From NCBI RefSeq assembly GCF_900115205.1, contig NZ_FOYQ01000001.1:1329240-1393239 (forward strand): a DNA stretch of 64,000 nt. The letters are read 5' to 3'. How positions within the stretch are numbered: the first letter of the stretch is position 1; every line of letters begins with the position of its first letter. Of the stretch, positions 1 to 64,000 are shown one piece after another. Below the pieces are notes generated by a model that saw only the letters and a list, made by a program, of their open reading frames with translations, was not told the origin of the DNA and ran no database searches. This stretch comes from Robiginitalea myxolifaciens. Its GTDB lineage: Bacteria; Bacteroidota; Bacteroidia; Flavobacteriales; Flavobacteriaceae. The position numbers were made by a program, and so were the translations under genes.

Positions 1-505
1 TTTTAACTTCCCCCTGCCTTTTGAAGGTCAGGGACACCGAAGAGTTATTTGCTCCTTTTAGTAATTCGGTGGCGTCGTCCCGGAAATCCGCAACAGAGAT
101 ATTGCCGATACTCAGGATTTCATCTCCGGCTTTTAAACCGGCTTCATCGGCGGGATACCCCTTGTAGGGTTCCACGATGACCATCCGATCCTGATAGGAG
201 CGCACCAGGGCTCCGATTCCAGAATACTCCCCGGCATTACTGATTTTATACGCCTCTACATCCTGCTCGTTCAGATACACGGTATACGGATCCAGCTCCG
301 AGAGCATGTTTTTGATCGCGCTATCCATGAGTTCTGCGGGATTGGTCTCATCCACGTAGTTCATGTTCAGCTCCTTGAAGAGGGTGGTGAAAATTTCGAT
401 CTGCTTGGCGATTTCAAAGAAGTCGCTCTTAAAACTGGCGGTGGTAACCAGGATTCCAAACGCCAGTACAGGTACGAGAATTTTACGTTTTAGCAGATGC
501 TTCAT
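1..505 (-). CDS. S41 family C-terminal processing peptidase (partial, 3' end outside window)
   Basis: The minus-strand frame starts at the ATG at 505 and runs off the window, giving about 168 N-terminal residues. It opens with a hydrophobic export or anchor segment (residues 8-23), then a helical region with the DPYTVYL motif typical of the N-terminal part of CtpA/Prc proteases. A PDZ domain follows (EYSGIGALV, then AGLKAGDEIL). The catalytic Ser/Lys domain would lie outside the window. The start overlaps the rnpA 3' end by 23 bp, suggesting co-transcription. Family assignment comes from the PDZ and DPYT motifs. Predicted role: periplasmic or envelope-anchored processing of protein C-termini. 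Confidence 0.85.
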   Translation of the reverse strand, partial: MKHLLKRKILVPVLAFGILVTTASFKSDFFEIAKQIEIFTTLFKELNMNYVDETNPAELMDSAIKNMLSELDPYTVYLNEQDVEAYKISNAGEYSGIGALVRSYQDRMVIVEPYKGYPADEAGLKAGDEILSIGNISVADFRDDATELLKGANNSSVSLTFKRQGEVK

Positions 506-869
506 GATGGAGGAATTTGTCGATAAGTTCGCTCAGTGCTGCACTTATTTCAGCATTTTCGGGCAGTTCCTTACCAAGGTATAAAATAACCAACGCATAG
601 CTTCCCTCCGTATTGTTAAAAACCTCCTGCTTTTTATGCCGGTAATGTTCCCGCAACAGGCGCTTGATTCGGTTCCGGTCTACTGCCTTCGGGAAGCGTT
701 TTTTAGGCACTGAAATCCCAACCTGAATCCGGGAGTCCAGCGCGTGCCCGGATTTCAGGTAGTAGAGTTGCAGGGGGAAGCTTTTAAGCCTCTTCCCTTG
801 CTCAAATACAGCGCTCCATAGCTGTTTGTGCGTTAACCGTTCACTTTTCGGGAAATTCAGGCCGGACAT
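483..869 (-). CDS. rnpA: Ribonuclease P protein component
   Basis: Small basic protein (128 aa from the chosen start) with the RnpA signature KRFPKAVDRNRIKRLLREHYR-like block (RNR box), which binds the catalytic RNA during tRNA 5' maturation. The frame is open to an upstream ATG at 905, but that start would overlap the M1 peptidase by 35 bp. The ATG at 869 lies one base after that gene's TGA (871-873) and fits the usual family length, so it is preferred. The gene sits between the M1 peptidase and the S41 protease in a same-strand run. Confidence 0.93.
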   Translation of the reverse strand: MSGLNFPKSERLTHKQLWSAVFEQGKRLKSFPLQLYYLKSGHALDSRIQVGISVPKKRFPKAVDRNRIKRLLREHYRHKKQEVFNNTEGSYALVILYLGKELPENAEISAALSELIDKFLHHEASAKT

Positions 870-870
870 T

Positions 871-2718
871 TCATTCTCCCGCTTGCCAGAAATTGTTTTC
901 GGCATCGACGTCCGCCATAAGGCTGGAAGGATCTATGACGAGGGCTTCGATCTCACCAATTGGCTTATCGATTAGGAACTCATAGCGCGGTTGCGCCCAG
1001 GGCCAATCCCCCAGCACCTCCCGTTGCATCCCTGGATAGGGATTCTCCTTCTCTCCCCGCATCATACGCAGGGGAAGGTAGTAGGACATGCGCGAACCGT
1101 CTTTAAAAGCGGCCACCAGGTCAATAGGCATAGGCATCAGGCCTTTGCGACTGAGCACTACACGGGTTTGGTCCCCTTCGGCGGTTACAGATTCCAGGAC
1201 ATAATCAATGGTATTTGTGGTCTGTGCAAAATCGGTCAGATACCAACCCAATTGCATTCCACTCACCTTCTCCGCAGTGCGGATAATGTCGTTAGGCGTT
1301 GGGTGTTTAAACTTAAAGTCGTCATAATAACGGCGTATGGTCTGCATAAGTTTATCCTGCCCGATCACGTAGCCCAACTGCGCCAGGAACACGGCCCCTT
1401 TACTGTAGGCTGAAACGCCATACCCGGTATTGAAATCGTAGCGGTCGGCATGGGTGGTCAGCGGCTGTTCCCGCCCGGAGTTTACCAGGTAGTAGTAATT
1501 GCGGTAGGATCCGGCGAATGGGTTTTCTTCGCCACGATCCATGATTTCGTTCATACACAGGGAGGAGATAAACGACGTGAAGCCTTCATCCATCCATTCG
1601 TGTTTGGACTCATTGGTCGCCAGGACATGCTGGAACCAGCTGTGCGCCATCTCGTGCACGGTAACCCCCACAAGGCTCCCAAATTGACGGTTACCCGTAA
1701 TCAGGGTGCTCATGGCATATTCCATTCCCCCGTCACCGCCCTGTACAACAGAGTATTGTTTATACGGATAAGGCCCGATGTTCCGGTTAAAGAAAGCCAG
1801 GGTTTCCGCAGTTTTGGGTTGGAGGTTTTTCCAGTTTTCCAGGATTTCAGGATCGTCCTTGTAGAAGAAATGCAGGGTCGTACCGCTTTCTGTTTCCAGG
1901 GTATCGTGCCGGTATTCCGGATCTGCAGCCCACATGAAATCATGCACCATAGGCGCCTTGAAATGCCAGGTCAGGGTTTTCCCCCTCGGCTTCGCCACCG
2001 TAGTGCCCGGAGCCTCGTACCCATGACCTATCTCCTGGGGGTTTTGCAGGTATCCGCTTCCTCCCACCACATAGTCTTTGTCAATGGTTAGTTTCAGGTC
2101 AAAGTCCGCCCAAACCCCGTGGAACTCCCGGGCGATATAGGGGTCGTCGTGCCAACCTTCAAAATCGTACTCGGCCATTTTAGGATACCACTGACTCATG
2201 GAAAGGGCAACCCCTTCTGCATTGTTGCGCCCAGAACGCCGGATCTGTACGGGGACCTGCCCTTCAAAGGACATTTCAAAGGTAGTTTTACTCCCCGGCA
2301 AGATAGGCTTGGCAAGGGGAACAACCAGCACGGTACCTTCCAGTACAGGTTGCAGTTGGGCTCCATCCTGACTTAAAGAGGAAGCGCGCAAAAATCCGAT
2401 CTCGTCAGGTTTTAATGCGGCGATACGGCTGTTCCCGTCCCGCGCCATCCGGCCATCCGGATCTTCAATGGCCTGCAGGCGCATATCCATTTCGCTACCC
2501 GGTTGGAAGGCGTTGAAATACATATGGTAAAACACCCGGTTGAGGGTATCGGGGGAATTGTTCGTATAGGTAAGGACCTGCGTTCCGGTGTAACCAAAAG
2601 TTTCGACGTCCATGGTTACTTCCATCTTATAGTCGGCGTGCTGTTGCCAGTAGCCGTTATTGCCTTGGGCGGAAACAATTGCGGAACAAAGCAGGGTGAA
2701 TATTACAAGTCGATTCAT
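871..2718 (-). CDS. Secreted M1 family (gluzincin) metallopeptidase
   Basis: 615 aa with an N-terminal signal peptide ending near VSAQG. The zinc site is visible as HEMAHSW, with the downstream Glu in WMDEGFTSF, as in M1 aminopeptidases and leukotriene-A4-hydrolase relatives. The family GxMEN exopeptidase motif appears as GGMEYAM. The N-terminal β-sheet domain precedes the catalytic domain. Predicted role: periplasmic or surface peptide hydrolysis. It precedes rnpA, with its stop next to the rnpA start. Substrate cannot be read from sequence. Confidence 0.9.
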   Translation of the reverse strand: MNRLVIFTLLCSAIVSAQGNNGYWQQHADYKMEVTMDVETFGYTGTQVLTYTNNSPDTLNRVFYHMYFNAFQPGSEMDMRLQAIEDPDGRMARDGNSRIAALKPDEIGFLRASSLSQDGAQLQPVLEGTVLVVPLAKPILPGSKTTFEMSFEGQVPVQIRRSGRNNAEGVALSMSQWYPKMAEYDFEGWHDDPYIAREFHGVWADFDLKLTIDKDYVVGGSGYLQNPQEIGHGYEAPGTTVAKPRGKTLTWHFKAPMVHDFMWAADPEYRHDTLETESGTTLHFFYKDDPEILENWKNLQPKTAETLAFFNRNIGPYPYKQYSVVQGGDGGMEYAMSTLITGNRQFGSLVGVTVHEMAHSWFQHVLATNESKHEWMDEGFTSFISSLCMNEIMDRGEENPFAGSYRNYYYLVNSGREQPLTTHADRYDFNTGYGVSAYSKGAVFLAQLGYVIGQDKLMQTIRRYYDDFKFKHPTPNDIIRTAEKVSGMQLGWYLTDFAQTTNTIDYVLESVTAEGDQTRVVLSRKGLMPMPIDLVAAFKDGSRMSYYLPLRMMRGEKENPYPGMQREVLGDWPWAQPRYEFLIDKPIGEIEALVIDPSSLMADVDAENNFWQAGE

Positions 2719-2742
2719 GAGTTTTCGGATGTGTTTGCGATT

Positions 2743-4386
2743 TTATTTACTTAATGATTCTACTCCCTGGCTCACCTTTTCGGCCAGAATCAGGGCATTG
2801 TACAAGTTGGCGATTTTACCGCTTTTGGAAGCTTCGGCAAAAGGCCGGGTTACGCTTCCACCTTCCCCCAGGACCACCGGGGTTTTCAGCGTGAGCCCGG
2901 AATCCATGATAATTTGCTTGATCTCCGAAGCGCTGAAGCTGGGATAGCGGGATCGGAGCACGGCAGCGATTCCGGCAACTCCGGGCGAAGCCATAGAAGT
3001 TCCTCCCAGATATTCGTACTTACTGTAAGGTACCGTGGAGTAAATGTCACCACCGGGCGCATAGATATCCACCGTCACTCCTCCATAATTAGAAAAAGAA
3101 GACACCACCTCTGAACCGTAGTCGCTGTCCAGGGACCCTACTGTCAGGACATTATTTACGTATTCCGGCCCGGTGCCCACCTGGTCGTGTGGGAAGTGGA
3201 GGTTTTCCGGCTTGTCCAGGTCCAGGGCGTCATTACCTGCTCCCTGAACAAAAAGCACATCGTTTTCAGCCGCATATGTCAGGGCTTCCTTGACCCAATC
3301 GCTGTTTGGCGAAAAGGGTTTCCCGAAACTCGCGTTGATAATTGAGGCGCCGTTATCTACGGCGTACCGAATAGCCAGTGCAATGTCTTTGTCGTATTCG
3401 TCCCCGTCTGGGATAGCCCTTAGCGCCATAATTTCGACATCATCGGCCACACCCTGTGCGCCTTTGCCGTTATTGCGTTCAGCAGCGATAATTCCGGCTA
3501 CGTGGGTGCCATGGTCTTCCGAGGCCTCCTTTGGGCTTGGATCGCCGTTTCCATAGGCGCGATCCGAAAAGTCATAAGGGTTATCTCCCACGGCCTCCCG
3601 ACCGTTGAAGTCTACATTGAAGTGATAATTCAGGCGTCCGGTAAAATAGGTGATACCATCCCGGAGTTGTTCCATTACCGCATCGATAGTGTCTTCAAAA
3701 CTGTACATCTGCCGCAGCACAGAGACGTGTTGTGCCAGGGTCTGATCCGTTGTTTTGATACCCATTACATCGGACTTGGTATAGGTGTCTTTTTTCAGAT
3801 GGGCTTTTACCGCCTTATCGGCGTTTTCGACCGCCTGCAGGATTTGTTCGTAGCGCTGCTTGTTGCTCTGAGTTTCGGCCCGGTCGGCATCCAGCCGTTG
3901 TCTGGCCCTGGCCTGAAGGGAAGCATCCCCCAGCTTAAGGCGGAGAATGCGGGCGGCTTCCATCTGCTCGTGATGGCTTTCCCCCAGGAAATTATATCCG
4001 TGGACATCATCGACATAGCCATTGTTGTCGTCGTCTTTTCCATTTCCCGGGCGTTCACCACGGTTCGTCCACAAGACGCCGTCCAGATCTTCATGCTCCA
4101 GATCTATGCCTGTGTCGATGACTGCAACCACAACGGTTTGGCTTTTCAGTTTACCCAGTAGTTCGGCATAGGCGCGATCTACACTCATTCCGGGAATGGT
4201 GTCTGTAATGAGGTCGGCCTTATTCCAGCGCTGTTTTTCAGTTTCGGAAAGTTCGGCCACCTTGAGGGGGACCTGATCGATTTGTTCCATTGGGGTTTGC
4301 ACCAACTGGGTGCCCCCGCAAGCCGACAGCAGTATCGCTCCGGACAGGAGATAGAACTTCCTTAAGGGAAGCAATGGGGTCTTCAT
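2743..4386 (-). CDS. S8 (subtilisin-like) serine protease, lipoprotein
   Basis: 547 aa. The lipobox LSACG places the lipidated Cys at residue 23. The catalytic triad is visible: Asp91 (VIDTGID), His292 (EDHGTHVAG) and Ser464 (GGTSMASPG). About 200 residues separate Asp and His, against a few dozen in compact subtilisins. The insert (roughly 135-255) is charged, helical and probably coiled, a known feature of some Bacteroidota S8 proteins. Predicted role: outer-membrane-anchored or secreted protease. It lies immediately upstream of the M1 peptidase (24-bp gap), so the two may act on the same peptide pool. Confidence 0.9.
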   Translation of the reverse strand: MKTPLLPLRKFYLLSGAILLSACGGTQLVQTPMEQIDQVPLKVAELSETEKQRWNKADLITDTIPGMSVDRAYAELLGKLKSQTVVVAVIDTGIDLEHEDLDGVLWTNRGERPGNGKDDDNNGYVDDVHGYNFLGESHHEQMEAARILRLKLGDASLQARARQRLDADRAETQSNKQRYEQILQAVENADKAVKAHLKKDTYTKSDVMGIKTTDQTLAQHVSVLRQMYSFEDTIDAVMEQLRDGITYFTGRLNYHFNVDFNGREAVGDNPYDFSDRAYGNGDPSPKEASEDHGTHVAGIIAAERNNGKGAQGVADDVEIMALRAIPDGDEYDKDIALAIRYAVDNGASIINASFGKPFSPNSDWVKEALTYAAENDVLFVQGAGNDALDLDKPENLHFPHDQVGTGPEYVNNVLTVGSLDSDYGSEVVSSFSNYGGVTVDIYAPGGDIYSTVPYSKYEYLGGTSMASPGVAGIAAVLRSRYPSFSASEIKQIIMDSGLTLKTPVVLGEGGSVTRPFAEASKSGKIANLYNALILAEKVSQGVESLSK

Positions 4387-4528
4387 AGATATTACAATTA
4401 AACTGCGGGACGCTGGAAGGCTAGGTTACTGGATTTGGCTGCCCCCGCCCATTGAGATGGGATGCTATTCGCACGTGAAGCAGCTCTTGACTTTCGTCCC
4501 TTATTCATACAGTCGCAAGTTACGAATT

Positions 4529-5386
4529 TCAAAGCACTTCCTGTAGTGGAAAGGTACGGTCGAGCCGAACGCCTTTTTCGGTTTCTTTTACCGTGCAGCA
4601 CATGTTGTGGGCGTCATGCTCAAAAAAGAGGATAAAATTTTCCTGTGCCGCACGCTTCAGAAAGGCTCCTTTTTCACCCAGCGTAAGTAAGGGCCGGGTG
4701 TCGTAGCCCATTACATAAGGCAGGGGGATGTGACCTACCGTTGGCAGTAAATCGGCCATAAACACCAGGGTTTGCCCGTTGTAACGGATGTGGGGAATCA
4801 TCTGTTTGTCGGTATGTCCGTCGACGTAGAGAATACCAAAACCCAATTCGCTTTCGGGCTGGTACGCATCGGGTCCACGGTCTACAAAATGGAGTTGTCC
4901 GCTCTCCTGCATGGGTAGGATATTCTCTTTCAGGAAGGAGGCCTTTTCCCGTGCATTGGGCTGGGTTGCCCAGGCCCAATGGTCCCGGTTGCTCCAGAAT
5001 TTAGCCCTGGGGAAGGCGGGCCGGTATCCGCTGCGGTCATCGTTCCACTCAATACTGCCCCCGCAGTGGTCAAAATGCAGGTGGGTCAGGAAAACGTCAG
5101 TGATGTCTTCACGGCTGAATCCGGCTATATTCAGGGAGCGATCCAGAGAGTGTGGCCCCCACTGATAGTAATAACTGAAGAACTTTTTGGATTGCTTATT
5201 GCCCAGACCAGTATCGATCAGGACAAGCCGGTCTCCGTCTTCGATCAGGAGGCTGCGCGCTGCCAAATCGATCATGTTGTTGGCATCTGCCGGATTGGTG
5301 CGTTGCCAGAGGCTCTTGGGGACAACGCCGAACATGGCACCGCCGTCTAGCTTAAAATTTCCGGTTTCGATAGGGTAGAGCGTCAT
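4529..5386 (-). CDS. MBL-fold metallohydrolase
   Basis: 285 aa, with the metallo-β-lactamase signature HLHFDHCG (HxHxDH) and further metal-ligand candidates in YVDGHTDKQM and the C-terminal FEHDAH. The N-terminal sheet includes LLIEDGDRLVLIDTGLG. No signal peptide, so it is probably cytoplasmic. The organisation resembles lactonase-like or quorum-quenching MBL hydrolases, but the substrate is not determinable. The short intergenic stretch at 4387-4528 shows no gene I would support. The gene is divergent from the Na+/H+ antiporter. Confidence 0.85.
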   Translation of the reverse strand: MTLYPIETGNFKLDGGAMFGVVPKSLWQRTNPADANNMIDLAARSLLIEDGDRLVLIDTGLGNKQSKKFFSYYYQWGPHSLDRSLNIAGFSREDITDVFLTHLHFDHCGGSIEWNDDRSGYRPAFPRAKFWSNRDHWAWATQPNAREKASFLKENILPMQESGQLHFVDRGPDAYQPESELGFGILYVDGHTDKQMIPHIRYNGQTLVFMADLLPTVGHIPLPYVMGYDTRPLLTLGEKGAFLKRAAQENFILFFEHDAHNMCCTVKETEKGVRLDRTFPLQEVL

Positions 5387-5462
5387 TTGTTTTTTCCTGT
5401 AGTCGCTCGAAGTTACGAATTCCCTATTTTTGGAATTCTACCATTTTGAAACTGACCAACTG

Positions 5463-7298
5463 ATGATTGAAATAGCGGGCATAGTAATACTGGGAATTAT
5501 AGCTCAGTGGGTAGCCTGGCGCCTGAAGCTTCCTGCAATCCTCCCGCTTATCCTCATTGGGTTGTTAGTGGGTCCGATATCTACACTGTACACAGAAGAC
5601 GGCACCAAACTTATTGAGCCTATTTGGAACGGACAAAAAGGACTGTTCCCGGGGGACGGCCTGTATTATTTTGTATCGCTGGCCATCAGCATTATCCTGT
5701 TCGAAGGGGGCCTGACCCTCAAGAAATCTGAGGTAGCCAATGTAGGGCCGGTAATCACCAAACTTATAACAATTGGAACGCTGGTTACCTTTTTTGGGGC
5801 GGGTATTGCCGCCCATTTCATCTTTGGGCTTAGCTGGCAGATTTCGTTTTTATTCAGCGCGCTGATCATCGTAACAGGCCCAACTGTAATCACGCCTATA
5901 CTGCGTAACATCCCCCTGAAAAAAGACTTGTCCGCCGTATTGAAGTGGGAGGGGATCCTCATCGACCCTATAGGGGCTCTGGCTGCAGTACTCGTCTTTG
6001 AATTTATCAGTGTTGGAGAAGGGCAGGAGTACACGATGACGGCCCTGATCGAATTCGGGAAGATCCTGCTTTTTGGTTTCACCTTCGGGTTCACCTTTGC
6101 GCACGGGCTGGCCTTTGCCATCAAACGCAATTTTATACCGCATTACCTGCTCAACGTAGTATCCCTTTCGGTGGTGCTGCTGGTGTTCGTGGAGTCCGAT
6201 ATTTTTGCCCATGAGTCGGGGCTGCTGGCCGTGGTGGTTATGGGCCTGGTCATGGGGAATATCAACCTGCCTAACATCAAAGAGCTGCTCTATTTCAAGG
6301 AATCCCTGAGTGTTTTATTGATATCCATTCTGTTTATCCTGTTGGCGGCGAACATCCAGTTAGAAGACATGCAATTGGTCTACAATTGGAAGATGGCTGC
6401 ACTTTTCCTGGTTATCGTCTTTTTGATCCGGCCACTTGGGGTCTTTTTAAGTGCAGCTGGAAGTGATTTGAAAATGAGGGAAAAGCTCTTTATCGGTTGG
6501 GTAGGCCCAAGGGGAATTGTCGCTGCCGGTATCGCCTCGCTTTTTGGATCCAAGTTATTGGCCGCCGGAGAACCCGGGGCAGAATATATCACGCCCCTGG
6601 TCTTTACCATTGTATTGGGGACGGTCCTGCTCAATGCCACTACAGCCCGTCTGTTTGCCAAGCTGGTTGGAGTATTCCTGAAGAAATCCGAGGGTATTTT
6701 GATTGTCGGCGCTTCCAAGCCGGCCCGCCTTATCGCCCAATACCTGCAAAAGAACAACCGGCACGTTGTGCTGATCGACAGCAACCCAACCAATGTAAAG
6801 AAGGCCAAAAATCTTGGGTTGGATGCACTCAATGAGGACATTTATTCCGACACGCTTAAGGACAATATTGAGCTTAGCGATGTGGGTTACTTAATGACCA
6901 TGACTCCCAACGCGGACATCAACCGCTACGCCATGGAAAAATTCCAGGATCAGTTTGGGGAGCACGGCTCTTTTCGCCTGGTCGATGCCGACGAGATGAA
7001 CGATCCTGAAAACAATCCCAAGGAAGGCCTGTTTTCGCATACAGACGACTTTGTAAAACTCATGGAAGCGGCTCGCCGGAATCCATCGGTCAATGAAATA
7101 GACCTCAAGGACACACAGCACTACGAGGGGCTTATCGAAATCACGAAGGCAGACGACAACATTATCCCGCTCTTCCTGAAGGAGCCCGGAGGAGACCTCA
7201 TCATAATCCCGTCCTTCTCCAAGGACTTCACCGATATTACTGAAGGCTATAAATTGGTATACCTGGGTCAGGTGATTGACAACGACAAGGAGGAATAG
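5463..7298 (+). CDS. CPA1-family Na+/H+ (or K+/H+) antiporter with C-terminal RCK/TrkA-N domain
   Basis: 611 aa. About a dozen hydrophobic segments fill residues 1-390 (Na_H_Exchanger fold). These are followed by a Rossmann-type nucleotide-binding domain (ILIVGASKPARLIAQYL, then LIDSNP) typical of TrkA-N/RCK regulation, and a C-terminal soluble tail. The open frame extends upstream to a TTG at 5430. I chose the ATG at 5463 because the protein then opens directly with the first membrane helix. Predicted role: inner-membrane cation/proton exchange gated by a nucleotide. The gene is convergent with lepA. Confidence 0.88.
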   Translation: MIEIAGIVILGIIAQWVAWRLKLPAILPLILIGLLVGPISTLYTEDGTKLIEPIWNGQKGLFPGDGLYYFVSLAISIILFEGGLTLKKSEVANVGPVITKLITIGTLVTFFGAGIAAHFIFGLSWQISFLFSALIIVTGPTVITPILRNIPLKKDLSAVLKWEGILIDPIGALAAVLVFEFISVGEGQEYTMTALIEFGKILLFGFTFGFTFAHGLAFAIKRNFIPHYLLNVVSLSVVLLVFVESDIFAHESGLLAVVVMGLVMGNINLPNIKELLYFKESLSVLLISILFILLAANIQLEDMQLVYNWKMAALFLVIVFLIRPLGVFLSAAGSDLKMREKLFIGWVGPRGIVAAGIASLFGSKLLAAGEPGAEYITPLVFTIVLGTVLLNATTARLFAKLVGVFLKKSEGILIVGASKPARLIAQYLQKNNRHVVLIDSNPTNVKKAKNLGLDALNEDIYSDTLKDNIELSDVGYLMTMTPNADINRYAMEKFQDQFGEHGSFRLVDADEMNDPENNPKEGLFSHTDDFVKLMEAARRNPSVNEIDLKDTQHYEGLIEITKADDNIIPLFLKEPGGDLIIIPSFSKDFTDITEGYKLVYLGQVIDNDKEE

Positions 7299-7328
7299 CG
7301 GAGTCGTGAGGACGCCAGACTAAGGGAA

Positions 7329-9125
7329 TTAATCGTTTAGCTTCAGGACAGCCATAAAGGCCTGCTGCGGGATTTCTACATTCCCGATTTGGCGCATCCG
7401 CTTTTTACCCTTCTTCTGTTTCTCCAGTAGTTTACGCTTCCGGCTGATATCACCTCCATAACACTTGGCGGTTACATCTTTGCGAAGCGCCTTAATCGTT
7501 TCCCTCGAAATAATTTTGGCGCCGATAGCTGCCTGGATCGGGATGTCGAATTGCTGTCTTGGGATGAGCTCCTTGAGCTTTTCACACATCTTTTTCCCGA
7601 TGTCGTAGGCATTGTCAAAATGCACCAGGGCAGACAGGGCGTCTACAGGCTGGGCATTCAGCAGGATATCCACCCGCACCAGTTTGGAGGTGCGCATGCC
7701 GATAGGGCTATAATCAAAGGAAGCATACCCCTTGGAAACCGTTTTCAGGCGGTCGTAAAAATCAAAGACAATTTCGGCCAGGGGCATATCAAAGGTGAGC
7801 TCTACCCGGTCCTGGGTCAGGTAGGTTTGCCCGGTAATCTGCCCGCGCTTATCAATACAAAGCGACATTACATTGCCTACGAAATCTGCCTTGGTGATAA
7901 TCGTTGCCTTGATGTAGGGCTCTTCCACATGGCTTAAGGTGGAAGGCTCCGGCAAGTCGGAAGGATTGTTCACGATCAAGGGGGTTTCGGGCTCCTTAGT
8001 CGTGTACGCCAGGTAACTCACGTTGGGCACCGTCGTGATTACAGTCATGTCGAATTCCCGTTCCAGGCGTTCCTGGATAATCTCCATGTGGAGCATCCCC
8101 AAAAATCCACATCGGAATCCAAAGCCCAGTGCCGCACTGCTTTCCGGCGCAAAGACCAGCGAAGCATCGTTGAGCTGCAGCTTCTCCATGGAAGAGCGCA
8201 ATTCTTCAAAGTCTTCGGTGTCTACAGGATAGATTCCTGCGAAAACCATCGGCTTGACATCCTCAAATCCGGCAATTGCCTGCGTAGTAGGGTTGGCGGC
8301 ATCGGTGATCGTGTCTCCCACCTTTACTTCCCGAGCATCTTTGATCCCGGTGATGAGGTAGCCCACATCTCCAGTGGAAATTTTCTGCTTGGGCTGTTGC
8401 TTGAGCTTTAAGGTTCCGATTTCGTCGGCGTCGTATTTTTTCCCGGTGGCCACGAATTTGATATTCTGGCCTTTTTTGATTTCCCCGTTCATGACCCGGA
8501 AATAGGTTTCCACCCCGCGGAAAGGATTGTAAACCGAATCAAAAACCAGGGCCTGCAAGGGGGCGGAAGGATCTCCTTCCGGAGCCGGGACCCGCTCAAT
8601 AATGGCTTTCAGGATATCGGCAATACCCAGGCCGGTTTTGGCGCTGGCTGGAATAACTTCCTCCGGTTTACATCCCAACAGATCTACAATGTCGTCGGTT
8701 ACTTCCTCCGGATTGGCGCTGGGCAAATCCACTTTGTTCAGTACCGGGATAATTTCGAGGTCGTTTTCCAGGGCGAGGTAGAGGTTGGAAATGGTTTGCG
8801 CCTGGATACTCTGGGCGGCGTCGACTACAAGCAGCGCGCCTTCGCAAGCGGCGATAGACCGGCTTACCTCATAGGAAAAGTCTACGTGGCCCGGAGTATC
8901 GATGAGATTCAGCACGTAGGTTTCCCCTTCATAGACATATTCCATCTGGATCGCGTGACTCTTGATCGTAATACCGCGTTCCCGTTCCAGATCCATATTG
9001 TCGAGCAGCTGGTCCTGTTTCTCCCGATCGGTTACCGAACCGGTATGGTCCAGCAGCCGGTCGGCCAGGGTGCTTTTCCCATGGTCAATGTGGGCGATGA
9101 TGCAAAAATTCCGGATGTGCTTCAT
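7329..9125 (-). CDS. lepA: Elongation factor 4 (back-translocase GTPase)
   Basis: 598 aa, full length for EF4. The G1 motif is AHIDHGKST near residue 10, followed by [10 protein letters not shown], the [10 protein letters not shown]3 motif and the NKVDLP G4 motif, then EF-G-like domains and the EF4-specific C-terminal domain ([23 protein letters not shown]). It binds ribosomes and acts on stalled or mis-translocated complexes. Single gene, convergent with the antiporter upstream in the window. Confidence 0.97.
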
Positions 9126-9167
9126 GCAGGGCTATAAACTAGGGCGCAAAGATAGCAGATTGCGGGC

Positions 9168-10268
9168 TCAATCCTGCCATTCGGCAATAAACAAATTCGT
9201 ATCCCGGGTCCCTCCATTATTGCGGTTGCTGGAGAAAACCAGGTACTTTCCGTCATTGGAGAAAACAGGGAAGGCATCAAAGGTCTTACCGTGGGTTACC
9301 CGCTTTAATCCGGTTCCGTCCGTTCCGATCATGTATAAATTAAACGGGAATCCTCCCTCAGCCTCATAATTGCTGGCAAAGAGCACGCGATCCCCATCAG
9401 GATGAAAGAACGGACACCAGTTGGCATTACCCAGAAAAGTTAGCTGCCGCAGGTTGTCCCCATTGGCATCGCAAATAAACAGCTCCATATTTGTGGGCAT
9501 CACCAGACCTTCGGCCAGTAAGGACTTGTATTCTTCGATCTCAGCCTCCGTTTTTGGGCGGGAGGCCCGGAAAATAATCTGGGAACCATCGGGGGAGAAA
9601 AACGCACCCCCATCGTAGCCCAGTTCATCGGTAATTTGTTGTACATCGGAGCCATCGATGTTCATGGTGTATAATTCCAGGTCCCCGCTCCGATCGGAGG
9701 TAAAGACTATTTTATCGCCCTTAGGGGAAACAGTAGCTTCGGCATCGTAGCCCGGAGAATCCGTAAGCTGAGCCGTGATGTTACCCTGGAGGTCGGCGGC
9801 GAAAATATCGAAGCTATCGTAAACAGGCCATACGTATTTACCATTGACTCTCAGGGGGACTTCCGGGCAGGGATCTCCGGCCAGGTGCGTTGAGGCATAG
9901 ACCACATGCTCGTTGTCCGGAAGGAAATAGCCACAGGTTGTACGCCCTAATCCTGTGCTGACCATGGGCGGTTTGTGATCTTCAAAACGCTCCCGGGCGC
10001 CCATTACGAACATCTGATCACACTCCAGCCCCCACTCGGAATAGTTCGATTGGAAAATCAACTGCTGATCGTCAAAGCTCCAGTAGGCTTCGGCATTATC
10101 TCCTCCAAAAGTTACCTGCCTCAGGGATTTGAAATGCGTTTCTCCCGGGTAAATGAGGGTATCCGAATCCATAGCCATCAGGCTTTCTCCAGCATCTTCT
10201 CCCGCTTTGGGATTTTCTTTGCAGGACAGGATTAAAAAGGCGATCAGGAAGAGGAGTGAAATTCTCAT
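9168..10268 (-). CDS. TolB-like WD40/β-propeller lipoprotein
   Basis: 366 aa from the ATG at 10268. The open frame continues to 10358, but the chosen start gives a clean signal peptide and lipobox (LILSCKEN). The body contains repeated TolB/PD40 units: VSPKGDKIVFTSDRSGDLELY, FSPDGSQIIFRASR, HPDGDRVLFASN and FSNDGKYLVFSSNRN. These indicate a propeller as in TolB or the N-terminal part of S9C peptidases, without a hydrolase domain. It is divergent from the M28 peptidase (37-bp gap), also a lipoprotein, so the two may share regulation. Confidence 0.85.
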   Translation of the reverse strand: MRISLLFLIAFLILSCKENPKAGEDAGESLMAMDSDTLIYPGETHFKSLRQVTFGGDNAEAYWSFDDQQLIFQSNYSEWGLECDQMFVMGARERFEDHKPPMVSTGLGRTTCGYFLPDNEHVVYASTHLAGDPCPEVPLRVNGKYVWPVYDSFDIFAADLQGNITAQLTDSPGYDAEATVSPKGDKIVFTSDRSGDLELYTMNIDGSDVQQITDELGYDGGAFFSPDGSQIIFRASRPKTEAEIEEYKSLLAEGLVMPTNMELFICDANGDNLRQLTFLGNANWCPFFHPDGDRVLFASNYEAEGGFPFNLYMIGTDGTGLKRVTHGKTFDAFPVFSNDGKYLVFSSNRNNGGTRDTNLFIAEWQD

Positions 10269-10305
10269 TGGGTTGCGTAATTTTAGGCAAAAATATAAGG
10301 AAGCC

Positions 10306-11532
10306 ATGAAGTACCGCATTTTTTTAGCAGGATTTCTCTTATTCGCAGTCGCTTGCAAGGAATCGCCAACGCCGGTTAGCCTGGAAGAGGATGTTGCCTT
10401 ATTGGCGAGTGATTCCCTTCAGGGCCGGGAAACCGGAACCCCGGGCGCGCGCATGGCTGCCGACTATCTGGAAAAGCGGTTAAAGGACCTGGATTTAAAA
10501 GGGGGTGGAGATAACGGGTCGTATTTTCAGGATTTTACCTTTACGCCACGTCGGGACCCGCATAGCGAGGTGCAATTCGGGGAGGCCTCTGATAGTAGCA
10601 TCACCGGCCGTAATGTTTTGGCATTTATCGATAATGGAGGGGAGCGTACGGTTATTCTCGGAGCGCATTACGACCACCTGGGCGACGGGGGCGAGGGTTC
10701 GTTGCACCGGGGAGAACCCGCCATCCACAATGGAGCCGATGACAACGCAAGCGGGGTAGCAGTATTGCTGGACCTGGCTAATAAAATTTCTTCCTGGGAC
10801 GACGCCAAAGACAATTACCTGTTTATCGGGTTTTCCGGCGAAGAAATGGGATTGCTGGGGTCGAATTATTTTGCCAAGAACCCAACCGTTTCCCTGGACA
10901 ACGTCAGCTATATGATCAACTTTGACATGGTGGGCAGGATGAAACCCGACAGCACCTTGTCGATTAGCGGGACAGGTACCACACCCACCTGGAGCCAGTT
11001 GCTCAACACGCTGAATCCCGGGTTTAACCTGGTGTTACGTGAGTCCGGCGTAGGCCCCTCGGATCACACTTCTTTTTATCTGCAGGACATACCTGTTTTG
11101 CATTTTTTCACCGGGCAACACGAAGATTATCACCGGCCTTCGGATGATTCTGAGAAACTGAATTACCAGGGGATGCGCAGTATCTCCGACTATGTTTTCC
11201 GATTGGTACAAACTCTGGAAAATGAGGGCGAATTGGCTTTTAGAAAAACCAAAAACGAAAGCGAAGAAGTTCCCCGATTTAAGGTGGCCCTTGGGGTGAT
11301 TCCCGACTACCTTTTCGATGGCAAAGGCATGCGGATAGATGGGGTAAGCGAAGACAAACCCGCCCAGGCCGCCGGTTTGCAAAAGGGAGACATCGTGATT
11401 CAGCTTGGAGACAGTACGGTTGTGGATATGATGAGTTATATGCGCGCCCTGTCCATTTATGAAACCGGAGATACCACCACGGTTACGGTGCTGCGGGGAA
11501 CCGAAGAACTTTCCCGCTCGATACAATTTTAG
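10306..11532 (+). CDS. M28 family zinc aminopeptidase with C-terminal PDZ domain, lipoprotein
   Basis: 408 aa from the ATG at 10306, which gives a lipobox (LLFAVACKES); the longer frame from 10153 would bury it. M28 metal ligands are visible in GAHYDHLGDGG, GADDNASG, SGEEMGLLG, NFDMVGRM and SDHTSFY. A PDZ domain (AAGLQKGDIVIQLGDSTV) closes the protein. Predicted role: periplasmic or outer-membrane-attached aminopeptidase. It forms a divergent pair with the TolB-like lipoprotein. Confidence 0.9.
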   Translation: MKYRIFLAGFLLFAVACKESPTPVSLEEDVALLASDSLQGRETGTPGARMAADYLEKRLKDLDLKGGGDNGSYFQDFTFTPRRDPHSEVQFGEASDSSITGRNVLAFIDNGGERTVILGAHYDHLGDGGEGSLHRGEPAIHNGADDNASGVAVLLDLANKISSWDDAKDNYLFIGFSGEEMGLLGSNYFAKNPTVSLDNVSYMINFDMVGRMKPDSTLSISGTGTTPTWSQLLNTLNPGFNLVLRESGVGPSDHTSFYLQDIPVLHFFTGQHEDYHRPSDDSEKLNYQGMRSISDYVFRLVQTLENEGELAFRKTKNESEEVPRFKVALGVIPDYLFDGKGMRIDGVSEDKPAQAAGLQKGDIVIQLGDSTVVDMMSYMRALSIYETGDTTTVTVLRGTEELSRSIQF

Positions 11533-11631
11533 CCAACCCCACAGCTTTCTCCCAGCCGTTTATCGAACCGGCTATTTTCTCACGGTCAGGCCCGGCCTAA
11601 AAAGGCTATATTAGCGAGTAACTAACCCGCC

Positions 11632-14046
11632 ATGACCATGCGACTCCCCCTACTGCTGGCAGTCATGACTTGTTTTTGCCTGCAAGGGCAGAACGCTGAA
11701 CTATCCGGTTTTGTACGGGATGTTGATGGGAACCCCATGCCCTATGCGAACGTTGTTTTGTTGGCCGCAGCCGATAGCGTTGCCGTCAAGGGCAGTTCTG
11801 CGGACGATACGGGCTTCTTCATTATTCGCGACCTGCAACCCGACCTCTACTACCTTACCGCCACGTATCTGGGCTATCGATCCTTATGGGTCCCCCTGGA
11901 AATCCGGGGAGAAATACGGATTGGCGCCCTGATTATGGAGCCGGATTCCGAACAACTCGAGGAGGTCGTAGTCTCCGCCCGCAAACCCATAATTCAACGC
12001 ACCGCCGACCGCCTGATCTTTCAGGTCGAAAATACCGCGGTAAGTCAGGGAACCACCTGGGACATCCTCAAAAGCACCCCCGGGATTATCACAGCCCGAG
12101 ATAACCTGGAAATCCGGGGCCGGCCGGCTTCAGTCTATCTCAACGACCGCAAGGTGCAATTAGCCCCTTCTGAGGTGCTGGAATTGCTTAAAGGCCTGAG
12201 TGGGGATATCATTTCTTCGGTTGAGGTAATCCCGGTACCCCCGGCGAGTTTCGAAGCAGACGATGGCCCCGTTATCAATATCCGCACCAGCCAAAATATT
12301 GTTCCCGGATATAAAGGGAGCATTACCCTCTCACAGACCACGGCCATTTTCCCCAAGTACAGCGCGGCAACCAGCCATTACTATAAATCCGGGAGGTTTT
12401 CTGTATTCGGAAATTACAGCTTTAACCCCCGCAAGGAAGTCCGGCAAGAGGAAGCCAACATAAACTTCATTGACGATGCCGACCAGAATTTCGCACGATG
12501 GAACCGGGAATCTGAGCGCACCCGCAGGTCCTGGGGACAGCAAGCGAACATCCTTCTGGAATATCAGGCATCGCCCAAAGATCGGCTAAGCCTGGCCGGA
12601 AACTGGAACTATTCCCCCAACCGGGTCAGCAATTATCAGCTGGAAACGATGATGCGCAACGGGCAGGGCGCCCTGGATTCCACCTTGCAAACCACCACAG
12701 GCCTGGAAGACGATCGGCTCGATTTTTCCGCAGACCTCAATTACCGTCGGGATTTCAATGAGGAAGGCGCTAACCTCAAAACCAATGTTCACCTTACACG
12801 CTCCGGACTGGAACGCCTGCAGGAGGGTACTTCGGATTATTTTGATCCGTCCGGTGCATTTATCAGAAGCTTTTCATTCGGGACAGACGCGGAACAAGAC
12901 ATCGACATCCTTACTGCTCAGGCCGACCTTTACAATCCGATTCCTTCAGGTGGTCTGGAGACCGGGTTAAAGAGCTCGGTAATCCGGACTCGAAACCGCA
13001 TCGATTTTTTCGACGTAAACAATTCCCAGCCACCTTTTGATATAGCCCTTTCCGACCGCTTCGAATACGATGAGAATGTGTATGCAGCCTACGCCAGCAT
13101 GGACAAAAGATGGGCCGATTGGTCCCTGAAACTGGGGTTCCGCATGGAGCACACCGAGGTAAGGGCGCGATCCCTGACCCTGAACGAAATCAACAGCCAA
13201 AGCTATACGGAATGGTTTCCCTCAGTTTTTCTGCAGCGGGATCTTGACGAGGACCACAGCCTGGCGCTGAGTTATTCCCGTCAGCTCACCCGACCTAATT
13301 ATGCAGACCTGAACCCGTTTCGGTTCTTTCTCAATGAAAACGATTTTTCAGAAGGGAACCCCAACCTGGTTCCGGCATTCAGCCAAAATTTTAACCTGAA
13401 CCTCAGTCTGAACAACACAGTTTACCTGGACTTTTATTACCGGGACAACGGCGCCTATATCGGAAGCTATTCCTTCCAGGACAACCTTAACCAGACCCTG
13501 CTGGAAATCAATCAGAATGCTGAAGAAAGTATTTCTTACGGCGTGGACCTGACGGTTTCTACTTCCCTCTTCCCGTTCTGGAGTTTGTATTCCTACAACT
13601 CCCTTTTCTATGAGGCAGAGACCTTTATGGCCCTTGAAAGCGACATCGAAACCTTCAAGAATGAGGTAACGGGGTATTATGGGTATCTGGGGAATTACCT
13701 GGACCTGAGCGCAAATGGAAATCTGACCGGGGAGGTAACCCTGGTCTATATCAGCGGCTTTTTACTCGGGTCTTACCAAATGTCGGAAACAATAAGCCTG
13801 AATGTCGGACTCACCCAGCGTCTTTGGGAGGGCCGGGGAAGGCTTTCCCTGGTGGCGGAAGACCTTTTGGGTCGCGCAAATGCCACCTTTACTTCGCGTT
13901 ATGCCAACCAGGACAATTCGATTTTTTACCAACCCGAAACCCAGTTTGTCCGCCTCTCTTTTACCTATAATTTTGGAAACTTCCGCCTGGAAAATTCCGG
14001 AACGGGGGAAAGAAATGACGAACAAAAACGCATCGCCGACGAGTAA
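11632..14046 (+). CDS. TonB-dependent-receptor-like outer-membrane β-barrel protein with CarboxypepD_reg-like N-terminus
   Basis: 804 aa with a signal peptide (ends near LQGQ). An Ig-like carboxypeptidase-regulatory domain (GFVRDVDGNPMPYANVVL) and a plug-like domain (VSARKPIIQRTADRLIF) follow. A long barrel region ends with aromatic-rich strands (FVRLSFTYNFGNF). This is the OMP_b-brl_3/TonB-dependent-receptor-like family common in Bacteroidota. Cargo is unknown. No partner SusD is adjacent. The next gene begins 54 bp downstream. Confidence 0.85.
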   Translation: MTMRLPLLLAVMTCFCLQGQNAELSGFVRDVDGNPMPYANVVLLAAADSVAVKGSSADDTGFFIIRDLQPDLYYLTATYLGYRSLWVPLEIRGEIRIGALIMEPDSEQLEEVVVSARKPIIQRTADRLIFQVENTAVSQGTTWDILKSTPGIITARDNLEIRGRPASVYLNDRKVQLAPSEVLELLKGLSGDIISSVEVIPVPPASFEADDGPVINIRTSQNIVPGYKGSITLSQTTAIFPKYSAATSHYYKSGRFSVFGNYSFNPRKEVRQEEANINFIDDADQNFARWNRESERTRRSWGQQANILLEYQASPKDRLSLAGNWNYSPNRVSNYQLETMMRNGQGALDSTLQTTTGLEDDRLDFSADLNYRRDFNEEGANLKTNVHLTRSGLERLQEGTSDYFDPSGAFIRSFSFGTDAEQDIDILTAQADLYNPIPSGGLETGLKSSVIRTRNRIDFFDVNNSQPPFDIALSDRFEYDENVYAAYASMDKRWADWSLKLGFRMEHTEVRARSLTLNEINSQSYTEWFPSVFLQRDLDEDHSLALSYSRQLTRPNYADLNPFRFFLNENDFSEGNPNLVPAFSQNFNLNLSLNNTVYLDFYYRDNGAYIGSYSFQDNLNQTLLEINQNAEESISYGVDLTVSTSLFPFWSLYSYNSLFYEAETFMALESDIETFKNEVTGYYGYLGNYLDLSANGNLTGEVTLVYISGFLLGSYQMSETISLNVGLTQRLWEGRGRLSLVAEDLLGRANATFTSRYANQDNSIFYQPETQFVRLSFTYNFGNFRLENSGTGERNDEQKRIADE

Positions 14047-14100
14047 TTTCGCCCCGGTTTCCTGCTGATTTGTAATTTTGTACCCGCTAAACCGCTCAGG

Positions 14101-15093
14101 ATGGTCAAGATAGGACCCATAGAACTTCCCGACTTCCCCCTGTTGCTCGCTCCCATGGAGGACGTGAGCGACCCGCCTTTTCGTACCCTGTGCAAAGAGC
14201 AGGGGGCGGATGTGATGTACACGGAATTTATTTCCTCCGAAGGGTTAATCCGGGATGCTGCAAAGAGCGTCATGAAGCTCGATATCTACGAGAAAGAGCG
14301 TCCTGTGGGCATACAAATTTTTGGGGCCGAGCTCGATTCCATGTTGCAGGCCATCGATATTGTAACGGCCACCAAGCCCGACATCATCGATATCAATTTC
14401 GGGTGTCCGGTAAAGAAAGTGGTTTGTAAAAATGCCGGGGCTGGAATCCTTCGCGACATCCCCCTCATGGTAAAACTCACCGAGGCCATGGTTAAGCGTA
14501 CCCACTTACCCGTAACCGTTAAAACCCGACTGGGCTGGGACCACGATTCCATCAAGATCGTAGAGGTTGCCGAGCGCCTTCAGGACGTAGGCATTCAGGC
14601 GATTTCCATACACGGGCGTACCCGGGTTCAGATGTACAAGGGCCAGGCCGACTGGAAACCGATCGCAGCGGTTAAGAATAACCCGCGAATGCACATTCCT
14701 GTTTTTGGAAACGGGGATGTGGACAGTCCTGAAGCTGCGGTTCGCATGCGAGACGACTACGGTTTAGACGGGGCCATGATCGGTCGCGCCTCCATAGGCT
14801 ATCCCTGGTTTTTCCGGGAAGTGAAGCACTATTTTGAGACTGGCGAGCACCTGCCACCACCGGATATGATGGCTCGGGTGGAAGCGGCCCGCAGGCACCT
14901 GGAAATGTCCATCGCCTGGAAAGGGGAAAAGCTGGGCGTTTTGGAAACGCGCCGCCACTATACCAACTATTTTAAAGGAATTCCCAACTTTAAACCCTAT
15001 CGGATGCGCATGGTAACCAGTGACGATGCCGCCGATGTGTTTGCCGCTTTTGACGAAGCCCTTGAGGTTTTCGGGGACCACGTCTTTGCTTGA
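14101..15093 (+). CDS. dusB: tRNA-dihydrouridine synthase
   Basis: 330 aa TIM-barrel flavoenzyme. Family motifs are LAPMEDVSDPPFR near the start, MYTEFISSEGL, NFGCPVKKVVCKNAGAG (containing the catalytic Cys) and IHGRTRVQMYKG. It reduces uridine to dihydrouridine in tRNA D-loops using FMN and NADPH. DusB is the usual Bacteroidota member, so the symbol is probable but not proven. Confidence 0.9.
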   Translation: MVKIGPIELPDFPLLLAPMEDVSDPPFRTLCKEQGADVMYTEFISSEGLIRDAAKSVMKLDIYEKERPVGIQIFGAELDSMLQAIDIVTATKPDIIDINFGCPVKKVVCKNAGAGILRDIPLMVKLTEAMVKRTHLPVTVKTRLGWDHDSIKIVEVAERLQDVGIQAISIHGRTRVQMYKGQADWKPIAAVKNNPRMHIPVFGNGDVDSPEAAVRMRDDYGLDGAMIGRASIGYPWFFREVKHYFETGEHLPPPDMMARVEAARRHLEMSIAWKGEKLGVLETRRHYTNYFKGIPNFKPYRMRMVTSDDAADVFAAFDEALEVFGDHVFA

Positions 15094-15101
15094 ATCCCGG
15101 C

Positions 15102-16310
15102 TTAAATTTCGAGTAATTTCTTATTGATGCGGTTACTGCCAATCCGGGCAGCGATAACTCCCAGCACCACAATAGTCAGGAGCACCACCCAGAAATTCCA
15201 CCAACTGAATTCTACCGGATAGGCCAGGGTGGGGGTAATCATGAACCAACCAAAAAGCAATTGGGATCCGATCAGGAGCGTTCCGATGAGCACACCCAGC
15301 ACGCCTCCCAGGCTGGTAACCAGCACCCCTTGCAGAAAATAAATGCGCCGGATCTTTCGAACGGAAAGCCCCAGGGAATAGAGGGTACGCGAATGCTGCT
15401 GTTTGTCCAGGATCATCATGATTATGGCGCCCACCACATTAAACAAGGCAATGATCAGCACCAGGGTAAAGATGAGATAGGTCGCCAGGTTTTCCGTATT
15501 CAGCATGCGATAGAGCGTCTGATTGAGTTCCCGGCGATCTTTGAGGATTACCGATTCGCCCAGAATGTCGGAGAGTTCGCTGCGGAGTTGTTCGGGGTCT
15601 GCCTCGGGCCGGAACTTAAAATTGATTCCTGAAATTTGCAGGCTGTCCCGTTCCAGCAAGGCCTGAACAGCGCCTAGCTCGGTAAAGATGTATTTCTTGT
15701 CGAGGTTTTCTTCCAGTTGATAGGTCCCGCTCATGACCAGGGCCATTTGGTTGTAAGGCTTATCGCCAAAGCCCTGGGGCGACAAGTTTCCCTTCCCGGG
15801 CTTGGGGGCTAAAACGATCAGGGGACTGCGATAGTCCTCAACAGCCATGCTGAGTTCGTTCAGGATCCCGATTCCCGCAACACCCATCTGATTCTGCAGG
15901 TTCCATTGCCCGATATAGAGGGTTCGGTCCACACCGGTAGTTTCGGCATAAGCGTCGTCTACCCCTTTGAGATAGGCGATCATGCTTTTTTGTCGGTGGG
16001 TCAGGTACACGCGTTCCTCCAGTTCTTTGGAATACGAGGCAACGCCCTCCAGGGCATCCAATGCATCCTGCATGTCCTGCCCAAAAGTGAAGGCTTTCCC
16101 TGTAGCCGGCATGGCCTTCATATCCGGATCAAATGCATTGCTGAACGAAAGGCTAAAGGTGCGCAGGCCGGAGAACCCCGACAACACTATGAAGAGGGCT
16201 GCACTCCCGATCACGGTCACGGCAAAGGTGACCATGTTAATGATGTTTACCGCATTCTGGCTGCTTTTGGAACGCACATAGCGCCGGGCGATATACAGGG
16301 GGACGTTCAA
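15102..16310 (-). CDS. FtsX/LolC-LolE-type ABC transporter permease
   Basis: 402 aa. A short cytoplasmic N-terminus (ARRYVRSKSSQNAVNIINMVT) leads into the first membrane helix (about 25-48), then a large extracytoplasmic MacB-type domain, then three C-terminal helices (about 275-400). This is the 4-TM architecture of LolC/LolE lipoprotein-releasing permeases. The ATPase partner is not adjacent. The ABC ATPase at 58.4-59.4 kb is far away and of a different type. It follows rbfA on the same strand, with a 3-bp gap. Confidence 0.85.
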   Translation of the reverse strand: MNVPLYIARRYVRSKSSQNAVNIINMVTFAVTVIGSAALFIVLSGFSGLRTFSLSFSNAFDPDMKAMPATGKAFTFGQDMQDALDALEGVASYSKELEERVYLTHRQKSMIAYLKGVDDAYAETTGVDRTLYIGQWNLQNQMGVAGIGILNELSMAVEDYRSPLIVLAPKPGKGNLSPQGFGDKPYNQMALVMSGTYQLEENLDKKYIFTELGAVQALLERDSLQISGINFKFRPEADPEQLRSELSDILGESVILKDRRELNQTLYRMLNTENLATYLIFTLVLIIALFNVVGAIIMMILDKQQHSRTLYSLGLSVRKIRRIYFLQGVLVTSLGGVLGVLIGTLLIGSQLLFGWFMITPTLAYPVEFSWWNFWVVLLTIVVLGVIAARIGSNRINKKLLEI

Positions 16311-16313
16311 GCC

Positions 16314-16706
16314 TTAAGACTTTTTGCGACGCGGGAGCAAGTCGGGGTTTTCGATGGGATCGTCCCCTTCTTTCAGCGACTTCTCAATGTCTTCGATGTA
16401 GTCCAGGGAATCGTCCAGGAAAAAGGAGAGTTCCGGGACGCGACGCAGTTGATTCTTCGTGCGCCGGGCCAGTTCGTGTCGGATCATTACGCTTTCGGCC
16501 TGGATACCTTTGACCAGGGGAGCTCCCTGGTTGGAGGGGAAAATGCTCAGGTAGGCCTTGGCAATGGAGAGGTCTGTGGTTACGCTAACCTTGGACACAG
16601 AGATGATCACCCCCTTATGACCCCCATCAACGGCTGCCCGTTGGAGAATGTCGGCCAGGTCCTTCTGGATAACCCCGGCGATTTTCTTTTGTCTTTGCGT
16701 TTCCAC
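16314..16706 (-). CDS. rbfA: 30S ribosome-binding factor A
   Basis: 130 aa, normal size. METQRQKKIAGVIQKDLADIL is the typical RbfA N-terminal helix, and the KH-like body includes VSVTTDLSIAKAYLSIFP. It assists late maturation of the 16S rRNA 5' end in 30S subunits. It is transcribed toward the permease gene, probably in one operon, and is divergent from the epimerase gene. Confidence 0.93.
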   Translation of the reverse strand: METQRQKKIAGVIQKDLADILQRAAVDGGHKGVIISVSKVSVTTDLSIAKAYLSIFPSNQGAPLVKGIQAESVMIRHELARRTKNQLRRVPELSFFLDDSLDYIEDIEKSLKEGDDPIENPDLLPRRKKS

Positions 16707-16756
16707 AGGGCAAAAGTACGTACAAAGTCCTTAATTTAGTAGTAAAGCAGCAGTGT

Positions 16757-17170
16757 ATGCGCAAAATAGAACATATCGGGATTGCAGTTAAGGACATCGA
16801 GGCATCAAATGCCTTGTTTGAGGCACTTCTGGGGAGTCCCGCGTATAAAATGGAAGAGGTGGCCTCCGAAGGCGTGCGTACCTCTTTCTTTAAATCCGGG
16901 CCGAATAAGATCGAATTACTGGAAGCGACCAGCGCGGATAGCCCCATTGCCAAATACCTCGACAAGAAGGGGGAAGGCATTCACCATATAGCCTTTGACG
17001 TTGCCGATATCGAGGCCGAAATGGCACGACTCCGGGAGGCGGGCTTTACCTTGCTCAACGAGGTGCCCAAGCGCGGTGCAGATAACAAGTTGGTGGCTTT
17101 TGTACATCCCAAAACCGCAGGAGGGGTGCTGGTGGAATTATGCCAGGAGATACTCGAGGAGGAAAACTAA
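16757..17170 (+). CDS. mce: Methylmalonyl-CoA epimerase
   Basis: 137 aa single VOC/glyoxalase-fold protein. Metal-ligand motifs IEHIGIAVKD (N-terminal His), GIHHIAFDV and the C-terminal VELCQ Glu match the epimerase that interconverts (2R)- and (2S)-methylmalonyl-CoA. It is the last core gene before the tRNA and the accessory stretch. No mutase gene is in view. Confidence 0.9.
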   Translation: MRKIEHIGIAVKDIEASNALFEALLGSPAYKMEEVASEGVRTSFFKSGPNKIELLEATSADSPIAKYLDKKGEGIHHIAFDVADIEAEMARLREAGFTLLNEVPKRGADNKLVAFVHPKTAGGVLVELCQEILEEEN

Positions 17171-17331
17171 AGGTCACCTGGCCAGAATAAATCGTTCTGC
17201 CCTCCGGCACAGGCCAAAAACCCTTGTGCCCCCGCGGAATTTGTGGTAATATTGCACTCCCAATTTCTGAGTTTCTCAGTTTTGGAATTTGGATTTTGGA
17301 ATTTTTAAAATGATCTGCGCCAGCAGATCCG

Positions 17332-17405
17332 GGTCCTATAGCTCAGCTGGTTAGAGCACTTGACTCATAATCAAGGGGTCCCTGGTTCAAGCCCAGGTGG
17401 GACCA
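17332..17405 (+). tRNA. tRNA with CAT anticodon (Ile2 with lysidine, or Met)
   Basis: A complete 74-nt cloverleaf. The acceptor stem pairs GGTCCTA (17332-17338) with TGGGACC (17398-17404), with discriminator A at 17405. The D-arm is AGCTCAGCTGGTTAGAGC. The anticodon stem CTTGA/TCAAG encloses the loop CTCATAA, with anticodon CAT at 17366-17368. The T-arm is CCTGG TTCAAGC CCAGG. CCA is not encoded. The GACTCATAATC block resembles tRNA-Ile2 (lysidine-modified), but elongator Met cannot be excluded by eye. The 3' half recurs, interrupted, at four sites downstream. Confidence 0.95.
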
Positions 17406-17417
17406 CATCAAGCAGCC

Positions 17418-17444
17418 AACCCACGCCAATCGGCGTGGGTTTTT
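17418..17444 (+). terminator. Rho-independent terminator after the tRNA
   Basis: A perfect 10-bp stem AACCCACGCC/GGCGTGGGTT (17418-17427 and 17432-17441) with a 4-nt loop is followed by a short T run. It lies 12 bp after the tRNA end. Confidence 0.85.
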
Positions 17445-17509
17445 GCTTTCTGGAAGAAAGTGGAGCTCGCTTGAGGTTTCGAATGGACAAGAATTAAGGC
17501 GATTCGCGC

Positions 17510-17567
17510 AAGCGAGGCCAGCGCACCGGCTGGCTCCTCGCTAAAATAAGTCCACCGGACTTATTTT
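17510..17567. repeat. Two adjacent hairpins next to repeat A
   Basis: 17510-17541 forms an imperfect hairpin (AGCGAGG-CCAGC pairing with GCTGG-CT-CCTCGCT). 17543-17567 is a perfect 11-bp inverted repeat, AAAATAAGTCC/GGACTTATTTT with a 3-nt loop. With the palindrome inside repeat A (17592-17607) this makes three consecutive foldable units just downstream of the tRNA. They resemble structured recombination or attachment DNA, but no protein partner is visible. Confidence 0.6.
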
Positions 17568-17583
17568 GATCGCTCGGCCCTCT

Positions 17584-17624
17584 CTCGTCCATTTGTTCCG
17601 CAAATGAATCCCAGGCGGGACCAC
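17584..17624 (+). repeat. Repeat A: interrupted tRNA 3'-end copy (att-like)
   Basis: CTCGTCCA is followed by a 16-nt palindromic insert (17592-17607, ATTTG...CAAAT core), then ATCCCAGGCGGGACCAC. The last part matches the tRNA 3' end at 15 of 17 positions. It is the first of four copies (A-D). This reads as an attachment-site-like remnant of integration at the tRNA. Confidence 0.7.
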
Positions 17625-18031
17625 ACTAAGCCCTGTAAGACATTGATCTTCATGACTTTATTGTTTTGTGTACAACAACCATATGCTTTTGACCCTGAAA
17701 AGTAGGGAATTTCGGACAGTTCTTAAATTGTCTTACATTGCGCTATAGCCTAATAAAAAAGCTCTAATGGCAATTAGCACCAACGATTCAAAAAAAGGAA
17801 TTGATACCTCACTTTATAAGTTTATCCACGAGCGGGACGAATAGACTCAAAGGGAGATAGACTTAGCAACTATATATTATCTGAGACAGATAAGATTTCG
17901 AATAGATATAATGAATGACAATCTTTGGGGATTAGTAATCTTTGTGCTGATAACCCCTATAATGTAGGGGTCGTACTAGCATTCATGGGAATGTTCTAAT
18001 AAACGACTCTCTTTATACCAAAAAAACTAAA
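17625..18031. other. Intergenic stretch without a supported gene
   Basis: An A+T-rich spacer at the left end of module A-B. The only reading frame of note is a 25-codon ATG frame beginning at 17767, too short to support. No RNA gene or clear terminator was found. A hairpin-free T-rich tract just before 18032 may contain the promoter of the AbiC-like gene. Confidence 0.5.
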
Positions 18032-18868
18032 ATGGACGATTCTAAAAAAAAGAAGGAGGGGTATTTACATATAATTAATATGAAATGGTGGGAATGGGGA
18101 ATATTTATACTTCTGTTCGCAATGGCACTATTTGCCCCACTTATTTTCTCTCAATTTTCCATTATTTCCTTCAAAGAAACAGGCCAAATAGGAGATACAA
18201 TAGGGGGATCTTCAGCCCCATTTGTAGGTCTATTAGGCGCCTTTTTGGTTTACAAGTCATTCGAGGCTCAGATGTTGGCTAACCGGGAATTATATAGACA
18301 ACACAAAGTTCAAATGACCTATGTACGATTTGAACAATCGATGAACATGCTTCTCCACATGTTCGGCGTTGTTCAAGAATCCGTTAATGATAGGAATAAC
18401 CTAGTCAATGGGGGGTGGAGGAAATACATGAATTACAAGACGAACCAATGTCGAAAGGATATAAGTCACGTGGCTCAAGGAAGTGAAGCTTATAATAGAT
18501 TAAAGTCTCGATTTGAAGAGGATGCAAAAAAAGGAATTAGGAACTTAAACCTGATGCTGACTGATCTAGAAAAATTGCTAAACACGATTTGGTTTTTTAT
18601 AGATACGTACTCTTCAATAGAGAATGTTCCGCAGTTATACACATTCTATTTAGATAAAGCAGAAGAACTCGTAAAATCTATCAATAAGGGCCAAGGCATA
18701 GATGATAGAGCTAGGCAAATGTTAAGAGAGGATGACTTTAGGACGATTGGCGTTGGAATAGAGGGAGTTGAAAATAGAATGACCGTAATGCTCAATAGAC
18801 TTATCGAACTAAAAGGTAGCGATGAAATGAGAAGAGTTAATGAAGCCGAGGAGTTTGTTGCGGAATAG
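18032..18868 (+). CDS. Membrane protein resembling putative phage abortive-infection protein (AbiC-like)
   Basis: 278 aa. A first membrane helix (about 19-45) is followed by GQIGDTIGGSSAPFVGLLGA and a second hydrophobic stretch ending in a SFEAQ-like segment. The GxIGDxxGGxxAPF motif is the hallmark I associate with the putAbiC family (PF16872). The rest is a long helical cytoplasmic domain. Abortive infection is inferred from family resemblance only. The gene is A+T-rich with AGA/ATA codons, unlike the core, and lies in the first tRNA-derived module with the coiled-coil/TPR membrane protein. No restriction or toxin gene accompanies it. Confidence 0.6.
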   Translation: MDDSKKKKEGYLHIINMKWWEWGIFILLFAMALFAPLIFSQFSIISFKETGQIGDTIGGSSAPFVGLLGAFLVYKSFEAQMLANRELYRQHKVQMTYVRFEQSMNMLLHMFGVVQESVNDRNNLVNGGWRKYMNYKTNQCRKDISHVAQGSEAYNRLKSRFEEDAKKGIRNLNLMLTDLEKLLNTIWFFIDTYSSIENVPQLYTFYLDKAEELVKSINKGQGIDDRARQMLREDDFRTIGVGIEGVENRMTVMLNRLIELKGSDEMRRVNEAEEFVAE

Positions 18869-19410
18869 TATAATGGGCATTTTTTTTGATATTGGAGCCC
18901 ACCTATGCAGTTATAGCAGCTGAGATCAAAAAGATGTATTATAGATTAATATAATCTCCTGGGTATCAATCAGGGGCCTGCGAAAAACATAAAAAACTGA
19001 GTTAAACTCCATACATTGAAAGGGTGCTAAACTGCAAGTTCCTATCATCTATCCGGGGTGCTCAAAACTGTTGTTACCGGGATGCTGAAATTCTCGGCCA
19101 TGGAGTAATGGGATATTTCCTTAACCTCTTTCGGTCTGCCCCAGCGGTACTGGAAAAATAGTTTTATTGTTTAACAGCTTTAAAGTTTCTGCAAAGTAGG
19201 GAATTCGTTTGGAGTAATTAACCCGGAGTCCGGTCAAGTTACCCAAAACTTTTGTTAGCTAGACTTGTGAATTACTAGTAGCTCAGGTTATATAGTTGAT
19301 TATGGAAAGTAAATAGTGAACTTTATCCTAGAATAATATGTAAATCAGTAGTAATTACTACTTCAGAACGATTTCTTAAACGTTTATTCATTAACAAAAA
19401 AAGTAGCCCA
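18869..19410. other. Intergenic stretch with a short coding remnant
   Basis: 542 bp without a full gene. On the minus strand, roughly 19050-19175, a frame of about 45 codons without ATG reads ...QYRWGRPKEVKEISHYSM... then SIPVTTVLSTPDR and stop. It looks protein-like but matches no family I recognise. It may be the end of a decayed gene. The final 100 bp before 19411 are very A+T-rich and presumably carry a promoter. Confidence 0.35.
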
Positions 19411-20688
19411 ATGAAAGGATATCAAAACTTAATAAATGTTATAATTAGCGTATTTCTTTCTTTGCTGTTTGTTGGTGCTGCACTGTATGTTTATCCAGAG
19501 CTTATTGAATCCTTAGAATTCATAACGCCATCGGCAGAATGGTGGGCTGCACTTTCCGTAATTACCACAATAAGTTTAGGTGTATTGGCAATTGGTGTTT
19601 CCATTTTACTTAGGGATGCAGGTATTAGGAAAACTCTAGAACAAATAAAAGAGGATTATATAATTCTTCAGGGTGAACACAAATCCTTGAAAGAAACAAT
19701 TCTAAGTACTGAATCCAAGAATGAAACTGAAATAATTCAGTTAAAATCTGACTTTAAAACTAGCATTGAAAATGAAGCAATCTTTCTGAAAAGAAAAATT
19801 GAATCCAAGAATGAAGAGATTCTTGATATGATTTCTAGAATAATTGACCTTCAAAATGTTTATGATAGTAGAAGTCGTCAAACATGGGACGATCTTGTTG
19901 ATGGAGACTTCTTAGATAACCCGATTATTTCTGATGAATCACTATTAGTTTGGTCCATTATTGCTTGGAAACAAGGTTTTCTTGACAAAGCACTTGTTCT
20001 GAGGGATAAGGCATTTGAGAAGAATCCTCAGTCTATTCATGTACGATCTATGTTATGTAGTATCCTGTGTAGCCTGGACTCGCCTGATCTTGACAGAGTG
20101 CTTCAAATTCTGGAGAATACAGAGATAAATGATCAGCATAAATCAAAAGACTTCAGAGAATTTAATTTAGCCAAAGCAAGATACTTTTGGTTGAAGCAAG
20201 AGTATACTAAAGCCGCGAATATGTATAGAGAAGATCAAATACATAATCTTTCATTCTGGTCTTATGAAGCATACATTTTTTGTTTGCTTAGTCAGGGGGA
20301 AAGCGGACTTAATAGTGCGTCTCAATTCCTAAAAGGACTTAACAAAAATGAAAATAGCAAGTGGTATGATTCATCTAAGACAGGTTTTGTTCTATTTAGA
20401 ATTTTTATTCTCGCCTTTTGTGGATTAACAAAGGAAGAAGAATTTTATTCCTATTTGAATTCATACAACATTTCCAAAATTTCAAATGAATATCAAACGC
20501 CATATCATTTAAAGAGAATCTATCATGTTTTCGGTGCTCTCGAGAATCTGAACTATGATGCCAAGAAAAAGAGATTATACTTAACCTATTATATGTTAGT
20601 AGGAAGCAGGGATAAAAAGGCAGACATGAAATTACAGGAGTCACATATCATTTCTGATATACAAGCTTATATAAATCAATATGTTTAA
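19411..20688 (+). CDS. Two-TM membrane protein with coiled coil and TPR-like C-terminal domain, function unknown
   Basis: 425 aa. Hydrophobic helices lie at about 7-29 and 43-68. A charged coiled coil (about 75-150, with ESKNE repeats) and an α-helical C-terminal domain with TPR-like helical pairs follow (WSIIAWKQGFLDKALVLRDK, ARYFWLKQEYTKAANMYRED). No enzymatic motif was seen. The topology predicts a membrane-anchored cytosolic scaffold. It shares an A+T-rich module with the AbiC-like gene but sits 542 bp away, so an operon is unlikely. Not a family I can name. Confidence 0.6.
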   Translation: MKGYQNLINVIISVFLSLLFVGAALYVYPELIESLEFITPSAEWWAALSVITTISLGVLAIGVSILLRDAGIRKTLEQIKEDYIILQGEHKSLKETILSTESKNETEIIQLKSDFKTSIENEAIFLKRKIESKNEEILDMISRIIDLQNVYDSRSRQTWDDLVDGDFLDNPIISDESLLVWSIIAWKQGFLDKALVLRDKAFEKNPQSIHVRSMLCSILCSLDSPDLDRVLQILENTEINDQHKSKDFREFNLAKARYFWLKQEYTKAANMYREDQIHNLSFWSYEAYIFCLLSQGESGLNSASQFLKGLNKNENSKWYDSSKTGFVLFRIFILAFCGLTKEEEFYSYLNSYNISKISNEYQTPYHLKRIYHVFGALENLNYDAKKKRLYLTYYMLVGSRDKKADMKLQESHIISDIQAYINQYV

Positions 20689-20759
20689 GTTGGGGCATTC
20701 AATTCGGACACCCAAAAATTTACGAGTTAATAAACAACAGGAAACAAAAAGGTTCTTCT

Positions 20760-20798
20760 CTGGTTCATTTGCCCCGCAAATGAAACTCAGGTGGGACC
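20760..20798 (+). repeat. Repeat B: interrupted tRNA 3'-end copy (att-like)
   Basis: CTGGTTCA (identical to the tRNA T-arm 5' side) is followed by the 16-nt insert TTTGCCCCGCAAATGA (20768-20783), then AACTCAGGTGGGACC, which matches the tRNA 3' end at 13 of 15 positions. The flanks of the insert form the 9-bp stem TTCATTTGC/GCAAATGAA. Like the true tRNA, it is followed directly by a terminator hairpin. Confidence 0.75.
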
Positions 20799-20805
20799 TC
20801 TATAT

Positions 20806-20852
20806 AAAACCACAACGTCTTGTAAACTAGATTGTTGTGGTTTTTTCTTTTT
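20806..20852 (+). terminator. Rho-independent terminator after repeat B
   Basis: 11-bp perfect stem AAAACCACAAC/GTTGTGGTTTT (20806-20816 and 20834-20844) with a T-rich tail. It lies 8 bp after repeat B, the same arrangement as the terminator after the genuine tRNA. Confidence 0.8.
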
Positions 20853-21042
20853 AACTAGGTGCTTTTCAGGGAGTTTTTTAATTGCAGTTAACCCTTCTGA
20901 AAACTGTTTTAAAAGTTATGTTCGAATTTAGTAGGGGAGTACTTTATGTATTCAATTTTCCTATTATCGGGGAAGGTCTTATTTAATCATCTAGCCTTTA
21001 CAGTAGAATTTTCTATATAGTAGACCTTTGAAGCCAAGTTCG

Positions 21043-22269
21043 TTAATCAATGAAGCTTCCGAATGTTTTCCCTAATCTAACACCAACAAAATGATCTCCA
21101 TTAAGCTCTCGCCATTGAATCTCAAAGTTTATAGTACTTTTTCCATCTTTATCCTTTAAACTGACTGGTATACCCATTTTCCAGTTTTTCCTTCCAACAT
21201 CTCGGTTTTCATAGTATTCACCCGTATTAAATTCACCTGCTATAGAAAAACCAATGGTTTTTTTATAAAGAGTGGTAATCTCTCCCTTAATTTGAGGGGT
21301 CCAAAACTCTTCGTAATCTCCGACAAAAACCTGTTTTGTCTTCAAAGGAATAAAATCATCAGTCGGATTTTCCACTAATTGGGTGAATGTTGTTTTTGTA
21401 ATCTCCTTGGTCAGTATGTTGTTATTATTGAAATAATTAAAAATAACGGAGGCAGTTCCACTCCATTTTTTGTACTTCAATAATCCATTTAATGAACTTG
21501 TAAAACTCCAATTTCTAAACTCTTCCGAAAGTTCATTTTCTTCCATGTAAATACTCTCATTTTCTATGTAGGTGTAATCAACTTGATTAATTGGTAGAAA
21601 AGCCCTCAAATTAAACCAGAAAATCATGGTTCTTAAGTCCAGTTCGTTTGCTTCAATAAAGTCATTCATTGTTTTCGCGATCGTATTGTTGGCTTTTTTA
21701 GTGTCTACTGAAGCTTCATTTTCTAAACTACTTCTGACTTTTCCCCACAACTGATTATTTCTAAAATCTTGTATTTTCTTTCTAGAACCGGCTTTGGGTT
21801 TAAACCTCCTTTTAAATGAGAAAATTTTAGTGAATCTCAAATCCGCTCCATAACTGCTGTTAACATCCCCAATATCTAGTAATGGGAAGAAAGAGCCCTC
21901 TTTCTCAGCTTGAGCCCTTAGACCTACATAGTAAAGTTGTTTAATGTAATCGGTTAGTGCTCCATCTCGTAAATCAAATGAGTAGCCAAACTCTACAGAA
22001 TTTGATTCACTATTAAGAACTGCTGTCCATTCTCTTGTTGCGGGAGTCTCGGGAGTGGCGATATAATTTGTCAGGATATTGCCGAAATAATAATTAAGTG
22101 TTCTAGGATTGAATGTTAATTCAAACTGGTCATCTTGAACTCTAGATTTGTTAATGCCTTCTAGGTCTAATTTATATTTCCATAACGCATCGCCAATAAT
22201 ATCCTCTTGGGATTTGACTTTATTTGAAATTAATAAAATAATAGCTAGAATAAGTAGTGCTCTCTTCAT
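21043..22269 (-). CDS. Exported protein, probable outer-membrane β-barrel, function unknown
   Basis: 408 aa with a signal peptide ending near NKVKSQ. Alternating polar and aromatic strands (WTAVLNSESNSVEFGYSF, KYKKWSGTASVIFNYF) end in a strand-rich C-terminus (FVGVRLGKTFGSFID). This pattern suggests a barrel in the outer membrane. The gene is A+T-rich with a good long frame. It is divergent from the lipoprotein gene at 22474 within module B-C. I do not recognise the family. Confidence 0.6.
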   Translation of the reverse strand: MKRALLILAIILLISNKVKSQEDIIGDALWKYKLDLEGINKSRVQDDQFELTFNPRTLNYYFGNILTNYIATPETPATREWTAVLNSESNSVEFGYSFDLRDGALTDYIKQLYYVGLRAQAEKEGSFFPLLDIGDVNSSYGADLRFTKIFSFKRRFKPKAGSRKKIQDFRNNQLWGKVRSSLENEASVDTKKANNTIAKTMNDFIEANELDLRTMIFWFNLRAFLPINQVDYTYIENESIYMEENELSEEFRNWSFTSSLNGLLKYKKWSGTASVIFNYFNNNNILTKEITKTTFTQLVENPTDDFIPLKTKQVFVGDYEEFWTPQIKGEITTLYKKTIGFSIAGEFNTGEYYENRDVGRKNWKMGIPVSLKDKDGKSTINFEIQWRELNGDHFVGVRLGKTFGSFID

Positions 22270-22473
22270 GGTTAAGCGTTTTACGCATCATAGGTAATTT
22301 GGGGGAGGCTTTAATATTTTAAATTTTTAATCAAAAATTCCTTTGGAAAATTATATTCGGGAATCCTGCATGAACGAACTTGAACAAAGATGAACGGATT
22401 GTCCGAATAAAATCCGTGTCGACAACCTTATATTGGCGTTCGATCGTCTATAACATAAAGTTAGCTATCTATC

Positions 22474-23838
22474 ATGAAAATCAATATTTATAACTTCTTA
22501 ATGTGCATTATATGCATCTCGTTGGCATCCTGTCAAGAACAGATTAAAGAGAACAATCTCGCACTAGAATATGCCTTTAATGACAGTTATTGGAGGATTG
22601 AAAGTCCCGACGGTTCAGCAGATTCTTTGAAAATTGTGGACCACCAGGGAAGACAATCCCTATTACTGAATCCGGGTCAAAAGGCCATTCTAAAAGATAT
22701 AGCGTTCAAAAACTTTGTAGTGGAATTCCATTGCAATGGACAGGTCCCGGGATTTGGATTTAGGGTGCAGGACCCAAAGAACTATGAATATCTTTATCTC
22801 AGGATGATGATGAGTGGAAATAGGGACGCGCTACAGTATGTTCCAATCCATAATGGAAACTTGCCCTGGCAGTTGTACAATTATCCGCAGTATGAAGGAA
22901 ATGCCATATATCCGAGACGGGAGGTGGCGACCATACCACTTTCCATGAAGGACCAACTGGTCAGCGGTAAGGCCAGTGATAGCCTTTTGACCGCCATTGG
23001 AAATGAAGGCGTAGAATTTTCAGAGGAATCTTTTGTGGATATCCCTGATGGAAGTCCTGCCTACATATACGACCCACGGAGCGGCGAAGCGCTCCTATTT
23101 GAAGCAAAGGAAGAGGGTATTGTCTTTTTGGATATCCGTACCTGGGTTCATGTGAAGGCCGAGGTATTGGAAAATAAGATGTCCGTTTACGTGGGGGATA
23201 TGGACACACCTACTTTTATTTTGGACGATCTAAAGCACGACACCCAAGCGGGCGGAATCAGCCTGTACAGCAATTTTGGGGAGGTCCATTTTAGTGATTT
23301 TTCGATAACCGAAATCGAAAGAGGTGATACCCAAAGCTCCGAAAAGGATGCAAAAAGGATTGCCCCGAGCTATATTACCAAGTGGCACTTGTCCGAGATG
23401 TTCGTCAAGGACGCTGTCAATTTTGTGCAGCAAGCTGATTCATTGCTAAAACACAGGGACAAATTCAAAGAAATCAATGCTGATAAAGATGGGCTTGTCA
23501 ATATCAGTCGTTTCTATGACGACATGGACAAGACAATTTTACTTACAAGTAAAATAGTTTCAGATTCGGAGAAAGAAGTAACACTTAATTTCGACTACGC
23601 CGATCATTTGGTCATTTTGTTGAACTCAGAGACCCTGTTTGATGGGGGGATGAACTTTCGGCCACCCCCTAACAAGGGTGCCGAAGGAAGGGTGTTCGTG
23701 GAAGATGAACGAACGAAACTTAAATTACAAAAAGGCACAAATTGGTTGGTCTTTGTGCTCTCAGGTGACAATCGTCAAAAATACAATTGGGGGTGTATTG
23801 CCAAATTAGAAGACTTGGATGGCATTTCATTGGAATAA
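22474..23838 (+). CDS. Lipoprotein with LamG/concanavalin-like domain, function unknown
   Basis: 454 aa. The lipobox SLASCQ places the lipidated Cys near residue 20. The N-terminal half looks like a jelly-roll of the LamG/DUF1080 (3-keto-disaccharide-hydrolase-like) type (FGFRVQDPKNYEYLYLRMM, GGISLYSNFGEVHFSDFSI). The C-terminal half is β-rich and unassigned. It is predicted to be surface or periplasmic. It is less A+T-rich than its neighbours, hinting at a different origin. Hydrolase activity should not be assumed. Confidence 0.6.
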   Translation: MKINIYNFLMCIICISLASCQEQIKENNLALEYAFNDSYWRIESPDGSADSLKIVDHQGRQSLLLNPGQKAILKDIAFKNFVVEFHCNGQVPGFGFRVQDPKNYEYLYLRMMMSGNRDALQYVPIHNGNLPWQLYNYPQYEGNAIYPRREVATIPLSMKDQLVSGKASDSLLTAIGNEGVEFSEESFVDIPDGSPAYIYDPRSGEALLFEAKEEGIVFLDIRTWVHVKAEVLENKMSVYVGDMDTPTFILDDLKHDTQAGGISLYSNFGEVHFSDFSITEIERGDTQSSEKDAKRIAPSYITKWHLSEMFVKDAVNFVQQADSLLKHRDKFKEINADKDGLVNISRFYDDMDKTILLTSKIVSDSEKEVTLNFDYADHLVILLNSETLFDGGMNFRPPPNKGAEGRVFVEDERTKLKLQKGTNWLVFVLSGDNRQKYNWGCIAKLEDLDGISLE

Positions 23839-23849
23839 CAGGCTCTTCA

Positions 23850-23885
23850 TTGCTTTATCTGCCCCGCAAATGAAACCCAGGTGAT
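23850..23885 (+). repeat. Repeat C: interrupted tRNA 3'-end copy (most degenerate)
   Basis: TTGCTTTA, then the insert TCTGCCCCGCAAATGA (23858-23873), then AACCCAGGTG. It keeps the palindromic core and the CCCAGGTG block but has lost the acceptor-stem match. It is the boundary between the surface-protein module and the XRE-ImmA/IrrE module. Confidence 0.6.
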
Positions 23886-23982
23886 TGCTTAGGACATTCA
23901 ATTCAGCAATGCCTACGAAAGCTCGAATAATATTGCGCCACAATTGGCATGTCAGAAAATTGGAATTGGCTCAGTCGTATAA

Positions 23983-25062
23983 TCATGTCAACACATTCTT
24001 GCTATTGTAGATACTCCTTTTTCTGTAGTATAGGTTATCTTCAAAGCAAACACGCCCTCTAACAATGCAGGGATTAATTTTGTTCTTTCTGGCGAAATTC
24101 CCAATTACTTCATCATTAAACTCTTCGTTTTCCAAATAAAAGTCCAACCACAAATCCTCAGGAATTAACTTATTCTGAGCAAATAAGTCCGCTTCTCGTT
24201 CTAGCTTGGCGAGTTCGGAATTCCCAGTGAAAAAATTATGCTCTTTAAATTTGTCAGTAACTAAGTGTCTGTAAACATGCCCCAGCTCGTGCAATAAGCC
24301 GAAGGCAAAATTATCAAGCCGCTTATATTTTAAAGACATAAAAATTGCGGGATTTCCTTCCGACATGAAGGACTTCCCTTCAACAGGAGTCTTAGGCGGC
24401 CGATCAAGAATTGCAAATTTTATACCAAAATCGGAAAGTATTTTGGTAGTCTCCTTTAGCGTGTTTCGGTTTTTATAAAAGCATCTATTTAAGCTTGATA
24501 TTAATTTATCTTCATCCGAAACTTTGAAGCTACAAACCTTCATATTACGGGCCTTAAATTCTGCCAAAGCAGACCACGCAATTACATTAGTTTTTTTTTC
24601 TTCAAACTTTGAAGACTTACGGAATAGCTTCAAAGGATAATTCGAGATTTTCTTTTTTAATTCAATCTCGTCGGCTACACCGTAAATGTCAAACAGCTTA
24701 TCTAGATCATCAGGAGTATTTAGAGACTCCACGTGTTTCTTAAGATAGGAAATCGGAACCCATTCATCATCTAATTCATTCCATATACGAATCGCATGAT
24801 TTTTTTTAACTAGTTCACTATCCTTTTTAGCTTCAGCAAGTGAATACTTTAACTGAAGATCCATCCAATAGGAAGCTTTGCGAAAATTTGCAGCTTCGAG
24901 AGATAGTGCTAGAGATATATTGATATTTCTATTACCCTTTATGATGGAGTTCAAAACCGTATGGGAAACATCAATGTTGGCCGCGAGTTCTCTTTGCGTA
25001 AGGTCCCTTTCGAGCATTAATTTGTTGAGAACTTCTCCAGGATGAGAATTCATTTCAGGCAT
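23983..25062 (-). CDS. XRE-type HTH regulator with ImmA/IrrE metallopeptidase domain
   Basis: 359 aa. The N-terminal HTH (LTQRELAANIDVSHTVLNSI, about 21-40) resembles HigA. A helical linker follows, then an ImmA/IrrE (M78) zinc peptidase domain with H258-E-L-G-H262 and EREAD at about 288-292. Family members can cleave cognate repressors or act as antitoxins. No toxin gene is adjacent on the same strand, so partners are unknown. The sequence is A+T-rich, in module C-D. Confidence 0.8.
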   Translation of the reverse strand: MPEMNSHPGEVLNKLMLERDLTQRELAANIDVSHTVLNSIIKGNRNINISLALSLEAANFRKASYWMDLQLKYSLAEAKKDSELVKKNHAIRIWNELDDEWVPISYLKKHVESLNTPDDLDKLFDIYGVADEIELKKKISNYPLKLFRKSSKFEEKKTNVIAWSALAEFKARNMKVCSFKVSDEDKLISSLNRCFYKNRNTLKETTKILSDFGIKFAILDRPPKTPVEGKSFMSEGNPAIFMSLKYKRLDNFAFGLLHELGHVYRHLVTDKFKEHNFFTGNSELAKLEREADLFAQNKLIPEDLWLDFYLENEEFNDEVIGNFARKNKINPCIVRGRVCFEDNLYYRKRSIYNSKNVLT

Positions 25063-25676
25063 GGTCGCAAGGTCAAAAGCTTCTAGTTAAAGATATCATT
25101 ATCAGTCGAAAGAATCTAATTTTGTTAATAACTTCATCAGGCCAAACATATGCCGATCGGAATAAAATCACTAACGCGATTCATTTTACTAAATAAATTG
25201 GGTGTTCACAGGATAATAACGTTCAGTACCGATACAGAAAGATAAATGTTAACAAAAATGTGAACCATAAAATCAGTTTTTATGAAAATTTTATATCTTT
25301 GAAATGGTCCAAAGTGACGGCATCAAAGCCTATCGCGTGAAGACTATAAAAACCTTAAAATGGATAGTCATGTAGCTATAAAACGAAAAAAAGCCTGATC
25401 GTTGACCAGACTTTGAAATTGACAGATTTACTGAACAATTTGATTTTTGACAGAACAAATGTACTTCAAATACACGTCTTTTCCAAATTTCTGAGCTCCA
25501 AGAATACCGTCTTGCCTAAGCTCTAAAGCAGACTCCAGGCTTTTTTCCTCCACAAATGTATACCCTGTTCGAGGGGGGTTAGAGCGTCCTGTTATCCTAT
25601 AAAAGCTAACAACAGGCCATATAGAAGATTTTGATAGGTTAAGGCTTTGTCATTTTACTCATAAAATAATACGAAG
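25063..25676. other. Intergenic stretch with a possible gene remnant
   Basis: 614 bp without a full gene. On the minus strand, 25428-25649 is an open frame of 73 codons with no ATG. It reads protein-like (TGRSNPPRTGYTFVEEK, then ILGAQKFGKDVYLKYI) and stops at a TAA. It may be a truncated or frameshifted gene. The stretch upstream of 25677 contains the promoter region of the DUF1508 gene. No RNA gene was found. Confidence 0.4.
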
Positions 25677-26231
25677 ATGAGTAATTCAATTACCGGGTAC
25701 TACACCCTATTTACCGGAAAAGACGGTAATTATTATTTTAACCTTAAGGCAGGAAACAACAAGATTATCCTGCGAGGAACAGAGCGCTACCGCTCAAAAA
25801 GCGATTGTTTAACAGGGATTAGGTCAGTGCAACAGCACGGGCCCAATCGTGCCAACTATGTCGTAAAGACAGCGGTAAATGGCCAGCCCTACTTTGTGTT
25901 GAAAGCGAGAAATAATGAAGTAATAGGTTTCGGAGAGACTTATACTTCGCAAGCCGCTTTGAACAACGGCATAAGGTCTGTAATGGAAAACTCTCAGTCA
26001 CGCGTAATCAAGGGAACTGACGAGAGCTATTACGAGATTAATGTAGGCGGAAAAGAGTTCGATGTAAAGGAAGGCTCCTATACGAGGGAGCAGATTCTTG
26101 AACTAGCTGGACTTCGTGGTCGTTGGTGCCTTTTCCTCTTGAATAGATTTGGCGGCAGAACCGAGATTACTGCAGGCCAATCTATTGAGATCAGAAGTTG
26201 CCTTAGGTTCGCAGTTGTCCGACTGGATTAA
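25677..26231 (+). CDS. DUF1508 (YegP-like) protein
   Basis: 184 aa with two tandem DUF1508 units (GNYYFNLKAGNNKIILRG...GIRSVQQH and GQPYFVLKARNNEVIGFGE...GIRSVMEN), then a C-terminal domain with EITAGQSIEIRS. DUF1508 proteins are small cytosolic proteins of unknown role. The extra C-terminal domain looks like a ubiquitin-like or tail module but is unassigned. It is followed by a strong terminator hairpin. Confidence 0.75.
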   Translation: MSNSITGYYTLFTGKDGNYYFNLKAGNNKIILRGTERYRSKSDCLTGIRSVQQHGPNRANYVVKTAVNGQPYFVLKARNNEVIGFGETYTSQAALNNGIRSVMENSQSRVIKGTDESYYEINVGGKEFDVKEGSYTREQILELAGLRGRWCLFLLNRFGGRTEITAGQSIEIRSCLRFAVVRLD

Positions 26232-26249
26232 ACAATTGCATTAAATTTG

Positions 26250-26287
26250 CGGCGGCTGAATTCCATTTGAATTTGGCCGCCGTTTTT
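26250..26287 (+). terminator. Rho-independent terminator after DUF1508 gene
   Basis: The stem CGGCGGC (26250-26256) pairs with GCCGCCG (26276-26282) and is followed by TTTTT. It lies 18 bp after the DUF1508 stop codon. Confidence 0.85.
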
Positions 26288-26341
26288 ATTGGAGTTACTT
26301 CTTCCCAAATAAAAAGATAACCTATAGGTATAGCTTCTACT

Positions 26342-26380
26342 CTGGTCCATTTGCCCTGCAAATGCAACCCGGGGGAACCA
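26342..26380 (+). repeat. Repeat D: interrupted tRNA 3'-end copy (right boundary)
   Basis: CTGGTCCA, then the insert TTTGCCCTGCAAATGC (26350-26365), then AACCCGGGGGAACCA. It is degenerate but aligned over its length with A and B. Core-like composition resumes just after it, so it probably marks the right edge of the accessory stretch. Confidence 0.65.
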
Positions 26381-26434
26381 GCCCAATGCCTTTCTTCCGA
26401 AAACAGTATCTTCCGCTGGAATTAACCCCTCGGA

Positions 26435-26728
26435 ATGAGTAAGACAAACGCTTCTCGAAACTGGATTGATATTCTGATAGAACTCGTCGAGGTCTTCTTT
26501 AAGAGTTCCCGACAAAGCAAGCGCGGCCGCACCTGGAATCAGCATGTGGTGCCTTATGAAGAAGGCTGGGCGGTTAGGCGGGAAGGGAACAAGCGCGTTA
26601 CTTCCAAACATCGGCGCCAAGACACGGCGATCAATAAGGCCAAGCGCCTGGCCAGAAAATACAAGGCCGATGTAATTATCCATCGAAAAGATGGCACCAT
26701 ACGCGACCGCATTGATTTTAGTTCGTAG
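26435..26728 (+). CDS. DUF2188 domain protein
   Basis: 97 aa. The C-terminal half carries the DUF2188 pattern: QHVVPYEEGWAVRREGNKR, then AINKAKRLARKYKADVIIHRKDGTIRDR. These are small stand-alone proteins of unknown role. The N-terminal third (MSKTNASRNWIDILIELVEV) is helical and basic. It lies just right of repeat D, so it may be core or a last cassette gene. Confidence 0.75.
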   Translation: MSKTNASRNWIDILIELVEVFFKSSRQSKRGRTWNQHVVPYEEGWAVRREGNKRVTSKHRRQDTAINKAKRLARKYKADVIIHRKDGTIRDRIDFSS

Positions 26729-26745
26729 CCTTAAGGGATTCTCCG

Positions 26746-28389
26746 CTACTCCCGATGGTGTTTCCCAATAGGGTTAAAGGTGTTGATGATCCCGGATTGA
26801 ATTCCTTTCCAGATATAATTTACCACCCCTTTTGAGGGATCGCGTTCGAAATATATATCGGCGATCAACAGCTTGCCGCGACGGTTGGGGTTGGAATGCT
26901 TGACCAACGCATTAGCAGCCCAGGAAAGGCCCTTATAATCCTTATCATTGGCCTTATAGAAGCGGATTTCCAGGTCGCTGTAGCGCATGATCAGCTCGCC
27001 TTTTATATCCTGAGTATTCCCGGTGGCTGTAAATGCAATCCCGTTGATGTTTCCTGCTTCAAATTGCATCTTTAGGGCGGGATAAACTACGGTATTCAGG
27101 GTAGAAAGCCTCGAGGTTCCCTCCGTATGCCCGCTAAAGGAAAAGTGATCAGTTCCATAAGGGAAGCGGGATTGCAGGCTAAAGTCTACGGCTCCTAGCA
27201 GTTCAATAGACAAATCTACTTCCAGGGTGTCGGAGGCGGTGGCCGCGTTTGTGGCAGTGCGGATGTTGCGGATCTCACCAGTGATACTATTCAGGGATAA
27301 CTCAAGGAGTTCATTGTTTTGTGGAAGGAGTTCTTTATAGTCTAAATTAGCCCCAGTCAATTCAAGGGTATCTATGACGAGGGGGAATCCGATATTAGCC
27401 AGTTGATGTGCGGGCAGCGGAACGGAATTTTTAGCTCGGGCCGGCTTAGACTTATCCATGTATATGGAGGATTCCATCCCTTCAATAGCAATATGGGGGA
27501 TTTCAAGGCCGCCGGTCTCCATGAGTTGTCCCAGGCTCACCCCCTCCATGCGAATTGCCTTGATTTTTGTGGAATAGCGGGAATATTGTTGGGATTGCCG
27601 GGCGTTGAATGCTTTGTCTGAAATTCCGGGGGCAATAACGAGATCGTCAATAGTTAAGGTGCCCGTGCTATGTCGGTATCCCAAGCTGTCGTACACCACC
27701 CGGTAAAGCCCATCGTCCAGCACGTAATTCTGTTGTCCCAGATGCAGGGTCAGGGAATCAATATCCGGAACAAAATTGTCTTCTTCGGAATGGTCTAAAT
27801 CGCGCAAGCCAATCCCGGAAAGGGTGAGGTCGCTGCTTTGAAAGCGGCTTCCCCCTGTTTCTCCTGGGGGAGCTTGCAGATTGGAAGTGAGATGAGCAAT
27901 CTTGAAATCTCCCAGGCTTACTTGTTCAATTCCGGGAAGTTTAAGGGAGTCCAGAAGTAATCCCCCGGACTGATTCTTGGCTTTGTGACGCTCCGGGGAG
28001 CCTGGATTTAGTTCAAGTACCACAGAATCCAAGACTATTGAATGAATGTTCAAATCCTTTTTCCACAGGAAATTGCTGAGTTGGATACCCTCGATTCGGG
28101 CGTTGCTTATTCGCAATTCCTGTAGTCCGGAGGAAGGCAGGCTGTCCGGAGTACTTAAAGTTTCTTCTGGCTGAAGGATTATTCCTTCCAGTTGGAATTC
28201 CTGTTGGAAAATATTCAATTGGAGGGCTTCAAAGGAAATCGCATAGGCGCCGGCATCTTTGCGAAGCTCCAACTTAGACCGCAAATAGGCTTCCAGCGAA
28301 CGATCCAGAATAGGATTTACCAAGACGGCAGCCAATAGGAGTAGGCCGAGCACGAGCAGTGATATCTTTCCCCAAGTCTTTTTTTTCAC
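26746..28389 (-). CDS. AsmA/DUF748-like periplasmic protein
   Basis: 547 aa. One N-terminal membrane helix (GKISLLVLGLLLLAAVLV) is followed by a long β-rich periplasmic region with repeating short strands, such as FSFSGHTEGTSRLSTL. This matches the AsmA-like/DUF748 group, related to proteins implicated in phospholipid transport and outer-membrane assembly. No catalytic motif was seen. The assignment rests on overall pattern only. Confidence 0.6.
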   Translation of the reverse strand: MKKKTWGKISLLVLGLLLLAAVLVNPILDRSLEAYLRSKLELRKDAGAYAISFEALQLNIFQQEFQLEGIILQPEETLSTPDSLPSSGLQELRISNARIEGIQLSNFLWKKDLNIHSIVLDSVVLELNPGSPERHKAKNQSGGLLLDSLKLPGIEQVSLGDFKIAHLTSNLQAPPGETGGSRFQSSDLTLSGIGLRDLDHSEEDNFVPDIDSLTLHLGQQNYVLDDGLYRVVYDSLGYRHSTGTLTIDDLVIAPGISDKAFNARQSQQYSRYSTKIKAIRMEGVSLGQLMETGGLEIPHIAIEGMESSIYMDKSKPARAKNSVPLPAHQLANIGFPLVIDTLELTGANLDYKELLPQNNELLELSLNSITGEIRNIRTATNAATASDTLEVDLSIELLGAVDFSLQSRFPYGTDHFSFSGHTEGTSRLSTLNTVVYPALKMQFEAGNINGIAFTATGNTQDIKGELIMRYSDLEIRFYKANDKDYKGLSWAANALVKHSNPNRRGKLLIADIYFERDPSKGVVNYIWKGIQSGIINTFNPIGKHHRE

Positions 28390-28585
28390 CCCTTAAACAT
28401 CATGCTAAATAGTTGACTGCCCGAATGAAAGTTACAAAAAGTCTTTTGGTTAAACTTTACGGATCGAGCGCGGTCTAAGAGACACAGCGGGCCAGTAGTG
28501 CCATGTTAATCTTTTGATAAACACGGCAATTTTGTTTAATGATTAGATTACATTCGTTAAACAATCAGACATTAACTCGGGAATT

Positions 28586-29461
28586 ATGAAATCACTGCTA
28601 TTGGATTGGACCGGAGGCTTTCTCCTGCCTGTACTGGCATTTGTCGTTTTTGGGAACTTCGACACTAAGGTTCAACAAAACAAACCGCAACCCACGGCTA
28701 TCGTCCAGGATTTTCAGGGGCAGGCTATTTATATGTCCAAGTCTTCCCTGGAACTGGGCAGTTGGGGAGCCCGCATGAGCGAGGCTCAGAAAAAACAAGT
28801 TAAGGAACGCCTTAAAAACCGTCTGGAAAAGACTTATGTCCTGAATTTTAATCGCGAAGCTTCGGTATTTGACGAGGAAGAAAAGCTGGATGCAATTTCC
28901 GGGGCAACTGATTCCTGGGGAAATAATTTTTCCCGCGGCGAACAGTACAAGAATGTCAAGGACAACGCCCTGGTGCAGCGGCAAGAGTTTTATGGCAAAC
29001 TCTTCTTAGTAAAAGACGATCTCCCTGAGATCCAGTGGATCATGGGATCAGAAAGCAAACAAATTGGGCAGTACACCTGTTATAAGGCCACTGCAACGGT
29101 TCCGGAAGATGAGCTGAGCTGGTATGATTTCTCCTGGGGCAAATTGCGCAATCAACAGCAGGCCAACGATTCCACGGAAGCCGCTCCTCAAGTCCAAATG
29201 GTAGAAGTAGAAGCCTGGTATACTCCACAGATACCCGTAGCTCACGGACCGGGAGAATATTGGGGACTTCCCGGATTGATCCTGGAAGTGAATGCCGGAA
29301 ACACCACCATGCTTTGTTCCAAGATCGTAATGAACCCCAAAGGCGATCTTAAAATTGAACCCCCGACCAAAGGAAAAGTAACTACCAAAACGGAATACCA
29401 GGAAACGATCATGCAAAAGATGAAAGAGATGCGTGACAACCGGGGCCGTAGACGCAGCTAG
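28586..29461 (+). CDS. GLPGLI family protein
   Basis: 291 aa, with the family-defining motif in GEYWGLPGLILEVNAG. The N-terminus has a hydrophobic export segment. It lies directly upstream of a large β-barrel protein (9-bp gap), a recurring pairing in Bacteroidota. The function of GLPGLI proteins is unknown. The basic tail (MREMRDNRGRRRS-like) is unusual but of no clear meaning. Confidence 0.85.
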   Translation: MKSLLLDWTGGFLLPVLAFVVFGNFDTKVQQNKPQPTAIVQDFQGQAIYMSKSSLELGSWGARMSEAQKKQVKERLKNRLEKTYVLNFNREASVFDEEEKLDAISGATDSWGNNFSRGEQYKNVKDNALVQRQEFYGKLFLVKDDLPEIQWIMGSESKQIGQYTCYKATATVPEDELSWYDFSWGKLRNQQQANDSTEAAPQVQMVEVEAWYTPQIPVAHGPGEYWGLPGLILEVNAGNTTMLCSKIVMNPKGDLKIEPPTKGKVTTKTEYQETIMQKMKEMRDNRGRRRS

Positions 29462-29470
29462 CCCATCCCG

Positions 29471-32185
29471 ATGCGACACTTTCTCTTACTGATCCTCGGC
29501 CTGGTAACGTATTCCGCTACGGCCCAGGTAACCCTTACCGGAACGGTCCGCGATAGCGTGGGTCAACCCCTGGAGTTAGCCAATGTCATTGCCATAAACC
29601 AGGACACCAAGGCTATGGCCGCCTATGGTATTACGGACAGTCAGGGAATATTTACCCTGGCGCTTCCCAAAAACGACACCCTGGAACTGCAGATCAGCTA
29701 TGTGGGGATGAAACCCTTCAAAGAGACCATTACCACAGCGGATGAAGATCTCGAAGGCACCTACACTATGGAGGCCGACAATGTGCTGGATGAGGTAGAA
29801 CTCATCTACGAAATGCCGGTACAGGTCAAAGGAGATACCCTCATCTATAATGCAGATTCCTTCAATACGGGTACCGAGCGGAAGTTGGAGGACGTCTTGG
29901 AAAACCTGCCGGGCGTGGAGATCAACGAAGACGGGCAGGTGGAAGTTGAAGGCAAGGTGGTCAATAAGCTCATGGTCAACGGCAAGGATTTCTTTGACGG
30001 GGACACCAAACTGGCCACTCAGAATATCCCTTCCAAGGCCGTCGATAAGATTCAGGTACTGCGTAATTACTCCGAGGTCGGGCAATTGAGCGGGGTTACC
30101 AACAACCAGGACAATGTGGCTTTGAACATCAAGCTGCGAGAAGGGAAAGAAAGCTTTTGGTTTGGCACCGTTACCGGCGCTGCCGGGGATTCCCCGGATT
30201 ATGAGCTTTACCTGCTGCAACCCAAACTCTTTTACTACAGCCCGAACTTTAGTTTCAACTTTATCGGAGACCTGAACAATACCGGAGAGGCTGCCCTCAC
30301 GCGTCGCGATATTCGGAATTTTGGGGGAGGGTTTCGGGTTCCCAGTCGAAGTAGTGGAACTGTCATTGACCTGGGGGACAACAGCCTGAATTTCCTGACC
30401 ACTCAGGGCAACGCCTTAAAGATTGAGAATCGTCTTGCTTCGGGGAACTTCGCTTATGCGGCCAGCCCGGCCCTGGATATCAGCGGCTTTTTTATCTACA
30501 ACAGCAGCCGGATTGAGTCCCGGGAAACCAGTGAAATCCAATATACCGACCCGCAACTGGGCATCCCGGATGAAACTACGGAGCAGACCAGTTCCGAGCG
30601 TTCCAATCAGGCGCTTTTGAAGCTGAGTGCCCGCTACCAACCCAATTTCAGCAACCAACTGGATTATGATATCCTGGGTAGGTTAAGTAAGGACACCCAG
30701 CTCCAGAATGTTTTTTCATCCGTTATCGGTAATACAGATCAGGAGGACGAAGTAAACCCTTATAGCCTGAATCAGAACCTGAACTACTATTATACACTGG
30801 ACGAGAACAACATCTTTGCGCTGGAGGCCCAGCATCTGATCCGAAACGAAGACCCTTTCTATAACGCTATTTTGCAGAACGATCCGAATGGGGAGGACGC
30901 GTTCGATGCCACTGCCGACGCCCTGGGTCTCGACACTTCCCTGGCTACCTATGATATCGGGCAGGACCGTCGCATTTTTTCCAACCAGCTCGACGCCAAG
31001 ATCGATTATTACAACATCCTCAATACCAAAAGTAATCTCAATTTCACCCTGGGCCTGATCCTCAGTCGTCAGGAATTTGATTCCCGAATCTTCCAATTCC
31101 TGGACGATGGCAGCCTGCTGGAACCGAGCCCTAACTTTAACGATGGCCTGGCCGAAAACGATACCCAATACGCATTCAGCGACTTCTATTTCGGAGCCCA
31201 TTATCGGGTGCGTACCGGGAAATTCACACTTACTCCCGGATTTTCGATTCACGCTTATGGCAATAAGAATATCCAGTTTGGATCGGAGTTCAAGGACAAC
31301 TTTTTCCGCTTCCTCCCGGATTTCGAAACGCGGATCCAACTCAAGAAAAACGAATCCCTGACCCTTCGCTACGAAATGCGCAATCAGTTCACCGATGTTA
31401 CCCGGATAGCTCGCGGGATTGTCCTCAACAGCTTTAACAGCATCCAGTTTGGGGAGGCGGAATTACAAAACGCCCTTTCGCACAATGTAAACCTCTTTTA
31501 CAGCAGTTTTAACCTGTTCAATTACACCAACGTCTTTGTACGGGCGTCTTATTCCAACAATATTGACCAGATTCGAAGCCTAACTACCTTCGAAAATGTG
31601 ATCCGTACCAGTACCTTTTTCAATTCCCCCTTTGCTGATGAGAATGCGAGTGTATTCGGGCGCATCCAGCGAACGTTTGGCAAGGTACGGGCCTCGCTGA
31701 ATGCGAGTTTTAACTACAGTAAAATCAACCAGTTTATCCAGGGCCAGCGTTCCCTGAATGAGGGCTTTACCCAAACCTACACCCCGGGACTTAGGACCAA
31801 CTTCAAAGTGGCTCCCAATGTAAGCCTGAGGTATCGGTACAGCGTGACCCAGAACGATCAGGGTGGGCGGGAAACGACGTTTACCACCCAATCCCCCTCG
31901 ATCGATTTCGATGCTTATATCTGGAAGGCTGTTACGGTTCGCTCGAACTATGCCTATACCCGGCAGGATCTCGGGGATGGCGAGTCGCAATCTTTTCAGA
32001 CCTGGGACGCCTCTATTGCCTATCGCAAAGACCGGGATGCCAAATGGGAATTCGAAGTGCAGGCGACCAATATCCTCGATATCGATGCCCAGGTTCGCAA
32101 CAGCGCGAATAACATCTCAGTCTTCTCCTCTGAAACGTTTATCCAGCCGCGATTCCTGACCTTTCGCGTGATTTATAGCCTGTAG
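29471..32185 (+). CDS. Outer-membrane β-barrel protein with CarboxypepD_reg-like N-terminus
   Basis: 904 aa. A signal peptide (ends near TYSATAQ) is followed by a CarboxypepD_reg domain (LTGTVRDSVGQPLELANVIA), a TonB plug-like region (LEDVLENLPGVEINEDG) and a long barrel with terminal aromatic strands. It is paired with the GLPGLI gene and probably co-transcribed. TonB-dependent uptake or an outer-membrane assembly role is possible. Substrate unknown. Confidence 0.85.
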   Translation: MRHFLLLILGLVTYSATAQVTLTGTVRDSVGQPLELANVIAINQDTKAMAAYGITDSQGIFTLALPKNDTLELQISYVGMKPFKETITTADEDLEGTYTMEADNVLDEVELIYEMPVQVKGDTLIYNADSFNTGTERKLEDVLENLPGVEINEDGQVEVEGKVVNKLMVNGKDFFDGDTKLATQNIPSKAVDKIQVLRNYSEVGQLSGVTNNQDNVALNIKLREGKESFWFGTVTGAAGDSPDYELYLLQPKLFYYSPNFSFNFIGDLNNTGEAALTRRDIRNFGGGFRVPSRSSGTVIDLGDNSLNFLTTQGNALKIENRLASGNFAYAASPALDISGFFIYNSSRIESRETSEIQYTDPQLGIPDETTEQTSSERSNQALLKLSARYQPNFSNQLDYDILGRLSKDTQLQNVFSSVIGNTDQEDEVNPYSLNQNLNYYYTLDENNIFALEAQHLIRNEDPFYNAILQNDPNGEDAFDATADALGLDTSLATYDIGQDRRIFSNQLDAKIDYYNILNTKSNLNFTLGLILSRQEFDSRIFQFLDDGSLLEPSPNFNDGLAENDTQYAFSDFYFGAHYRVRTGKFTLTPGFSIHAYGNKNIQFGSEFKDNFFRFLPDFETRIQLKKNESLTLRYEMRNQFTDVTRIARGIVLNSFNSIQFGEAELQNALSHNVNLFYSSFNLFNYTNVFVRASYSNNIDQIRSLTTFENVIRTSTFFNSPFADENASVFGRIQRTFGKVRASLNASFNYSKINQFIQGQRSLNEGFTQTYTPGLRTNFKVAPNVSLRYRYSVTQNDQGGRETTFTTQSPSIDFDAYIWKAVTVRSNYAYTRQDLGDGESQSFQTWDASIAYRKDRDAKWEFEVQATNILDIDAQVRNSANNISVFSSETFIQPRFLTFRVIYSL

Positions 32186-32212
32186 TATTATTGGAATAAA
32201 ACAAAGGATAGC

Positions 32213-33682
32213 ATGAAGGAATTTAATCGTATTTATTTTGTCTTCACAGCCTTATCACTCCTTTTAATTGCATGCCAAAACCAATCCGATACACCCAATA
32301 TTAAATCGAATTTTGGCACCGCGCTCACTCAACAAGCAACCGATGATTTCATTGAATCACAAATGGAATCGCTTGGTATGCCGGCCCTATCAATAGCAAT
32401 AATTAACGATGGGGAAGTAGTGTATCATCGAGTGAAAGGGTACGCCGACAAAGAAAGGAAGATACCTGCCGATAACAATTCCATATTTGAGGGCGCCTCC
32501 ATCTCAAAATCCGTTTTTGGATTTTTCGTAATGACCTTCGTTGAGGAAGGCATCCTTGACTTGGATAAACCGCTATACGAGTATTTGCCTAACCCGGACA
32601 TAGCACATGACGAGCGGTATAAAAAAATTACAGCGAGAATAGCGCTTTCCCATCGCTCCGGATTTCCGAATTGGCGTGATGATTATGCCGACAAAAAACT
32701 ATTTATCCAGTTTGAGCCGGGCACGGGCTATCATTATTCCGGGGAGGGTTACCAGTACCTGGCCGAAGTGTTGAAACATCTTCTGGATACGAATTGGGCG
32801 GGATTGGAAGCAGAGTTTCAGAAAAGGGTTGCCATCCCTTTTAATATGGAACACACCAAGTTCATCAAGGATGAATACATCAGAAAACACAAAGTCCAAC
32901 CCTATGACAAAGAGGGCAATTGGATAGACAAGAATGCCGACCCGTGGTGGCGAAGCAGGGACTCTGTTTTTGTAGCTCCTACAACGATTCATTCTGAGGC
33001 GATCGATTTTTCCAAATGGATGATTGCCATGATGAACGAACAGGGATTGAGCGAAGAAGGATTTGAAGAACTGTACAAACCCCACTCCGAGATAAGCACC
33101 GGATTTTTAAGTGAAGATTATACGCTTGGATTTAGCAGGCTGTCGATACTCAATCTCGGTAATTGGTATTCTCACAGTGGAAATAATACGGGGTTTTCGT
33201 CCTACTTTGCCTTTGATAAAGACAAGAAATGGGGATTTGTTTTTTTTACAAATTCTAAGGCGGGAGACCAATTTGCCCTGAATCTTACTTATAATTGGCT
33301 GCTTAGCGGTAGTGTCGCAAAACAAATTGCAATTGGATTGACCCTGCTCTTCGGACTTTGTATCTTTTTGGTAAACCTTGTATTGCTTCCCCTTAAAAAG
33401 TCTGGTAATGCAGCAATAAGAAAGCGTAACCTGGGCATAGGGCTCTTAACAAGTGCCGGTACTATCACATCCTTATTGTTGATGATAACGGTGTACTACG
33501 GACTAGTGCGCTATTTATATTTTTTACTCTTGATGTGCGGACTATTCCTAATTAGTAAAGCCACCATTCGGATTGCCCGACATTGGAGGGAAAACAACAG
33601 CAGTAAATTCGAATTAGCGCTTCAGGCGATTTTACTCTTGGCCCTGTCGATATCCGCAATTGCCGCTGGACTTTTACAATAA
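32213..33682 (+). CDS. Class C β-lactamase-like serine hydrolase, lipoprotein with C-terminal TM domain
   Basis: 489 aa with a lipobox (LIACQN). The catalytic SxxK is SISK in EGASISKSVF. The second motif is YSG (HYSGEGYQYL) where the family usually has YxN. HSG is present (YSHSGNNTGF). The last ~120 residues contain about four membrane helices, an extension seen in some Bacteroidota members. Probably a periplasmic esterase or peptidase anchored in the envelope. Antibiotic resistance should not be assumed. Confidence 0.85.
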   Translation: MKEFNRIYFVFTALSLLLIACQNQSDTPNIKSNFGTALTQQATDDFIESQMESLGMPALSIAIINDGEVVYHRVKGYADKERKIPADNNSIFEGASISKSVFGFFVMTFVEEGILDLDKPLYEYLPNPDIAHDERYKKITARIALSHRSGFPNWRDDYADKKLFIQFEPGTGYHYSGEGYQYLAEVLKHLLDTNWAGLEAEFQKRVAIPFNMEHTKFIKDEYIRKHKVQPYDKEGNWIDKNADPWWRSRDSVFVAPTTIHSEAIDFSKWMIAMMNEQGLSEEGFEELYKPHSEISTGFLSEDYTLGFSRLSILNLGNWYSHSGNNTGFSSYFAFDKDKKWGFVFFTNSKAGDQFALNLTYNWLLSGSVAKQIAIGLTLLFGLCIFLVNLVLLPLKKSGNAAIRKRNLGIGLLTSAGTITSLLLMITVYYGLVRYLYFLLLMCGLFLISKATIRIARHWRENNSSKFELALQAILLLALSISAIAAGLLQ

Positions 33683-33888
33683 GCTTCCGCGCACTTTTTT
33701 GTTAAAATCGATGAAAATCGTGCAGTTCATCGATTTTTTCTGCACTTCGACGTCCAAAACGGGTTTTACTATCGTAAACCTGACAACGAAATCTTATCGG
33801 AAATATTTGTAATCGCTTTTTCGTCACCCCAAACACGGAATTGCGAGCACTATTTTCCACTAACAAAACCTATTTAAGGCCCACAACC

Positions 33889-34749
33889 ATGAACTTGAGA
33901 ACCCCACTATACCTACTTATGTTGGCTATGGCATGCTCATTTTTTACAGCATGCGAGGACGAAGATCCCTCCGAAGATCTATTCAGCGATCAGATTGACA
34001 CCTCCGGAGATGATCCGGAGGGATCTGATCCCGATTCCGAAGAAGCATCTAATGATGACTCCAGCGAGGAGGAATCAAACTCCGATGAAGGCAATTCCAA
34101 TGACGGTAGCTCCGGTGAGAGCGGAAATTCCGGCAGCGACTCCTGTACCCCTTCAAACTATATTTTTGAAGAGGAAGGTGGCGTTATTCTGGGCGAATTG
34201 GAAGATTCCAGCTTTTCCGGATCCTGGCAGAAGCAGGGCAGCGGGTCATCGGCCTATTTGCGCTGGACCGGCAGTCAGTATTTTGGCGATCCTGGCAACG
34301 GAGTGGTCCGATTTAAAATCCGCATTACCAATCCGGGCAGCTATCGCTTTAGCTGGCGCTCGTCGGTAACCATTGGGAATAATGGTACCGAACACAACGA
34401 TACCTGGTTGCGCTTCCCAGACGCTTCCGATTTCTACGCCACCAAGAACAATAGCACCATCTATCCAAAAGGAACCGGTAAAAGCCCGAACCCTAACGGG
34501 GCCAGTGCCGATGGATGGTTTAAAGTTTACCGCACCGGGAATAATACCGATTTCAAATGGGAAGCCTATACGTCCGATCACGACGGGCATATTATCCACG
34601 CCGATTTCGATAGCCCCGGAATTTATACCATGGAAATTTCCGCCCGCTCCACAGGACATGGGGTAGACAAATTTGCCCTTGTCCGTACAGACCTCAACTT
34701 CAATGATGCGTTAGGTGGAGCTATGAGTGAAATTACCTGCGGAGACTAA
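33889..34749 (+). CDS. Lipoprotein with acidic Asp/Ser/Glu linker and jelly-roll-like domain
   Basis: 286 aa from the ATG at 33889; the open frame from a TTG at 33841 would add a non-signal extension. The lipobox is FFTACEDE. A strongly acidic linker (about 25-90) separates it from a C-terminal β-rich domain (GVVRFKIRITNPGSYRFSW, PGIYTMEISARSTGHGVDKFAL) that resembles carbohydrate-binding modules found with polysaccharidases. It is probably exported to the cell surface. Binding target unknown. Confidence 0.65.
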   Translation: MNLRTPLYLLMLAMACSFFTACEDEDPSEDLFSDQIDTSGDDPEGSDPDSEEASNDDSSEEESNSDEGNSNDGSSGESGNSGSDSCTPSNYIFEEEGGVILGELEDSSFSGSWQKQGSGSSAYLRWTGSQYFGDPGNGVVRFKIRITNPGSYRFSWRSSVTIGNNGTEHNDTWLRFPDASDFYATKNNSTIYPKGTGKSPNPNGASADGWFKVYRTGNNTDFKWEAYTSDHDGHIIHADFDSPGIYTMEISARSTGHGVDKFALVRTDLNFNDALGGAMSEITCGD

Positions 34750-34750
34750 T

Positions 34751-36190
34751 TCAGCGGCTTAAGCTGCGATAGTGTTCGAACCGGTTAAAGATTTGGTTCA
34801 CATAGCGATACGGCTCTTCCCCTCGGACATACCCATAGCGCACCACTTCGTGATGGTAGTTGGAGGGGGAGCGTAAAGCCAGTAGCATACTATCGACACT
34901 GCGGTCCCACTTGTTGCGATCAAGGCCCTTTACGGCAGCCAGACGCCTGGCATCTTCTACGTGTTCATACCCACAATTATAGGAGGCCAGGGTAAACTTA
35001 ATCCGTTGCAGGCTATCGGAAACCTCTTCAAATCGCCCGTATAATTGTTTGAGATATGTAGATCCGGCTTTGAGGCTGGCAACCGGGTCTTCCCTTTGGT
35101 CAACACCCAAATCTTCGGCAGTTGAAGGCATTAACTGCATGAGTCCGCTCGCACCGGTCCAGGAGTTCGCTTCCGGATCAAACCGGGATTCCTGATAGAC
35201 CACCGCGGCAAGCAGGCGCCAATCCCAACCCAGACGCCGGGCTTCTTGCCGGATGGTTTCATCGTAGGGGCTAATTTTTCCTTCGTTCAGGCTGTAAAAC
35301 GGGCTGTCGGCCCGGCGCGCAAAACTCCGGCGATTCTTGAAATATTTGTTGTAGATCACATAGAAATCCGTCCGCTTTTTCTCAGCAGCCAACCACTGGT
35401 TCACATAGTTCAAAAACTCCGGCGACTCCTTGGAAAAGGCCCAGGCAATGCGCTGGGAAAAGCTCACCGGGACACTGACATCTAACAGGGGATACTGCGA
35501 AGCATTAATCCGGGCCAGGTTTTGATCGGCAAAGGAGTATTTGATCTTTTTGTCGACCACCATTTGGATGATTTCGTCCGTGGTCAGGGAACCCTTGAGC
35601 GTATCTATCTCAATTTCTCCCCCTATTTCCCGCATCAGGTTTTCCACGCGATCCATATAGGAGGAATTGGCCCGAAGACTCAGGGTGTCCCCTATGAGTT
35701 CTACGGGATCCTGAATGAGCTTCTCCCGAATTTCATCCCGGGTAAGCCGGCGCCAATTATCCGGTTTTCGCTGGACCAACACCTGCCGGGTCAGATAGAG
35801 GTAATCGGCAAAGGCGACCTGCTGTTTTCGTTCGCCGGTTATGGCCAATCCATGGGCAACTAAATCGACCTCCCCCCGCTGGAGGATATCCAGCATCTCG
35901 TCCAGGTCCTGGGCAATAACTATTTTAAGATTCAGGTCCATGGATTCCGCAAGGCGTTCCAGCAGCTCGTATTCATAACCCATGGGATTTCCGCGATAGA
36001 GGAAGTAACTCGTAGCACTGTAGGCTACCAGGGCCCGAAGTTCTCCGGAATTTTGGATCTCGGCAAGGTCCCGAATCTCGACTTGCTCCGTATGCTCAAT
36101 AGTTTCTCCGCAGCCAAACAAGACCAAGGCACACAAGAATAGCGAGGAAAGGACCCTTTTTGTAATCGAAGAATGTAGAAAAGCAACCAT
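34751..36190 (-). CDS. MltF-like membrane-bound lytic transglycosylase
   Basis: 479 aa lipoprotein (FGCGE lipobox). An N-terminal periplasmic solute-binding-protein-like domain (about 45-270) is joined to a C-terminal SLT domain with the catalytic Glu in YQESRFDPEA, then GLMQLMPSTAEDLG. It cleaves peptidoglycan to 1,6-anhydromuropeptides; the SBP-like domain regulates it in the E. coli homologue. It is convergent with the acidic-linker lipoprotein gene. Confidence 0.92.
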   Translation of the reverse strand: MVAFLHSSITKRVLSSLFLCALVLFGCGETIEHTEQVEIRDLAEIQNSGELRALVAYSATSYFLYRGNPMGYEYELLERLAESMDLNLKIVIAQDLDEMLDILQRGEVDLVAHGLAITGERKQQVAFADYLYLTRQVLVQRKPDNWRRLTRDEIREKLIQDPVELIGDTLSLRANSSYMDRVENLMREIGGEIEIDTLKGSLTTDEIIQMVVDKKIKYSFADQNLARINASQYPLLDVSVPVSFSQRIAWAFSKESPEFLNYVNQWLAAEKKRTDFYVIYNKYFKNRRSFARRADSPFYSLNEGKISPYDETIRQEARRLGWDWRLLAAVVYQESRFDPEANSWTGASGLMQLMPSTAEDLGVDQREDPVASLKAGSTYLKQLYGRFEEVSDSLQRIKFTLASYNCGYEHVEDARRLAAVKGLDRNKWDRSVDSMLLALRSPSNYHHEVVRYGYVRGEEPYRYVNQIFNRFEHYRSLSR

Positions 36191-36254
36191 AGTTGAAAGC
36201 AGCGTATAGCAAAGCCAGGTACCCTACTGCTAACAATATCGGAAAAAATCCAAT

Positions 36255-36434
36255 TTATTTCCCGGCCAGGCCTGTACTGAAGCTATTGTACTGGATGGAA
36301 AGCCGATGAGCCGTTTCTTCAAGCATACCCCCGTCCTGGACTTGCTGATAAATAAGCAGGGCCGCGGTTACCAGGAGAATTAGAATCAGGCCTGCCCCAA
36401 ATCGGGCAATCTGAAGTTTGTTCTCTGCTGTCAT
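36255..36434 (-). CDS. Small single-TM protein
   Basis: 59 aa from the ATG at 36434 (the frame extends to 36473). One hydrophobic helix (FGAGLILILLVTAALLIY) with a short polar tail. No family recognised. It lies in the same direction as the MltF gene, just upstream of its start. Low support: length and a plausible membrane helix only. Confidence 0.45.
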   Translation of the reverse strand: MTAENKLQIARFGAGLILILLVTAALLIYQQVQDGGMLEETAHRLSIQYNSFSTGLAGK

Positions 36435-36594
36435 AATTGGCAAGTGGTTGATTGCTAGGTGAAAATACGCCAAAAACTTGTATTTAACAAATTTTTAAGA
36501 ATCCTCCTACTCCGGAAAATCCGGAAGGGTTCATGCCCACAGGGCATTCCAAACGCTATAAGTGGCATGAGGCCCTGGCCGCATATTCAATTAT

Positions 36595-36638
36595 GTAACA
36601 AAAGTCACCAAAGACCAGTAGCGGAGTTAGTAATTTTG
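36595..36638 (+). promoter_or_regulatory. Crp/Fnr-like dyad plus -7 element before DUF983-crp-sulP operon
   Basis: GTAAC-AAAA-GTCAC (36595-36608; centre 36601.5) is followed by TAATTTTG (36631-36638), a full match to the Bacteroidota -7 consensus TAnnTTTG. The dyad centre lies 29.5 nt upstream of the -7 element's first base, which puts the dyad about 42 nt before the likely transcription start. That is the class II activator position. The same spacing recurs at 39.4 and 44.07 kb. Confidence 0.75.
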
Positions 36639-36655
36639 CACTTTAAGAATTCACT

Positions 36656-37048
36656 ATGTTAGGCAAAGGCTCCAAACTCTACAGCATCTTACGATTAAAA
36701 TGTCCACAATGTCATCAGGGGGCCTTCCTGCAGGGACACCCCTATAACCTGTCCAAGATCAACCGGGTAAGAAACAGCTGCCCGAATTGCGGACTGAAAT
36801 ATAAGATAGAGCCCAGCTTCTACTACGGGTCAATGTATGTTTCCTACGGGGTCGGTGTCGCTGTAGGAATCGCAGTCTTTGTGCTAATCCGTATTTTTGG
36901 GTTGGAGTTGAGTACCGGAGAAACTTTCGCAGCTATAGTTGCGGCACTGGTTTTGTTAATGCCCTGGATCGGAGCCGTTTCCAAGGTAATCTGGGCAAAC
37001 TTCTTTTTTAAGTACGATCCCAGTACATCGAAAAGCATAAAACGGTGA
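36656..37048 (+). CDS. DUF983 family zinc-ribbon membrane protein
   Basis: 130 aa. Two CxxC pairs (CPQC and CPNC, residues about 18-44) form a probable zinc ribbon, followed by two membrane helices (about 62-85 and 92-112). The role of DUF983 proteins is unknown. It is the first gene of an operon with the Crp-like regulator (the next start is GTG at 37045 overlapping the TGA by 4 bp). Confidence 0.85.
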   Translation: MLGKGSKLYSILRLKCPQCHQGAFLQGHPYNLSKINRVRNSCPNCGLKYKIEPSFYYGSMYVSYGVGVAVGIAVFVLIRIFGLELSTGETFAAIVAALVLLMPWIGAVSKVIWANFFFKYDPSTSKSIKR

Positions 37049-37677
37049 TACAAGAACTCAAAGCCGGGTATGGCGACCAATTCGAAGCGGCCCTGATTCA
37101 GGAAATCGCTCAGGTTGGCACCTTCAGGGATGTTCCGGAAGGTTCCAAACTCATTGAAATTGGGGAGTACATCAAAGGGATGCCACTGCTGATATCCGGC
37201 GTAATCAAGGTAATGCGGGAGGATCCCGACGGGGACGAACTCCTGTTGTACTATCTGGAACAGGGCGACACCTGTTCCATGACCATGAGTTGTTGTATGG
37301 GACAAACCCGTTCCGAAATCCGTGCGGTAGCTGAAACCGATGTACGGTTGATTATGATTCCTGTTCGCAAAATGGAAGAGTGGACGGCAAAGTATCGGTC
37401 CTGGAGGAATTTTGTCTTTGACAGCTACAACACCCGACTCAATGAAATGCTCCATGCGATAGACAGCATCGCTTTTTTGAATATGGACGAACGCCTGATC
37501 AATTACTTACGGGAAAAGGCCCGGGTTAATCAGGACAACACCCTGCACAGCACGCATCAGCAAATCGCGTATGACCTGCACAGTTCGCGTGTGGTCATTT
37601 CCAGGTTGTTGAAAAAACTGGAGAACCTGGGAAAAATAGAACTGCACCGCAACCATATTGAGATCCTGGAACTGTGA
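37045..37677 (+). CDS. Crp/Fnr family transcriptional regulator with C-x5-CC motif
   Basis: 210 aa from a GTG start overlapping the previous stop (GTGA). The N-terminal cNMP-binding β-roll (about 15-115) and C-terminal winged HTH (about 167-195: HQQIAYDLHSSRVVISRLLKKL) are clear. Cys77, Cys83 and Cys84 sit in DTCSMTMSCCMG, close to where the effector pocket would be. That is suggestive of redox or sulfane-sulfur sensing but not shown. The gene overlaps SulP by 4 bp (GTGA). Its own operon and two other sulfur promoters carry GTAAC-N4-GT(T/C)AC dyads at fixed spacing, so it is the obvious candidate activator and autoregulator. Confidence 0.9.
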   Translation: MIQELKAGYGDQFEAALIQEIAQVGTFRDVPEGSKLIEIGEYIKGMPLLISGVIKVMREDPDGDELLLYYLEQGDTCSMTMSCCMGQTRSEIRAVAETDVRLIMIPVRKMEEWTAKYRSWRNFVFDSYNTRLNEMLHAIDSIAFLNMDERLINYLREKARVNQDNTLHSTHQQIAYDLHSSRVVISRLLKKLENLGKIELHRNHIEILEL

Positions 37678-39404
37678 AGAAGTTTTTCCCCATCCTGCAG
37701 TGGTTACCCACCTACAAACGCTCGGATTTACCCGGGGATCTTTCGGCTGGCCTGACTGTAGGGATTATGCTTATCCCCCAGGGTATGGCCTATGCCATGA
37801 TTGCCGGCCTGCCTCCTGTTTTTGGACTTTATGCAGGCCTGGTTCCACAAATTATCTATGCCCTGACCGGCACCTCGCGCCAACTGGCCGTGGGCCCTGT
37901 TGCCATGGATTCCCTCCTGGTGGCAGCCGGATTGGGCGCACTGGCCTTATCGGGTATCGAGGAGTATATTGCCATGGCCATTTTTCTCGCGCTGTTCATG
38001 GGGGTGCTGCAACTCGCTTTCGGACTGCTGAGAATGGGTTTTCTGGTCAATTTTCTCTCCCGTCCGGTTATTAGCGGGTTTACTTCGGCAGCTGCCATCA
38101 TTATCGGATTGAGCCAACTCAAACATCTGCTGGGTACTGAAATCGCCAGTAGCAATCAAATACACAAACTCCTTAGCAATGCCTTTGAATCCCTGGGCGA
38201 CACCAATGCCCTGAGTCTTGGGATAGGATTAGCGGGAATAGCTTTAATCTGGGGGTTAAAGCGGCTTGCCCCCCGAGCTCCTGGCGCCCTTATTTCCGTG
38301 GTGCTTGGAATCGTACTCGTGTATTTTCTGGGATTGGCCGATAAGGGAGTTAGCATTGTTGGGGCCGTTCCTGCAGGCCTCCCCGGGTTTGTCTTGCCTG
38401 AGTTGCCCTGGGACCGGGTATCTGAACTATTTCCCATAGCGCTCACCCTTGCCCTAATTGCATTTATGGAAGCTATTTCTGTAGCGAAAGCCGTGGAAGA
38501 ACGGCGGGGCGAAAAGCAGGTAGATGCCAACCAGGAACTCGTAGCCCTTGGCCTTTCGAATATGGTGGGCTCTCTTTTTCAATCCTATCCGGTAACCGGA
38601 GGGTTTTCCCGCACTGCGGTGAGCGATCAGGCCGGAGCGAGGACAGGAATGACTTCCCTGATAAGTAGTTTGTTGGTAGGGCTTACCTTATTGTTCCTGA
38701 CCCCAGTATTTTATTACCTGCCCAATGCTGTGCTGGCAGCGATCATTATGGTAGCGGTATTCGGGCTTATTGATTTGAAGTACCCCCGCCAATTATGGAA
38801 AGATCGCAAGGATGAATTTGCCTTATTGCTTCTGACCTTTGCGATAACGCTTGGCCTGGGAATTCGGGAGGGAATCTTGCTGGGTGTGCTCTTTTCGCTT
38901 TTGCTGTTGGTATATCGGATATCGAATCCACATATTGCAGTTTTGGGGAGGATTCGCGGAACGGATTACTTCAAGAATATCAACCGCTTTGCCGAAGACA
39001 TCGAAGAGTTCCCAGAGTACCTGATCCTTCGCTTCGACGGGCAGTTGTTTTTTGGCAATCAGGAGTACTTCCGCTCCCAGTTGCGCAAACGCATTCAGGC
39101 GAAAGGCCCTCAACTGAAATTCATAATCCTCAATGCGGAGGCCATTAATTACATTGATTCTTCCGCGGTATTTATGCTGCGTTCACTTCTCAGGGATTTG
39201 AATCAAAAAGGCATACGCCTGATGATTGCTGGCGCCATAGGTCCCACCCGCGATATTTTACGAAGTAGCGGGCTCCTCGAGGAAATAGGTCCGGAAAACC
39301 TCTTTGTCAGGACTTTTGAAGCCTTCGAGTGCTGTCGGAATACAGCTGAGAAATCGGAAGTACAACGCAGGATTTCTACACAGACCTCCGCTTCACGCAT
39401 GTAA
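37674..39404 (+). CDS. SulP family anion transporter with STAS domain
   Basis: 576 aa starting at GTG (37674), overlapping the regulator by 4 bp. The N-terminal DLSAGLTVGIMLIPQGMAYA signature and about a dozen membrane segments precede a C-terminal STAS domain (EAINYIDSSAVFMLRSLL). SulP proteins move sulfate, bicarbonate or other anions. The context with sulfide- and sulfite-oxidising enzymes makes sulfate the favoured substrate, by inference. Direction of transport cannot be read. Confidence 0.88.
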   Translation: MKKFFPILQWLPTYKRSDLPGDLSAGLTVGIMLIPQGMAYAMIAGLPPVFGLYAGLVPQIIYALTGTSRQLAVGPVAMDSLLVAAGLGALALSGIEEYIAMAIFLALFMGVLQLAFGLLRMGFLVNFLSRPVISGFTSAAAIIIGLSQLKHLLGTEIASSNQIHKLLSNAFESLGDTNALSLGIGLAGIALIWGLKRLAPRAPGALISVVLGIVLVYFLGLADKGVSIVGAVPAGLPGFVLPELPWDRVSELFPIALTLALIAFMEAISVAKAVEERRGEKQVDANQELVALGLSNMVGSLFQSYPVTGGFSRTAVSDQAGARTGMTSLISSLLVGLTLLFLTPVFYYLPNAVLAAIIMVAVFGLIDLKYPRQLWKDRKDEFALLLLTFAITLGLGIREGILLGVLFSLLLLVYRISNPHIAVLGRIRGTDYFKNINRFAEDIEEFPEYLILRFDGQLFFGNQEYFRSQLRKRIQAKGPQLKFIILNAEAINYIDSSAVFMLRSLLRDLNQKGIRLMIAGAIGPTRDILRSSGLLEEIGPENLFVRTFEAFECCRNTAEKSEVQRRISTQTSASRM

Positions 39405-39444
39405 CCTAGGTCACTGACACGCGCCGTTTCACGCCTTACTTTTA
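39401..39444 (+). promoter_or_regulatory. Crp/Fnr-like dyad plus -7 element before persulfide dioxygenase gene
   Basis: GTAAC-CTAG-GTCAC (39401-39414; centre 39407.5) overlaps the SulP stop codon. TACTTTTA (39437-39444) matches TAnnTTTG at all but the last position. Spacing from the centre to the first base is 29.5 nt, identical to the 36.6 and 44.07 kb sites. Confidence 0.7.
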
Positions 39445-39470
39445 CCCTGTAACTTTTAAAGAATATCATC

Positions 39471-40880
39471 ATGAATATAGAGCAGATATATACCGGCTGC
39501 CTGGCACAAGGAGCATATTATATTGAGAGCAAGGGAGAGGTAGCCATAATTGATCCGCTGCGCGAAGTTCAACCCTATATCGAAAGGGCACAGAAGGACG
39601 GGGCCACGATCAAATACATCTTTGAAACCCATTTTCACGCCGATTTTGTCAGTGGTCACCTTACCCTTTCAAAGGAAACCGGAGCACCAATTGTTTATGG
39701 CCCCCTGGCCAATCCACAATTCGAAGCCATTATCGCTGAGGACGGCCAGGAATTCCAGCTAGGGGACCTGACCCTGGTAGCTCTGCACACTCCGGGGCAC
39801 ACCATGGAAAGCACAACGTATTTACTTCGGGACGCAGATGGAAATGACCATGCAATTTTTAGTGGAGACACCCTGTTCTTAGGCGATGTGGGGAGGCCCG
39901 ACCTTGCCCAGAAAGCTGCTGACATGACCCAGGAGGAATTAGCGGGAATCCTGTTTGACAGCCTGCGCAGCAAGATCATGCCCCTGGCCGACGAGGTGAT
40001 CGTTTATCCGGCCCACGGTGCTGGTTCTGCCTGTGGTAAGAATATGATGAAAGAAACCGTGGACACCCTCGGTAATCAGAAAAACACCAACTATGCCTTA
40101 CGGGCCGACATGAGCCGGGAGGAATTCATTGCTGAGGTTACGGAAGGCCTGCTTCCCCCTCCCCAGTATTTCCCCCTGAATGTTAAAATGAACAAGGAAG
40201 GCTACGCTGATGTAGATGATGTGATCGAGCGAGGTACCCAGGCGCTCAGCCCGGCTGCTTTTGAGGCTGCCGCCAATGAAACGGGAGCCATTGTGCTCGA
40301 CGTTCGCGATAAGGATGCCTTTGCGGCTGGCCACATTCCGCGATCTATTTTCATAGGTCTAGACGGCAGCTTTGCTCCTTGGGTAGGCGCCCTGGTAGCC
40401 GACACCCAGCAGCCTATACTTTTGCTGGCACCAGAGGGTAAGGAGGAAGAAGCAGTAATCCGACTTTCCCGTGTTGGGTTCGACAATACCCTGGGGTATC
40501 TTAAAGGCGGATTTAAAGCCTGGACCGAAGCTTCTAAGGAGTACGATACGCTGAGCCGGATTTCAGCCGCGGACCTCAAGGAGCTCATGGCGTCCGAGGA
40601 AGCCCACGTATTTGATGTGCGCAAGGAAAGTGAATTTCTTTCGGAGCATTTGGTGACGGCCGAAAACACCCCGCTGGACTATTTGAATGACCACCTGAGT
40701 CAATTTTCGGATTCCACAACGAATTACATCCACTGTGCCAGCGGCTATCGCAGTGCTATTGCGGGATCCATTCTGAAAAGTCGCGGCATTCACAACATCG
40801 TAGATATTGCAGGAGGCTTTGAAGCGCTCAAAGAAAACGGTTTGGAAGTAAGTGATTACGTATGTCCTTCAACGCTCTAA
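39471..40880 (+). CDS. MBL-fold persulfide dioxygenase-like protein fused to two rhodanese domains
   Basis: 469 aa. An N-terminal ETHE1-like MBL domain has H54-F-H56-A-D58-F59 with H63, and GDTLFLGDVGRPDL. Two rhodanese domains follow. The first (about 262-355) has ILLLAPEGKEEEA where an active-site Cys loop is expected, so it is probably inactive. The second has HCASGYRS with catalytic Cys422. Family knowledge: oxidises glutathione or other persulfides to sulfite, with the rhodanese delivering or removing sulfane sulfur. The likely operon continues into the periplasmic rhodanese (TAATG overlap). Confidence 0.88.
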   Translation: MNIEQIYTGCLAQGAYYIESKGEVAIIDPLREVQPYIERAQKDGATIKYIFETHFHADFVSGHLTLSKETGAPIVYGPLANPQFEAIIAEDGQEFQLGDLTLVALHTPGHTMESTTYLLRDADGNDHAIFSGDTLFLGDVGRPDLAQKAADMTQEELAGILFDSLRSKIMPLADEVIVYPAHGAGSACGKNMMKETVDTLGNQKNTNYALRADMSREEFIAEVTEGLLPPPQYFPLNVKMNKEGYADVDDVIERGTQALSPAAFEAAANETGAIVLDVRDKDAFAAGHIPRSIFIGLDGSFAPWVGALVADTQQPILLLAPEGKEEEAVIRLSRVGFDNTLGYLKGGFKAWTEASKEYDTLSRISAADLKELMASEEAHVFDVRKESEFLSEHLVTAENTPLDYLNDHLSQFSDSTTNYIHCASGYRSAIAGSILKSRGIHNIVDIAGGFEALKENGLEVSDYVCPSTL

Positions 40881-41395
40881 TGCGCGCAGTTAAAATAATT
40901 AGCCCTGCCGGGATCTTCCTGGCGGGGTTACTTGCGTTTAGTGGGGCAGCTGCCCAGGATTCAATAACAAACTCCAGATATGCGCGTATGTTGGAACGTT
41001 TATTGTCCCACGATGTCCCGGAAATTAATGTACCGTCGGTCGCCAGTTTAGAAAACCCCATTTTTCTCGACACCCGTAGTGGGGAGGAATTCGCGGTAAG
41101 CCACCTGGAAGGAGCTGTTTGGGCAGGATATAAGGAGTTTTCACTGGAACGCCTGAACCACATCCCAAAAGACCGGCCAATGGTTGTTTACTGTTCTGTG
41201 GGGTATCGCAGTGAAAAAGTTACCGCTCTATTGCAGGAAGCGGGATTTCAAAATACCTATAACCTTTATGGGGGCATTTTTGAATGGGTGAATCAGGGCA
41301 AGCCAGTGGTCGACCGCAACGGCCCTACCGGGAGAGTTCACGGGTACAATTGGTTCTGGGGTCGCTGGTTGACTAAAGGCGAAGTCGTGTATTAA
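40880..41395 (+). CDS. Exported rhodanese-domain sulfurtransferase
   Basis: 171 aa from the ATG at 40880, which overlaps the preceding stop as TAATG; a start six codons upstream (40862) is possible. The signal peptide ends near SGAAAQ. A single rhodanese domain has the active-site loop CSVGYRS. Predicted periplasmic persulfide carrier or thiosulfate:acceptor sulfurtransferase. It is convergent with the sterol-desaturase-like gene. Confidence 0.85.
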   Translation: MRAVKIISPAGIFLAGLLAFSGAAAQDSITNSRYARMLERLLSHDVPEINVPSVASLENPIFLDTRSGEEFAVSHLEGAVWAGYKEFSLERLNHIPKDRPMVVYCSVGYRSEKVTALLQEAGFQNTYNLYGGIFEWVNQGKPVVDRNGPTGRVHGYNWFWGRWLTKGEVVY

Positions 41396-41402
41396 AACCG
41401 CA

Positions 41403-42284
41403 CTAACCCTTATTGGAACGCGGGGAAAATCCATAGGTATTCTGCCCTACGAAATCCTTTGGAAAACCTTCATCTCCAGGAAATCCAATAGGGATGGTTC
41501 CGCTATCTTCCGGAATGTAATTGGTGCCAAACAGATAGTCCCATAAACTCAGGCTAATCCCAAAATTCACCCCGTACTTACCCTCAGGTAAATGGTAGGC
41601 GTGGTGGTACAGGTGCATTACCGGATTGTTGAAGACATATTTCAATGGCCCCCAGGTAAGCTTGATATTCGCGTGGTTCAAATGGCCAATAGCAATTGCG
41701 GTAAAATGGACGATATAGGCTTGTTCGGGCTCAAATCCTCCCAGGATCATTACCCCAAATGTTTTGAGGGGCTTATAGAGCACATTTTCCATCCAATGAT
41801 ACCGAAGGTGGGCTGCAAAGCCCATTTCTTTTACGCTGTGGTGCACTTTGTGAAACTGCCAGAGGAAGGAATACTTATGCAGGAGGATATGCGTAAACCA
41901 CTGCACAAAATCTAGGATTACGAAAAAGACCAGTAACTGGACCCACATGGGCCATGCCTGAATATCCACTAGGGCCAGACTTCGCGCCGTGATCCCGAAT
42001 TCGGAAAACAGGACTTCGAGCATTTTGTAGAAGCCACTGATAACGATGGCAAAGACAAAGAAGTTAAAAAACATATATCCGGCATCTAGCCAGAAGTCTT
42101 TCCGGAATATGGATTGGTTTTTCCTCCAGGGAAAGACAATTTCCAACCCCCAGACCACCAGGGAGATGACGATAAGCCCCCAGAAGTAATTCGTATACCA
42201 GGGCACTTCCAATAGAATGGATTTCCAGGTCCAGTTTATCGTCCCGTTTAAAGCATTTACAAAGGCGTTCCAGTACTGTTCCAT
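41403..42284 (-). CDS. Fatty acid hydroxylase / sterol desaturase superfamily membrane protein
   Basis: 293 aa with about four membrane helices and the superfamily His clusters: H132-x3-H136, H145-x2-HH, H201-x2-H204 and H224-x2-HH-x2-H231. These bind a di-iron centre that hydroxylates or desaturates a lipid. It is the last gene of the cytochrome-molybdoenzyme operon (6-bp gap after the cytochrome). Its link to sulfur metabolism is unexplained; a lipid or quinone modification is one guess. Substrate unknown. Confidence 0.85.
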   Translation of the reverse strand: MEQYWNAFVNALNGTINWTWKSILLEVPWYTNYFWGLIVISLVVWGLEIVFPWRKNQSIFRKDFWLDAGYMFFNFFVFAIVISGFYKMLEVLFSEFGITARSLALVDIQAWPMWVQLLVFFVILDFVQWFTHILLHKYSFLWQFHKVHHSVKEMGFAAHLRYHWMENVLYKPLKTFGVMILGGFEPEQAYIVHFTAIAIGHLNHANIKLTWGPLKYVFNNPVMHLYHHAYHLPEGKYGVNFGISLSLWDYLFGTNYIPEDSGTIPIGFPGDEGFPKDFVGQNTYGFSPRSNKG

Positions 42285-42290
42285 AATGGG

Positions 42291-42797
42291 TTAGTCGCTT
42301 GATTCTTCCAAAACATACCATTCAATATCTGCAAGGTTGGCCCTGCGACCGGTATCTTCCGGTGCATAATTAGCGGCCAGATAATCGAGGATTATCGCTT
42401 CATTATTGCCGAGATCCCATAATTTCTGGGTCTCCTGCATCCAGCGAATGGTAGCTTCCCATCCCTCCCGGGTCATCCGGTTCTGGGTGACCAGTTTGGC
42501 CGAATGACAATTGGTGCAATTGTTCACCACCGTCATCAGCCCCTCTGCTTCCACAAACCCCGTGCGAAGATGGATGCCATTTTCAATGGCGTCATAATCT
42601 GCATCCACAAGTCCCTGATCCAAGCTGTCCTGGACGTTGACTACGGAAGCTGGCCTGGCGGATTGGAAAGAAGATAAGTCCGGATCAAAAAGCACAAACA
42701 AGAGCACCCCGCTAATGGCTAGGAACAACAGAACGATCATCCGCATCATCGTGCGAACCTCCCGGAAACTCTTCTCGAATGAATGCTTATCGGACAT
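42291..42797 (-). CDS. Monohaem cytochrome c, probable sulfite dehydrogenase electron acceptor
   Basis: 168 aa with an N-terminal membrane anchor (MRMIVLLFLAISGVLLFVLF) and one haem motif C94-T-N-C97-H98. The segment after it (LVTQNRMTREGWEATIRWM) is characteristic of the small cytochromes that accompany sulfite-oxidising molybdoenzymes; Met108 or Met120 could be the sixth haem ligand. Start ATG 42797 overlaps the predicted ancestral TAA of the molybdoenzyme by one base (TAATG), implying translational coupling. Confidence 0.85.
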   Translation of the reverse strand: MSDKHSFEKSFREVRTMMRMIVLLFLAISGVLLFVLFDPDLSSFQSARPASVVNVQDSLDQGLVDADYDAIENGIHLRTGFVEAEGLMTVVNNCTNCHSAKLVTQNRMTREGWEATIRWMQETQKLWDLGNNEAIILDYLAANYAPEDTGRRANLADIEWYVLEESSD

Positions 42798-42853
42798 TAG
42801 CTAACCTTTATCGCAATTCTATGGCAGGCGTTGTTGAGGTAGCCCTTGGGATT

Positions 42854-44017
42854 CTAGCCCGGTAAGACCATGGGCTGTGCGTTGCCCTGACTGTCGGTAG
42901 CCCGCACCCATAATTCGTAATACCCTTTTTTCGGGAACTGTGCCGAGCCCTGGAAGCGTTGCCAGGCAAGTCGATTCGCTGGAGCCTTCACAGAACAGCC
43001 TTGCCAGGTGGCCCCAAAATCGATTGAGTATTCCATGCTTTTTACCGTGAGTTCACCGGCCCATGCATGGCCGCGAAAATTCAAGGCTTTGCCCAGTGGC
43101 AAGGTGGCACCGGTTTTCGGATAGGTAATCAGGGACTTTACGGGCATGGATTCTATGATACACATATCCTCATTGGCAACTTTTTCGCCCGGGGCAACAG
43201 GCTCGCAGGGCACCCGGTAGGAAGAACCCGTCATTTTTTCCCCATCGTGCACAATGTTGCGCACACTTAAGCGGTTGAGCCATTTTCCGGAAGCGGAAGC
43301 GGGCCAACCCCCGGCTACCAGACGCAGTGGAAAACCATGGGCCAGAGGAATGTCCTTTCCATTCATTTGAAAGGCCACCAGGGTTTCATCCTGAAGGGCT
43401 TTGGCTATAGGGACCCCCCGAGAGATAGGTTCCAGCTCCGGGGCGCCACTCAAATGCGTGTCGGCGGCATGATACCCAATATATACCGCCTCGTCGGTGA
43501 TTCCCACATCCTCCAGGATATCCCTAAGGCGTACGCCAGTCCAGGTGGCACAGGAAACAGCCCCAACAGTCCATTGATTCCCCTTGGCAGGGGGGTTGAA
43601 CTCGCTACGGCCGTTACCACCACATTCCAGGGTTAATTGATAGGTGTATCGGGGGAACCTGGATTTAAGGGCTTCCAAGGAATAGGTTTTGGGAGCTTGC
43701 ACCGCCTCCCCATCTATGGTAAGCGACCAGGTATTCAGGTCTATTCCTTCGGGAATTTTTCCATTGTTCCGGATAAACATGAATTTATTCGGGGTAATGG
43801 CGTCGTCTAACAAATGGGCCTTGGCTTCGATATTCCAGGGTTTGTCGTTTAAGACCGTCATCCCCGGGTCTTTGTCGAAAAGTTTGAAGGGATCGGGATC
43901 CTGCAGGCCTAATAATGGCAAGCCTTCGGGCAGGTTGGCACCGTAGACGATCTCGGTCCCCAATAAGGCCGCCAGGGAGGCGAGGCCCGACCGGCGAACA
44001 AATTGACGTCTTTTCAT
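42854..44017 (-). CDS. SorA/SoxC-like sulfite dehydrogenase molybdoenzyme, truncated by an in-frame TAG
   Basis: 387 aa as annotated. A Tat signal (RRQFVRR, residues 3-9) is followed by a molybdopterin-binding domain with the Mo-ligand Cys132 (ECGGNGRS), then the Mo-co dimerisation domain. The protein ends in QPMVLPG at a TAG (42854-42856). Beyond it the same frame reads NPKGYLNNACHRIAIKVS, then TAA at 42797-42799, overlapping the cytochrome ATG. Homologues have Trp at the TAG position (WNxxG...NAxHR), so this is most simply a TGG-to-TAG change, giving a 406-aa ancestral protein. A sequencing error or readthrough are alternatives. Predicted periplasmic oxidation of sulfite to sulfate with electrons to cytochrome c. 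Confidence 0.88.
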   Translation of the reverse strand: MKRRQFVRRSGLASLAALLGTEIVYGANLPEGLPLLGLQDPDPFKLFDKDPGMTVLNDKPWNIEAKAHLLDDAITPNKFMFIRNNGKIPEGIDLNTWSLTIDGEAVQAPKTYSLEALKSRFPRYTYQLTLECGGNGRSEFNPPAKGNQWTVGAVSCATWTGVRLRDILEDVGITDEAVYIGYHAADTHLSGAPELEPISRGVPIAKALQDETLVAFQMNGKDIPLAHGFPLRLVAGGWPASASGKWLNRLSVRNIVHDGEKMTGSSYRVPCEPVAPGEKVANEDMCIIESMPVKSLITYPKTGATLPLGKALNFRGHAWAGELTVKSMEYSIDFGATWQGCSVKAPANRLAWQRFQGSAQFPKKGYYELWVRATDSQGNAQPMVLPG

Positions 44018-44041
44018 GGGTAGCTGTGGCTAATTGAGTTC

Positions 44042-44115
44042 TAAACATACTAGTTTTTATTCAGTACTAGTGTAACCAGGGTTACAAGAATTGATCAAAC
44101 CGAGCTGTAAATTTG
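44042..44115. promoter_or_regulatory. Crp/Fnr-like dyad serving divergent SQR and sulfite dehydrogenase promoters
   Basis: GTAAC-CAGG-GTTAC (44072-44085; centre 44078.5) sits in the divergent gap. On the plus strand TAAATTTG (44108-44115) is a full -7 match, 29.5 nt from the centre. On the minus strand TATGTTTA (complement of 44042-44049) matches at all but the last position, also 29.5 nt from the centre. One dyad can therefore activate both directions at the same geometry. Confidence 0.78.
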
Positions 44116-44139
44116 CTTTAGTTAAAACACGGACGATCA

Positions 44140-45387
44140 ATGGATAAGCATTACGAAGTTCTAATAATAGGTGGTGGAACCGCCGGTATTATGACGGCAG
44201 CGAATCTGCTCCGCGCCGATCGCAACATAAAGGTTGGAATTATTGAACCTGCCGACACGCACTATTACCAGGCTGCCTGGACATTGGTTGGCGCTGGGAC
44301 CTATGATTATCAGAAAACGGCACGCCCTATGGCGTCGGTCATACCCAAGCGGGCTACCTGGATCAAAGATTCCGCAACAGGTTTCGATCCGGAAAACAAC
44401 CTTGTAAAGACCGCGAGTAGTGGCGACCTGACCTATGATTATTTGGTAGTGGCGCCCGGACTAACCTACGACATGGACTTGGTTCCCGGGCTGGCTGAGG
44501 TACTGGACAAGGATGTCGTTTGTAGTAATTATACGGATCCCGAGCACACCTGGAAACTGATTAAAAATTTCGAGGGAGGAACAGCACTCTTTACGCAACC
44601 CACTACCCCTTTAAAATGCGGCGGAGCTCCTCAGAAAATCATGTATCTGGCTGAGAGCCATTGGCGAAAGTCGCACGTCCGTGGGGCTTCTCAAGTGATC
44701 TTCGCTACCCCGGGAACCATTATTTTTGGAATTCCGCAAATAGCCCAGACGCTTATGAACGTGGTTGGACGTAAAGACATCAATCTTCGTTTTGGGTATA
44801 AACTGGTCAAGGTCGATGGGCCAAACCGCATTGCCTGGTACGAATTTGCTGATCACGAGAAGGAATACAACCACAAAGAAGTAAAAACCGAGAAGGACGG
44901 GAAGTTAACAGGGATTCATTACGATTTCATGCACACTGCACCTCCTTCGGTTGCCCCGGAATTCATCCGCAAATCTGTTTTAGCCAATGAGGCTGGCTGG
45001 CTGGAAGTCCATAAACACAGCTTGCAACATTTGCGGTATGCCAATATATTCGGCCTGGGTGATGTTGCGGCCTTACCGACGGCTAAGACTGGTGCTGCTG
45101 TTCGCAAGCAGGTTCCGGTTGTGGTGGAAAACCTCCAACTGATGCGTTCGCGAAATAGAATCGGAAGCAATGCCTACAATGGTTATTCCTCCTGCCCCAT
45201 CGTGACTGACTATGGTAAAATGGTGCTGGCCGAATTCGACTACGACAATAATTTTACACCGGATCCGAAGTTGAAACAATTGCTCATTTCCGATTCGGCA
45301 AAAGAACATTGGAGGCTCTGGATGCTTAAGAAGTACGGGCTCCCATATCTTTACTGGAATAAAATGCTGAAAGGCAAAGACGTCTAA
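44140..45387 (+). CDS. sqr: Sulfide:quinone oxidoreductase
   Basis: 415 aa FAD enzyme. GGGTAGIMTA near the N-terminus is the dinucleotide-binding loop. Cys160 (PLKCGGAPQK) and Cys352 (SCPIVTDYG) correspond to the redox-active pair of the mitochondrial-type SQR group; Cys128 is also conserved-looking. The C-terminus (KYGLPYLYW...KMLKG) is an amphipathic membrane anchor. It oxidises sulfide and passes electrons to quinone, forming persulfide or polysulfide. It heads an operon with the YeeE/YedE pair and is divergent from the sulfite dehydrogenase genes across a shared dyad. Confidence 0.92.
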   Translation: MDKHYEVLIIGGGTAGIMTAANLLRADRNIKVGIIEPADTHYYQAAWTLVGAGTYDYQKTARPMASVIPKRATWIKDSATGFDPENNLVKTASSGDLTYDYLVVAPGLTYDMDLVPGLAEVLDKDVVCSNYTDPEHTWKLIKNFEGGTALFTQPTTPLKCGGAPQKIMYLAESHWRKSHVRGASQVIFATPGTIIFGIPQIAQTLMNVVGRKDINLRFGYKLVKVDGPNRIAWYEFADHEKEYNHKEVKTEKDGKLTGIHYDFMHTAPPSVAPEFIRKSVLANEAGWLEVHKHSLQHLRYANIFGLGDVAALPTAKTGAAVRKQVPVVVENLQLMRSRNRIGSNAYNGYSSCPIVTDYGKMVLAEFDYDNNFTPDPKLKQLLISDSAKEHWRLWMLKKYGLPYLYWNKMLKGKDV

Positions 45388-45405
45388 AGCGTCTAAATCA
45401 CAACT

Positions 45406-45963
45406 ATGGATTGGATCTATGAACCCTGGCCCTGGTATGTTTCAGGTGCCGCTATTGCTTTTGTTATGCTGCTCTTGCTCCTTATGGGCAACAGCTTTGG
45501 AATGTCGGGAAACCTCCGAACTTTTTGTACACTCTGTGGGGCGGACAGGCATGCCGACTTTTTCAAGTTCGACTGGAAAGCACAACGCTGGAATCTCCTG
45601 GTTGCCCTGGGGGCAGTTATCGGAGGATTTTTAGCGTCAAATTACCTTACTGCTGACCCTGCAGTTGCCATCAGTGCCAATACAGTCAATGAATTGCAGA
45701 GCCTCGGGTTTGAAAGCGCCGGGTCGGCGTACTTGCCGGAGGAACTATTTGGCAGTGGAATCTGGAGTGATTTTAAAGCCCTTGGTTTGCTGGCAGTGGG
45801 AGGGTTCCTGGTTGGTTTTGGCGCCCGATATGCCGGGGGATGTACCTCTGGCCATGCCATTTCAGGCCTGAGTAACCTACAGTGGCCTTCCTTACTGGCG
45901 GTGATTGGCTTTTTCGCCGGTGGTATGATTATGATATACTTTTTGTTCCCCTTAATTTTTTGA
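45406..45963 (+). CDS. YeeE/YedE family protein, first half of a split transporter
   Basis: 185 aa with about five membrane segments. The family motif GARYAGGCTSGHAISG is present (the Cys-containing loop). YeeE/YedE proteins such as TsuA import thiosulfate by relaying it past conserved Cys residues. It is downstream of SQR (18-bp gap), with the second half following after one base. Confidence 0.88.
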   Translation: MDWIYEPWPWYVSGAAIAFVMLLLLLMGNSFGMSGNLRTFCTLCGADRHADFFKFDWKAQRWNLLVALGAVIGGFLASNYLTADPAVAISANTVNELQSLGFESAGSAYLPEELFGSGIWSDFKALGLLAVGGFLVGFGARYAGGCTSGHAISGLSNLQWPSLLAVIGFFAGGMIMIYFLFPLIF

Positions 45964-45964
45964 T

Positions 45965-46378
45965 ATGCGTAGTCTGGGTTATTTACTGATTGGAATATTT
46001 TTCGGGATTACCATGTTCAAATCCGAGGCCGCATCCTGGTTCCGGATTTATGAGATGTTTAAGTTCGACGCCTTCCATATGTATGGGATTATCGGTACCG
46101 CTGTGGGGATCGGGGTTGTGATGGTCTGGGTAATTAAGCGCTTCCGGGTACGGAGTTTTTATGGCACGCCCATTACGTTTGACAATAAGGAAACCAAGAT
46201 AGTTCGCTATGCGATGGGTGGATTGATTTTTGGTCTTGGCTGGGGCTTGGCCGGGGCTTGTCCAGGTCCGATATTCACCTTGGCCGGGGCTGGATATCTG
46301 CCGATTCTCGTGGTTTTGGCGGCGGCTATTCTCGGCACTTATGCCTACGGGTTGCTTCGCGACAAGCTACCCCACTAA
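45965..46378 (+). CDS. YeeE/YedE family protein, second half of a split transporter
   Basis: 137 aa with about four hydrophobic segments and the second family motif GLGWGLAGACPGP. It begins one base after the previous stop. The two halves probably form a complete YeeE-like pore. It is convergent with the TauE/SafE gene, with a 6-bp gap. Substrate, likely thiosulfate or another sulfur anion, is inferred from family and context. Confidence 0.88.
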   Translation: MRSLGYLLIGIFFGITMFKSEAASWFRIYEMFKFDAFHMYGIIGTAVGIGVVMVWVIKRFRVRSFYGTPITFDNKETKIVRYAMGGLIFGLGWGLAGACPGPIFTLAGAGYLPILVVLAAAILGTYAYGLLRDKLPH

Positions 46379-46384
46379 TCCAAC

Positions 46385-47137
46385 TTATTTCATCAGGAGC
46401 AGAATGGCTCCAAGGGCGGTAAGGATGAGGATCAGTTTTCTGAAGACGCCTTCCCGTATTCTTTTGACCAGCCAGATTCCAAAGAGCATTCCCAGGACCA
46501 GGGCGGGGAGTAGTGCCAGGATCATAGGGACCGCTTCGATCTGAAGGGTATCCCAAACAAAGAGATGAAAGGGCAGTTTGATTACATTGATCAACAAGAA
46601 TAACCAGGCAGCCGTGCCAATGAAGGCCTGCTTGGGCAGGCGCATTGCCAGGAAATAGATGTTGGAAAAGGCCCCTGCGAGGTTGCCCACCATTGTGGTG
46701 AAACCCGCAAGACTCCCAACAAATCCTGCAAATGCCCAATGACCTGGAACCCGTTTACTCTTGCGCAGGTCCCACCAGGCCATAACCACTACACTCCCGA
46801 TGATGATCGCGGCCATGGCCCATTTAAAGAGGGCCTCGGGCAGGTCTTTTCCCAACCAGACGCCTACGAGCATCCCCAAAAGCATCCAGGGCAGAAACTT
46901 CCAGATGTAGGACCATTCGGCATGGCGGTGATAGTAAATTACCGCCGCGATATCCCCTACAATCAATAAAGGGACCAGCCAACCTGTAGATTGGCGGGCT
47001 CCCAGGGCGAGGGCGAGCAAGGTTACGGAAAGAACAGAAGTACCCTTGATGCCTGCTTTGGAAAGCCCCTGGATAAAGGCAGCCATAAAGGCCAGAATCC
47101 AGGTACTAGTAGCCAGTTCGGGTAGGGACAAGGTCAT
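46385..47137 (-). CDS. TauE/SafE family membrane protein
   Basis: 250 aa with about eight hydrophobic segments. The N-terminal MTLSLPELATSTWILAFMAAF and AFMAAFIQGLSKAGIKGTSV pattern is typical of TauE/SafE (former DUF81) anion transporters, implicated in sulfite, sulfoacetate or taurine-related export. It closes the sulfur locus at its right end. No Crp-like dyad was seen upstream (47138-47244). Confidence 0.82.
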   Translation of the reverse strand: MTLSLPELATSTWILAFMAAFIQGLSKAGIKGTSVLSVTLLALALGARQSTGWLVPLLIVGDIAAVIYYHRHAEWSYIWKFLPWMLLGMLVGVWLGKDLPEALFKWAMAAIIIGSVVVMAWWDLRKSKRVPGHWAFAGFVGSLAGFTTMVGNLAGAFSNIYFLAMRLPKQAFIGTAAWLFLLINVIKLPFHLFVWDTLQIEAVPMILALLPALVLGMLFGIWLVKRIREGVFRKLILILTALGAILLLMK

Positions 47138-47244
47138 GGTTAGTTGGCTTATTCACGGATGTTGGGCGGGGCTGGCGGTTCCTCCGTTAGCTGTCTAAAG
47201 GTATTTCAAAAAAAATTATCTTTATCGCTAACCACAACCAAACC

Positions 47245-49080
47245 ATGGAGCTTTCCACTCTCGATTACACCCTGATCGCAGGGTTTTTCAGCCTTGTCCT
47301 TATTATAGGAATTTACGTTTCAAAAAAATCCGGTAAGAACACTACAGAATTCTTCCTGTCGGGGCGGAGTATGCCCTGGTGGTTATTGGGATTTTCAATG
47401 GTGGCCACCACCTTTTCCACCGACACCCCGAACCTGGTCACGGATATAGTCCGTAAAAATGGCGTTTCGGGAAACTGGGTTTGGTGGGCCTTTTTGCTGA
47501 CCGGATTACTCACCGTATTTGTCTATGCTAAGTTGTGGCGTCGATCGGATGTGAATACCGATATGGAATTTTACGATTTACGCTATGGTGGGAAACCGGC
47601 CCACTTTTTAAGGGGATTTCGTTCGGTTTATCTCGGGATTGTATTCAACATCATGGCGATGAGCGCAGTGACGCTCGCCGCGATCAAAATTGGGCAGGTG
47701 ATGCTCGGGCTTACGCCGATTGAAACCGTGCTTATCGGAGGAACCATTACGGTTATTTTTAGCGCTGTCGGAGGGTTCCGCGGAGTGGTGTACACGGATT
47801 TTGTCCTCTTTTTTGTCGCCATTATCGGGGCAGTAGGCGCTGCGATTTATTTGGTAAATCTCCCGGAAGTAGGGGGAGTAGCAAATTTAATCAGTCATGA
47901 AAACGTCAGCGGCAAGCTCTCCATACTTCCCGATTTTTCGGATACGGAGGCGCTAATCGGTCTTTTAATCATTCCCCTTGCCATCCAATGGTGGAGTGCC
48001 TGGTACCCGGGTGGAGAACCCGGCGGTGGCGGTTACATTGCCCAAAGAATGCTGGCTGCAAAAAATGAAAGTCACGCCATTGGGGCGACCTTCTTTTTTA
48101 ACATCATGCACTATGCGCTGCGCCCCTGGCCCTGGATCCTGGTTGCCCTGGCTTCTTTGGTAATCTACCCTGATATCGCCAGTATTCAGGAGGCTTTCCC
48201 TAACGTAGAAGAGAGTAAACTGGGGCACGACCTCGCCTATTCGGCTATGTTGACTAAATTGCCAAGCGGCCTCTTGGGCATTGTTCTGGCTTCTTTGGGC
48301 GCTGCCTATATGTCCACGATTTCAACGCATTTGAACTGGGGGTCTTCCTATGTGGTCAATGACTTTTACAAGCAGCAAATTCGCAAGGAGGCCAGTGAAA
48401 AAGAATTGGTGCTGGTGGGGAGGATCACTACCGTAATCCTGATGGTATTCAGCGCAATTTTTGCCTTGTTCCTGACCAATGCCCTGCAACTATTCGACAT
48501 CATCATCATGTTTGGCGCGGGTACCGGGCTGATATTTATTTTGCGCTGGTTTTGGTGGCGGATTAACTCCTGGAGTGAGATTTCCGCTATGTTTATCTCC
48601 GGCCTGGTTTCAATTTTATTTAATCTCACTGACCTGGGGACTACCTTCTTTGGAGGGGCTACTCCCACCGGAGAAATGGTGGAAGGGATAATGCCGGGCT
48701 GGGCCAAGTTTCCGGTGGTTGTTCTAATCACTACAATCGTGTGGGTGGTAACCATGCTTGCCACTAAACCTGAAGACAAGGAAGTCCTTTACAAGTTCTA
48801 CAAGAAAACACAGCCGGGAGGACCAGGCTGGGAGAAAGTGCGTCAACAGGCAAAGCAGGACGGCGTTTCCCTGGGTGAAGAAGACGATAAAAAATGGACC
48901 GTTCCTTCGGGCATCCTGGCAATGATCCTGGGGTGTGTTCTGGTCTATGGCTGCATGTTTGCCACAGGAAACTGGATTTATGGAAATTACGGATTGGCCG
49001 TGGGGCTATCCATAGCTGTTGTGGTGGCAGCAATACTGCTCAAAAGAGTTTGGAATACGATAAAAACGGACATACTATAG
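47245..49080 (+). CDS. Sodium:solute symporter (SSS family)
   Basis: 611 aa with 13-14 membrane segments and the SSS core (TDTPNLVTDIVRKNG; FRGVVYTDFVLFF). The N-terminus (LDYTLIAGFFSLVLIIGIYVSKK) is typical. Substrate unknown. It is followed after 2 bp by an HGSNAT/NagX-like acyltransferase, which suggests a sugar or amino-sugar substrate, by inference only. Confidence 0.88.
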   Translation: MELSTLDYTLIAGFFSLVLIIGIYVSKKSGKNTTEFFLSGRSMPWWLLGFSMVATTFSTDTPNLVTDIVRKNGVSGNWVWWAFLLTGLLTVFVYAKLWRRSDVNTDMEFYDLRYGGKPAHFLRGFRSVYLGIVFNIMAMSAVTLAAIKIGQVMLGLTPIETVLIGGTITVIFSAVGGFRGVVYTDFVLFFVAIIGAVGAAIYLVNLPEVGGVANLISHENVSGKLSILPDFSDTEALIGLLIIPLAIQWWSAWYPGGEPGGGGYIAQRMLAAKNESHAIGATFFFNIMHYALRPWPWILVALASLVIYPDIASIQEAFPNVEESKLGHDLAYSAMLTKLPSGLLGIVLASLGAAYMSTISTHLNWGSSYVVNDFYKQQIRKEASEKELVLVGRITTVILMVFSAIFALFLTNALQLFDIIIMFGAGTGLIFILRWFWWRINSWSEISAMFISGLVSILFNLTDLGTTFFGGATPTGEMVEGIMPGWAKFPVVVLITTIVWVVTMLATKPEDKEVLYKFYKKTQPGGPGWEKVRQQAKQDGVSLGEEDDKKWTVPSGILAMILGCVLVYGCMFATGNWIYGNYGLAVGLSIAVVVAAILLKRVWNTIKTDIL

Positions 49081-49082
49081 TT

Positions 49083-50171
49083 ATGAAAGAGCGCATTTTA
49101 GCTGTCGATATTTTCAGAGGACTCACCATTGCCCTGATGATCCTGGTAAACACTCCGGGTACCTGGGCGGCAGTTTACCCGCCACTGCGGCATGCGGAGT
49201 GGCATGGTTATACGCCAACCGACCTGGTTTTTCCATTCTTTCTTTTCATAGTCGGAACATCCATCGTATTCGCATATCGCAACAAAACAGCGAATTCGAA
49301 GACCTACCGCAAGATTGTGATACGCACCCTTAAGCTTATAGGTCTTGGGTTATTCCTGGGAGCATTTACCCTGGAGTTTCCTTTTTTCAAGGATTTTGCT
49401 GAAATCCGGTTCCCCGGAGTATTACAGCGTATCGGGGTCGTCTTTTTCTTTGCGGCGCTACTCTATTTGCACTTCCGCAAGAAAGGGCTGATCGTTATCA
49501 CTGCGGCCATCCTGATAGGTTATTGGTTGTGGATGGCTTACCTCCCGCTCGACGGGGCCGCCCCAAGCCTGGAGCGGGTAGCGAACAACTGGGCCAATTA
49601 TATCGATGTAAACCTCTTTGGCAGCCATACCTATAAACCGGATTACGATCCTGAAGGCCTGCTGAGTACCCTGCCTTCCATAGCCACTTCACTCCTGGGT
49701 ATCTTTACAGGGCTTTTGTTGGTTTCCAAGCGGGACGATAAACTAAAAGTGATGCTCCTGATGGGGGTAATCATGCTAATAGTCGGAACGCTTTGGGGCA
49801 TGGTTTTCCCAATTAACAAGGCGCTGTGGACCAGCTCTTTTGTGCTGGTTACTGCCGGCTGGGCTAATCTGGTACTAGGGCTTATCTATTATCTCACAGA
49901 TATGCGGGGGATACGTTTTGGGAGTATTTTCAGCAAGGTTGGAGCCAATGCCATTACGGTCTATTTCCTCTCCAGTTTTATCGCAAAGCTATTCTACCTG
50001 ATACGGGTCAATGAAGACCATGGGGTACATAGCTGGCTCTTTGATACCATTTATGTACACGATGGGGTTCCCCTGGAATTTTCCTCCCTCCTGTATGGAC
50101 TTTCCGTGACAGGATTCTATCTCTTTCTGGGTTGGTGGATGTACCGCAAGGGGATATTTATCAAGGTCTAG
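49083..50171 (+). CDS. HGSNAT/NagX-like (DUF5009) membrane acyltransferase
   Basis: 362 aa from the ATG at 49083, 2 bp after the symporter stop; the open frame extends upstream inside the symporter gene. The signature is VDIFRGLTIALMILVNTPGTW, followed by about ten membrane helices, as in heparan-α-glucosaminide N-acetyltransferase relatives and bacterial NagX. It could acetylate a sugar at the inner membrane, using cytosolic acetyl-CoA. Confidence 0.85.
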   Translation: MKERILAVDIFRGLTIALMILVNTPGTWAAVYPPLRHAEWHGYTPTDLVFPFFLFIVGTSIVFAYRNKTANSKTYRKIVIRTLKLIGLGLFLGAFTLEFPFFKDFAEIRFPGVLQRIGVVFFFAALLYLHFRKKGLIVITAAILIGYWLWMAYLPLDGAAPSLERVANNWANYIDVNLFGSHTYKPDYDPEGLLSTLPSIATSLLGIFTGLLLVSKRDDKLKVMLLMGVIMLIVGTLWGMVFPINKALWTSSFVLVTAGWANLVLGLIYYLTDMRGIRFGSIFSKVGANAITVYFLSSFIAKLFYLIRVNEDHGVHSWLFDTIYVHDGVPLEFSSLLYGLSVTGFYLFLGWWMYRKGIFIKV

Positions 50172-50764
50172 CCCGCGTCCCGCTGTTCCAGTAAGCGGGC
50201 CACGTATTTCCCGATCATATCAAATTCCAGGTTAACCTTAGTACCTGCCGTATAGGTTTTGAAGCGGGTGTGTTCGTAGGTATATGGGATTATAGCCACA
50301 CTGAACTTTCCCGGTGAAGAATCAACCACAGTAAGGCTTACGCCGTCTACGGTGATGGAACCTTTTTCCACGGTAAGTTTGCCCGGACCTGTCGGATAGG
50401 CAAAGTGAAAAACCCAACTCCCGTCCAGGGCTTCGACACTTTCACACTCCCCTACCTGATCTACATGCCCCTGTACCAGGTGACCATCAAGGCGGTCTCC
50501 CAGTTTCATGGCGCGTTCGAGGTTTACAATATCGCCCACCTTCAAATCCCCGAGGTTGGAACGACTCAGCGTTTCGGCCACGGCGGTAACGGTATATTCG
50601 CCAGGCTGGATATCTACCACAGTAAGACAAACCCCGTTATGGGCAAGGCTTTGGTCTATTTTCAGCTCACAGGACAGGCTGGATTTCAGGGTGAGATGCA
50701 AATTGGTGCCTTCTTGTTCGATTCCCGAAACCAGGCCAAGAGTTTCTATTATACCAGTAAACAT
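50168..50764 (-). CDS. ribE: Riboflavin synthase, alpha chain
   Basis: 198 aa in two lumazine-binding repeats. MFTGIIETLG is the canonical start, and the paired motifs NGVCLTVVD and DGVSLTVVD mark the two halves. It converts two 6,7-dimethyl-8-ribityllumazine molecules to riboflavin. Its stop overlaps the HGSNAT-like stop. It is divergent from pdxA. Confidence 0.95.
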   Translation of the reverse strand: MFTGIIETLGLVSGIEQEGTNLHLTLKSSLSCELKIDQSLAHNGVCLTVVDIQPGEYTVTAVAETLSRSNLGDLKVGDIVNLERAMKLGDRLDGHLVQGHVDQVGECESVEALDGSWVFHFAYPTGPGKLTVEKGSITVDGVSLTVVDSSPGKFSVAIIPYTYEHTRFKTYTAGTKVNLEFDMIGKYVARLLEQRDAG

Positions 50765-50821
50765 ATCGCGCTATTTTGTCTAATTTTACGCATTTAAAAT
50801 TGGTACAAAGGTACATCATTC

Positions 50822-51898
50822 ATGCAGGAAGCAGGACAACCCCTTAAAGTCGGTATTTCAATTGGCGACCTCAGTGGTATCGGATGCGAAATTATTCTCA
50901 AAACCTTCGAGGACAGCAGAATGCTGGAACTCTGTACCCCGGTAATTTTTGCTGCCGCTAAAACCATATCCCGACAAAAAGATGCACTGGGCATCGATTT
51001 GCGCTTCCAGGGTATTGGGCGTGTTGAACAGGCGGTGGAGGGAAAGATCAACGTTGTTAATGTGTGGAAGGACAGCCCGGAGATTCCAATGGGAAAAGCC
51101 TCTCCTGAATCGGGGGCTTTTGCTATTAAATCCCTCAAGGCTGCTGTAGCTGCCCTGAAGTCCGGGGCTGTAGATTTGTTGGTTACCGCCCCCATCGATA
51201 AGAAATCCGTGCAGTCCGACGCCTTCAAGTTTCCCGGACACACGGATTACCTCGCTCAGGAACTCGAAGGCGAAAGCCTGATGTTTATGGTAACCGACAC
51301 CCTGAAAGTGGGCTTGCTTACCGATCATGTCCCCGTTTCTCAGGCTCCGAGCATGATTACCCCAAAGTTGCTGGAACAAAAGGTCGTGGCCATGGAGAAG
51401 TCCCTGATCCAGGATTTTCGGATACAGCGTCCGCGTATTGCCGTGTTGGGGATCAACCCCCACAGTGGCGATGAAGGCGTAATCGGGCGGGAAGACGAGG
51501 ATATTATGAAGCCGACGCTCGCCAAGCTTGCCGCAGCGGGACACCTGGTGTTTGGCCCCTATGCCGCCGACACCTTTTTTGCTTCAGGCAATCACGAAAA
51601 ATTTGATGCAGTTCTGGCCGGATACCACGATCAGGGGTTGATTCCGTTCAAAACGCTTGCCTTTGGGAAAGGGGTGAATTTTACGGCGGGTTTATCCCAG
51701 GTCAGGACTTCCCCCGACCACGGTACTGCCTATGATATTGCGGGCAAGGGAATCGCCGATCCGTCTTCTTTCCGGGAAGCCCTGTTTACAGGGATTCGAA
51801 TCCTCCGGAATCGCAGAGAATTCGAAGCGCTTACGAGTAATCCATTAAAGCAGCAAAAACTCAAGAGGCCACCGCGAAAAGGTTCGCGGAAGAAATAG
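50822..51898 (+). CDS. pdxA: 4-hydroxythreonine-4-phosphate dehydrogenase
   Basis: 358 aa. The family metal-binding motifs are visible: PGHTDYLA, DHVPVSQ and YHDQGLIPFK. N-terminal IGDLSGIGCEIILKTF is typical. It catalyses NAD-dependent oxidation in the DXP-dependent pyridoxal phosphate pathway. The next gene starts 48 bp downstream behind its own promoter. Confidence 0.95.
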   Translation: MQEAGQPLKVGISIGDLSGIGCEIILKTFEDSRMLELCTPVIFAAAKTISRQKDALGIDLRFQGIGRVEQAVEGKINVVNVWKDSPEIPMGKASPESGAFAIKSLKAAVAALKSGAVDLLVTAPIDKKSVQSDAFKFPGHTDYLAQELEGESLMFMVTDTLKVGLLTDHVPVSQAPSMITPKLLEQKVVAMEKSLIQDFRIQRPRIAVLGINPHSGDEGVIGREDEDIMKPTLAKLAAAGHLVFGPYAADTFFASGNHEKFDAVLAGYHDQGLIPFKTLAFGKGVNFTAGLSQVRTSPDHGTAYDIAGKGIADPSSFREALFTGIRILRNRREFEALTSNPLKQQKLKRPPRKGSRKK

Positions 51899-51908
51899 GC
51901 CAGGAGTA

Positions 51909-51938
51909 TTGGCATTTCACAAAAAAAGGATATCTTTG
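51909..51938 (+). promoter_or_regulatory. Promoter of yceD-rpmF block
   Basis: TATCTTTG (51931-51938) is a full match to TAnnTTTG. A TTGG at 51909-51912 sits at about the spacing expected for the -33 TTTG element. The yceD start follows 8 bp after the -7 element. Confidence 0.6.
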
Positions 51939-51946
51939 CACGCCCT

Positions 51947-52498
51947 ATGAGCATGGAGGAAAGGAAGCGTTTGAAGGAATTTGAAATTCCATTTTCAGGC
52001 CTGAAGCAGGGGAAGCATCAATTTGAGTATCAGATTGATCAGGAGTTCTTTGACGATTTCGATTACGAGGAGTTCAACCACTGCGAGGTAAATGTTGTGG
52101 CCGATCTGCATAAAATGAGCACCATGATGGAGCTTGAATTGCAGGCGTCCGGAACCGTGAACCTCGCCTGTGACAGCTCTGGGGAACCCTTTGACCAACC
52201 TATTTCCGGGAAACTGGATCTGGTGATTAAGTTCGGGGATACCTACAGTGATGAGGACGATGAAATCCTGGTATTGCCCCACGGGGAGCACCAGTTTAAC
52301 ATTGCCCAGTACGTTTATGAAATGATTGTGCTGGCGGTCCCTTCCAAAAGGATTCATCCCGGAGTTCTCGATGGAACCCTCAAGTCGGAAGCGCTGGACA
52401 AATTGAAAGAATTAGAACCCAGGCAGGACAAACAGTCTACTGATGAGACAGACCCCCGGTGGGATGCCCTGCGGAATTTATTAACAGATAAAAAGTAA
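51947..52498 (+). CDS. yceD: YceD/DUF177 family protein
   Basis: 183 aa. The central motif [20 protein letters not shown] is the DUF177 hallmark, though with one Cys where many have two. The gene precedes rpmF in most bacteria and is linked to 23S rRNA metabolism. An alternative start is ATG at 51953. Confidence 0.88.
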
Positions 52499-52503
52499 GC
52501 GAT

Positions 52504-52701
52504 ATGGCACATCCTAAACGTAAGACTTCAAAAACCCGTAGGGATAAGCGGCGTACGCACTATAAGGCTTCGGCCCCTACACTGGCTACAGATCCGACAA
52601 CCGGAGAAGTTCACCTCTATCACCGCGCCCACTGGCACGAGGGTAAGTTATACTATCGTGGTCAGGTACTGGTCGACAAGTCTGAGGAAGCGATTGTTTG
52701 A
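52504..52701 (+). CDS. rpmF: Ribosomal protein L32
   Basis: 65 aa. [20 protein letters not shown] is the L32 signature. No CxxC pairs are present, so this is the zinc-free form. It lies 5 bp after yceD and is followed by a strong terminator. Confidence 0.96.
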
Positions 52702-52720
52702 TTTCCGCCTGAAAGAATTT

Positions 52721-52751
52721 AACTCCCACTGCAGCCAGTGGGAGTTTTTTT
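52721..52751 (+). terminator. Rho-independent terminator after rpmF
   Basis: An 11-bp stem AACTCCCACTG/CAGTGGGAGTT (52721-52731 and 52736-52746) with a 4-nt loop is followed by a run of seven T. Confidence 0.93.
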
Positions 52752-52867
52752 ATGGCCCGAATTCACTCAAAATTGGTAAAAACCGGGCATTATTGGCGAT
52801 TTATCCTTAATTTTCACCACTTTTAGGCCTTTTCGAAAGGGTTCCTGATGAAAACACCGAAACGAAA

Positions 52868-53869
52868 ATGACTGAGATCACGGCAGCGATTACCGCTGTA
52901 GGAGCTTATCTTCCCGACCACAGACTAACCAACGCCGAGTTGGAAACCATGGTCGAAACTAACGACGAATGGATAACCACGCGAACCGGTATCAAGGAGC
53001 GCCGCATCCTTCGCGATAAAGATAAAGGGACTTCTTACCTGGCCATCAAGGCAGCTGAAGACCTGATTCAAAAAAAGAACCTGGACCCGGCTGAAATTGA
53101 TCTGGTGCTGGTGGGGACAGCAACTCCGGATATGCCGGTAGCTTCCACTGCAGTATATGTCGCTTCAGAGATCGGTGCGGTCAATGCCTTTGCCTACGAT
53201 ATACAGGCGGCCTGTTCCAACTTTCTCTACGGCATGTCTACCGCAGCAAGTTATGTGGCTTCCGGCCGTTACAAGAAAGTGCTGCTGATCGGGGCCGACA
53301 AGATGTCTTCGATTATCGATTATACCGATCGTGCCACCTGTATCATATTTGGAGATGGCGCCGGTGCGGTGTTGTTTGAACCTTCTGAAGAAGGCTACGG
53401 GCTTCAGGACGAATATTTAAGATCCGATGGCCAGGGGCGTCAATTCTTGAAAATTGAGGCGGGGGGATCCCTGATGCCGGCCAGTGAGGAAACAGTCCGT
53501 AACAAAAAGCACTACGTTTACCAGGATGGGAAGTCGGTATTTAAGTTTGCCGTTTCCAACATGGCAGATGTGGCTGCAAAAATTATGGAGCGCAACAACC
53601 TGTCCGAGGAAGATGTTCAGTGGTTGGTGCCTCACCAGGCCAATAAGCGTATCATTGATGCAACTGCAAACCGTATGGGAGTAGACAGTTCAAAGGTGAT
53701 GATGAATATTGAGAAGTACGGCAATACCACCTCGGCTACCCTGCCGCTATTGTTAAACGATTACGAAAAACAGCTCAAGAAAGGAGATAACCTGGTCTTT
53801 GCTGCCTTTGGAGGCGGCTTTACCTGGGGCGCTGTCTACCTGACCTGGGCGTACGATACTGACGCATAA
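52868..53869 (+). CDS. fabH: 3-oxoacyl-[ACP] synthase III
   Basis: 333 aa thiolase fold. The catalytic Cys is in IQAACSNFLYGM, the His in VPHQANKRI and the Asn in KYGNTTSATLP. It condenses acetyl-CoA with malonyl-ACP to start fatty-acid synthesis. It heads a same-strand fabH-accB-accC run. Confidence 0.96.
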   Translation: MTEITAAITAVGAYLPDHRLTNAELETMVETNDEWITTRTGIKERRILRDKDKGTSYLAIKAAEDLIQKKNLDPAEIDLVLVGTATPDMPVASTAVYVASEIGAVNAFAYDIQAACSNFLYGMSTAASYVASGRYKKVLLIGADKMSSIIDYTDRATCIIFGDGAGAVLFEPSEEGYGLQDEYLRSDGQGRQFLKIEAGGSLMPASEETVRNKKHYVYQDGKSVFKFAVSNMADVAAKIMERNNLSEEDVQWLVPHQANKRIIDATANRMGVDSSKVMMNIEKYGNTTSATLPLLLNDYEKQLKKGDNLVFAAFGGGFTWGAVYLTWAYDTDA

Positions 53870-53891
53870 CGAACTAACTAAACCGAAATCC

Positions 53892-54380
53892 ATGGATATT
53901 AAAGAAATTCAAAGTCTGATCAAATTCGTGGCTAAGTCCGGAGCCAGCGAAGTAAAGCTGGAAACTGACGACATTAAGATCACGATCAGGACCGGGTCGG
54001 CTTCTTCCGGAGGAGAGACCACCTATGTCCAGCAGATCCCAATGCCTGCACAGCAGCCGATGGCCCAGGCGCCTGCAGCACCAGCAGCTCCGGCTCCTGC
54101 CGCTGCTGAAGAAGCTCCGAAGGCAGAGGACGATTCTAAGTATATCACTATAAAATCGCCGATCATTGGAACCTTTTATCGCAAGCCTTCGCCCGATAAG
54201 CCTTCCTTCGTTGAGGTTGGAGATACTATTTCCCAGGGAGATGTTCTTTGTGTGATCGAGGCTATGAAACTGTTCAATGATATTGAATCAGAAGTCTCCG
54301 GAAAAGTGGTCAAGGTACTGGTAGATGATTCTTCTCCGGTGGAGTTTGACCAGCCCCTTTTCCTGATCGATCCCTCCTAG
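53892..54380 (+). CDS. accB: Biotin carboxyl carrier protein of acetyl-CoA carboxylase
   Basis: 162 aa. An N-terminal domain, an Ala/Pro-rich flexible linker (about 50-75) and a C-terminal biotinyl domain with EAMKLF, whose Lys carries biotin. It works with the AccC product downstream. Confidence 0.96.
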   Translation: MDIKEIQSLIKFVAKSGASEVKLETDDIKITIRTGSASSGGETTYVQQIPMPAQQPMAQAPAAPAAPAPAAAEEAPKAEDDSKYITIKSPIIGTFYRKPSPDKPSFVEVGDTISQGDVLCVIEAMKLFNDIESEVSGKVVKVLVDDSSPVEFDQPLFLIDPS

Positions 54381-54438
54381 GGGTAGTACGGGTTAACCCC
54401 CGTATGAATTGCTAAGCGACTAACATTAACTCAAGGTT

Positions 54439-55788
54439 ATGTTCAAAAAAATATTGATCGCAAACCGCGGCGAGATTGCCCTGCGCATTATTCGGACCTG
54501 TAAGGAAATGGGGATTAAAACGGTTGCCGTTTACTCCAAGGCCGATGAGGAAAGCCTTCACGTGCGCTTCGCCGACGAAGCCGTTTGTATTGGCCCTGCG
54601 CCCAGTTCGGAGTCCTATCTCAAAATCCCGAATATTATCGCAGCAGCGGAAATCACGAATGCCGATGCGATCCACCCGGGCTATGGATTCCTGTCTGAAA
54701 ATTCCAAGTTTTCCCGAATTTGTGCGGAACACGAAATAAAGTTTATCGGGGCCACCGGCGACCAGATCGACAAAATGGGCGATAAGGCAACGGCGAAGGC
54801 TACGATGAAAAAGGCAGGCGTGCCGACGATACCCGGTTCGGAAGGACTCCTCAAAGACTTGGATGACGCTAAAAAAGTTGCTGCGAAAATGGGCTATCCC
54901 GTGATGATCAAAGCCACGGCAGGTGGTGGAGGAAAGGGAATGCGCGCCATCTGGAAAGAAGAGGAAATGGAAAAGAATTTCGAAAGTGCTGTCAAAGAAG
55001 CGACAGCGGCTTTCGGAAATGGCGGGATGTATATGGAGAAGCTTATCGAAGAGCCGCGCCATATCGAAATCCAGGTGGTCGGTGACCAGTTTGGAAAGGC
55101 CTGTCACCTCTCTGAGCGGGATTGTTCTGTGCAACGTCGCCACCAAAAACTCACCGAGGAAACTCCTTCTCCTTTTATGACGGACAAGCTCCGGGATGCC
55201 ATGGGGAAGGCCGCAGTTAAAGCTGCGGAATACATCAAGTACGAAGGTGCCGGAACCGTTGAATTCCTGGTAGATAAGCACCGGAATTTCTACTTCATGG
55301 AGATGAATACACGGATCCAGGTAGAGCACCCAATTACCGAGCAGGTAATTGATTATGACCTGATTCGCGAACAGATCCTGGTAGCTGCAGGAGTTCCGAT
55401 TTCCGGAAAGAACTATGTTCCGAAATTGCACTCCATCGAATGCCGTATCAACGCGGAGGATCCTTATAACGATTTCCGACCCTCACCGGGGCGCATTACG
55501 ACCCTGCACACGCCGGGAGGCCACGGGGTTCGTCTGGACACTCACGTTTACAGTGGATACATTATCCCCCCGAACTACGACTCCATGATCGCCAAATTGA
55601 TTACCACCGCCCAGACCCGGGAGGAGGCTATCAACAAAATGAAGCGTGCCCTGGATGAGTTTGTGATCGAAGGGATCAAGACCACCATTCCGTTCCACCG
55701 GCAACTTATGGACCACCCCGATTACCTGGCTGGGAATTACACCACCAAGTTTATGGAGGACTTCAAGATTAAGCCCGAGGAGGAGTAA
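54439..55788 (+). CDS. accC: Biotin carboxylase subunit of acetyl-CoA carboxylase
   Basis: 449 aa, full length. [20 protein letters not shown] at the start, GGGGKGMR in the ATP-grasp glycine loop, and [11 protein letters not shown]. It carboxylates biotin on AccB using ATP and bicarbonate. It is followed after 12 bp by a flavoprotein gene. Confidence 0.97.
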
Positions 55789-55800
55789 AATTTTCCTCAG

Positions 55801-56985
55801 ATGAGCCAGTCGGGAGCGCTTTCTTTTAGCTACTGGGAAACCAAAACCTGGTTGGCGGGTATTGACTATTGCATTGTCGGCAGTGGAATTACAGGACTCA
55901 GTTGTGCCCTGAAATTGCGCCAACTGAAGCCGGATGCCCGGATCGCAATCCTGGAACGAGGCGTATTGCCCTATGGGGCCAGTACACGGAATGCCGGGTT
56001 TGCTTGTTTTGGTAGTCCTACCGAAATCCTCGACGATCTCAACACCCACTCCGAAGCGGAATTGATCGCCCTTGTAACACAACGGTACCAGGGCATTCAA
56101 CGATTGCGATCTTTGGTAGGGGATGCAGCAATGGCCTTTCAGCAACAGGGAGGTTATGAAGTGTTTCGGGAACACGAAGCTGCTTTGTACGAAGAAGTCC
56201 TCGAGCAGCTTCCCTATTTAAACGACTTACTTCGTCCTGTATTTGGCCAGGATGCTTTTCTGCGGCGCAGCACCCGTTTTGGTATGGGTAAAATCCTTCC
56301 GGAAACGATTTGCAATCCGCTGGAGGGACAGCTGAATCCGGGGCTGATGATCCGGGAATTGATCCGTAAGGCCCAAGAGGCAAACATCGATATCTTTTAC
56401 GGGATGCAACTCTTGCGCTATGAAGATGCAGGGGACAGTGTTAGTTTGGAAGTGGGGAGGGGCGGAGCCCCCGGCAAAAACGAAGCGTCCCTTCAAATTC
56501 GATGCAAAAATCTGCTTCTGGCGACCAATGGATTCGCCGCACTGCAGGCTCCAGAGCTTGCGGTTGAGCCGGCCCGCGCCCAGGTACTCATTACCGAACC
56601 GATTCCGGAGCTACACATAAAGGGGACCTTTCATCTCGAGGCCGGGTATTACTATTTCCGAAATGTAGGAGATCGGGTTCTTTTGGGAGGTGGAAGGAAC
56701 CTGGACAAGGCAGGAGAAACCACGACTGAATTTGGTACAACCGACAGGATCCAGGAGCAACTCGAATCCCTCCTCAGCGAGGTCATTCTACCCGAGCAAA
56801 AGGCGAAAATTGCACAACGCTGGAGTGGAATTATGGGTGTGGGTCCCCAGAAGAAACCCATACTCAGAAAGCTTTCCCAAAGGGTATGCTGCGGGGTTCG
56901 CCTGGGAGGTATGGGCGTTGCCATAGGTAGCCATACCGGAGCAGCACTGGCCAATCTGGCTGTTTCCGATGCTTCTCCAAAATAG
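55801..56985 (+). CDS. FAD-dependent oxidoreductase of the DAO (D-amino-acid oxidase-like) family
   Basis: 394 aa. The dinucleotide-binding loop is IVGSGITGLSCALKL, followed by LERGVLPYGASTRNAGFACFG. Substrate unknown. The C-terminus RVCCGVRLGGMGVAIG is the second FAD contact. Cytoplasmic; no signal peptide. It may be co-transcribed with accC. Confidence 0.88.
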   Translation: MSQSGALSFSYWETKTWLAGIDYCIVGSGITGLSCALKLRQLKPDARIAILERGVLPYGASTRNAGFACFGSPTEILDDLNTHSEAELIALVTQRYQGIQRLRSLVGDAAMAFQQQGGYEVFREHEAALYEEVLEQLPYLNDLLRPVFGQDAFLRRSTRFGMGKILPETICNPLEGQLNPGLMIRELIRKAQEANIDIFYGMQLLRYEDAGDSVSLEVGRGGAPGKNEASLQIRCKNLLLATNGFAALQAPELAVEPARAQVLITEPIPELHIKGTFHLEAGYYYFRNVGDRVLLGGGRNLDKAGETTTEFGTTDRIQEQLESLLSEVILPEQKAKIAQRWSGIMGVGPQKKPILRKLSQRVCCGVRLGGMGVAIGSHTGAALANLAVSDASPK

Positions 56986-57062
56986 TAGTTCGCTGCCTTA
57001 AGGTCTGCGCCTTTCCGAACTTTATGTATTTTACAGGTATCCAACGCCTAAATACCTACCCT

Positions 57063-58397
57063 ATGGAGTTCCTGTATCTAATCCTGGCAGTTTTGGCCAT
57101 CATCGGCATGACGGCCTATCTCAAGTGGCATCCCTTTCTGGCATTGCTGCTGGTTTCCATAATCTATGCGATTGCCTCCGGGATGTCGCTTTCCTCCCTG
57201 ATAGAGGCCATTAACACCGGCTTTGGCGGAACCCTGGGAAAGATTGGCCTGATCATCGTGATCGGGGTAATAATCGGGGCATTCCTGGAACATAGCGGTG
57301 GGGCACGTACCCTGGCCAGGACGGTATTGAAATGGATTGGAAGCCGGCGAATCCCCCTGGCAATGGGCGTATTGGGATATGTGGTATCTATCCCGGTGTT
57401 TTGCGATAGTGGGTTTATGTTATTGGATCCGCTTGGAAAGAGCCTGAGCCGAAATGCAAAAGTTAGCCTTGCCGGGGCGGCCGTTGCCCTGGGATTGGGT
57501 CTTATGGCCACGCATGTTCTTGTTCCCCCTACGCCGGGACCGATTGCCGCCGCAGGAATCCTCCAGGCCGATTTGGGGCTGGTCATTTTATATGCACTTC
57601 CAGTGAGCTTACTGGCTATGGTGGCAGCTGTTTTGTTTGCCTCCCGCTACGCTTCCCGAACCTATCTCGATCCGGGAACTGCCATAGCTGAGGATGCAGC
57701 GCAGCAAGAAAAGGCGACTCCTGAAAAGGATCCCCCTTTCGCCAAAGCAGTATTGCCGATTATCATCCCCATCTTGTTAATCGTCCTGAAATCCACGCTT
57801 TGGGATAAAGCCGGGGAGGGCACGGTAAACACCTTGATTGGATTTCTGGGGGAACCCGTGATCGCTTTGCTGATCGGGATGTTCCTCTCTTTTACCCTGC
57901 CCGCGCAGTGGGATTCCAAGATGCTATCAGCCTCGGGCTGGGTGGGCAAGGGAATTCGCGATTCTTCCTCCATTCTACTCATTACCGGAGCGGGAGGAAT
58001 TTTCGGACAGGTGCTGGAAATGTCCGGAATCGCTGCTTCTCTCGGGAGTTCGCTGCAAGGCCTGGAGTTGGGCATATTACTCCCATTCCTGCTGGCAGCG
58101 GCCTTAAAAACAGCTCAGGGATCGTCCACCGTTGCCTTGGTTACAGGAGCCTCAATTTTATTTCCGATGCTCGCCGACCTGGGGCTTACCTCTGAGACGG
58201 ACAAAGCACTTAGCGTGGTGGCTCTCGGAGCAGGATCGGCGGTGATTTCCCATGCCAATGACAGCTTTTTCTGGGTTGTTACGCAGATGAGCGGGATGGA
58301 TGTGCGGACGGGGTATCGACTCTTTAGCCTGGGAACCCTTGTCCTGGGGACTACCGCTGCCCTCGGGGTGTTTATCTGCTCAATGATCGTGGGGTAA
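57063..58397 (+). CDS. GntP family permease (gluconate or related sugar acid)
   Basis: 444 aa from the ATG at 57063; an ATG at 57024 adds 13 residues. About a dozen membrane segments with the GntP motifs PVFCDSGFMLL and VLVPPTPGPIAAAG. No gluconate kinase is adjacent, so the substrate is inferred from family only. Confidence 0.88.
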   Translation: MEFLYLILAVLAIIGMTAYLKWHPFLALLLVSIIYAIASGMSLSSLIEAINTGFGGTLGKIGLIIVIGVIIGAFLEHSGGARTLARTVLKWIGSRRIPLAMGVLGYVVSIPVFCDSGFMLLDPLGKSLSRNAKVSLAGAAVALGLGLMATHVLVPPTPGPIAAAGILQADLGLVILYALPVSLLAMVAAVLFASRYASRTYLDPGTAIAEDAAQQEKATPEKDPPFAKAVLPIIIPILLIVLKSTLWDKAGEGTVNTLIGFLGEPVIALLIGMFLSFTLPAQWDSKMLSASGWVGKGIRDSSSILLITGAGGIFGQVLEMSGIAASLGSSLQGLELGILLPFLLAAALKTAQGSSTVALVTGASILFPMLADLGLTSETDKALSVVALGAGSAVISHANDSFFWVVTQMSGMDVRTGYRLFSLGTLVLGTTAALGVFICSMIVG

Positions 58398-58427
58398 GGG
58401 GACCGATTTTTCGGTCTGGTCGCTTCC

Positions 58428-59405
58428 CTAAATCGGCAATCGCTTGTTGATGGTTTCCAGCGAGGCATTGAGGAAAACTTCTTTTCCTGCTTCGAGGGGC
58501 GTCTCGCTTTGAAAATAGACGTAGGTGTCTTGTTCGGTTTTCCCCTTGATGCTGTAATAGCCCCCCATGAAATAAGAAGTTTCGACTACCACTTTCAGCC
58601 CAGATTTAGAGGAGGCCTTTAATTCGTGCGCATATACGACAATGCGCCGTGTGGTAGACGCGTAGGACTTGAGGATATCAATGGGAATCAGGTTGGCCTC
58701 TCCCAGAAGCGATGCCGTATACAGCCTGCCCGGCTGTTGATATACCGCTGCCGTTTCGCGTTGGTCCAGGAGTTCGCCCTCTTTCAAAATAATTACCTGA
58801 TCGGCAAAAGGAAGTACGTCCTGATGATCGTGTGTGGCATAGAGACAGGTAATTCCTTCGGATTTCAGGTAACCAAAAAGGTTTCTGCGAAGCTGATTCC
58901 TCCTGAAATAATCGATATGGCTAAACGGCTCGTCGAGCAAAAGTAGTTCCGGAGGATTCGCCAGAACCCGCGCCAGAGCAACACGCTGTTGTTGCCCGCC
59001 ACTCAAGGTTTTGACCTTGCGGTTACGCACCTCGGTCAGCTCCATGAGCTCCAGTAACTCCTCAGTTTTCTGGTTCGCGGCCTCCACGGGATGGATCGGT
59101 AGGAATTTGCGGATGTTTTCCTCGGCAGTTATGAATGGCATGAGGTCAAAATCCTGTGCCAGGTACTTCATAAAGGGAGCTCCGGGCAGGAGTTGATAAT
59201 CCGGACCCCTCAAGGCGTGTTCCTTCCAGTGGACCGTCCCCTGATCAAAAGGGAGTTCGCCGTAAATAAGCCGCAACAAGGTGCTTTTTCCACAACCGCT
59301 TTCCCCCATAAGAGCAACTTGCTGTCCTGCTGGGATTTCGAAGTCGACCTCCTGAAGTACAGGGGATTTATCGTAAGCAAAGGTTAAGGCTTGGACCTTG
59401 AGCAT
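58428..59405 (-). CDS. ABC transporter ATP-binding protein
   Basis: 325 aa. Walker A GESGCGKST, signature LSGGQQQRVALARV, Walker B LLLLDEPFS and a TOBE-like C-terminal domain (LIPIDILKSYASTTRRIVVY) are visible, as in importers for polyamines, metal or sulfate. No permease or binding-protein gene lies beside it. Confidence 0.88.
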   Translation of the reverse strand: MLKVQALTFAYDKSPVLQEVDFEIPAGQQVALMGESGCGKSTLLRLIYGELPFDQGTVHWKEHALRGPDYQLLPGAPFMKYLAQDFDLMPFITAEENIRKFLPIHPVEAANQKTEELLELMELTEVRNRKVKTLSGGQQQRVALARVLANPPELLLLDEPFSHIDYFRRNQLRRNLFGYLKSEGITCLYATHDHQDVLPFADQVIILKEGELLDQRETAAVYQQPGRLYTASLLGEANLIPIDILKSYASTTRRIVVYAHELKASSKSGLKVVVETSYFMGGYYSIKGKTEQDTYVYFQSETPLEAGKEVFLNASLETINKRLPI

Positions 59406-59444
59406 GCGCTAATCCATTTACCTGAAAACGGAAATTCCGGTTGA

Positions 59445-61622
59445 TTATTCCTTAAACTCCTTTAGTACTGCCTGGTTGGGGAGTTCTTTAACCCCCATAT
59501 TGAACAAGGTAAACCCATAGATATCGGCGTACTGTTCAATGGTCTTACTAATTGGAGTTCCGGCTCCGTGCCCGGCATTGGTTTCGATACGGATTATTAC
59601 AGGATCACTTCCGCTGTGCTTCTCCTGCAGGGAAGCGGCAAACTTAAAACTGTGCGCAGGTACCACCCGGTCATCGTGGTCGGCTGTAGTGACCAGGGTG
59701 GCCGGATATTCGGTTCCTTCCTTCAGGTTGTGCAGCGGAGAATACCCTTTCAGATATTCAAACATCTCCGGGCTGTCTTCCGAAGTTCCGTAATCGTAGG
59801 ACCAACCCGCACCTGCCGTAAACGTATGATAGCGAAGCATGTCCAGTACACCTACGGCCGGCAGGGCTACCTGCATTAAATCGGGACGTTGGGTCATCAC
59901 AGCACCAACGAGTAATCCGCCATTGGAGCCGCCTCGAATGGCCAGGTATTCTGAGGAGGTATATCCTTCGGCGATCAGGTACTCGGCAGCGGCGATAAAG
60001 TCATCAAATACATTTTGTTTCTGCATCTGTGTTCCTGCATCGTGCCAGGCCTTTCCATATTCTCCCCCGCCGCGGATATTGGGAACGGCATATATCCCGC
60101 CCTGTTCCATCCAAACAGCATTTGCCGTGCTGAATCCCGGAGTAAGGCTAATGTTGAATCCGCCGTAACCATAAAGGATCGTAGGATTCTTACCATTGCG
60201 TTCCACTCCTTTTTTATGTGTAATGATCATCGGAACCCGCGTGCCATCTTTGGAGGTATAGAATACCTGCTCAGAGGTGTAATCGTCCGGGTTGAAATCG
60301 ATATCCGGTTTCCAGTACTGGGAATATTCACCGCTGTCTACATTAAACTTGTAGTAGGAGCCTGGGGTATTGGAATTGGTAAAACTGAAATACAGATCTT
60401 TTTCTTCCATACGACCACTGAAACCACCAGCACTTCCAACTCCGGGGAGTTCCACCTCCCGAATGAAATTCCCATCGTAATCGTACTGCATAATCTTAGA
60501 GATCGCATCGACCATGTATTCTGCAAAGAAATAACCACCCCCGGTACTCGGGCTGAGTACGTGTTCTGTTTCCGGCAGGAAGTCTTCCCAGTTTTCCGGT
60601 CCGGGATTGGAAGCGTCTACCGTCACGATTCTTTTATTGGGTGCGTCCAGATCGGTAACCAGATAAAGTTTACTCCCTACATTCTCGATCAGGTAGGTCC
60701 GGCTGTCTTCGTGATCCAGGATCGGAACAAACGGGCTGCCTTCCGTCTGAAGATCTTTGATAAATAATTTACCGCCGGCTGTGGTATTGCGAGCAGATAC
60801 GAGCAGATACCGCTGGTCTTCGGTAACCTGGGCTCCGATATAGCGGTGCTTTTCCTCCGGGGTTCCTCCAAAGATCAGTTCATCTTGGGACTGCGGTTGC
60901 CCCAGGGTATGGAAATACACTTTGTGCTGGTCTGTTTTTGCCGAAAGCTCGCTGCCTTCTGGTTTGTCGTATGAGGAATAATAGAATCCTTCATTCCCCC
61001 GCCAGCTTACTCCACTGAACTTGATATCGACCAGGGTGTCTTCTACAATTTCTTTGCTTGCAGCGTCCATGACGATCACCTTTCTCCAGTCACTCCCCGC
61101 TTCGGAAATCGAGTAGGCTGCCAGAGAACCATCTTTAGTGAAGCTAAGGCCAGCCAGGGAAGTAGTCCCATCTTCTGAGAATGTGTTGGGATCGAGGAAT
61201 ACCTCGGCATCCCCTGAGTCGTTGGCTGCATCTCCCTGCTCGCCCGTGTCTTTTCGCCGGTAGACCACATACTGGTCCTGCAGGCCGTCATTCTTATAGA
61301 AATAAGTGTAATCGCCCTCCCGATATGGAGTGCCGATTTTTTCATAGTTCCACAACTTTTCAAGGCGATTCTTGAGTGCTTCGCGGTAGGGGATATTATC
61401 CAGATACCCGAAGGTTACCGCATTTTGCTGTTTCACCCACTCCTCGGTTTCGGCAGAGCGGTCGTCTTCCAGCCAGCGATAGGGATCGGGAACTTCAGTG
61501 TCAAAATACACGTCTACCGTGTCGACCTTTGCGGTCTGGGGATAGTTTAAGGGCATTGATTTTTCGTTTTGGCAGGCGCTCAGTACAATCAGGAGGCCGC
61601 ACAAGGGAAGTAGCGTTTTCAT
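59445..61622 (-). CDS. Prolyl oligopeptidase (S9A), lipoprotein
   Basis: 725 aa with lipobox LSACQNE. An N-terminal β-propeller (about 70-410) precedes an α/β-hydrolase domain with catalytic Ser in RGGSNGGLL, Asp in [11 protein letters not shown] and His in NAGHGAG. It hydrolyses proline-containing peptides in the periplasm or at the outer membrane. Confidence 0.95.
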
Positions 61623-61728
61623 AGTTTTGTTTTGGCTGCCCTAAAATACCATAAATAAGCGGCTACAAGGCCTGGGGTGGCCTTGATTTAACAGTTTTTT
61701 AAGTGGGTATTCGTGCGCTGAGCCAGCC

Positions 61729-62718
61729 TTATACCAGGGAGTTAGCTGCCAGATATTCTGCAATTTGCACCGCATTGGTGGCAGCCCCTTTTCTCAGGTT
61801 GTCTGCAACAATCCAAAGATTCAGGGATTTTTCCTGAGTGAGATCACGGCGAATGCGACCTACAAAGACCTCATCTTTATCGTGGGCGGTAACGGGCATG
61901 GGGTAGAGGTTGGAATCCGGGTCGTCCTGCAGGATAACCCCTGGGGTATTGCCGAGGATTTCACGTACTTCCTCCAGGGAGAAATCTTCGCGAAATTCGA
62001 TGTTCACCGACTCGGAGTGACCGCCAGCTGTGGGTATGCGCACGGCAGTGGCCGTTACGGAAAAAGTCCGGTCGTCCAGGATTTTCTGTGGTTCCCGGGC
62101 GAGTTTCATTTCCTCTTTGGTATACCCATTTTCAGAAAACACATCGCAGTGGGGCAGGGCGTTCTTGTGGATGGGGTGCGGATAAGCTTTCTCTCCGTCT
62201 CGTCCTGCAATCTCGTCTTCAAGCTGTTGTACCGCCTTGACTCCGGTTCCGGATACAGATTGGTAGGTGGAAACCACCACCCGCTTCATGCTGAAGCGCC
62301 GATGCAAGGGCGCCAGTACCATAACGAGTTGAATGGTGGAGCAATTGGGGTTGGCAATGATTTTATCATCGGCATTCAGCTCGCCAGCATTGATTTCGGG
62401 TACCACCAGCTTTTTTGTGGGGTCCATACGCCAGGCCGAGGAATTGTCGATTACCGTGGTTCCCGCATCGGCGAACTTCGGAGCCCACTCCAGGGAAGTA
62501 GATCCGCCAGCGGAAAATATTGCAATGTCCGGTTTAGCCGCTACTGCTTCTTCCAGTCCGATAACGGTATGGTCAACTCCTTTGAAGGGAAGCGTTTTAC
62601 CTACGGATCGCTCTGAAGCCACCAACAGGAGCTCTGTAATCGGAAACGCCCTTTCTTCCAGCACTTTTAGCATTACGGCGCCTACCATTCCGGTAGCCCC
62701 TACAACTGCAACTCGCAT
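61729..62718 (-). CDS. asd: Aspartate-semialdehyde dehydrogenase
   Basis: 329 aa. VAVVGATGMVGAVMLKVLEE is the N-terminal NADP-binding loop; the catalytic Cys is in ANPNCSTIQLV. It makes aspartate semialdehyde for lysine, threonine and diaminopimelate synthesis. Full length. Confidence 0.96.
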   Translation of the reverse strand: MRVAVVGATGMVGAVMLKVLEERAFPITELLLVASERSVGKTLPFKGVDHTVIGLEEAVAAKPDIAIFSAGGSTSLEWAPKFADAGTTVIDNSSAWRMDPTKKLVVPEINAGELNADDKIIANPNCSTIQLVMVLAPLHRRFSMKRVVVSTYQSVSGTGVKAVQQLEDEIAGRDGEKAYPHPIHKNALPHCDVFSENGYTKEEMKLAREPQKILDDRTFSVTATAVRIPTAGGHSESVNIEFREDFSLEEVREILGNTPGVILQDDPDSNLYPMPVTAHDKDEVFVGRIRRDLTQEKSLNLWIVADNLRKGAATNAVQIAEYLAANSLV

Positions 62719-62839
62719 AGTCTTAATTTAGAGCTGCCAAAGGTAGGTCAGGGATATAAGGTGCACAAGACTTCGATGGAATACTTTAAATAAATAACAA
62801 ATTGTTATAAAAAACACAATTAAGACTACAGGCTTCCAC

Positions 62840-62874
62840 AAAAAAACCGCCGGATGGGATTCCAAACGGCGGCT
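62840..62874 (-). terminator. Rho-independent terminator after mscL
   Basis: On the minus strand the stem CCGCCG/CGGCGG (62847-62852 and 62867-62872) is followed by a T run (A run 62840-62846 on plus). It lies downstream of mscL. Confidence 0.85.
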
Positions 62875-62920
62875 TAAATTTAACGTGGTGTAGCGGTTGC
62901 CGGCTACGCGGCAAGGAATA

Positions 62921-63328
62921 TTATTTCTTCAGCAAGTCGCGGATTTCCGCCAATAATTCTTCCTGAGTGGGTCCTTTTGGTGCTTCCGGAGCTGGTTCTT
63001 CTTTTGTTCGCACTTTGTTGTACGACTTTACAATCATAAACAACACAAAGCCTACAATGATCAGGTTGATGATGGAATTGATCCAGGCTCCATAGCGAAT
63101 AGCGCTCGCGGGCTTTTCGACCGTTCCGTCTGCAGCGACCACGGCTTCGGAAAGGACGTACTGCATGTCTGCAAAATCCATTCCTCCTGCAAAGTGCCCT
63201 ACAATAGGCATCATGATGTCGTTTACAAAGCCATTGACAACGAGGCCTACAGCCCCTGCGAGGATTACCGCAACTGCCAGGTCAATGACGTTGCCGGTCA
63301 TGATAAAATTCTTGAATTCTTTAAGCAT
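62921..63328 (-). CDS. mscL: Large-conductance mechanosensitive channel
   Basis: 135 aa with two membrane helices. MLKEFKNFIMTGNVIDLAVAVILAGAV is the MscL N-terminus pattern (shown in part: NVIDLAVAVILAGAVG). The C-terminal bundle is KGPTQEELLAEIRDLLKK. It opens under membrane tension on osmotic downshock. Confidence 0.97.
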   Translation of the reverse strand: MLKEFKNFIMTGNVIDLAVAVILAGAVGLVVNGFVNDIMMPIVGHFAGGMDFADMQYVLSEAVVAADGTVEKPASAIRYGAWINSIINLIIVGFVLFMIVKSYNKVRTKEEPAPEAPKGPTQEELLAEIRDLLKK

Positions 63329-63391
63329 GGTTAAAGCGTTTATTGGTTAACTGAAGCGAAAGGTATAAAAAATGGCCAGAATGCAGCGATT

Positions 63392-64000
63392 TTAACCGCC
63401 AATTATCTCTCGACGAATGCGTTGGGAAATACCGGTAAGCAATTCATAGCTGATGGTTCCGGCCTGGCTTGCCTGGGTCTCTGCAGAAATTTCCGGACCA
63501 AAGAACAGCGCTTGATCCCCTTCCTTACACGGAATCCCACTCACCTCAACCATGACCATATCCATGCAAACGTTCCCAATGATAGGTGCGCGTTGCCCAC
63601 CGATTATGAAGCTCCCTCTTTCCTGCCCGTATTGCCGCCCGATCCCATCGGCATGTCCCACGGGTAGCGTGGCGATTTTTCCTCCTTTTGGCGATTGATA
63701 GCCCATATTATATCCCACATATTCCCCTGGTTCTATGAGGTGCAGCTGGGAAATATGGGTCCGTAAGCGAGCTACCGGCCGCAGGGCGTTATCGTACTGC
63801 GGCGCGTTCCCGTAGCCATACAACCCAATCCCGCATCGCACCATATCCCACTGGCCTTCCGGGTAATTGAGTACTCCGGAGGTGTTGAGCAGGTGCTTAA
63901 AGGGTTTGCCGGGAAGTTTAGTGGCTACCTCCCTGACAATAGCGGCAAAGGATTCGATTTGGCGTAGCGTAAAATCACGGGCTTTCGGATCGTCTGAGGC
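63392..64000 (-). CDS. alr: Alanine racemase, C-terminal part (5' end outside window)
   Basis: The open minus-strand frame runs to 64000 (about 202 codons). HLLNTSGVLNYPEGQWDMVRCGIGLYGYG and GNVCMDMVMVEVSG, with YVGYNMGY, are the C-terminal alanine racemase motifs (Tyr base region and PLP-pocket edge). It supplies D-alanine for peptidoglycan. Whether it is fused to MurF, as in some Bacteroidota, cannot be seen. Confidence 0.93.
   Translation of the reverse strand, partial: ASDDPKARDFTLRQIESFAAIVREVATKLPGKPFKHLLNTSGVLNYPEGQWDMVRCGIGLYGYGNAPQYDNALRPVARLRTHISQLHLIEPGEYVGYNMGYQSPKGGKIATLPVGHADGIGRQYGQERGSFIIGGQRAPIIGNVCMDMVMVEVSGIPCKEGDQALFFGPEISAETQASQAGTISYELLTGISQRIRREIIGG

Follow-up and report, generated by a model that had tools for sequence, protein, structure and literature searches.

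Marine flavobacteria appear to turn on sulfide- and persulfide-oxidizing genes through a Crp-type protein and a dyad at fixed promoter distance

In marine flavobacteria, the genes for oxidizing sulfide and persulfide appear to be switched on by a Crp-type protein through a short DNA dyad held at a fixed distance from each promoter. In the stretch analysed here (the window: 64,000 nt of the Robiginitalea myxolifaciens genome, contig NZ_FOYQ01000001.1, positions 1,329,240 to 1,393,239), these dyads very probably serve as operators for the product of the gene at 37045, a Crp/Fnr-superfamily protein that would act as an activator, an estimate that leaves its signal aside. The observations behind this reading are the dyads themselves, their spacing, their conservation, the genes they precede, their co-occurrence with the regulator and a partial covariation between regulator residue 183 and the operator. 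A dimer of the protein would bind TGTAAC-N4-GTTAC with its centre at -41.5, covering the position of the -33 element, and by class II activation would recruit the Bacteroidota housekeeping RNA polymerase to a -7 box that lies 22 nt further downstream. Its targets here would be the DUF983-regulator-SulP operon, the persulfide dioxygenase-rhodanese operon, a distant YgaP-like gene and, from a single dyad in this genome, the divergent sulfide:quinone reductase (SQR)-YeeE and sulfite dehydrogenase operons.

Re-reading of the window bore out an earlier note, which had claimed three GTAAC-N4-GT(T/C)AC dyads at identical spacing to four -7 elements in the sulfur-oxidation locus: the coordinates are exact, and the distance from dyad to -7 element is 22 nt at 4/4 promoters. 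The first dyad, GTAAC-AAAA-GTCAC (GTAACAAAAGTCAC, 36595-36608), putative operator of the DUF983-regulator-SulP operon, is followed by TAATTTTG (36631..36638, plus strand), and the second, GTAAC-CTAG-GTCAC (GTAACCTAGGTCAC, 39401-39414), putative operator of the persulfide dioxygenase operon, by TACTTTTA (39437..39444, plus strand). The third, GTAAC-CAGG-GTTAC (GTAACCAGGGTTAC, 44072-44085), is common to two divergent promoters, with the -7 element of the SQR operon, TAAATTTG, at 44108..44115 on the plus strand and that of the sulfite dehydrogenase operon, TATGTTTA, at 44042..44049 on the minus strand; the dyads themselves are assigned no strand. Two of the three are GTAAC/GTCAC and hence imperfect palindromes, and the final base of the TAnnTTTG-like -7 element is A, not G, in two of the four. 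The dyad at 39401-39414 also overlaps the SulP stop codon.

On the plus strand, the first operon opens with a DUF983 membrane protein (36656..37048; Pfam PF06170, 25.2 bits, cut-off 22.6), followed by the proposed activator of the regulon (37045..37677; Pfam cNMP_binding and HTH_Crp_2 above cut-off) and a SulP-type anion transporter with a STAS domain (37674..39404; Pfam PF00916 and TIGR00815 above cut-off). Next come a protein with metallo-beta-lactamase and two rhodanese domains (39471..40880; domains by Pfam), presumably a persulfide dioxygenase (PDO)-type enzyme, and a rhodanese protein (40862..41395; Pfam and NF045521 above cut-off), probably in the same operon. The minus strand encodes a SorA-like molybdopterin sulfite dehydrogenase (42854..44017; Pfam PF00174/PF03404; NF052245 204.7 bits, under the cut-off of 600), a small c-type cytochrome-like protein named from its sequence (CxxCH; 42291..42797; PF09098 match below cut-off), which probably takes electrons from the SorA-like enzyme, and a fatty acid hydroxylase-family membrane protein (41403..42284; Pfam PF04116), probably the third gene of the sulfite dehydrogenase operon. 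Facing them on the plus strand, a type III-like SQR (44140..45387; Pfam Pyr_redox_2; NF049943 210.9 bits, under the cut-off of 525) is probably co-transcribed with the first half of a YeeE/YedE (TsuA-like) sulfur transport system (45406..45963; Pfam PF04143), whose second half (45965..46378) matches NF052577 weakly (20.9 bits, cut-off 400).

The probability that the dyads arose by chance or belong to a general repeat is practically negligible: we found no point in its support, and shuffles, genome-wide enumeration, the counts in relatives, co-occurrence and the upstream census all speak against it. Oriented matches to the dyad pattern in the window number 4 against 0.07 expected, a count reached by 0 of 100 shuffles. 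The whole genome (3.2 Mb) holds eight distinct exact dyads, three in the window and five outside, and equally spaced ones are not scattered over unrelated genes, in keeping with the earlier reading: only one of those five is followed by a -7 element at the same distance (22 nt; TAATTTTA, minus strand), and it precedes a YgaP-like gene (C2:1106039), which we take to be sulfur-linked. The other four lie inside ORFs (not proven genes), and neither flank of any of them has a TA-N2-TT 19-25 nt away. With up to two mismatches allowed, the full signature of dyad plus -7 element has six matches in this genome against three for a reversed control pattern, five of them sulfur-gene promoters (the four of the locus and that of the YgaP-like gene). 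The sixth, C2:1028550 (GTAACTCAGGGAAC, two mismatches), was judged a chance match on account of its degenerate second half-site and its overlap with ORFs.

Class II sites of CRP centre at -41.5. In Flavobacterium, the parts available of published work (PMC9723704, PMC6847099) put the -7 element at -12 to -5, which places the dyad centre at -41.5 here too, with start positions predicted from sequence; a site at this position, at a fixed 22 nt from the -7 box, is what characterizes a class II activator-dependent promoter. Regulator neighbourhoods in 60 relatives hold 143 dyads against 1.2 expected, and TANNTTTG stands at exactly 22 nt on 66 of their 274 oriented sides, and no other offset from 0 to 71 has more than 3 such sides. 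Persulfide sensing is typically ascribed to repressors (PMC6195638, PMC8148161, in the portions seen), so the 37045 protein might be one that leaves its promoters under sulfide stress. We infer activation rather than repression, and regard the repressor reading as very unlikely: a TAHHTTTG box lies 18-26 nt from 61 symmetric GTAAC dyads, and for 56 of these the distance is exactly 22 nt, which is where a class II activator would sit, whereas a repressor needs no single spacing, and the dyad covers the -33 region.

Two outcomes that the earlier note named as refuting its model, lack of conservation and an equal rate at unrelated genes, were both looked for and neither appeared, so that the model is supported with some qualifications. 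Among eight close relatives, the dyad of the DUF983-regulator promoter recurs with its -7 element at 22 nt in all eight, always in GTAAC/GTCAC form, and that of the SulP-PDO junction in seven (exact in three, one mismatch in four; not found in the eighth). SQR and SorA likewise have dyads in 9/9 congeners, each gene with its own dyad and -7-like element. The idea that one dyad governs both operons may hold in this genome and does not carry over to its congeners; since they have two, the single 44072 dyad is a derived state, apparently produced by a deletion that merged two dyads and left both distances intact.

Regulator homologues (E<=1e-30) occur in 124 of 149 genomes of the family, and the signature follows them. 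Of 224 full signatures family-wide, 221 fall in these 124 genomes and three in the 25 without the regulator, many of which are small or incomplete (nine of at least 2.6 Mb hold one signature); the reversed control pattern yields 14 in all 149. Any signature at all is present in 98/124 genomes that have the regulator against 2/25 that lack it, which speaks against the idea that the 37045 neighbour is incidental and the dyads are bound by a different Crp-like protein from this genome. The genome does encode seven proteins with cNMP-binding domains, four in Crp-size ORFs (195-230 aa), 37045 included, yet we consider this alternative very unlikely indeed: two genomes without the regulator (G050, G096) have 4 and 9 first-look candidates from the same search and no signature, and residue 183 of the homologues covaries with the operator. 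Co-occurrence and covariation strengthen the proposed link between the 37045 protein and the dyads.

Residue 183 lies in the predicted recognition helix (codons S181-K190, 37585..37614, plus strand), where V183 aligns with E181 of E. coli CRP, whose half-site is GTGA. The covariation, of V with GTAA/TTAC and of E with GTGA/TCAC or hybrids, is not complete. Neighbourhoods of E type that carry a strict -7 element, 14 of whose 31 loci come from one genus, contain seven GTGA/TCAC sites (in 5/31 loci), one GTAA/TTAC site and 11 hybrids, and the hybrids weaken the case for a clean V/E switch. Sub-family II loci have seven GTGA/TCAC beside 14 GTAA/TTAC sites, though their regulator has V183. Read by eye, sub-family II sites start with GTAACAWTT in 17/19 and show a complete GTAACN4RTYAC in 15/19; GTAACAWTTATYAC as the pattern of 17/19 was not upheld on this re-reading. 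Our estimate for the main claim is unchanged by the hybrid sites, because that claim rests on other evidence.

By its domains the protein belongs to the Crp/Fnr superfamily (PF00027, 39.7 bits, cut-off 27.5; PF13545, 35.5, cut-off 27), and its putative operator, GTAAC-N4-GTYAC, kept at the targets, has the palindromic form of that superfamily, two 5-base half-sites 4 bases apart. It shares with E. coli CRP the superfamily, HTH type, recognition-helix arginines and a dyad centred at -41.5, but differs in the V at position 181, the GTAA half-sites, the cysteines in the cAMP cassette and the Bacteroidota -7 element. In CRP, E72 has a role in the cAMP cassette; here the cassette is not intact, the family profile aligning M79 opposite E72, and the CRP equivalog model NF008732 gives 52.3 bits, under its cut-off of 266. 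The recognition helix resembles that of cyanobacterial NtcA in its R-V (STRVTVTR), and NtcA sites are of the GTA-N8-TAC type; NtcA, however, is a nitrogen regulator, and its NCBIfam model TIGR03697 scores the protein at 40.7 bits against a cut-off of 244.95. Instead of the four cysteines of a [4Fe-4S] FNR, the protein has only C77, C83 and C84.

Genes downstream of signatures are mostly sulfur genes (sulfide, persulfide, sulfite, sulfur transport), though some far targets show no evident tie to sulfur. In a census of two genome sets (set 1; set 2), a dyad with at most one mismatch plus a -7 element stands upstream of PDO in 30/41; 81/88 (exact dyad, 26/41; 50/88), of SQR in 8/9; 15/17 (exact, 8/9; 14/17), of DUF983 in 5/5; 32/32 (exact, 4/5; 31/32) and of SorA in 2/3; 4/5 (exact, 2/3; 3/5), against a background of 4/525 for the exact dyad plus -7 at other ORFs of at least 200 aa. 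YeeE1 promoters have an exact dyad in 10/17 and 12/16, with a standard -7 element at 21-23 nt in only 3/17 and 1/16. At the regulator's own start the figures are just 5/60 and 15/82, on which we rejected general autoregulation; the earlier suggestion that the regulator activates its own operon survives, as a prediction, through the DUF983 promoter here. The signature also predicts new pathway members: fatty acid hydroxylase-like, TolC-like outer membrane and small secreted proteins.

C77, C83 and C84 would sit where the cAMP cassette of CRP was, and alignment with CRP proposes codons T76-C84 (TCSMTMSCC, 37270..37296, plus strand) as a thiol sensor; C77 is kept in 119/119 homologues and C83 in 117/119. 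From the cysteines and the content of the regulon, we lean towards persulfide or polysulfide from SQR as the likeliest signal, read by C77 and C83 (with C84). The regulon may be real and the protein read heme-bound gas, nitric oxide or general redox state instead, which we think possible though rather unlikely. A Cys in a similar region serves as heme ligand in CooA, and the targets include genes for peroxiredoxin, thioredoxin and cytochrome bd. The best-scoring solved sequence for the regulator is 3dv8, the Eubacterium rectale template for modelling PgRsp of Porphyromonas gingivalis, likewise a Bacteroidota Crp/Fnr protein; PgRsp is a heme-binding redox and virulence regulator, for which the portions seen of its description gave no sulfur-oxidation regulon (PMC6955866). 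The preponderance of sulfide, persulfide, sulfite and sulfur-transport targets nevertheless favours the thiol reading, as does the conserved core of C77/C83: M79, at the CooA-like second-ligand place, is M in 89/119 homologues and in only 4/31 of E type, where it is not conserved. It is an even proposition that this forms a Bacteroidota-wide branch of persulfide-sensing Crp/Fnr activators, with the cAMP cassette turned into a C-x5-C(C) thiol switch, GTAA/GTGA specificity shifted via one residue (V/E183), and operators fused here by a natural deletion that kept both class II spacings.

Known regulators of such genes, CstR, SqrR, BigR and FisR, belong to other protein families (CsoR, ArsR, sigma-54 activator), and CstR, SqrR and BigR are repressors, unlike the activator proposed here. 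They control SQR/PDO-type genes by cysteine-based sensing (PMC9774590, PMC8148161), as is proposed for the 37045 protein, FisR being described as an activator with three conserved cysteines (PMC9774590). The portions available of these two reviews of bacterial sulfide sensing lack the string "Bacteroid" and mention Crp/Fnr on other matters, and the open-access literature, mostly titles and abstract starts, offered no regulator for Bacteroidota sulfide- or persulfide-oxidation genes among the matches listed. With operator, regulator, cysteine pair and specificity residue all defined, sulfide sensing in Bacteroidota would become directly testable. The genes themselves were already known: in a sediment incubation whose available text names no regulator, addition of NaHS was followed by higher levels of sqr and pdo transcripts from Bacteroidota and other phyla (PMC12345210), which fits induction by sulfide.

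The three GTAAC-N4-GT(T/C)AC dyads of the window, at 36595 (ahead of the DUF983-regulator-SulP genes), 39401 (the persulfide dioxygenase-type, or PDO, operon) and 44072 (between the divergent genes for sulfide:quinone reductase, SQR, and sulfite dehydrogenase, SorA), were found on recheck at the positions given in the earlier note, as were the four TAnnTTTG-like -7 elements; the spacing of 29.5 nt from dyad centre to the first base of the element also holds for all four, because each begins 22 nt past the end of its dyad. In two studies the Flavobacterium -7 box TAnnTTTG lies at -12 to -5 (PMC9723704, PMC6847099), and the second takes 4 or 5 nt from box to start as a criterion for probable promoters; the box position therefore puts the dyad centre at -41.5. 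Arithmetic from the coordinates predicts leaders of 13 nt for DUF983, 22 nt for PDO and 20 nt each for SQR and SorA. Across 179 non-identical strict promoters, T stands at -49, just before the dyad, in 86% and G at -33 in 57%, so that the operator covers the -33 region in the manner of class II promoters.

At E<=1e-30, 124 of the family's 149 genomes encode a homologue of the Crp/Fnr-superfamily regulator at 37045, the proposed activator. The protein is 76-83% identical to the regulators of six Robiginitalea loci among the matches listed, which makes Robiginitalea the probable genus of the window. Neighbourhoods fetched for 60 of the 124 genomes, one each, from the upper part of the homologue list with some skipped (1.17 Mb), hold 143 distinct dyads against 1.2 expected in first-order Markov sequence; the strict element TANNTTTG follows 22 nt past the dyad on 66 of 274 oriented sides, and no other offset between 0 and 71 has more than 3. 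A search of all 149 genomes for the strict signature GTAACN4GTTAC-N20-24-TANNTTTG returned 221 matches in the 124 regulator-bearing genomes (at least one in 98 of them) and 3 in the 25 genomes without the regulator, spread over two of these (G088 and G147, 87% and 73% complete); the reversed control pattern gave 14 across all 149. Many of the 25 are small, and the nine of at least 2.6 Mb together hold one signature.

In the organism's own genome (3.20 Mb, three contigs) a whole-genome search places GTAACNNNNGTYAC at eight distinct positions, three of them in the window. Of the five exact dyads outside it, that at C2:1106039 is paired on the minus strand with a -7 element exactly 22 nt away, and this fourth operator of the same geometry (contig C2, about 1105632-1106052, equivalent to L009:5632-6052) precedes a YgaP-like transmembrane gene (PF11127), with a 34-aa ORF between dyad and gene. 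The remaining four dyads sit within open reading frames, and TA-N2-TT is absent at 19-25 nt on either side of them. Allowing up to two mismatches, the whole signature matches six times in this genome, five being these promoters, and the reversed control three times.

Conservation in orthologous promoters, on which the proposal had been staked, was found in eight close loci (L134, L135, L138, L139, L140 and L143 from Robiginitalea, and L136 and L137 from two MAGs), which, like the nine congeners considered below, may partly represent the same species. The DUF983 dyad and its -7 element are present in 8/8, always in the GTAAC..GTCAC form, and those of the SulP-PDO junction in 7/8 (three exact, four with one mismatch); the junction dyad was not found in L139. 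Seven of the eight carry a second tandem PDO, preceded by an exact dyad and -7 element in all seven, and it is to this second copy that the window's single PDO (39401-40880 including the dyad) is nearer, at 78-81% identity. Each copy of the tandem pairs in L134-L140 has its own dyad, except the first PDO of L139.

An orthologue census covered two slightly overlapping sets of 60 and 80 loci (four regions are shared) and counts only hits that are 40% or more identical (DUF2892 exempted), begin at query position 25 or earlier, cover half the length and have 220 nt of upstream sequence. A dyad with at most one mismatch plus a -7 element precedes PDO in 30/41 and 81/88 cases (60- and 80-locus sets, respectively), TauE in 33/38 and 27/33, SQR in 8/9 and 15/17, DUF983 in 5/5 and 32/32, SorA in 2/3 and 4/5, YeeE1 in 3/17 and 2/16, and the regulator's own start in 5/60 and 15/82. 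With exact dyads the counts are 26/41 and 50/88 for PDO, 8/9 and 14/17 for SQR, 4/5 and 31/32 for DUF983, and 2/3 and 3/5 for SorA. The 60-locus set contains 525 further ORFs of 200 aa or more, of which four have an exact dyad with a -7 element and 13 any exact dyad. YeeE1 promoters (for example L048:13367 and L051:13988) keep the dyad with a -7 box that has no second-position A (TTTCTTTG, TTTATTTG). By eye, the operator before YeeE1 drifts in sub-family II (L214-L233), where 17/19 start GTAACAWTT and 15/19 complete GTAACN4RTYAC; the regulator's own promoter there is without such a dyad and often adjoins an apparent tRNA gene.

In each of nine further congeneric genomes searched, SQR and SorA diverge from a region that contains two dyads, one for each gene and each followed at 22 nt by a -7-like element directed towards that gene (9/9); some boxes are degenerate, and L349, L352 and L353 show one mismatch in the dyad of SorA. 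The congeners' SQR dyad starts 62-71 nt ahead of SQR; for the window's single dyad the distances are 68 nt to SQR and 55 nt to SorA, whose starts are 123 nt apart as against 178-252 nt in the congeners. On the simplest reading, one dyad and the spacer would have been lost by deletion in the window, with both class II spacings kept. Boxes on both sides of one dyad are uncommon elsewhere (3/143, 9/245 and 1/55 in three dyad sets).

In the 60 neighbourhoods, 120 sites combine dyad and -7 element; scored by first downstream gene, they precede PDO/rhodanese (39), TauE (29), TolC-like (8), SQR (6), regulator (5), cytochrome c (5), peroxiredoxin (4), DUF983 (4) and YeeE (3) genes, cytochrome bd I, SorA and SulP (2 each) and eight single cases, with three sites lacking a gene; several of these names rest on a Pfam test of one member. 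Forty far stretches, picked among the matches listed and lying beyond the neighbourhoods already covered except L234 and L267, carry 52 sites. Eleven of these precede TolC-like outer membrane efflux proteins (PF02321, tested on L057; far cases L236, L237, L238, L240, L241, L248, L249, L258, L262, L267 and L270); others precede DUF2892, thioredoxin, rhodanese, DsrE, PDO, SulP and fatty acid hydroxylase genes, as well as genes without an evident sulfur tie. A fatty acid hydroxylase-family membrane protein is linked to the regulon, probably as part of the SorA operon in the window (41403-42284) and behind an operator of its own in L246, L255, L266 and L269. Small proteins (about 120 aa) that look secreted lie immediately 3' of the operator in L244, L247, L256 and L271; that of L247, the one tested, has no Pfam match. 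Cytochrome bd, a sulfide-tolerant oxidase type, has its subunit I immediately 3' of the operator at L045:187-1539 (PF01654 tested) and, by eye, in L252.

For the regulator itself we compared 119 homologues: 60 close, 20 of sub-family II, and 8 V-type and 31 E-type from 39 distant neighbourhoods (a fortieth lacks the gene and was excluded), the types being defined by V or E at residue 183. A search of the open-access literature, as distinct from subscription papers and regulon databases, showed no Crp-type sulfide regulator of Bacteroidota among the matches listed. C77 is conserved in 119, C83 in 117, C84 in 94 and M79 in 89, in a stretch that aligns with the cAMP cassette of CRP, with CRP E72 opposite M79. 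We infer, as the least secure step, that the regulator may respond to persulfide or polysulfide through a thiol switch.

In the recognition helix R182, R187 and K190 are invariant (119/119), and V183 aligns with CRP E181, the residue that determines which base pair stands at position 7 of a half-site. At residue 183, 59 of the close homologues have V and one has I, sub-family II has V in 20/20, and the distant set divides into 8 with V and 31 with E. Counting symmetric sites with a strict -7 element at 21-23 nt, GTAA/TTAC and GTGA/TCAC operators number 70 and 2 at close V-type loci, 5 and 1 at distant V-type loci, 14 and 7 at sub-family II loci, and 1 and 7 at E-type loci, which add 11 hybrids; the seven E-type GTGA/TCAC sites fall in 5/31 loci, four of them in L313 and L318, of one genus. 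Fisher p values (1.7e-7 for all V minus sub-family II versus E; 0.026 for distant V versus E) are descriptive only, because loci are related and 14/31 E-type loci come from one genus. L310 carries both paralogues, with a GTGAC dyad near the E-type and a GTAAC dyad near the V-type. At L313:10266 and L318:9083, both E-type, GTGA-type dyads with -7 elements lie just 5' of a peroxiredoxin gene, which suggests that E-type regulators may govern a related regulon.
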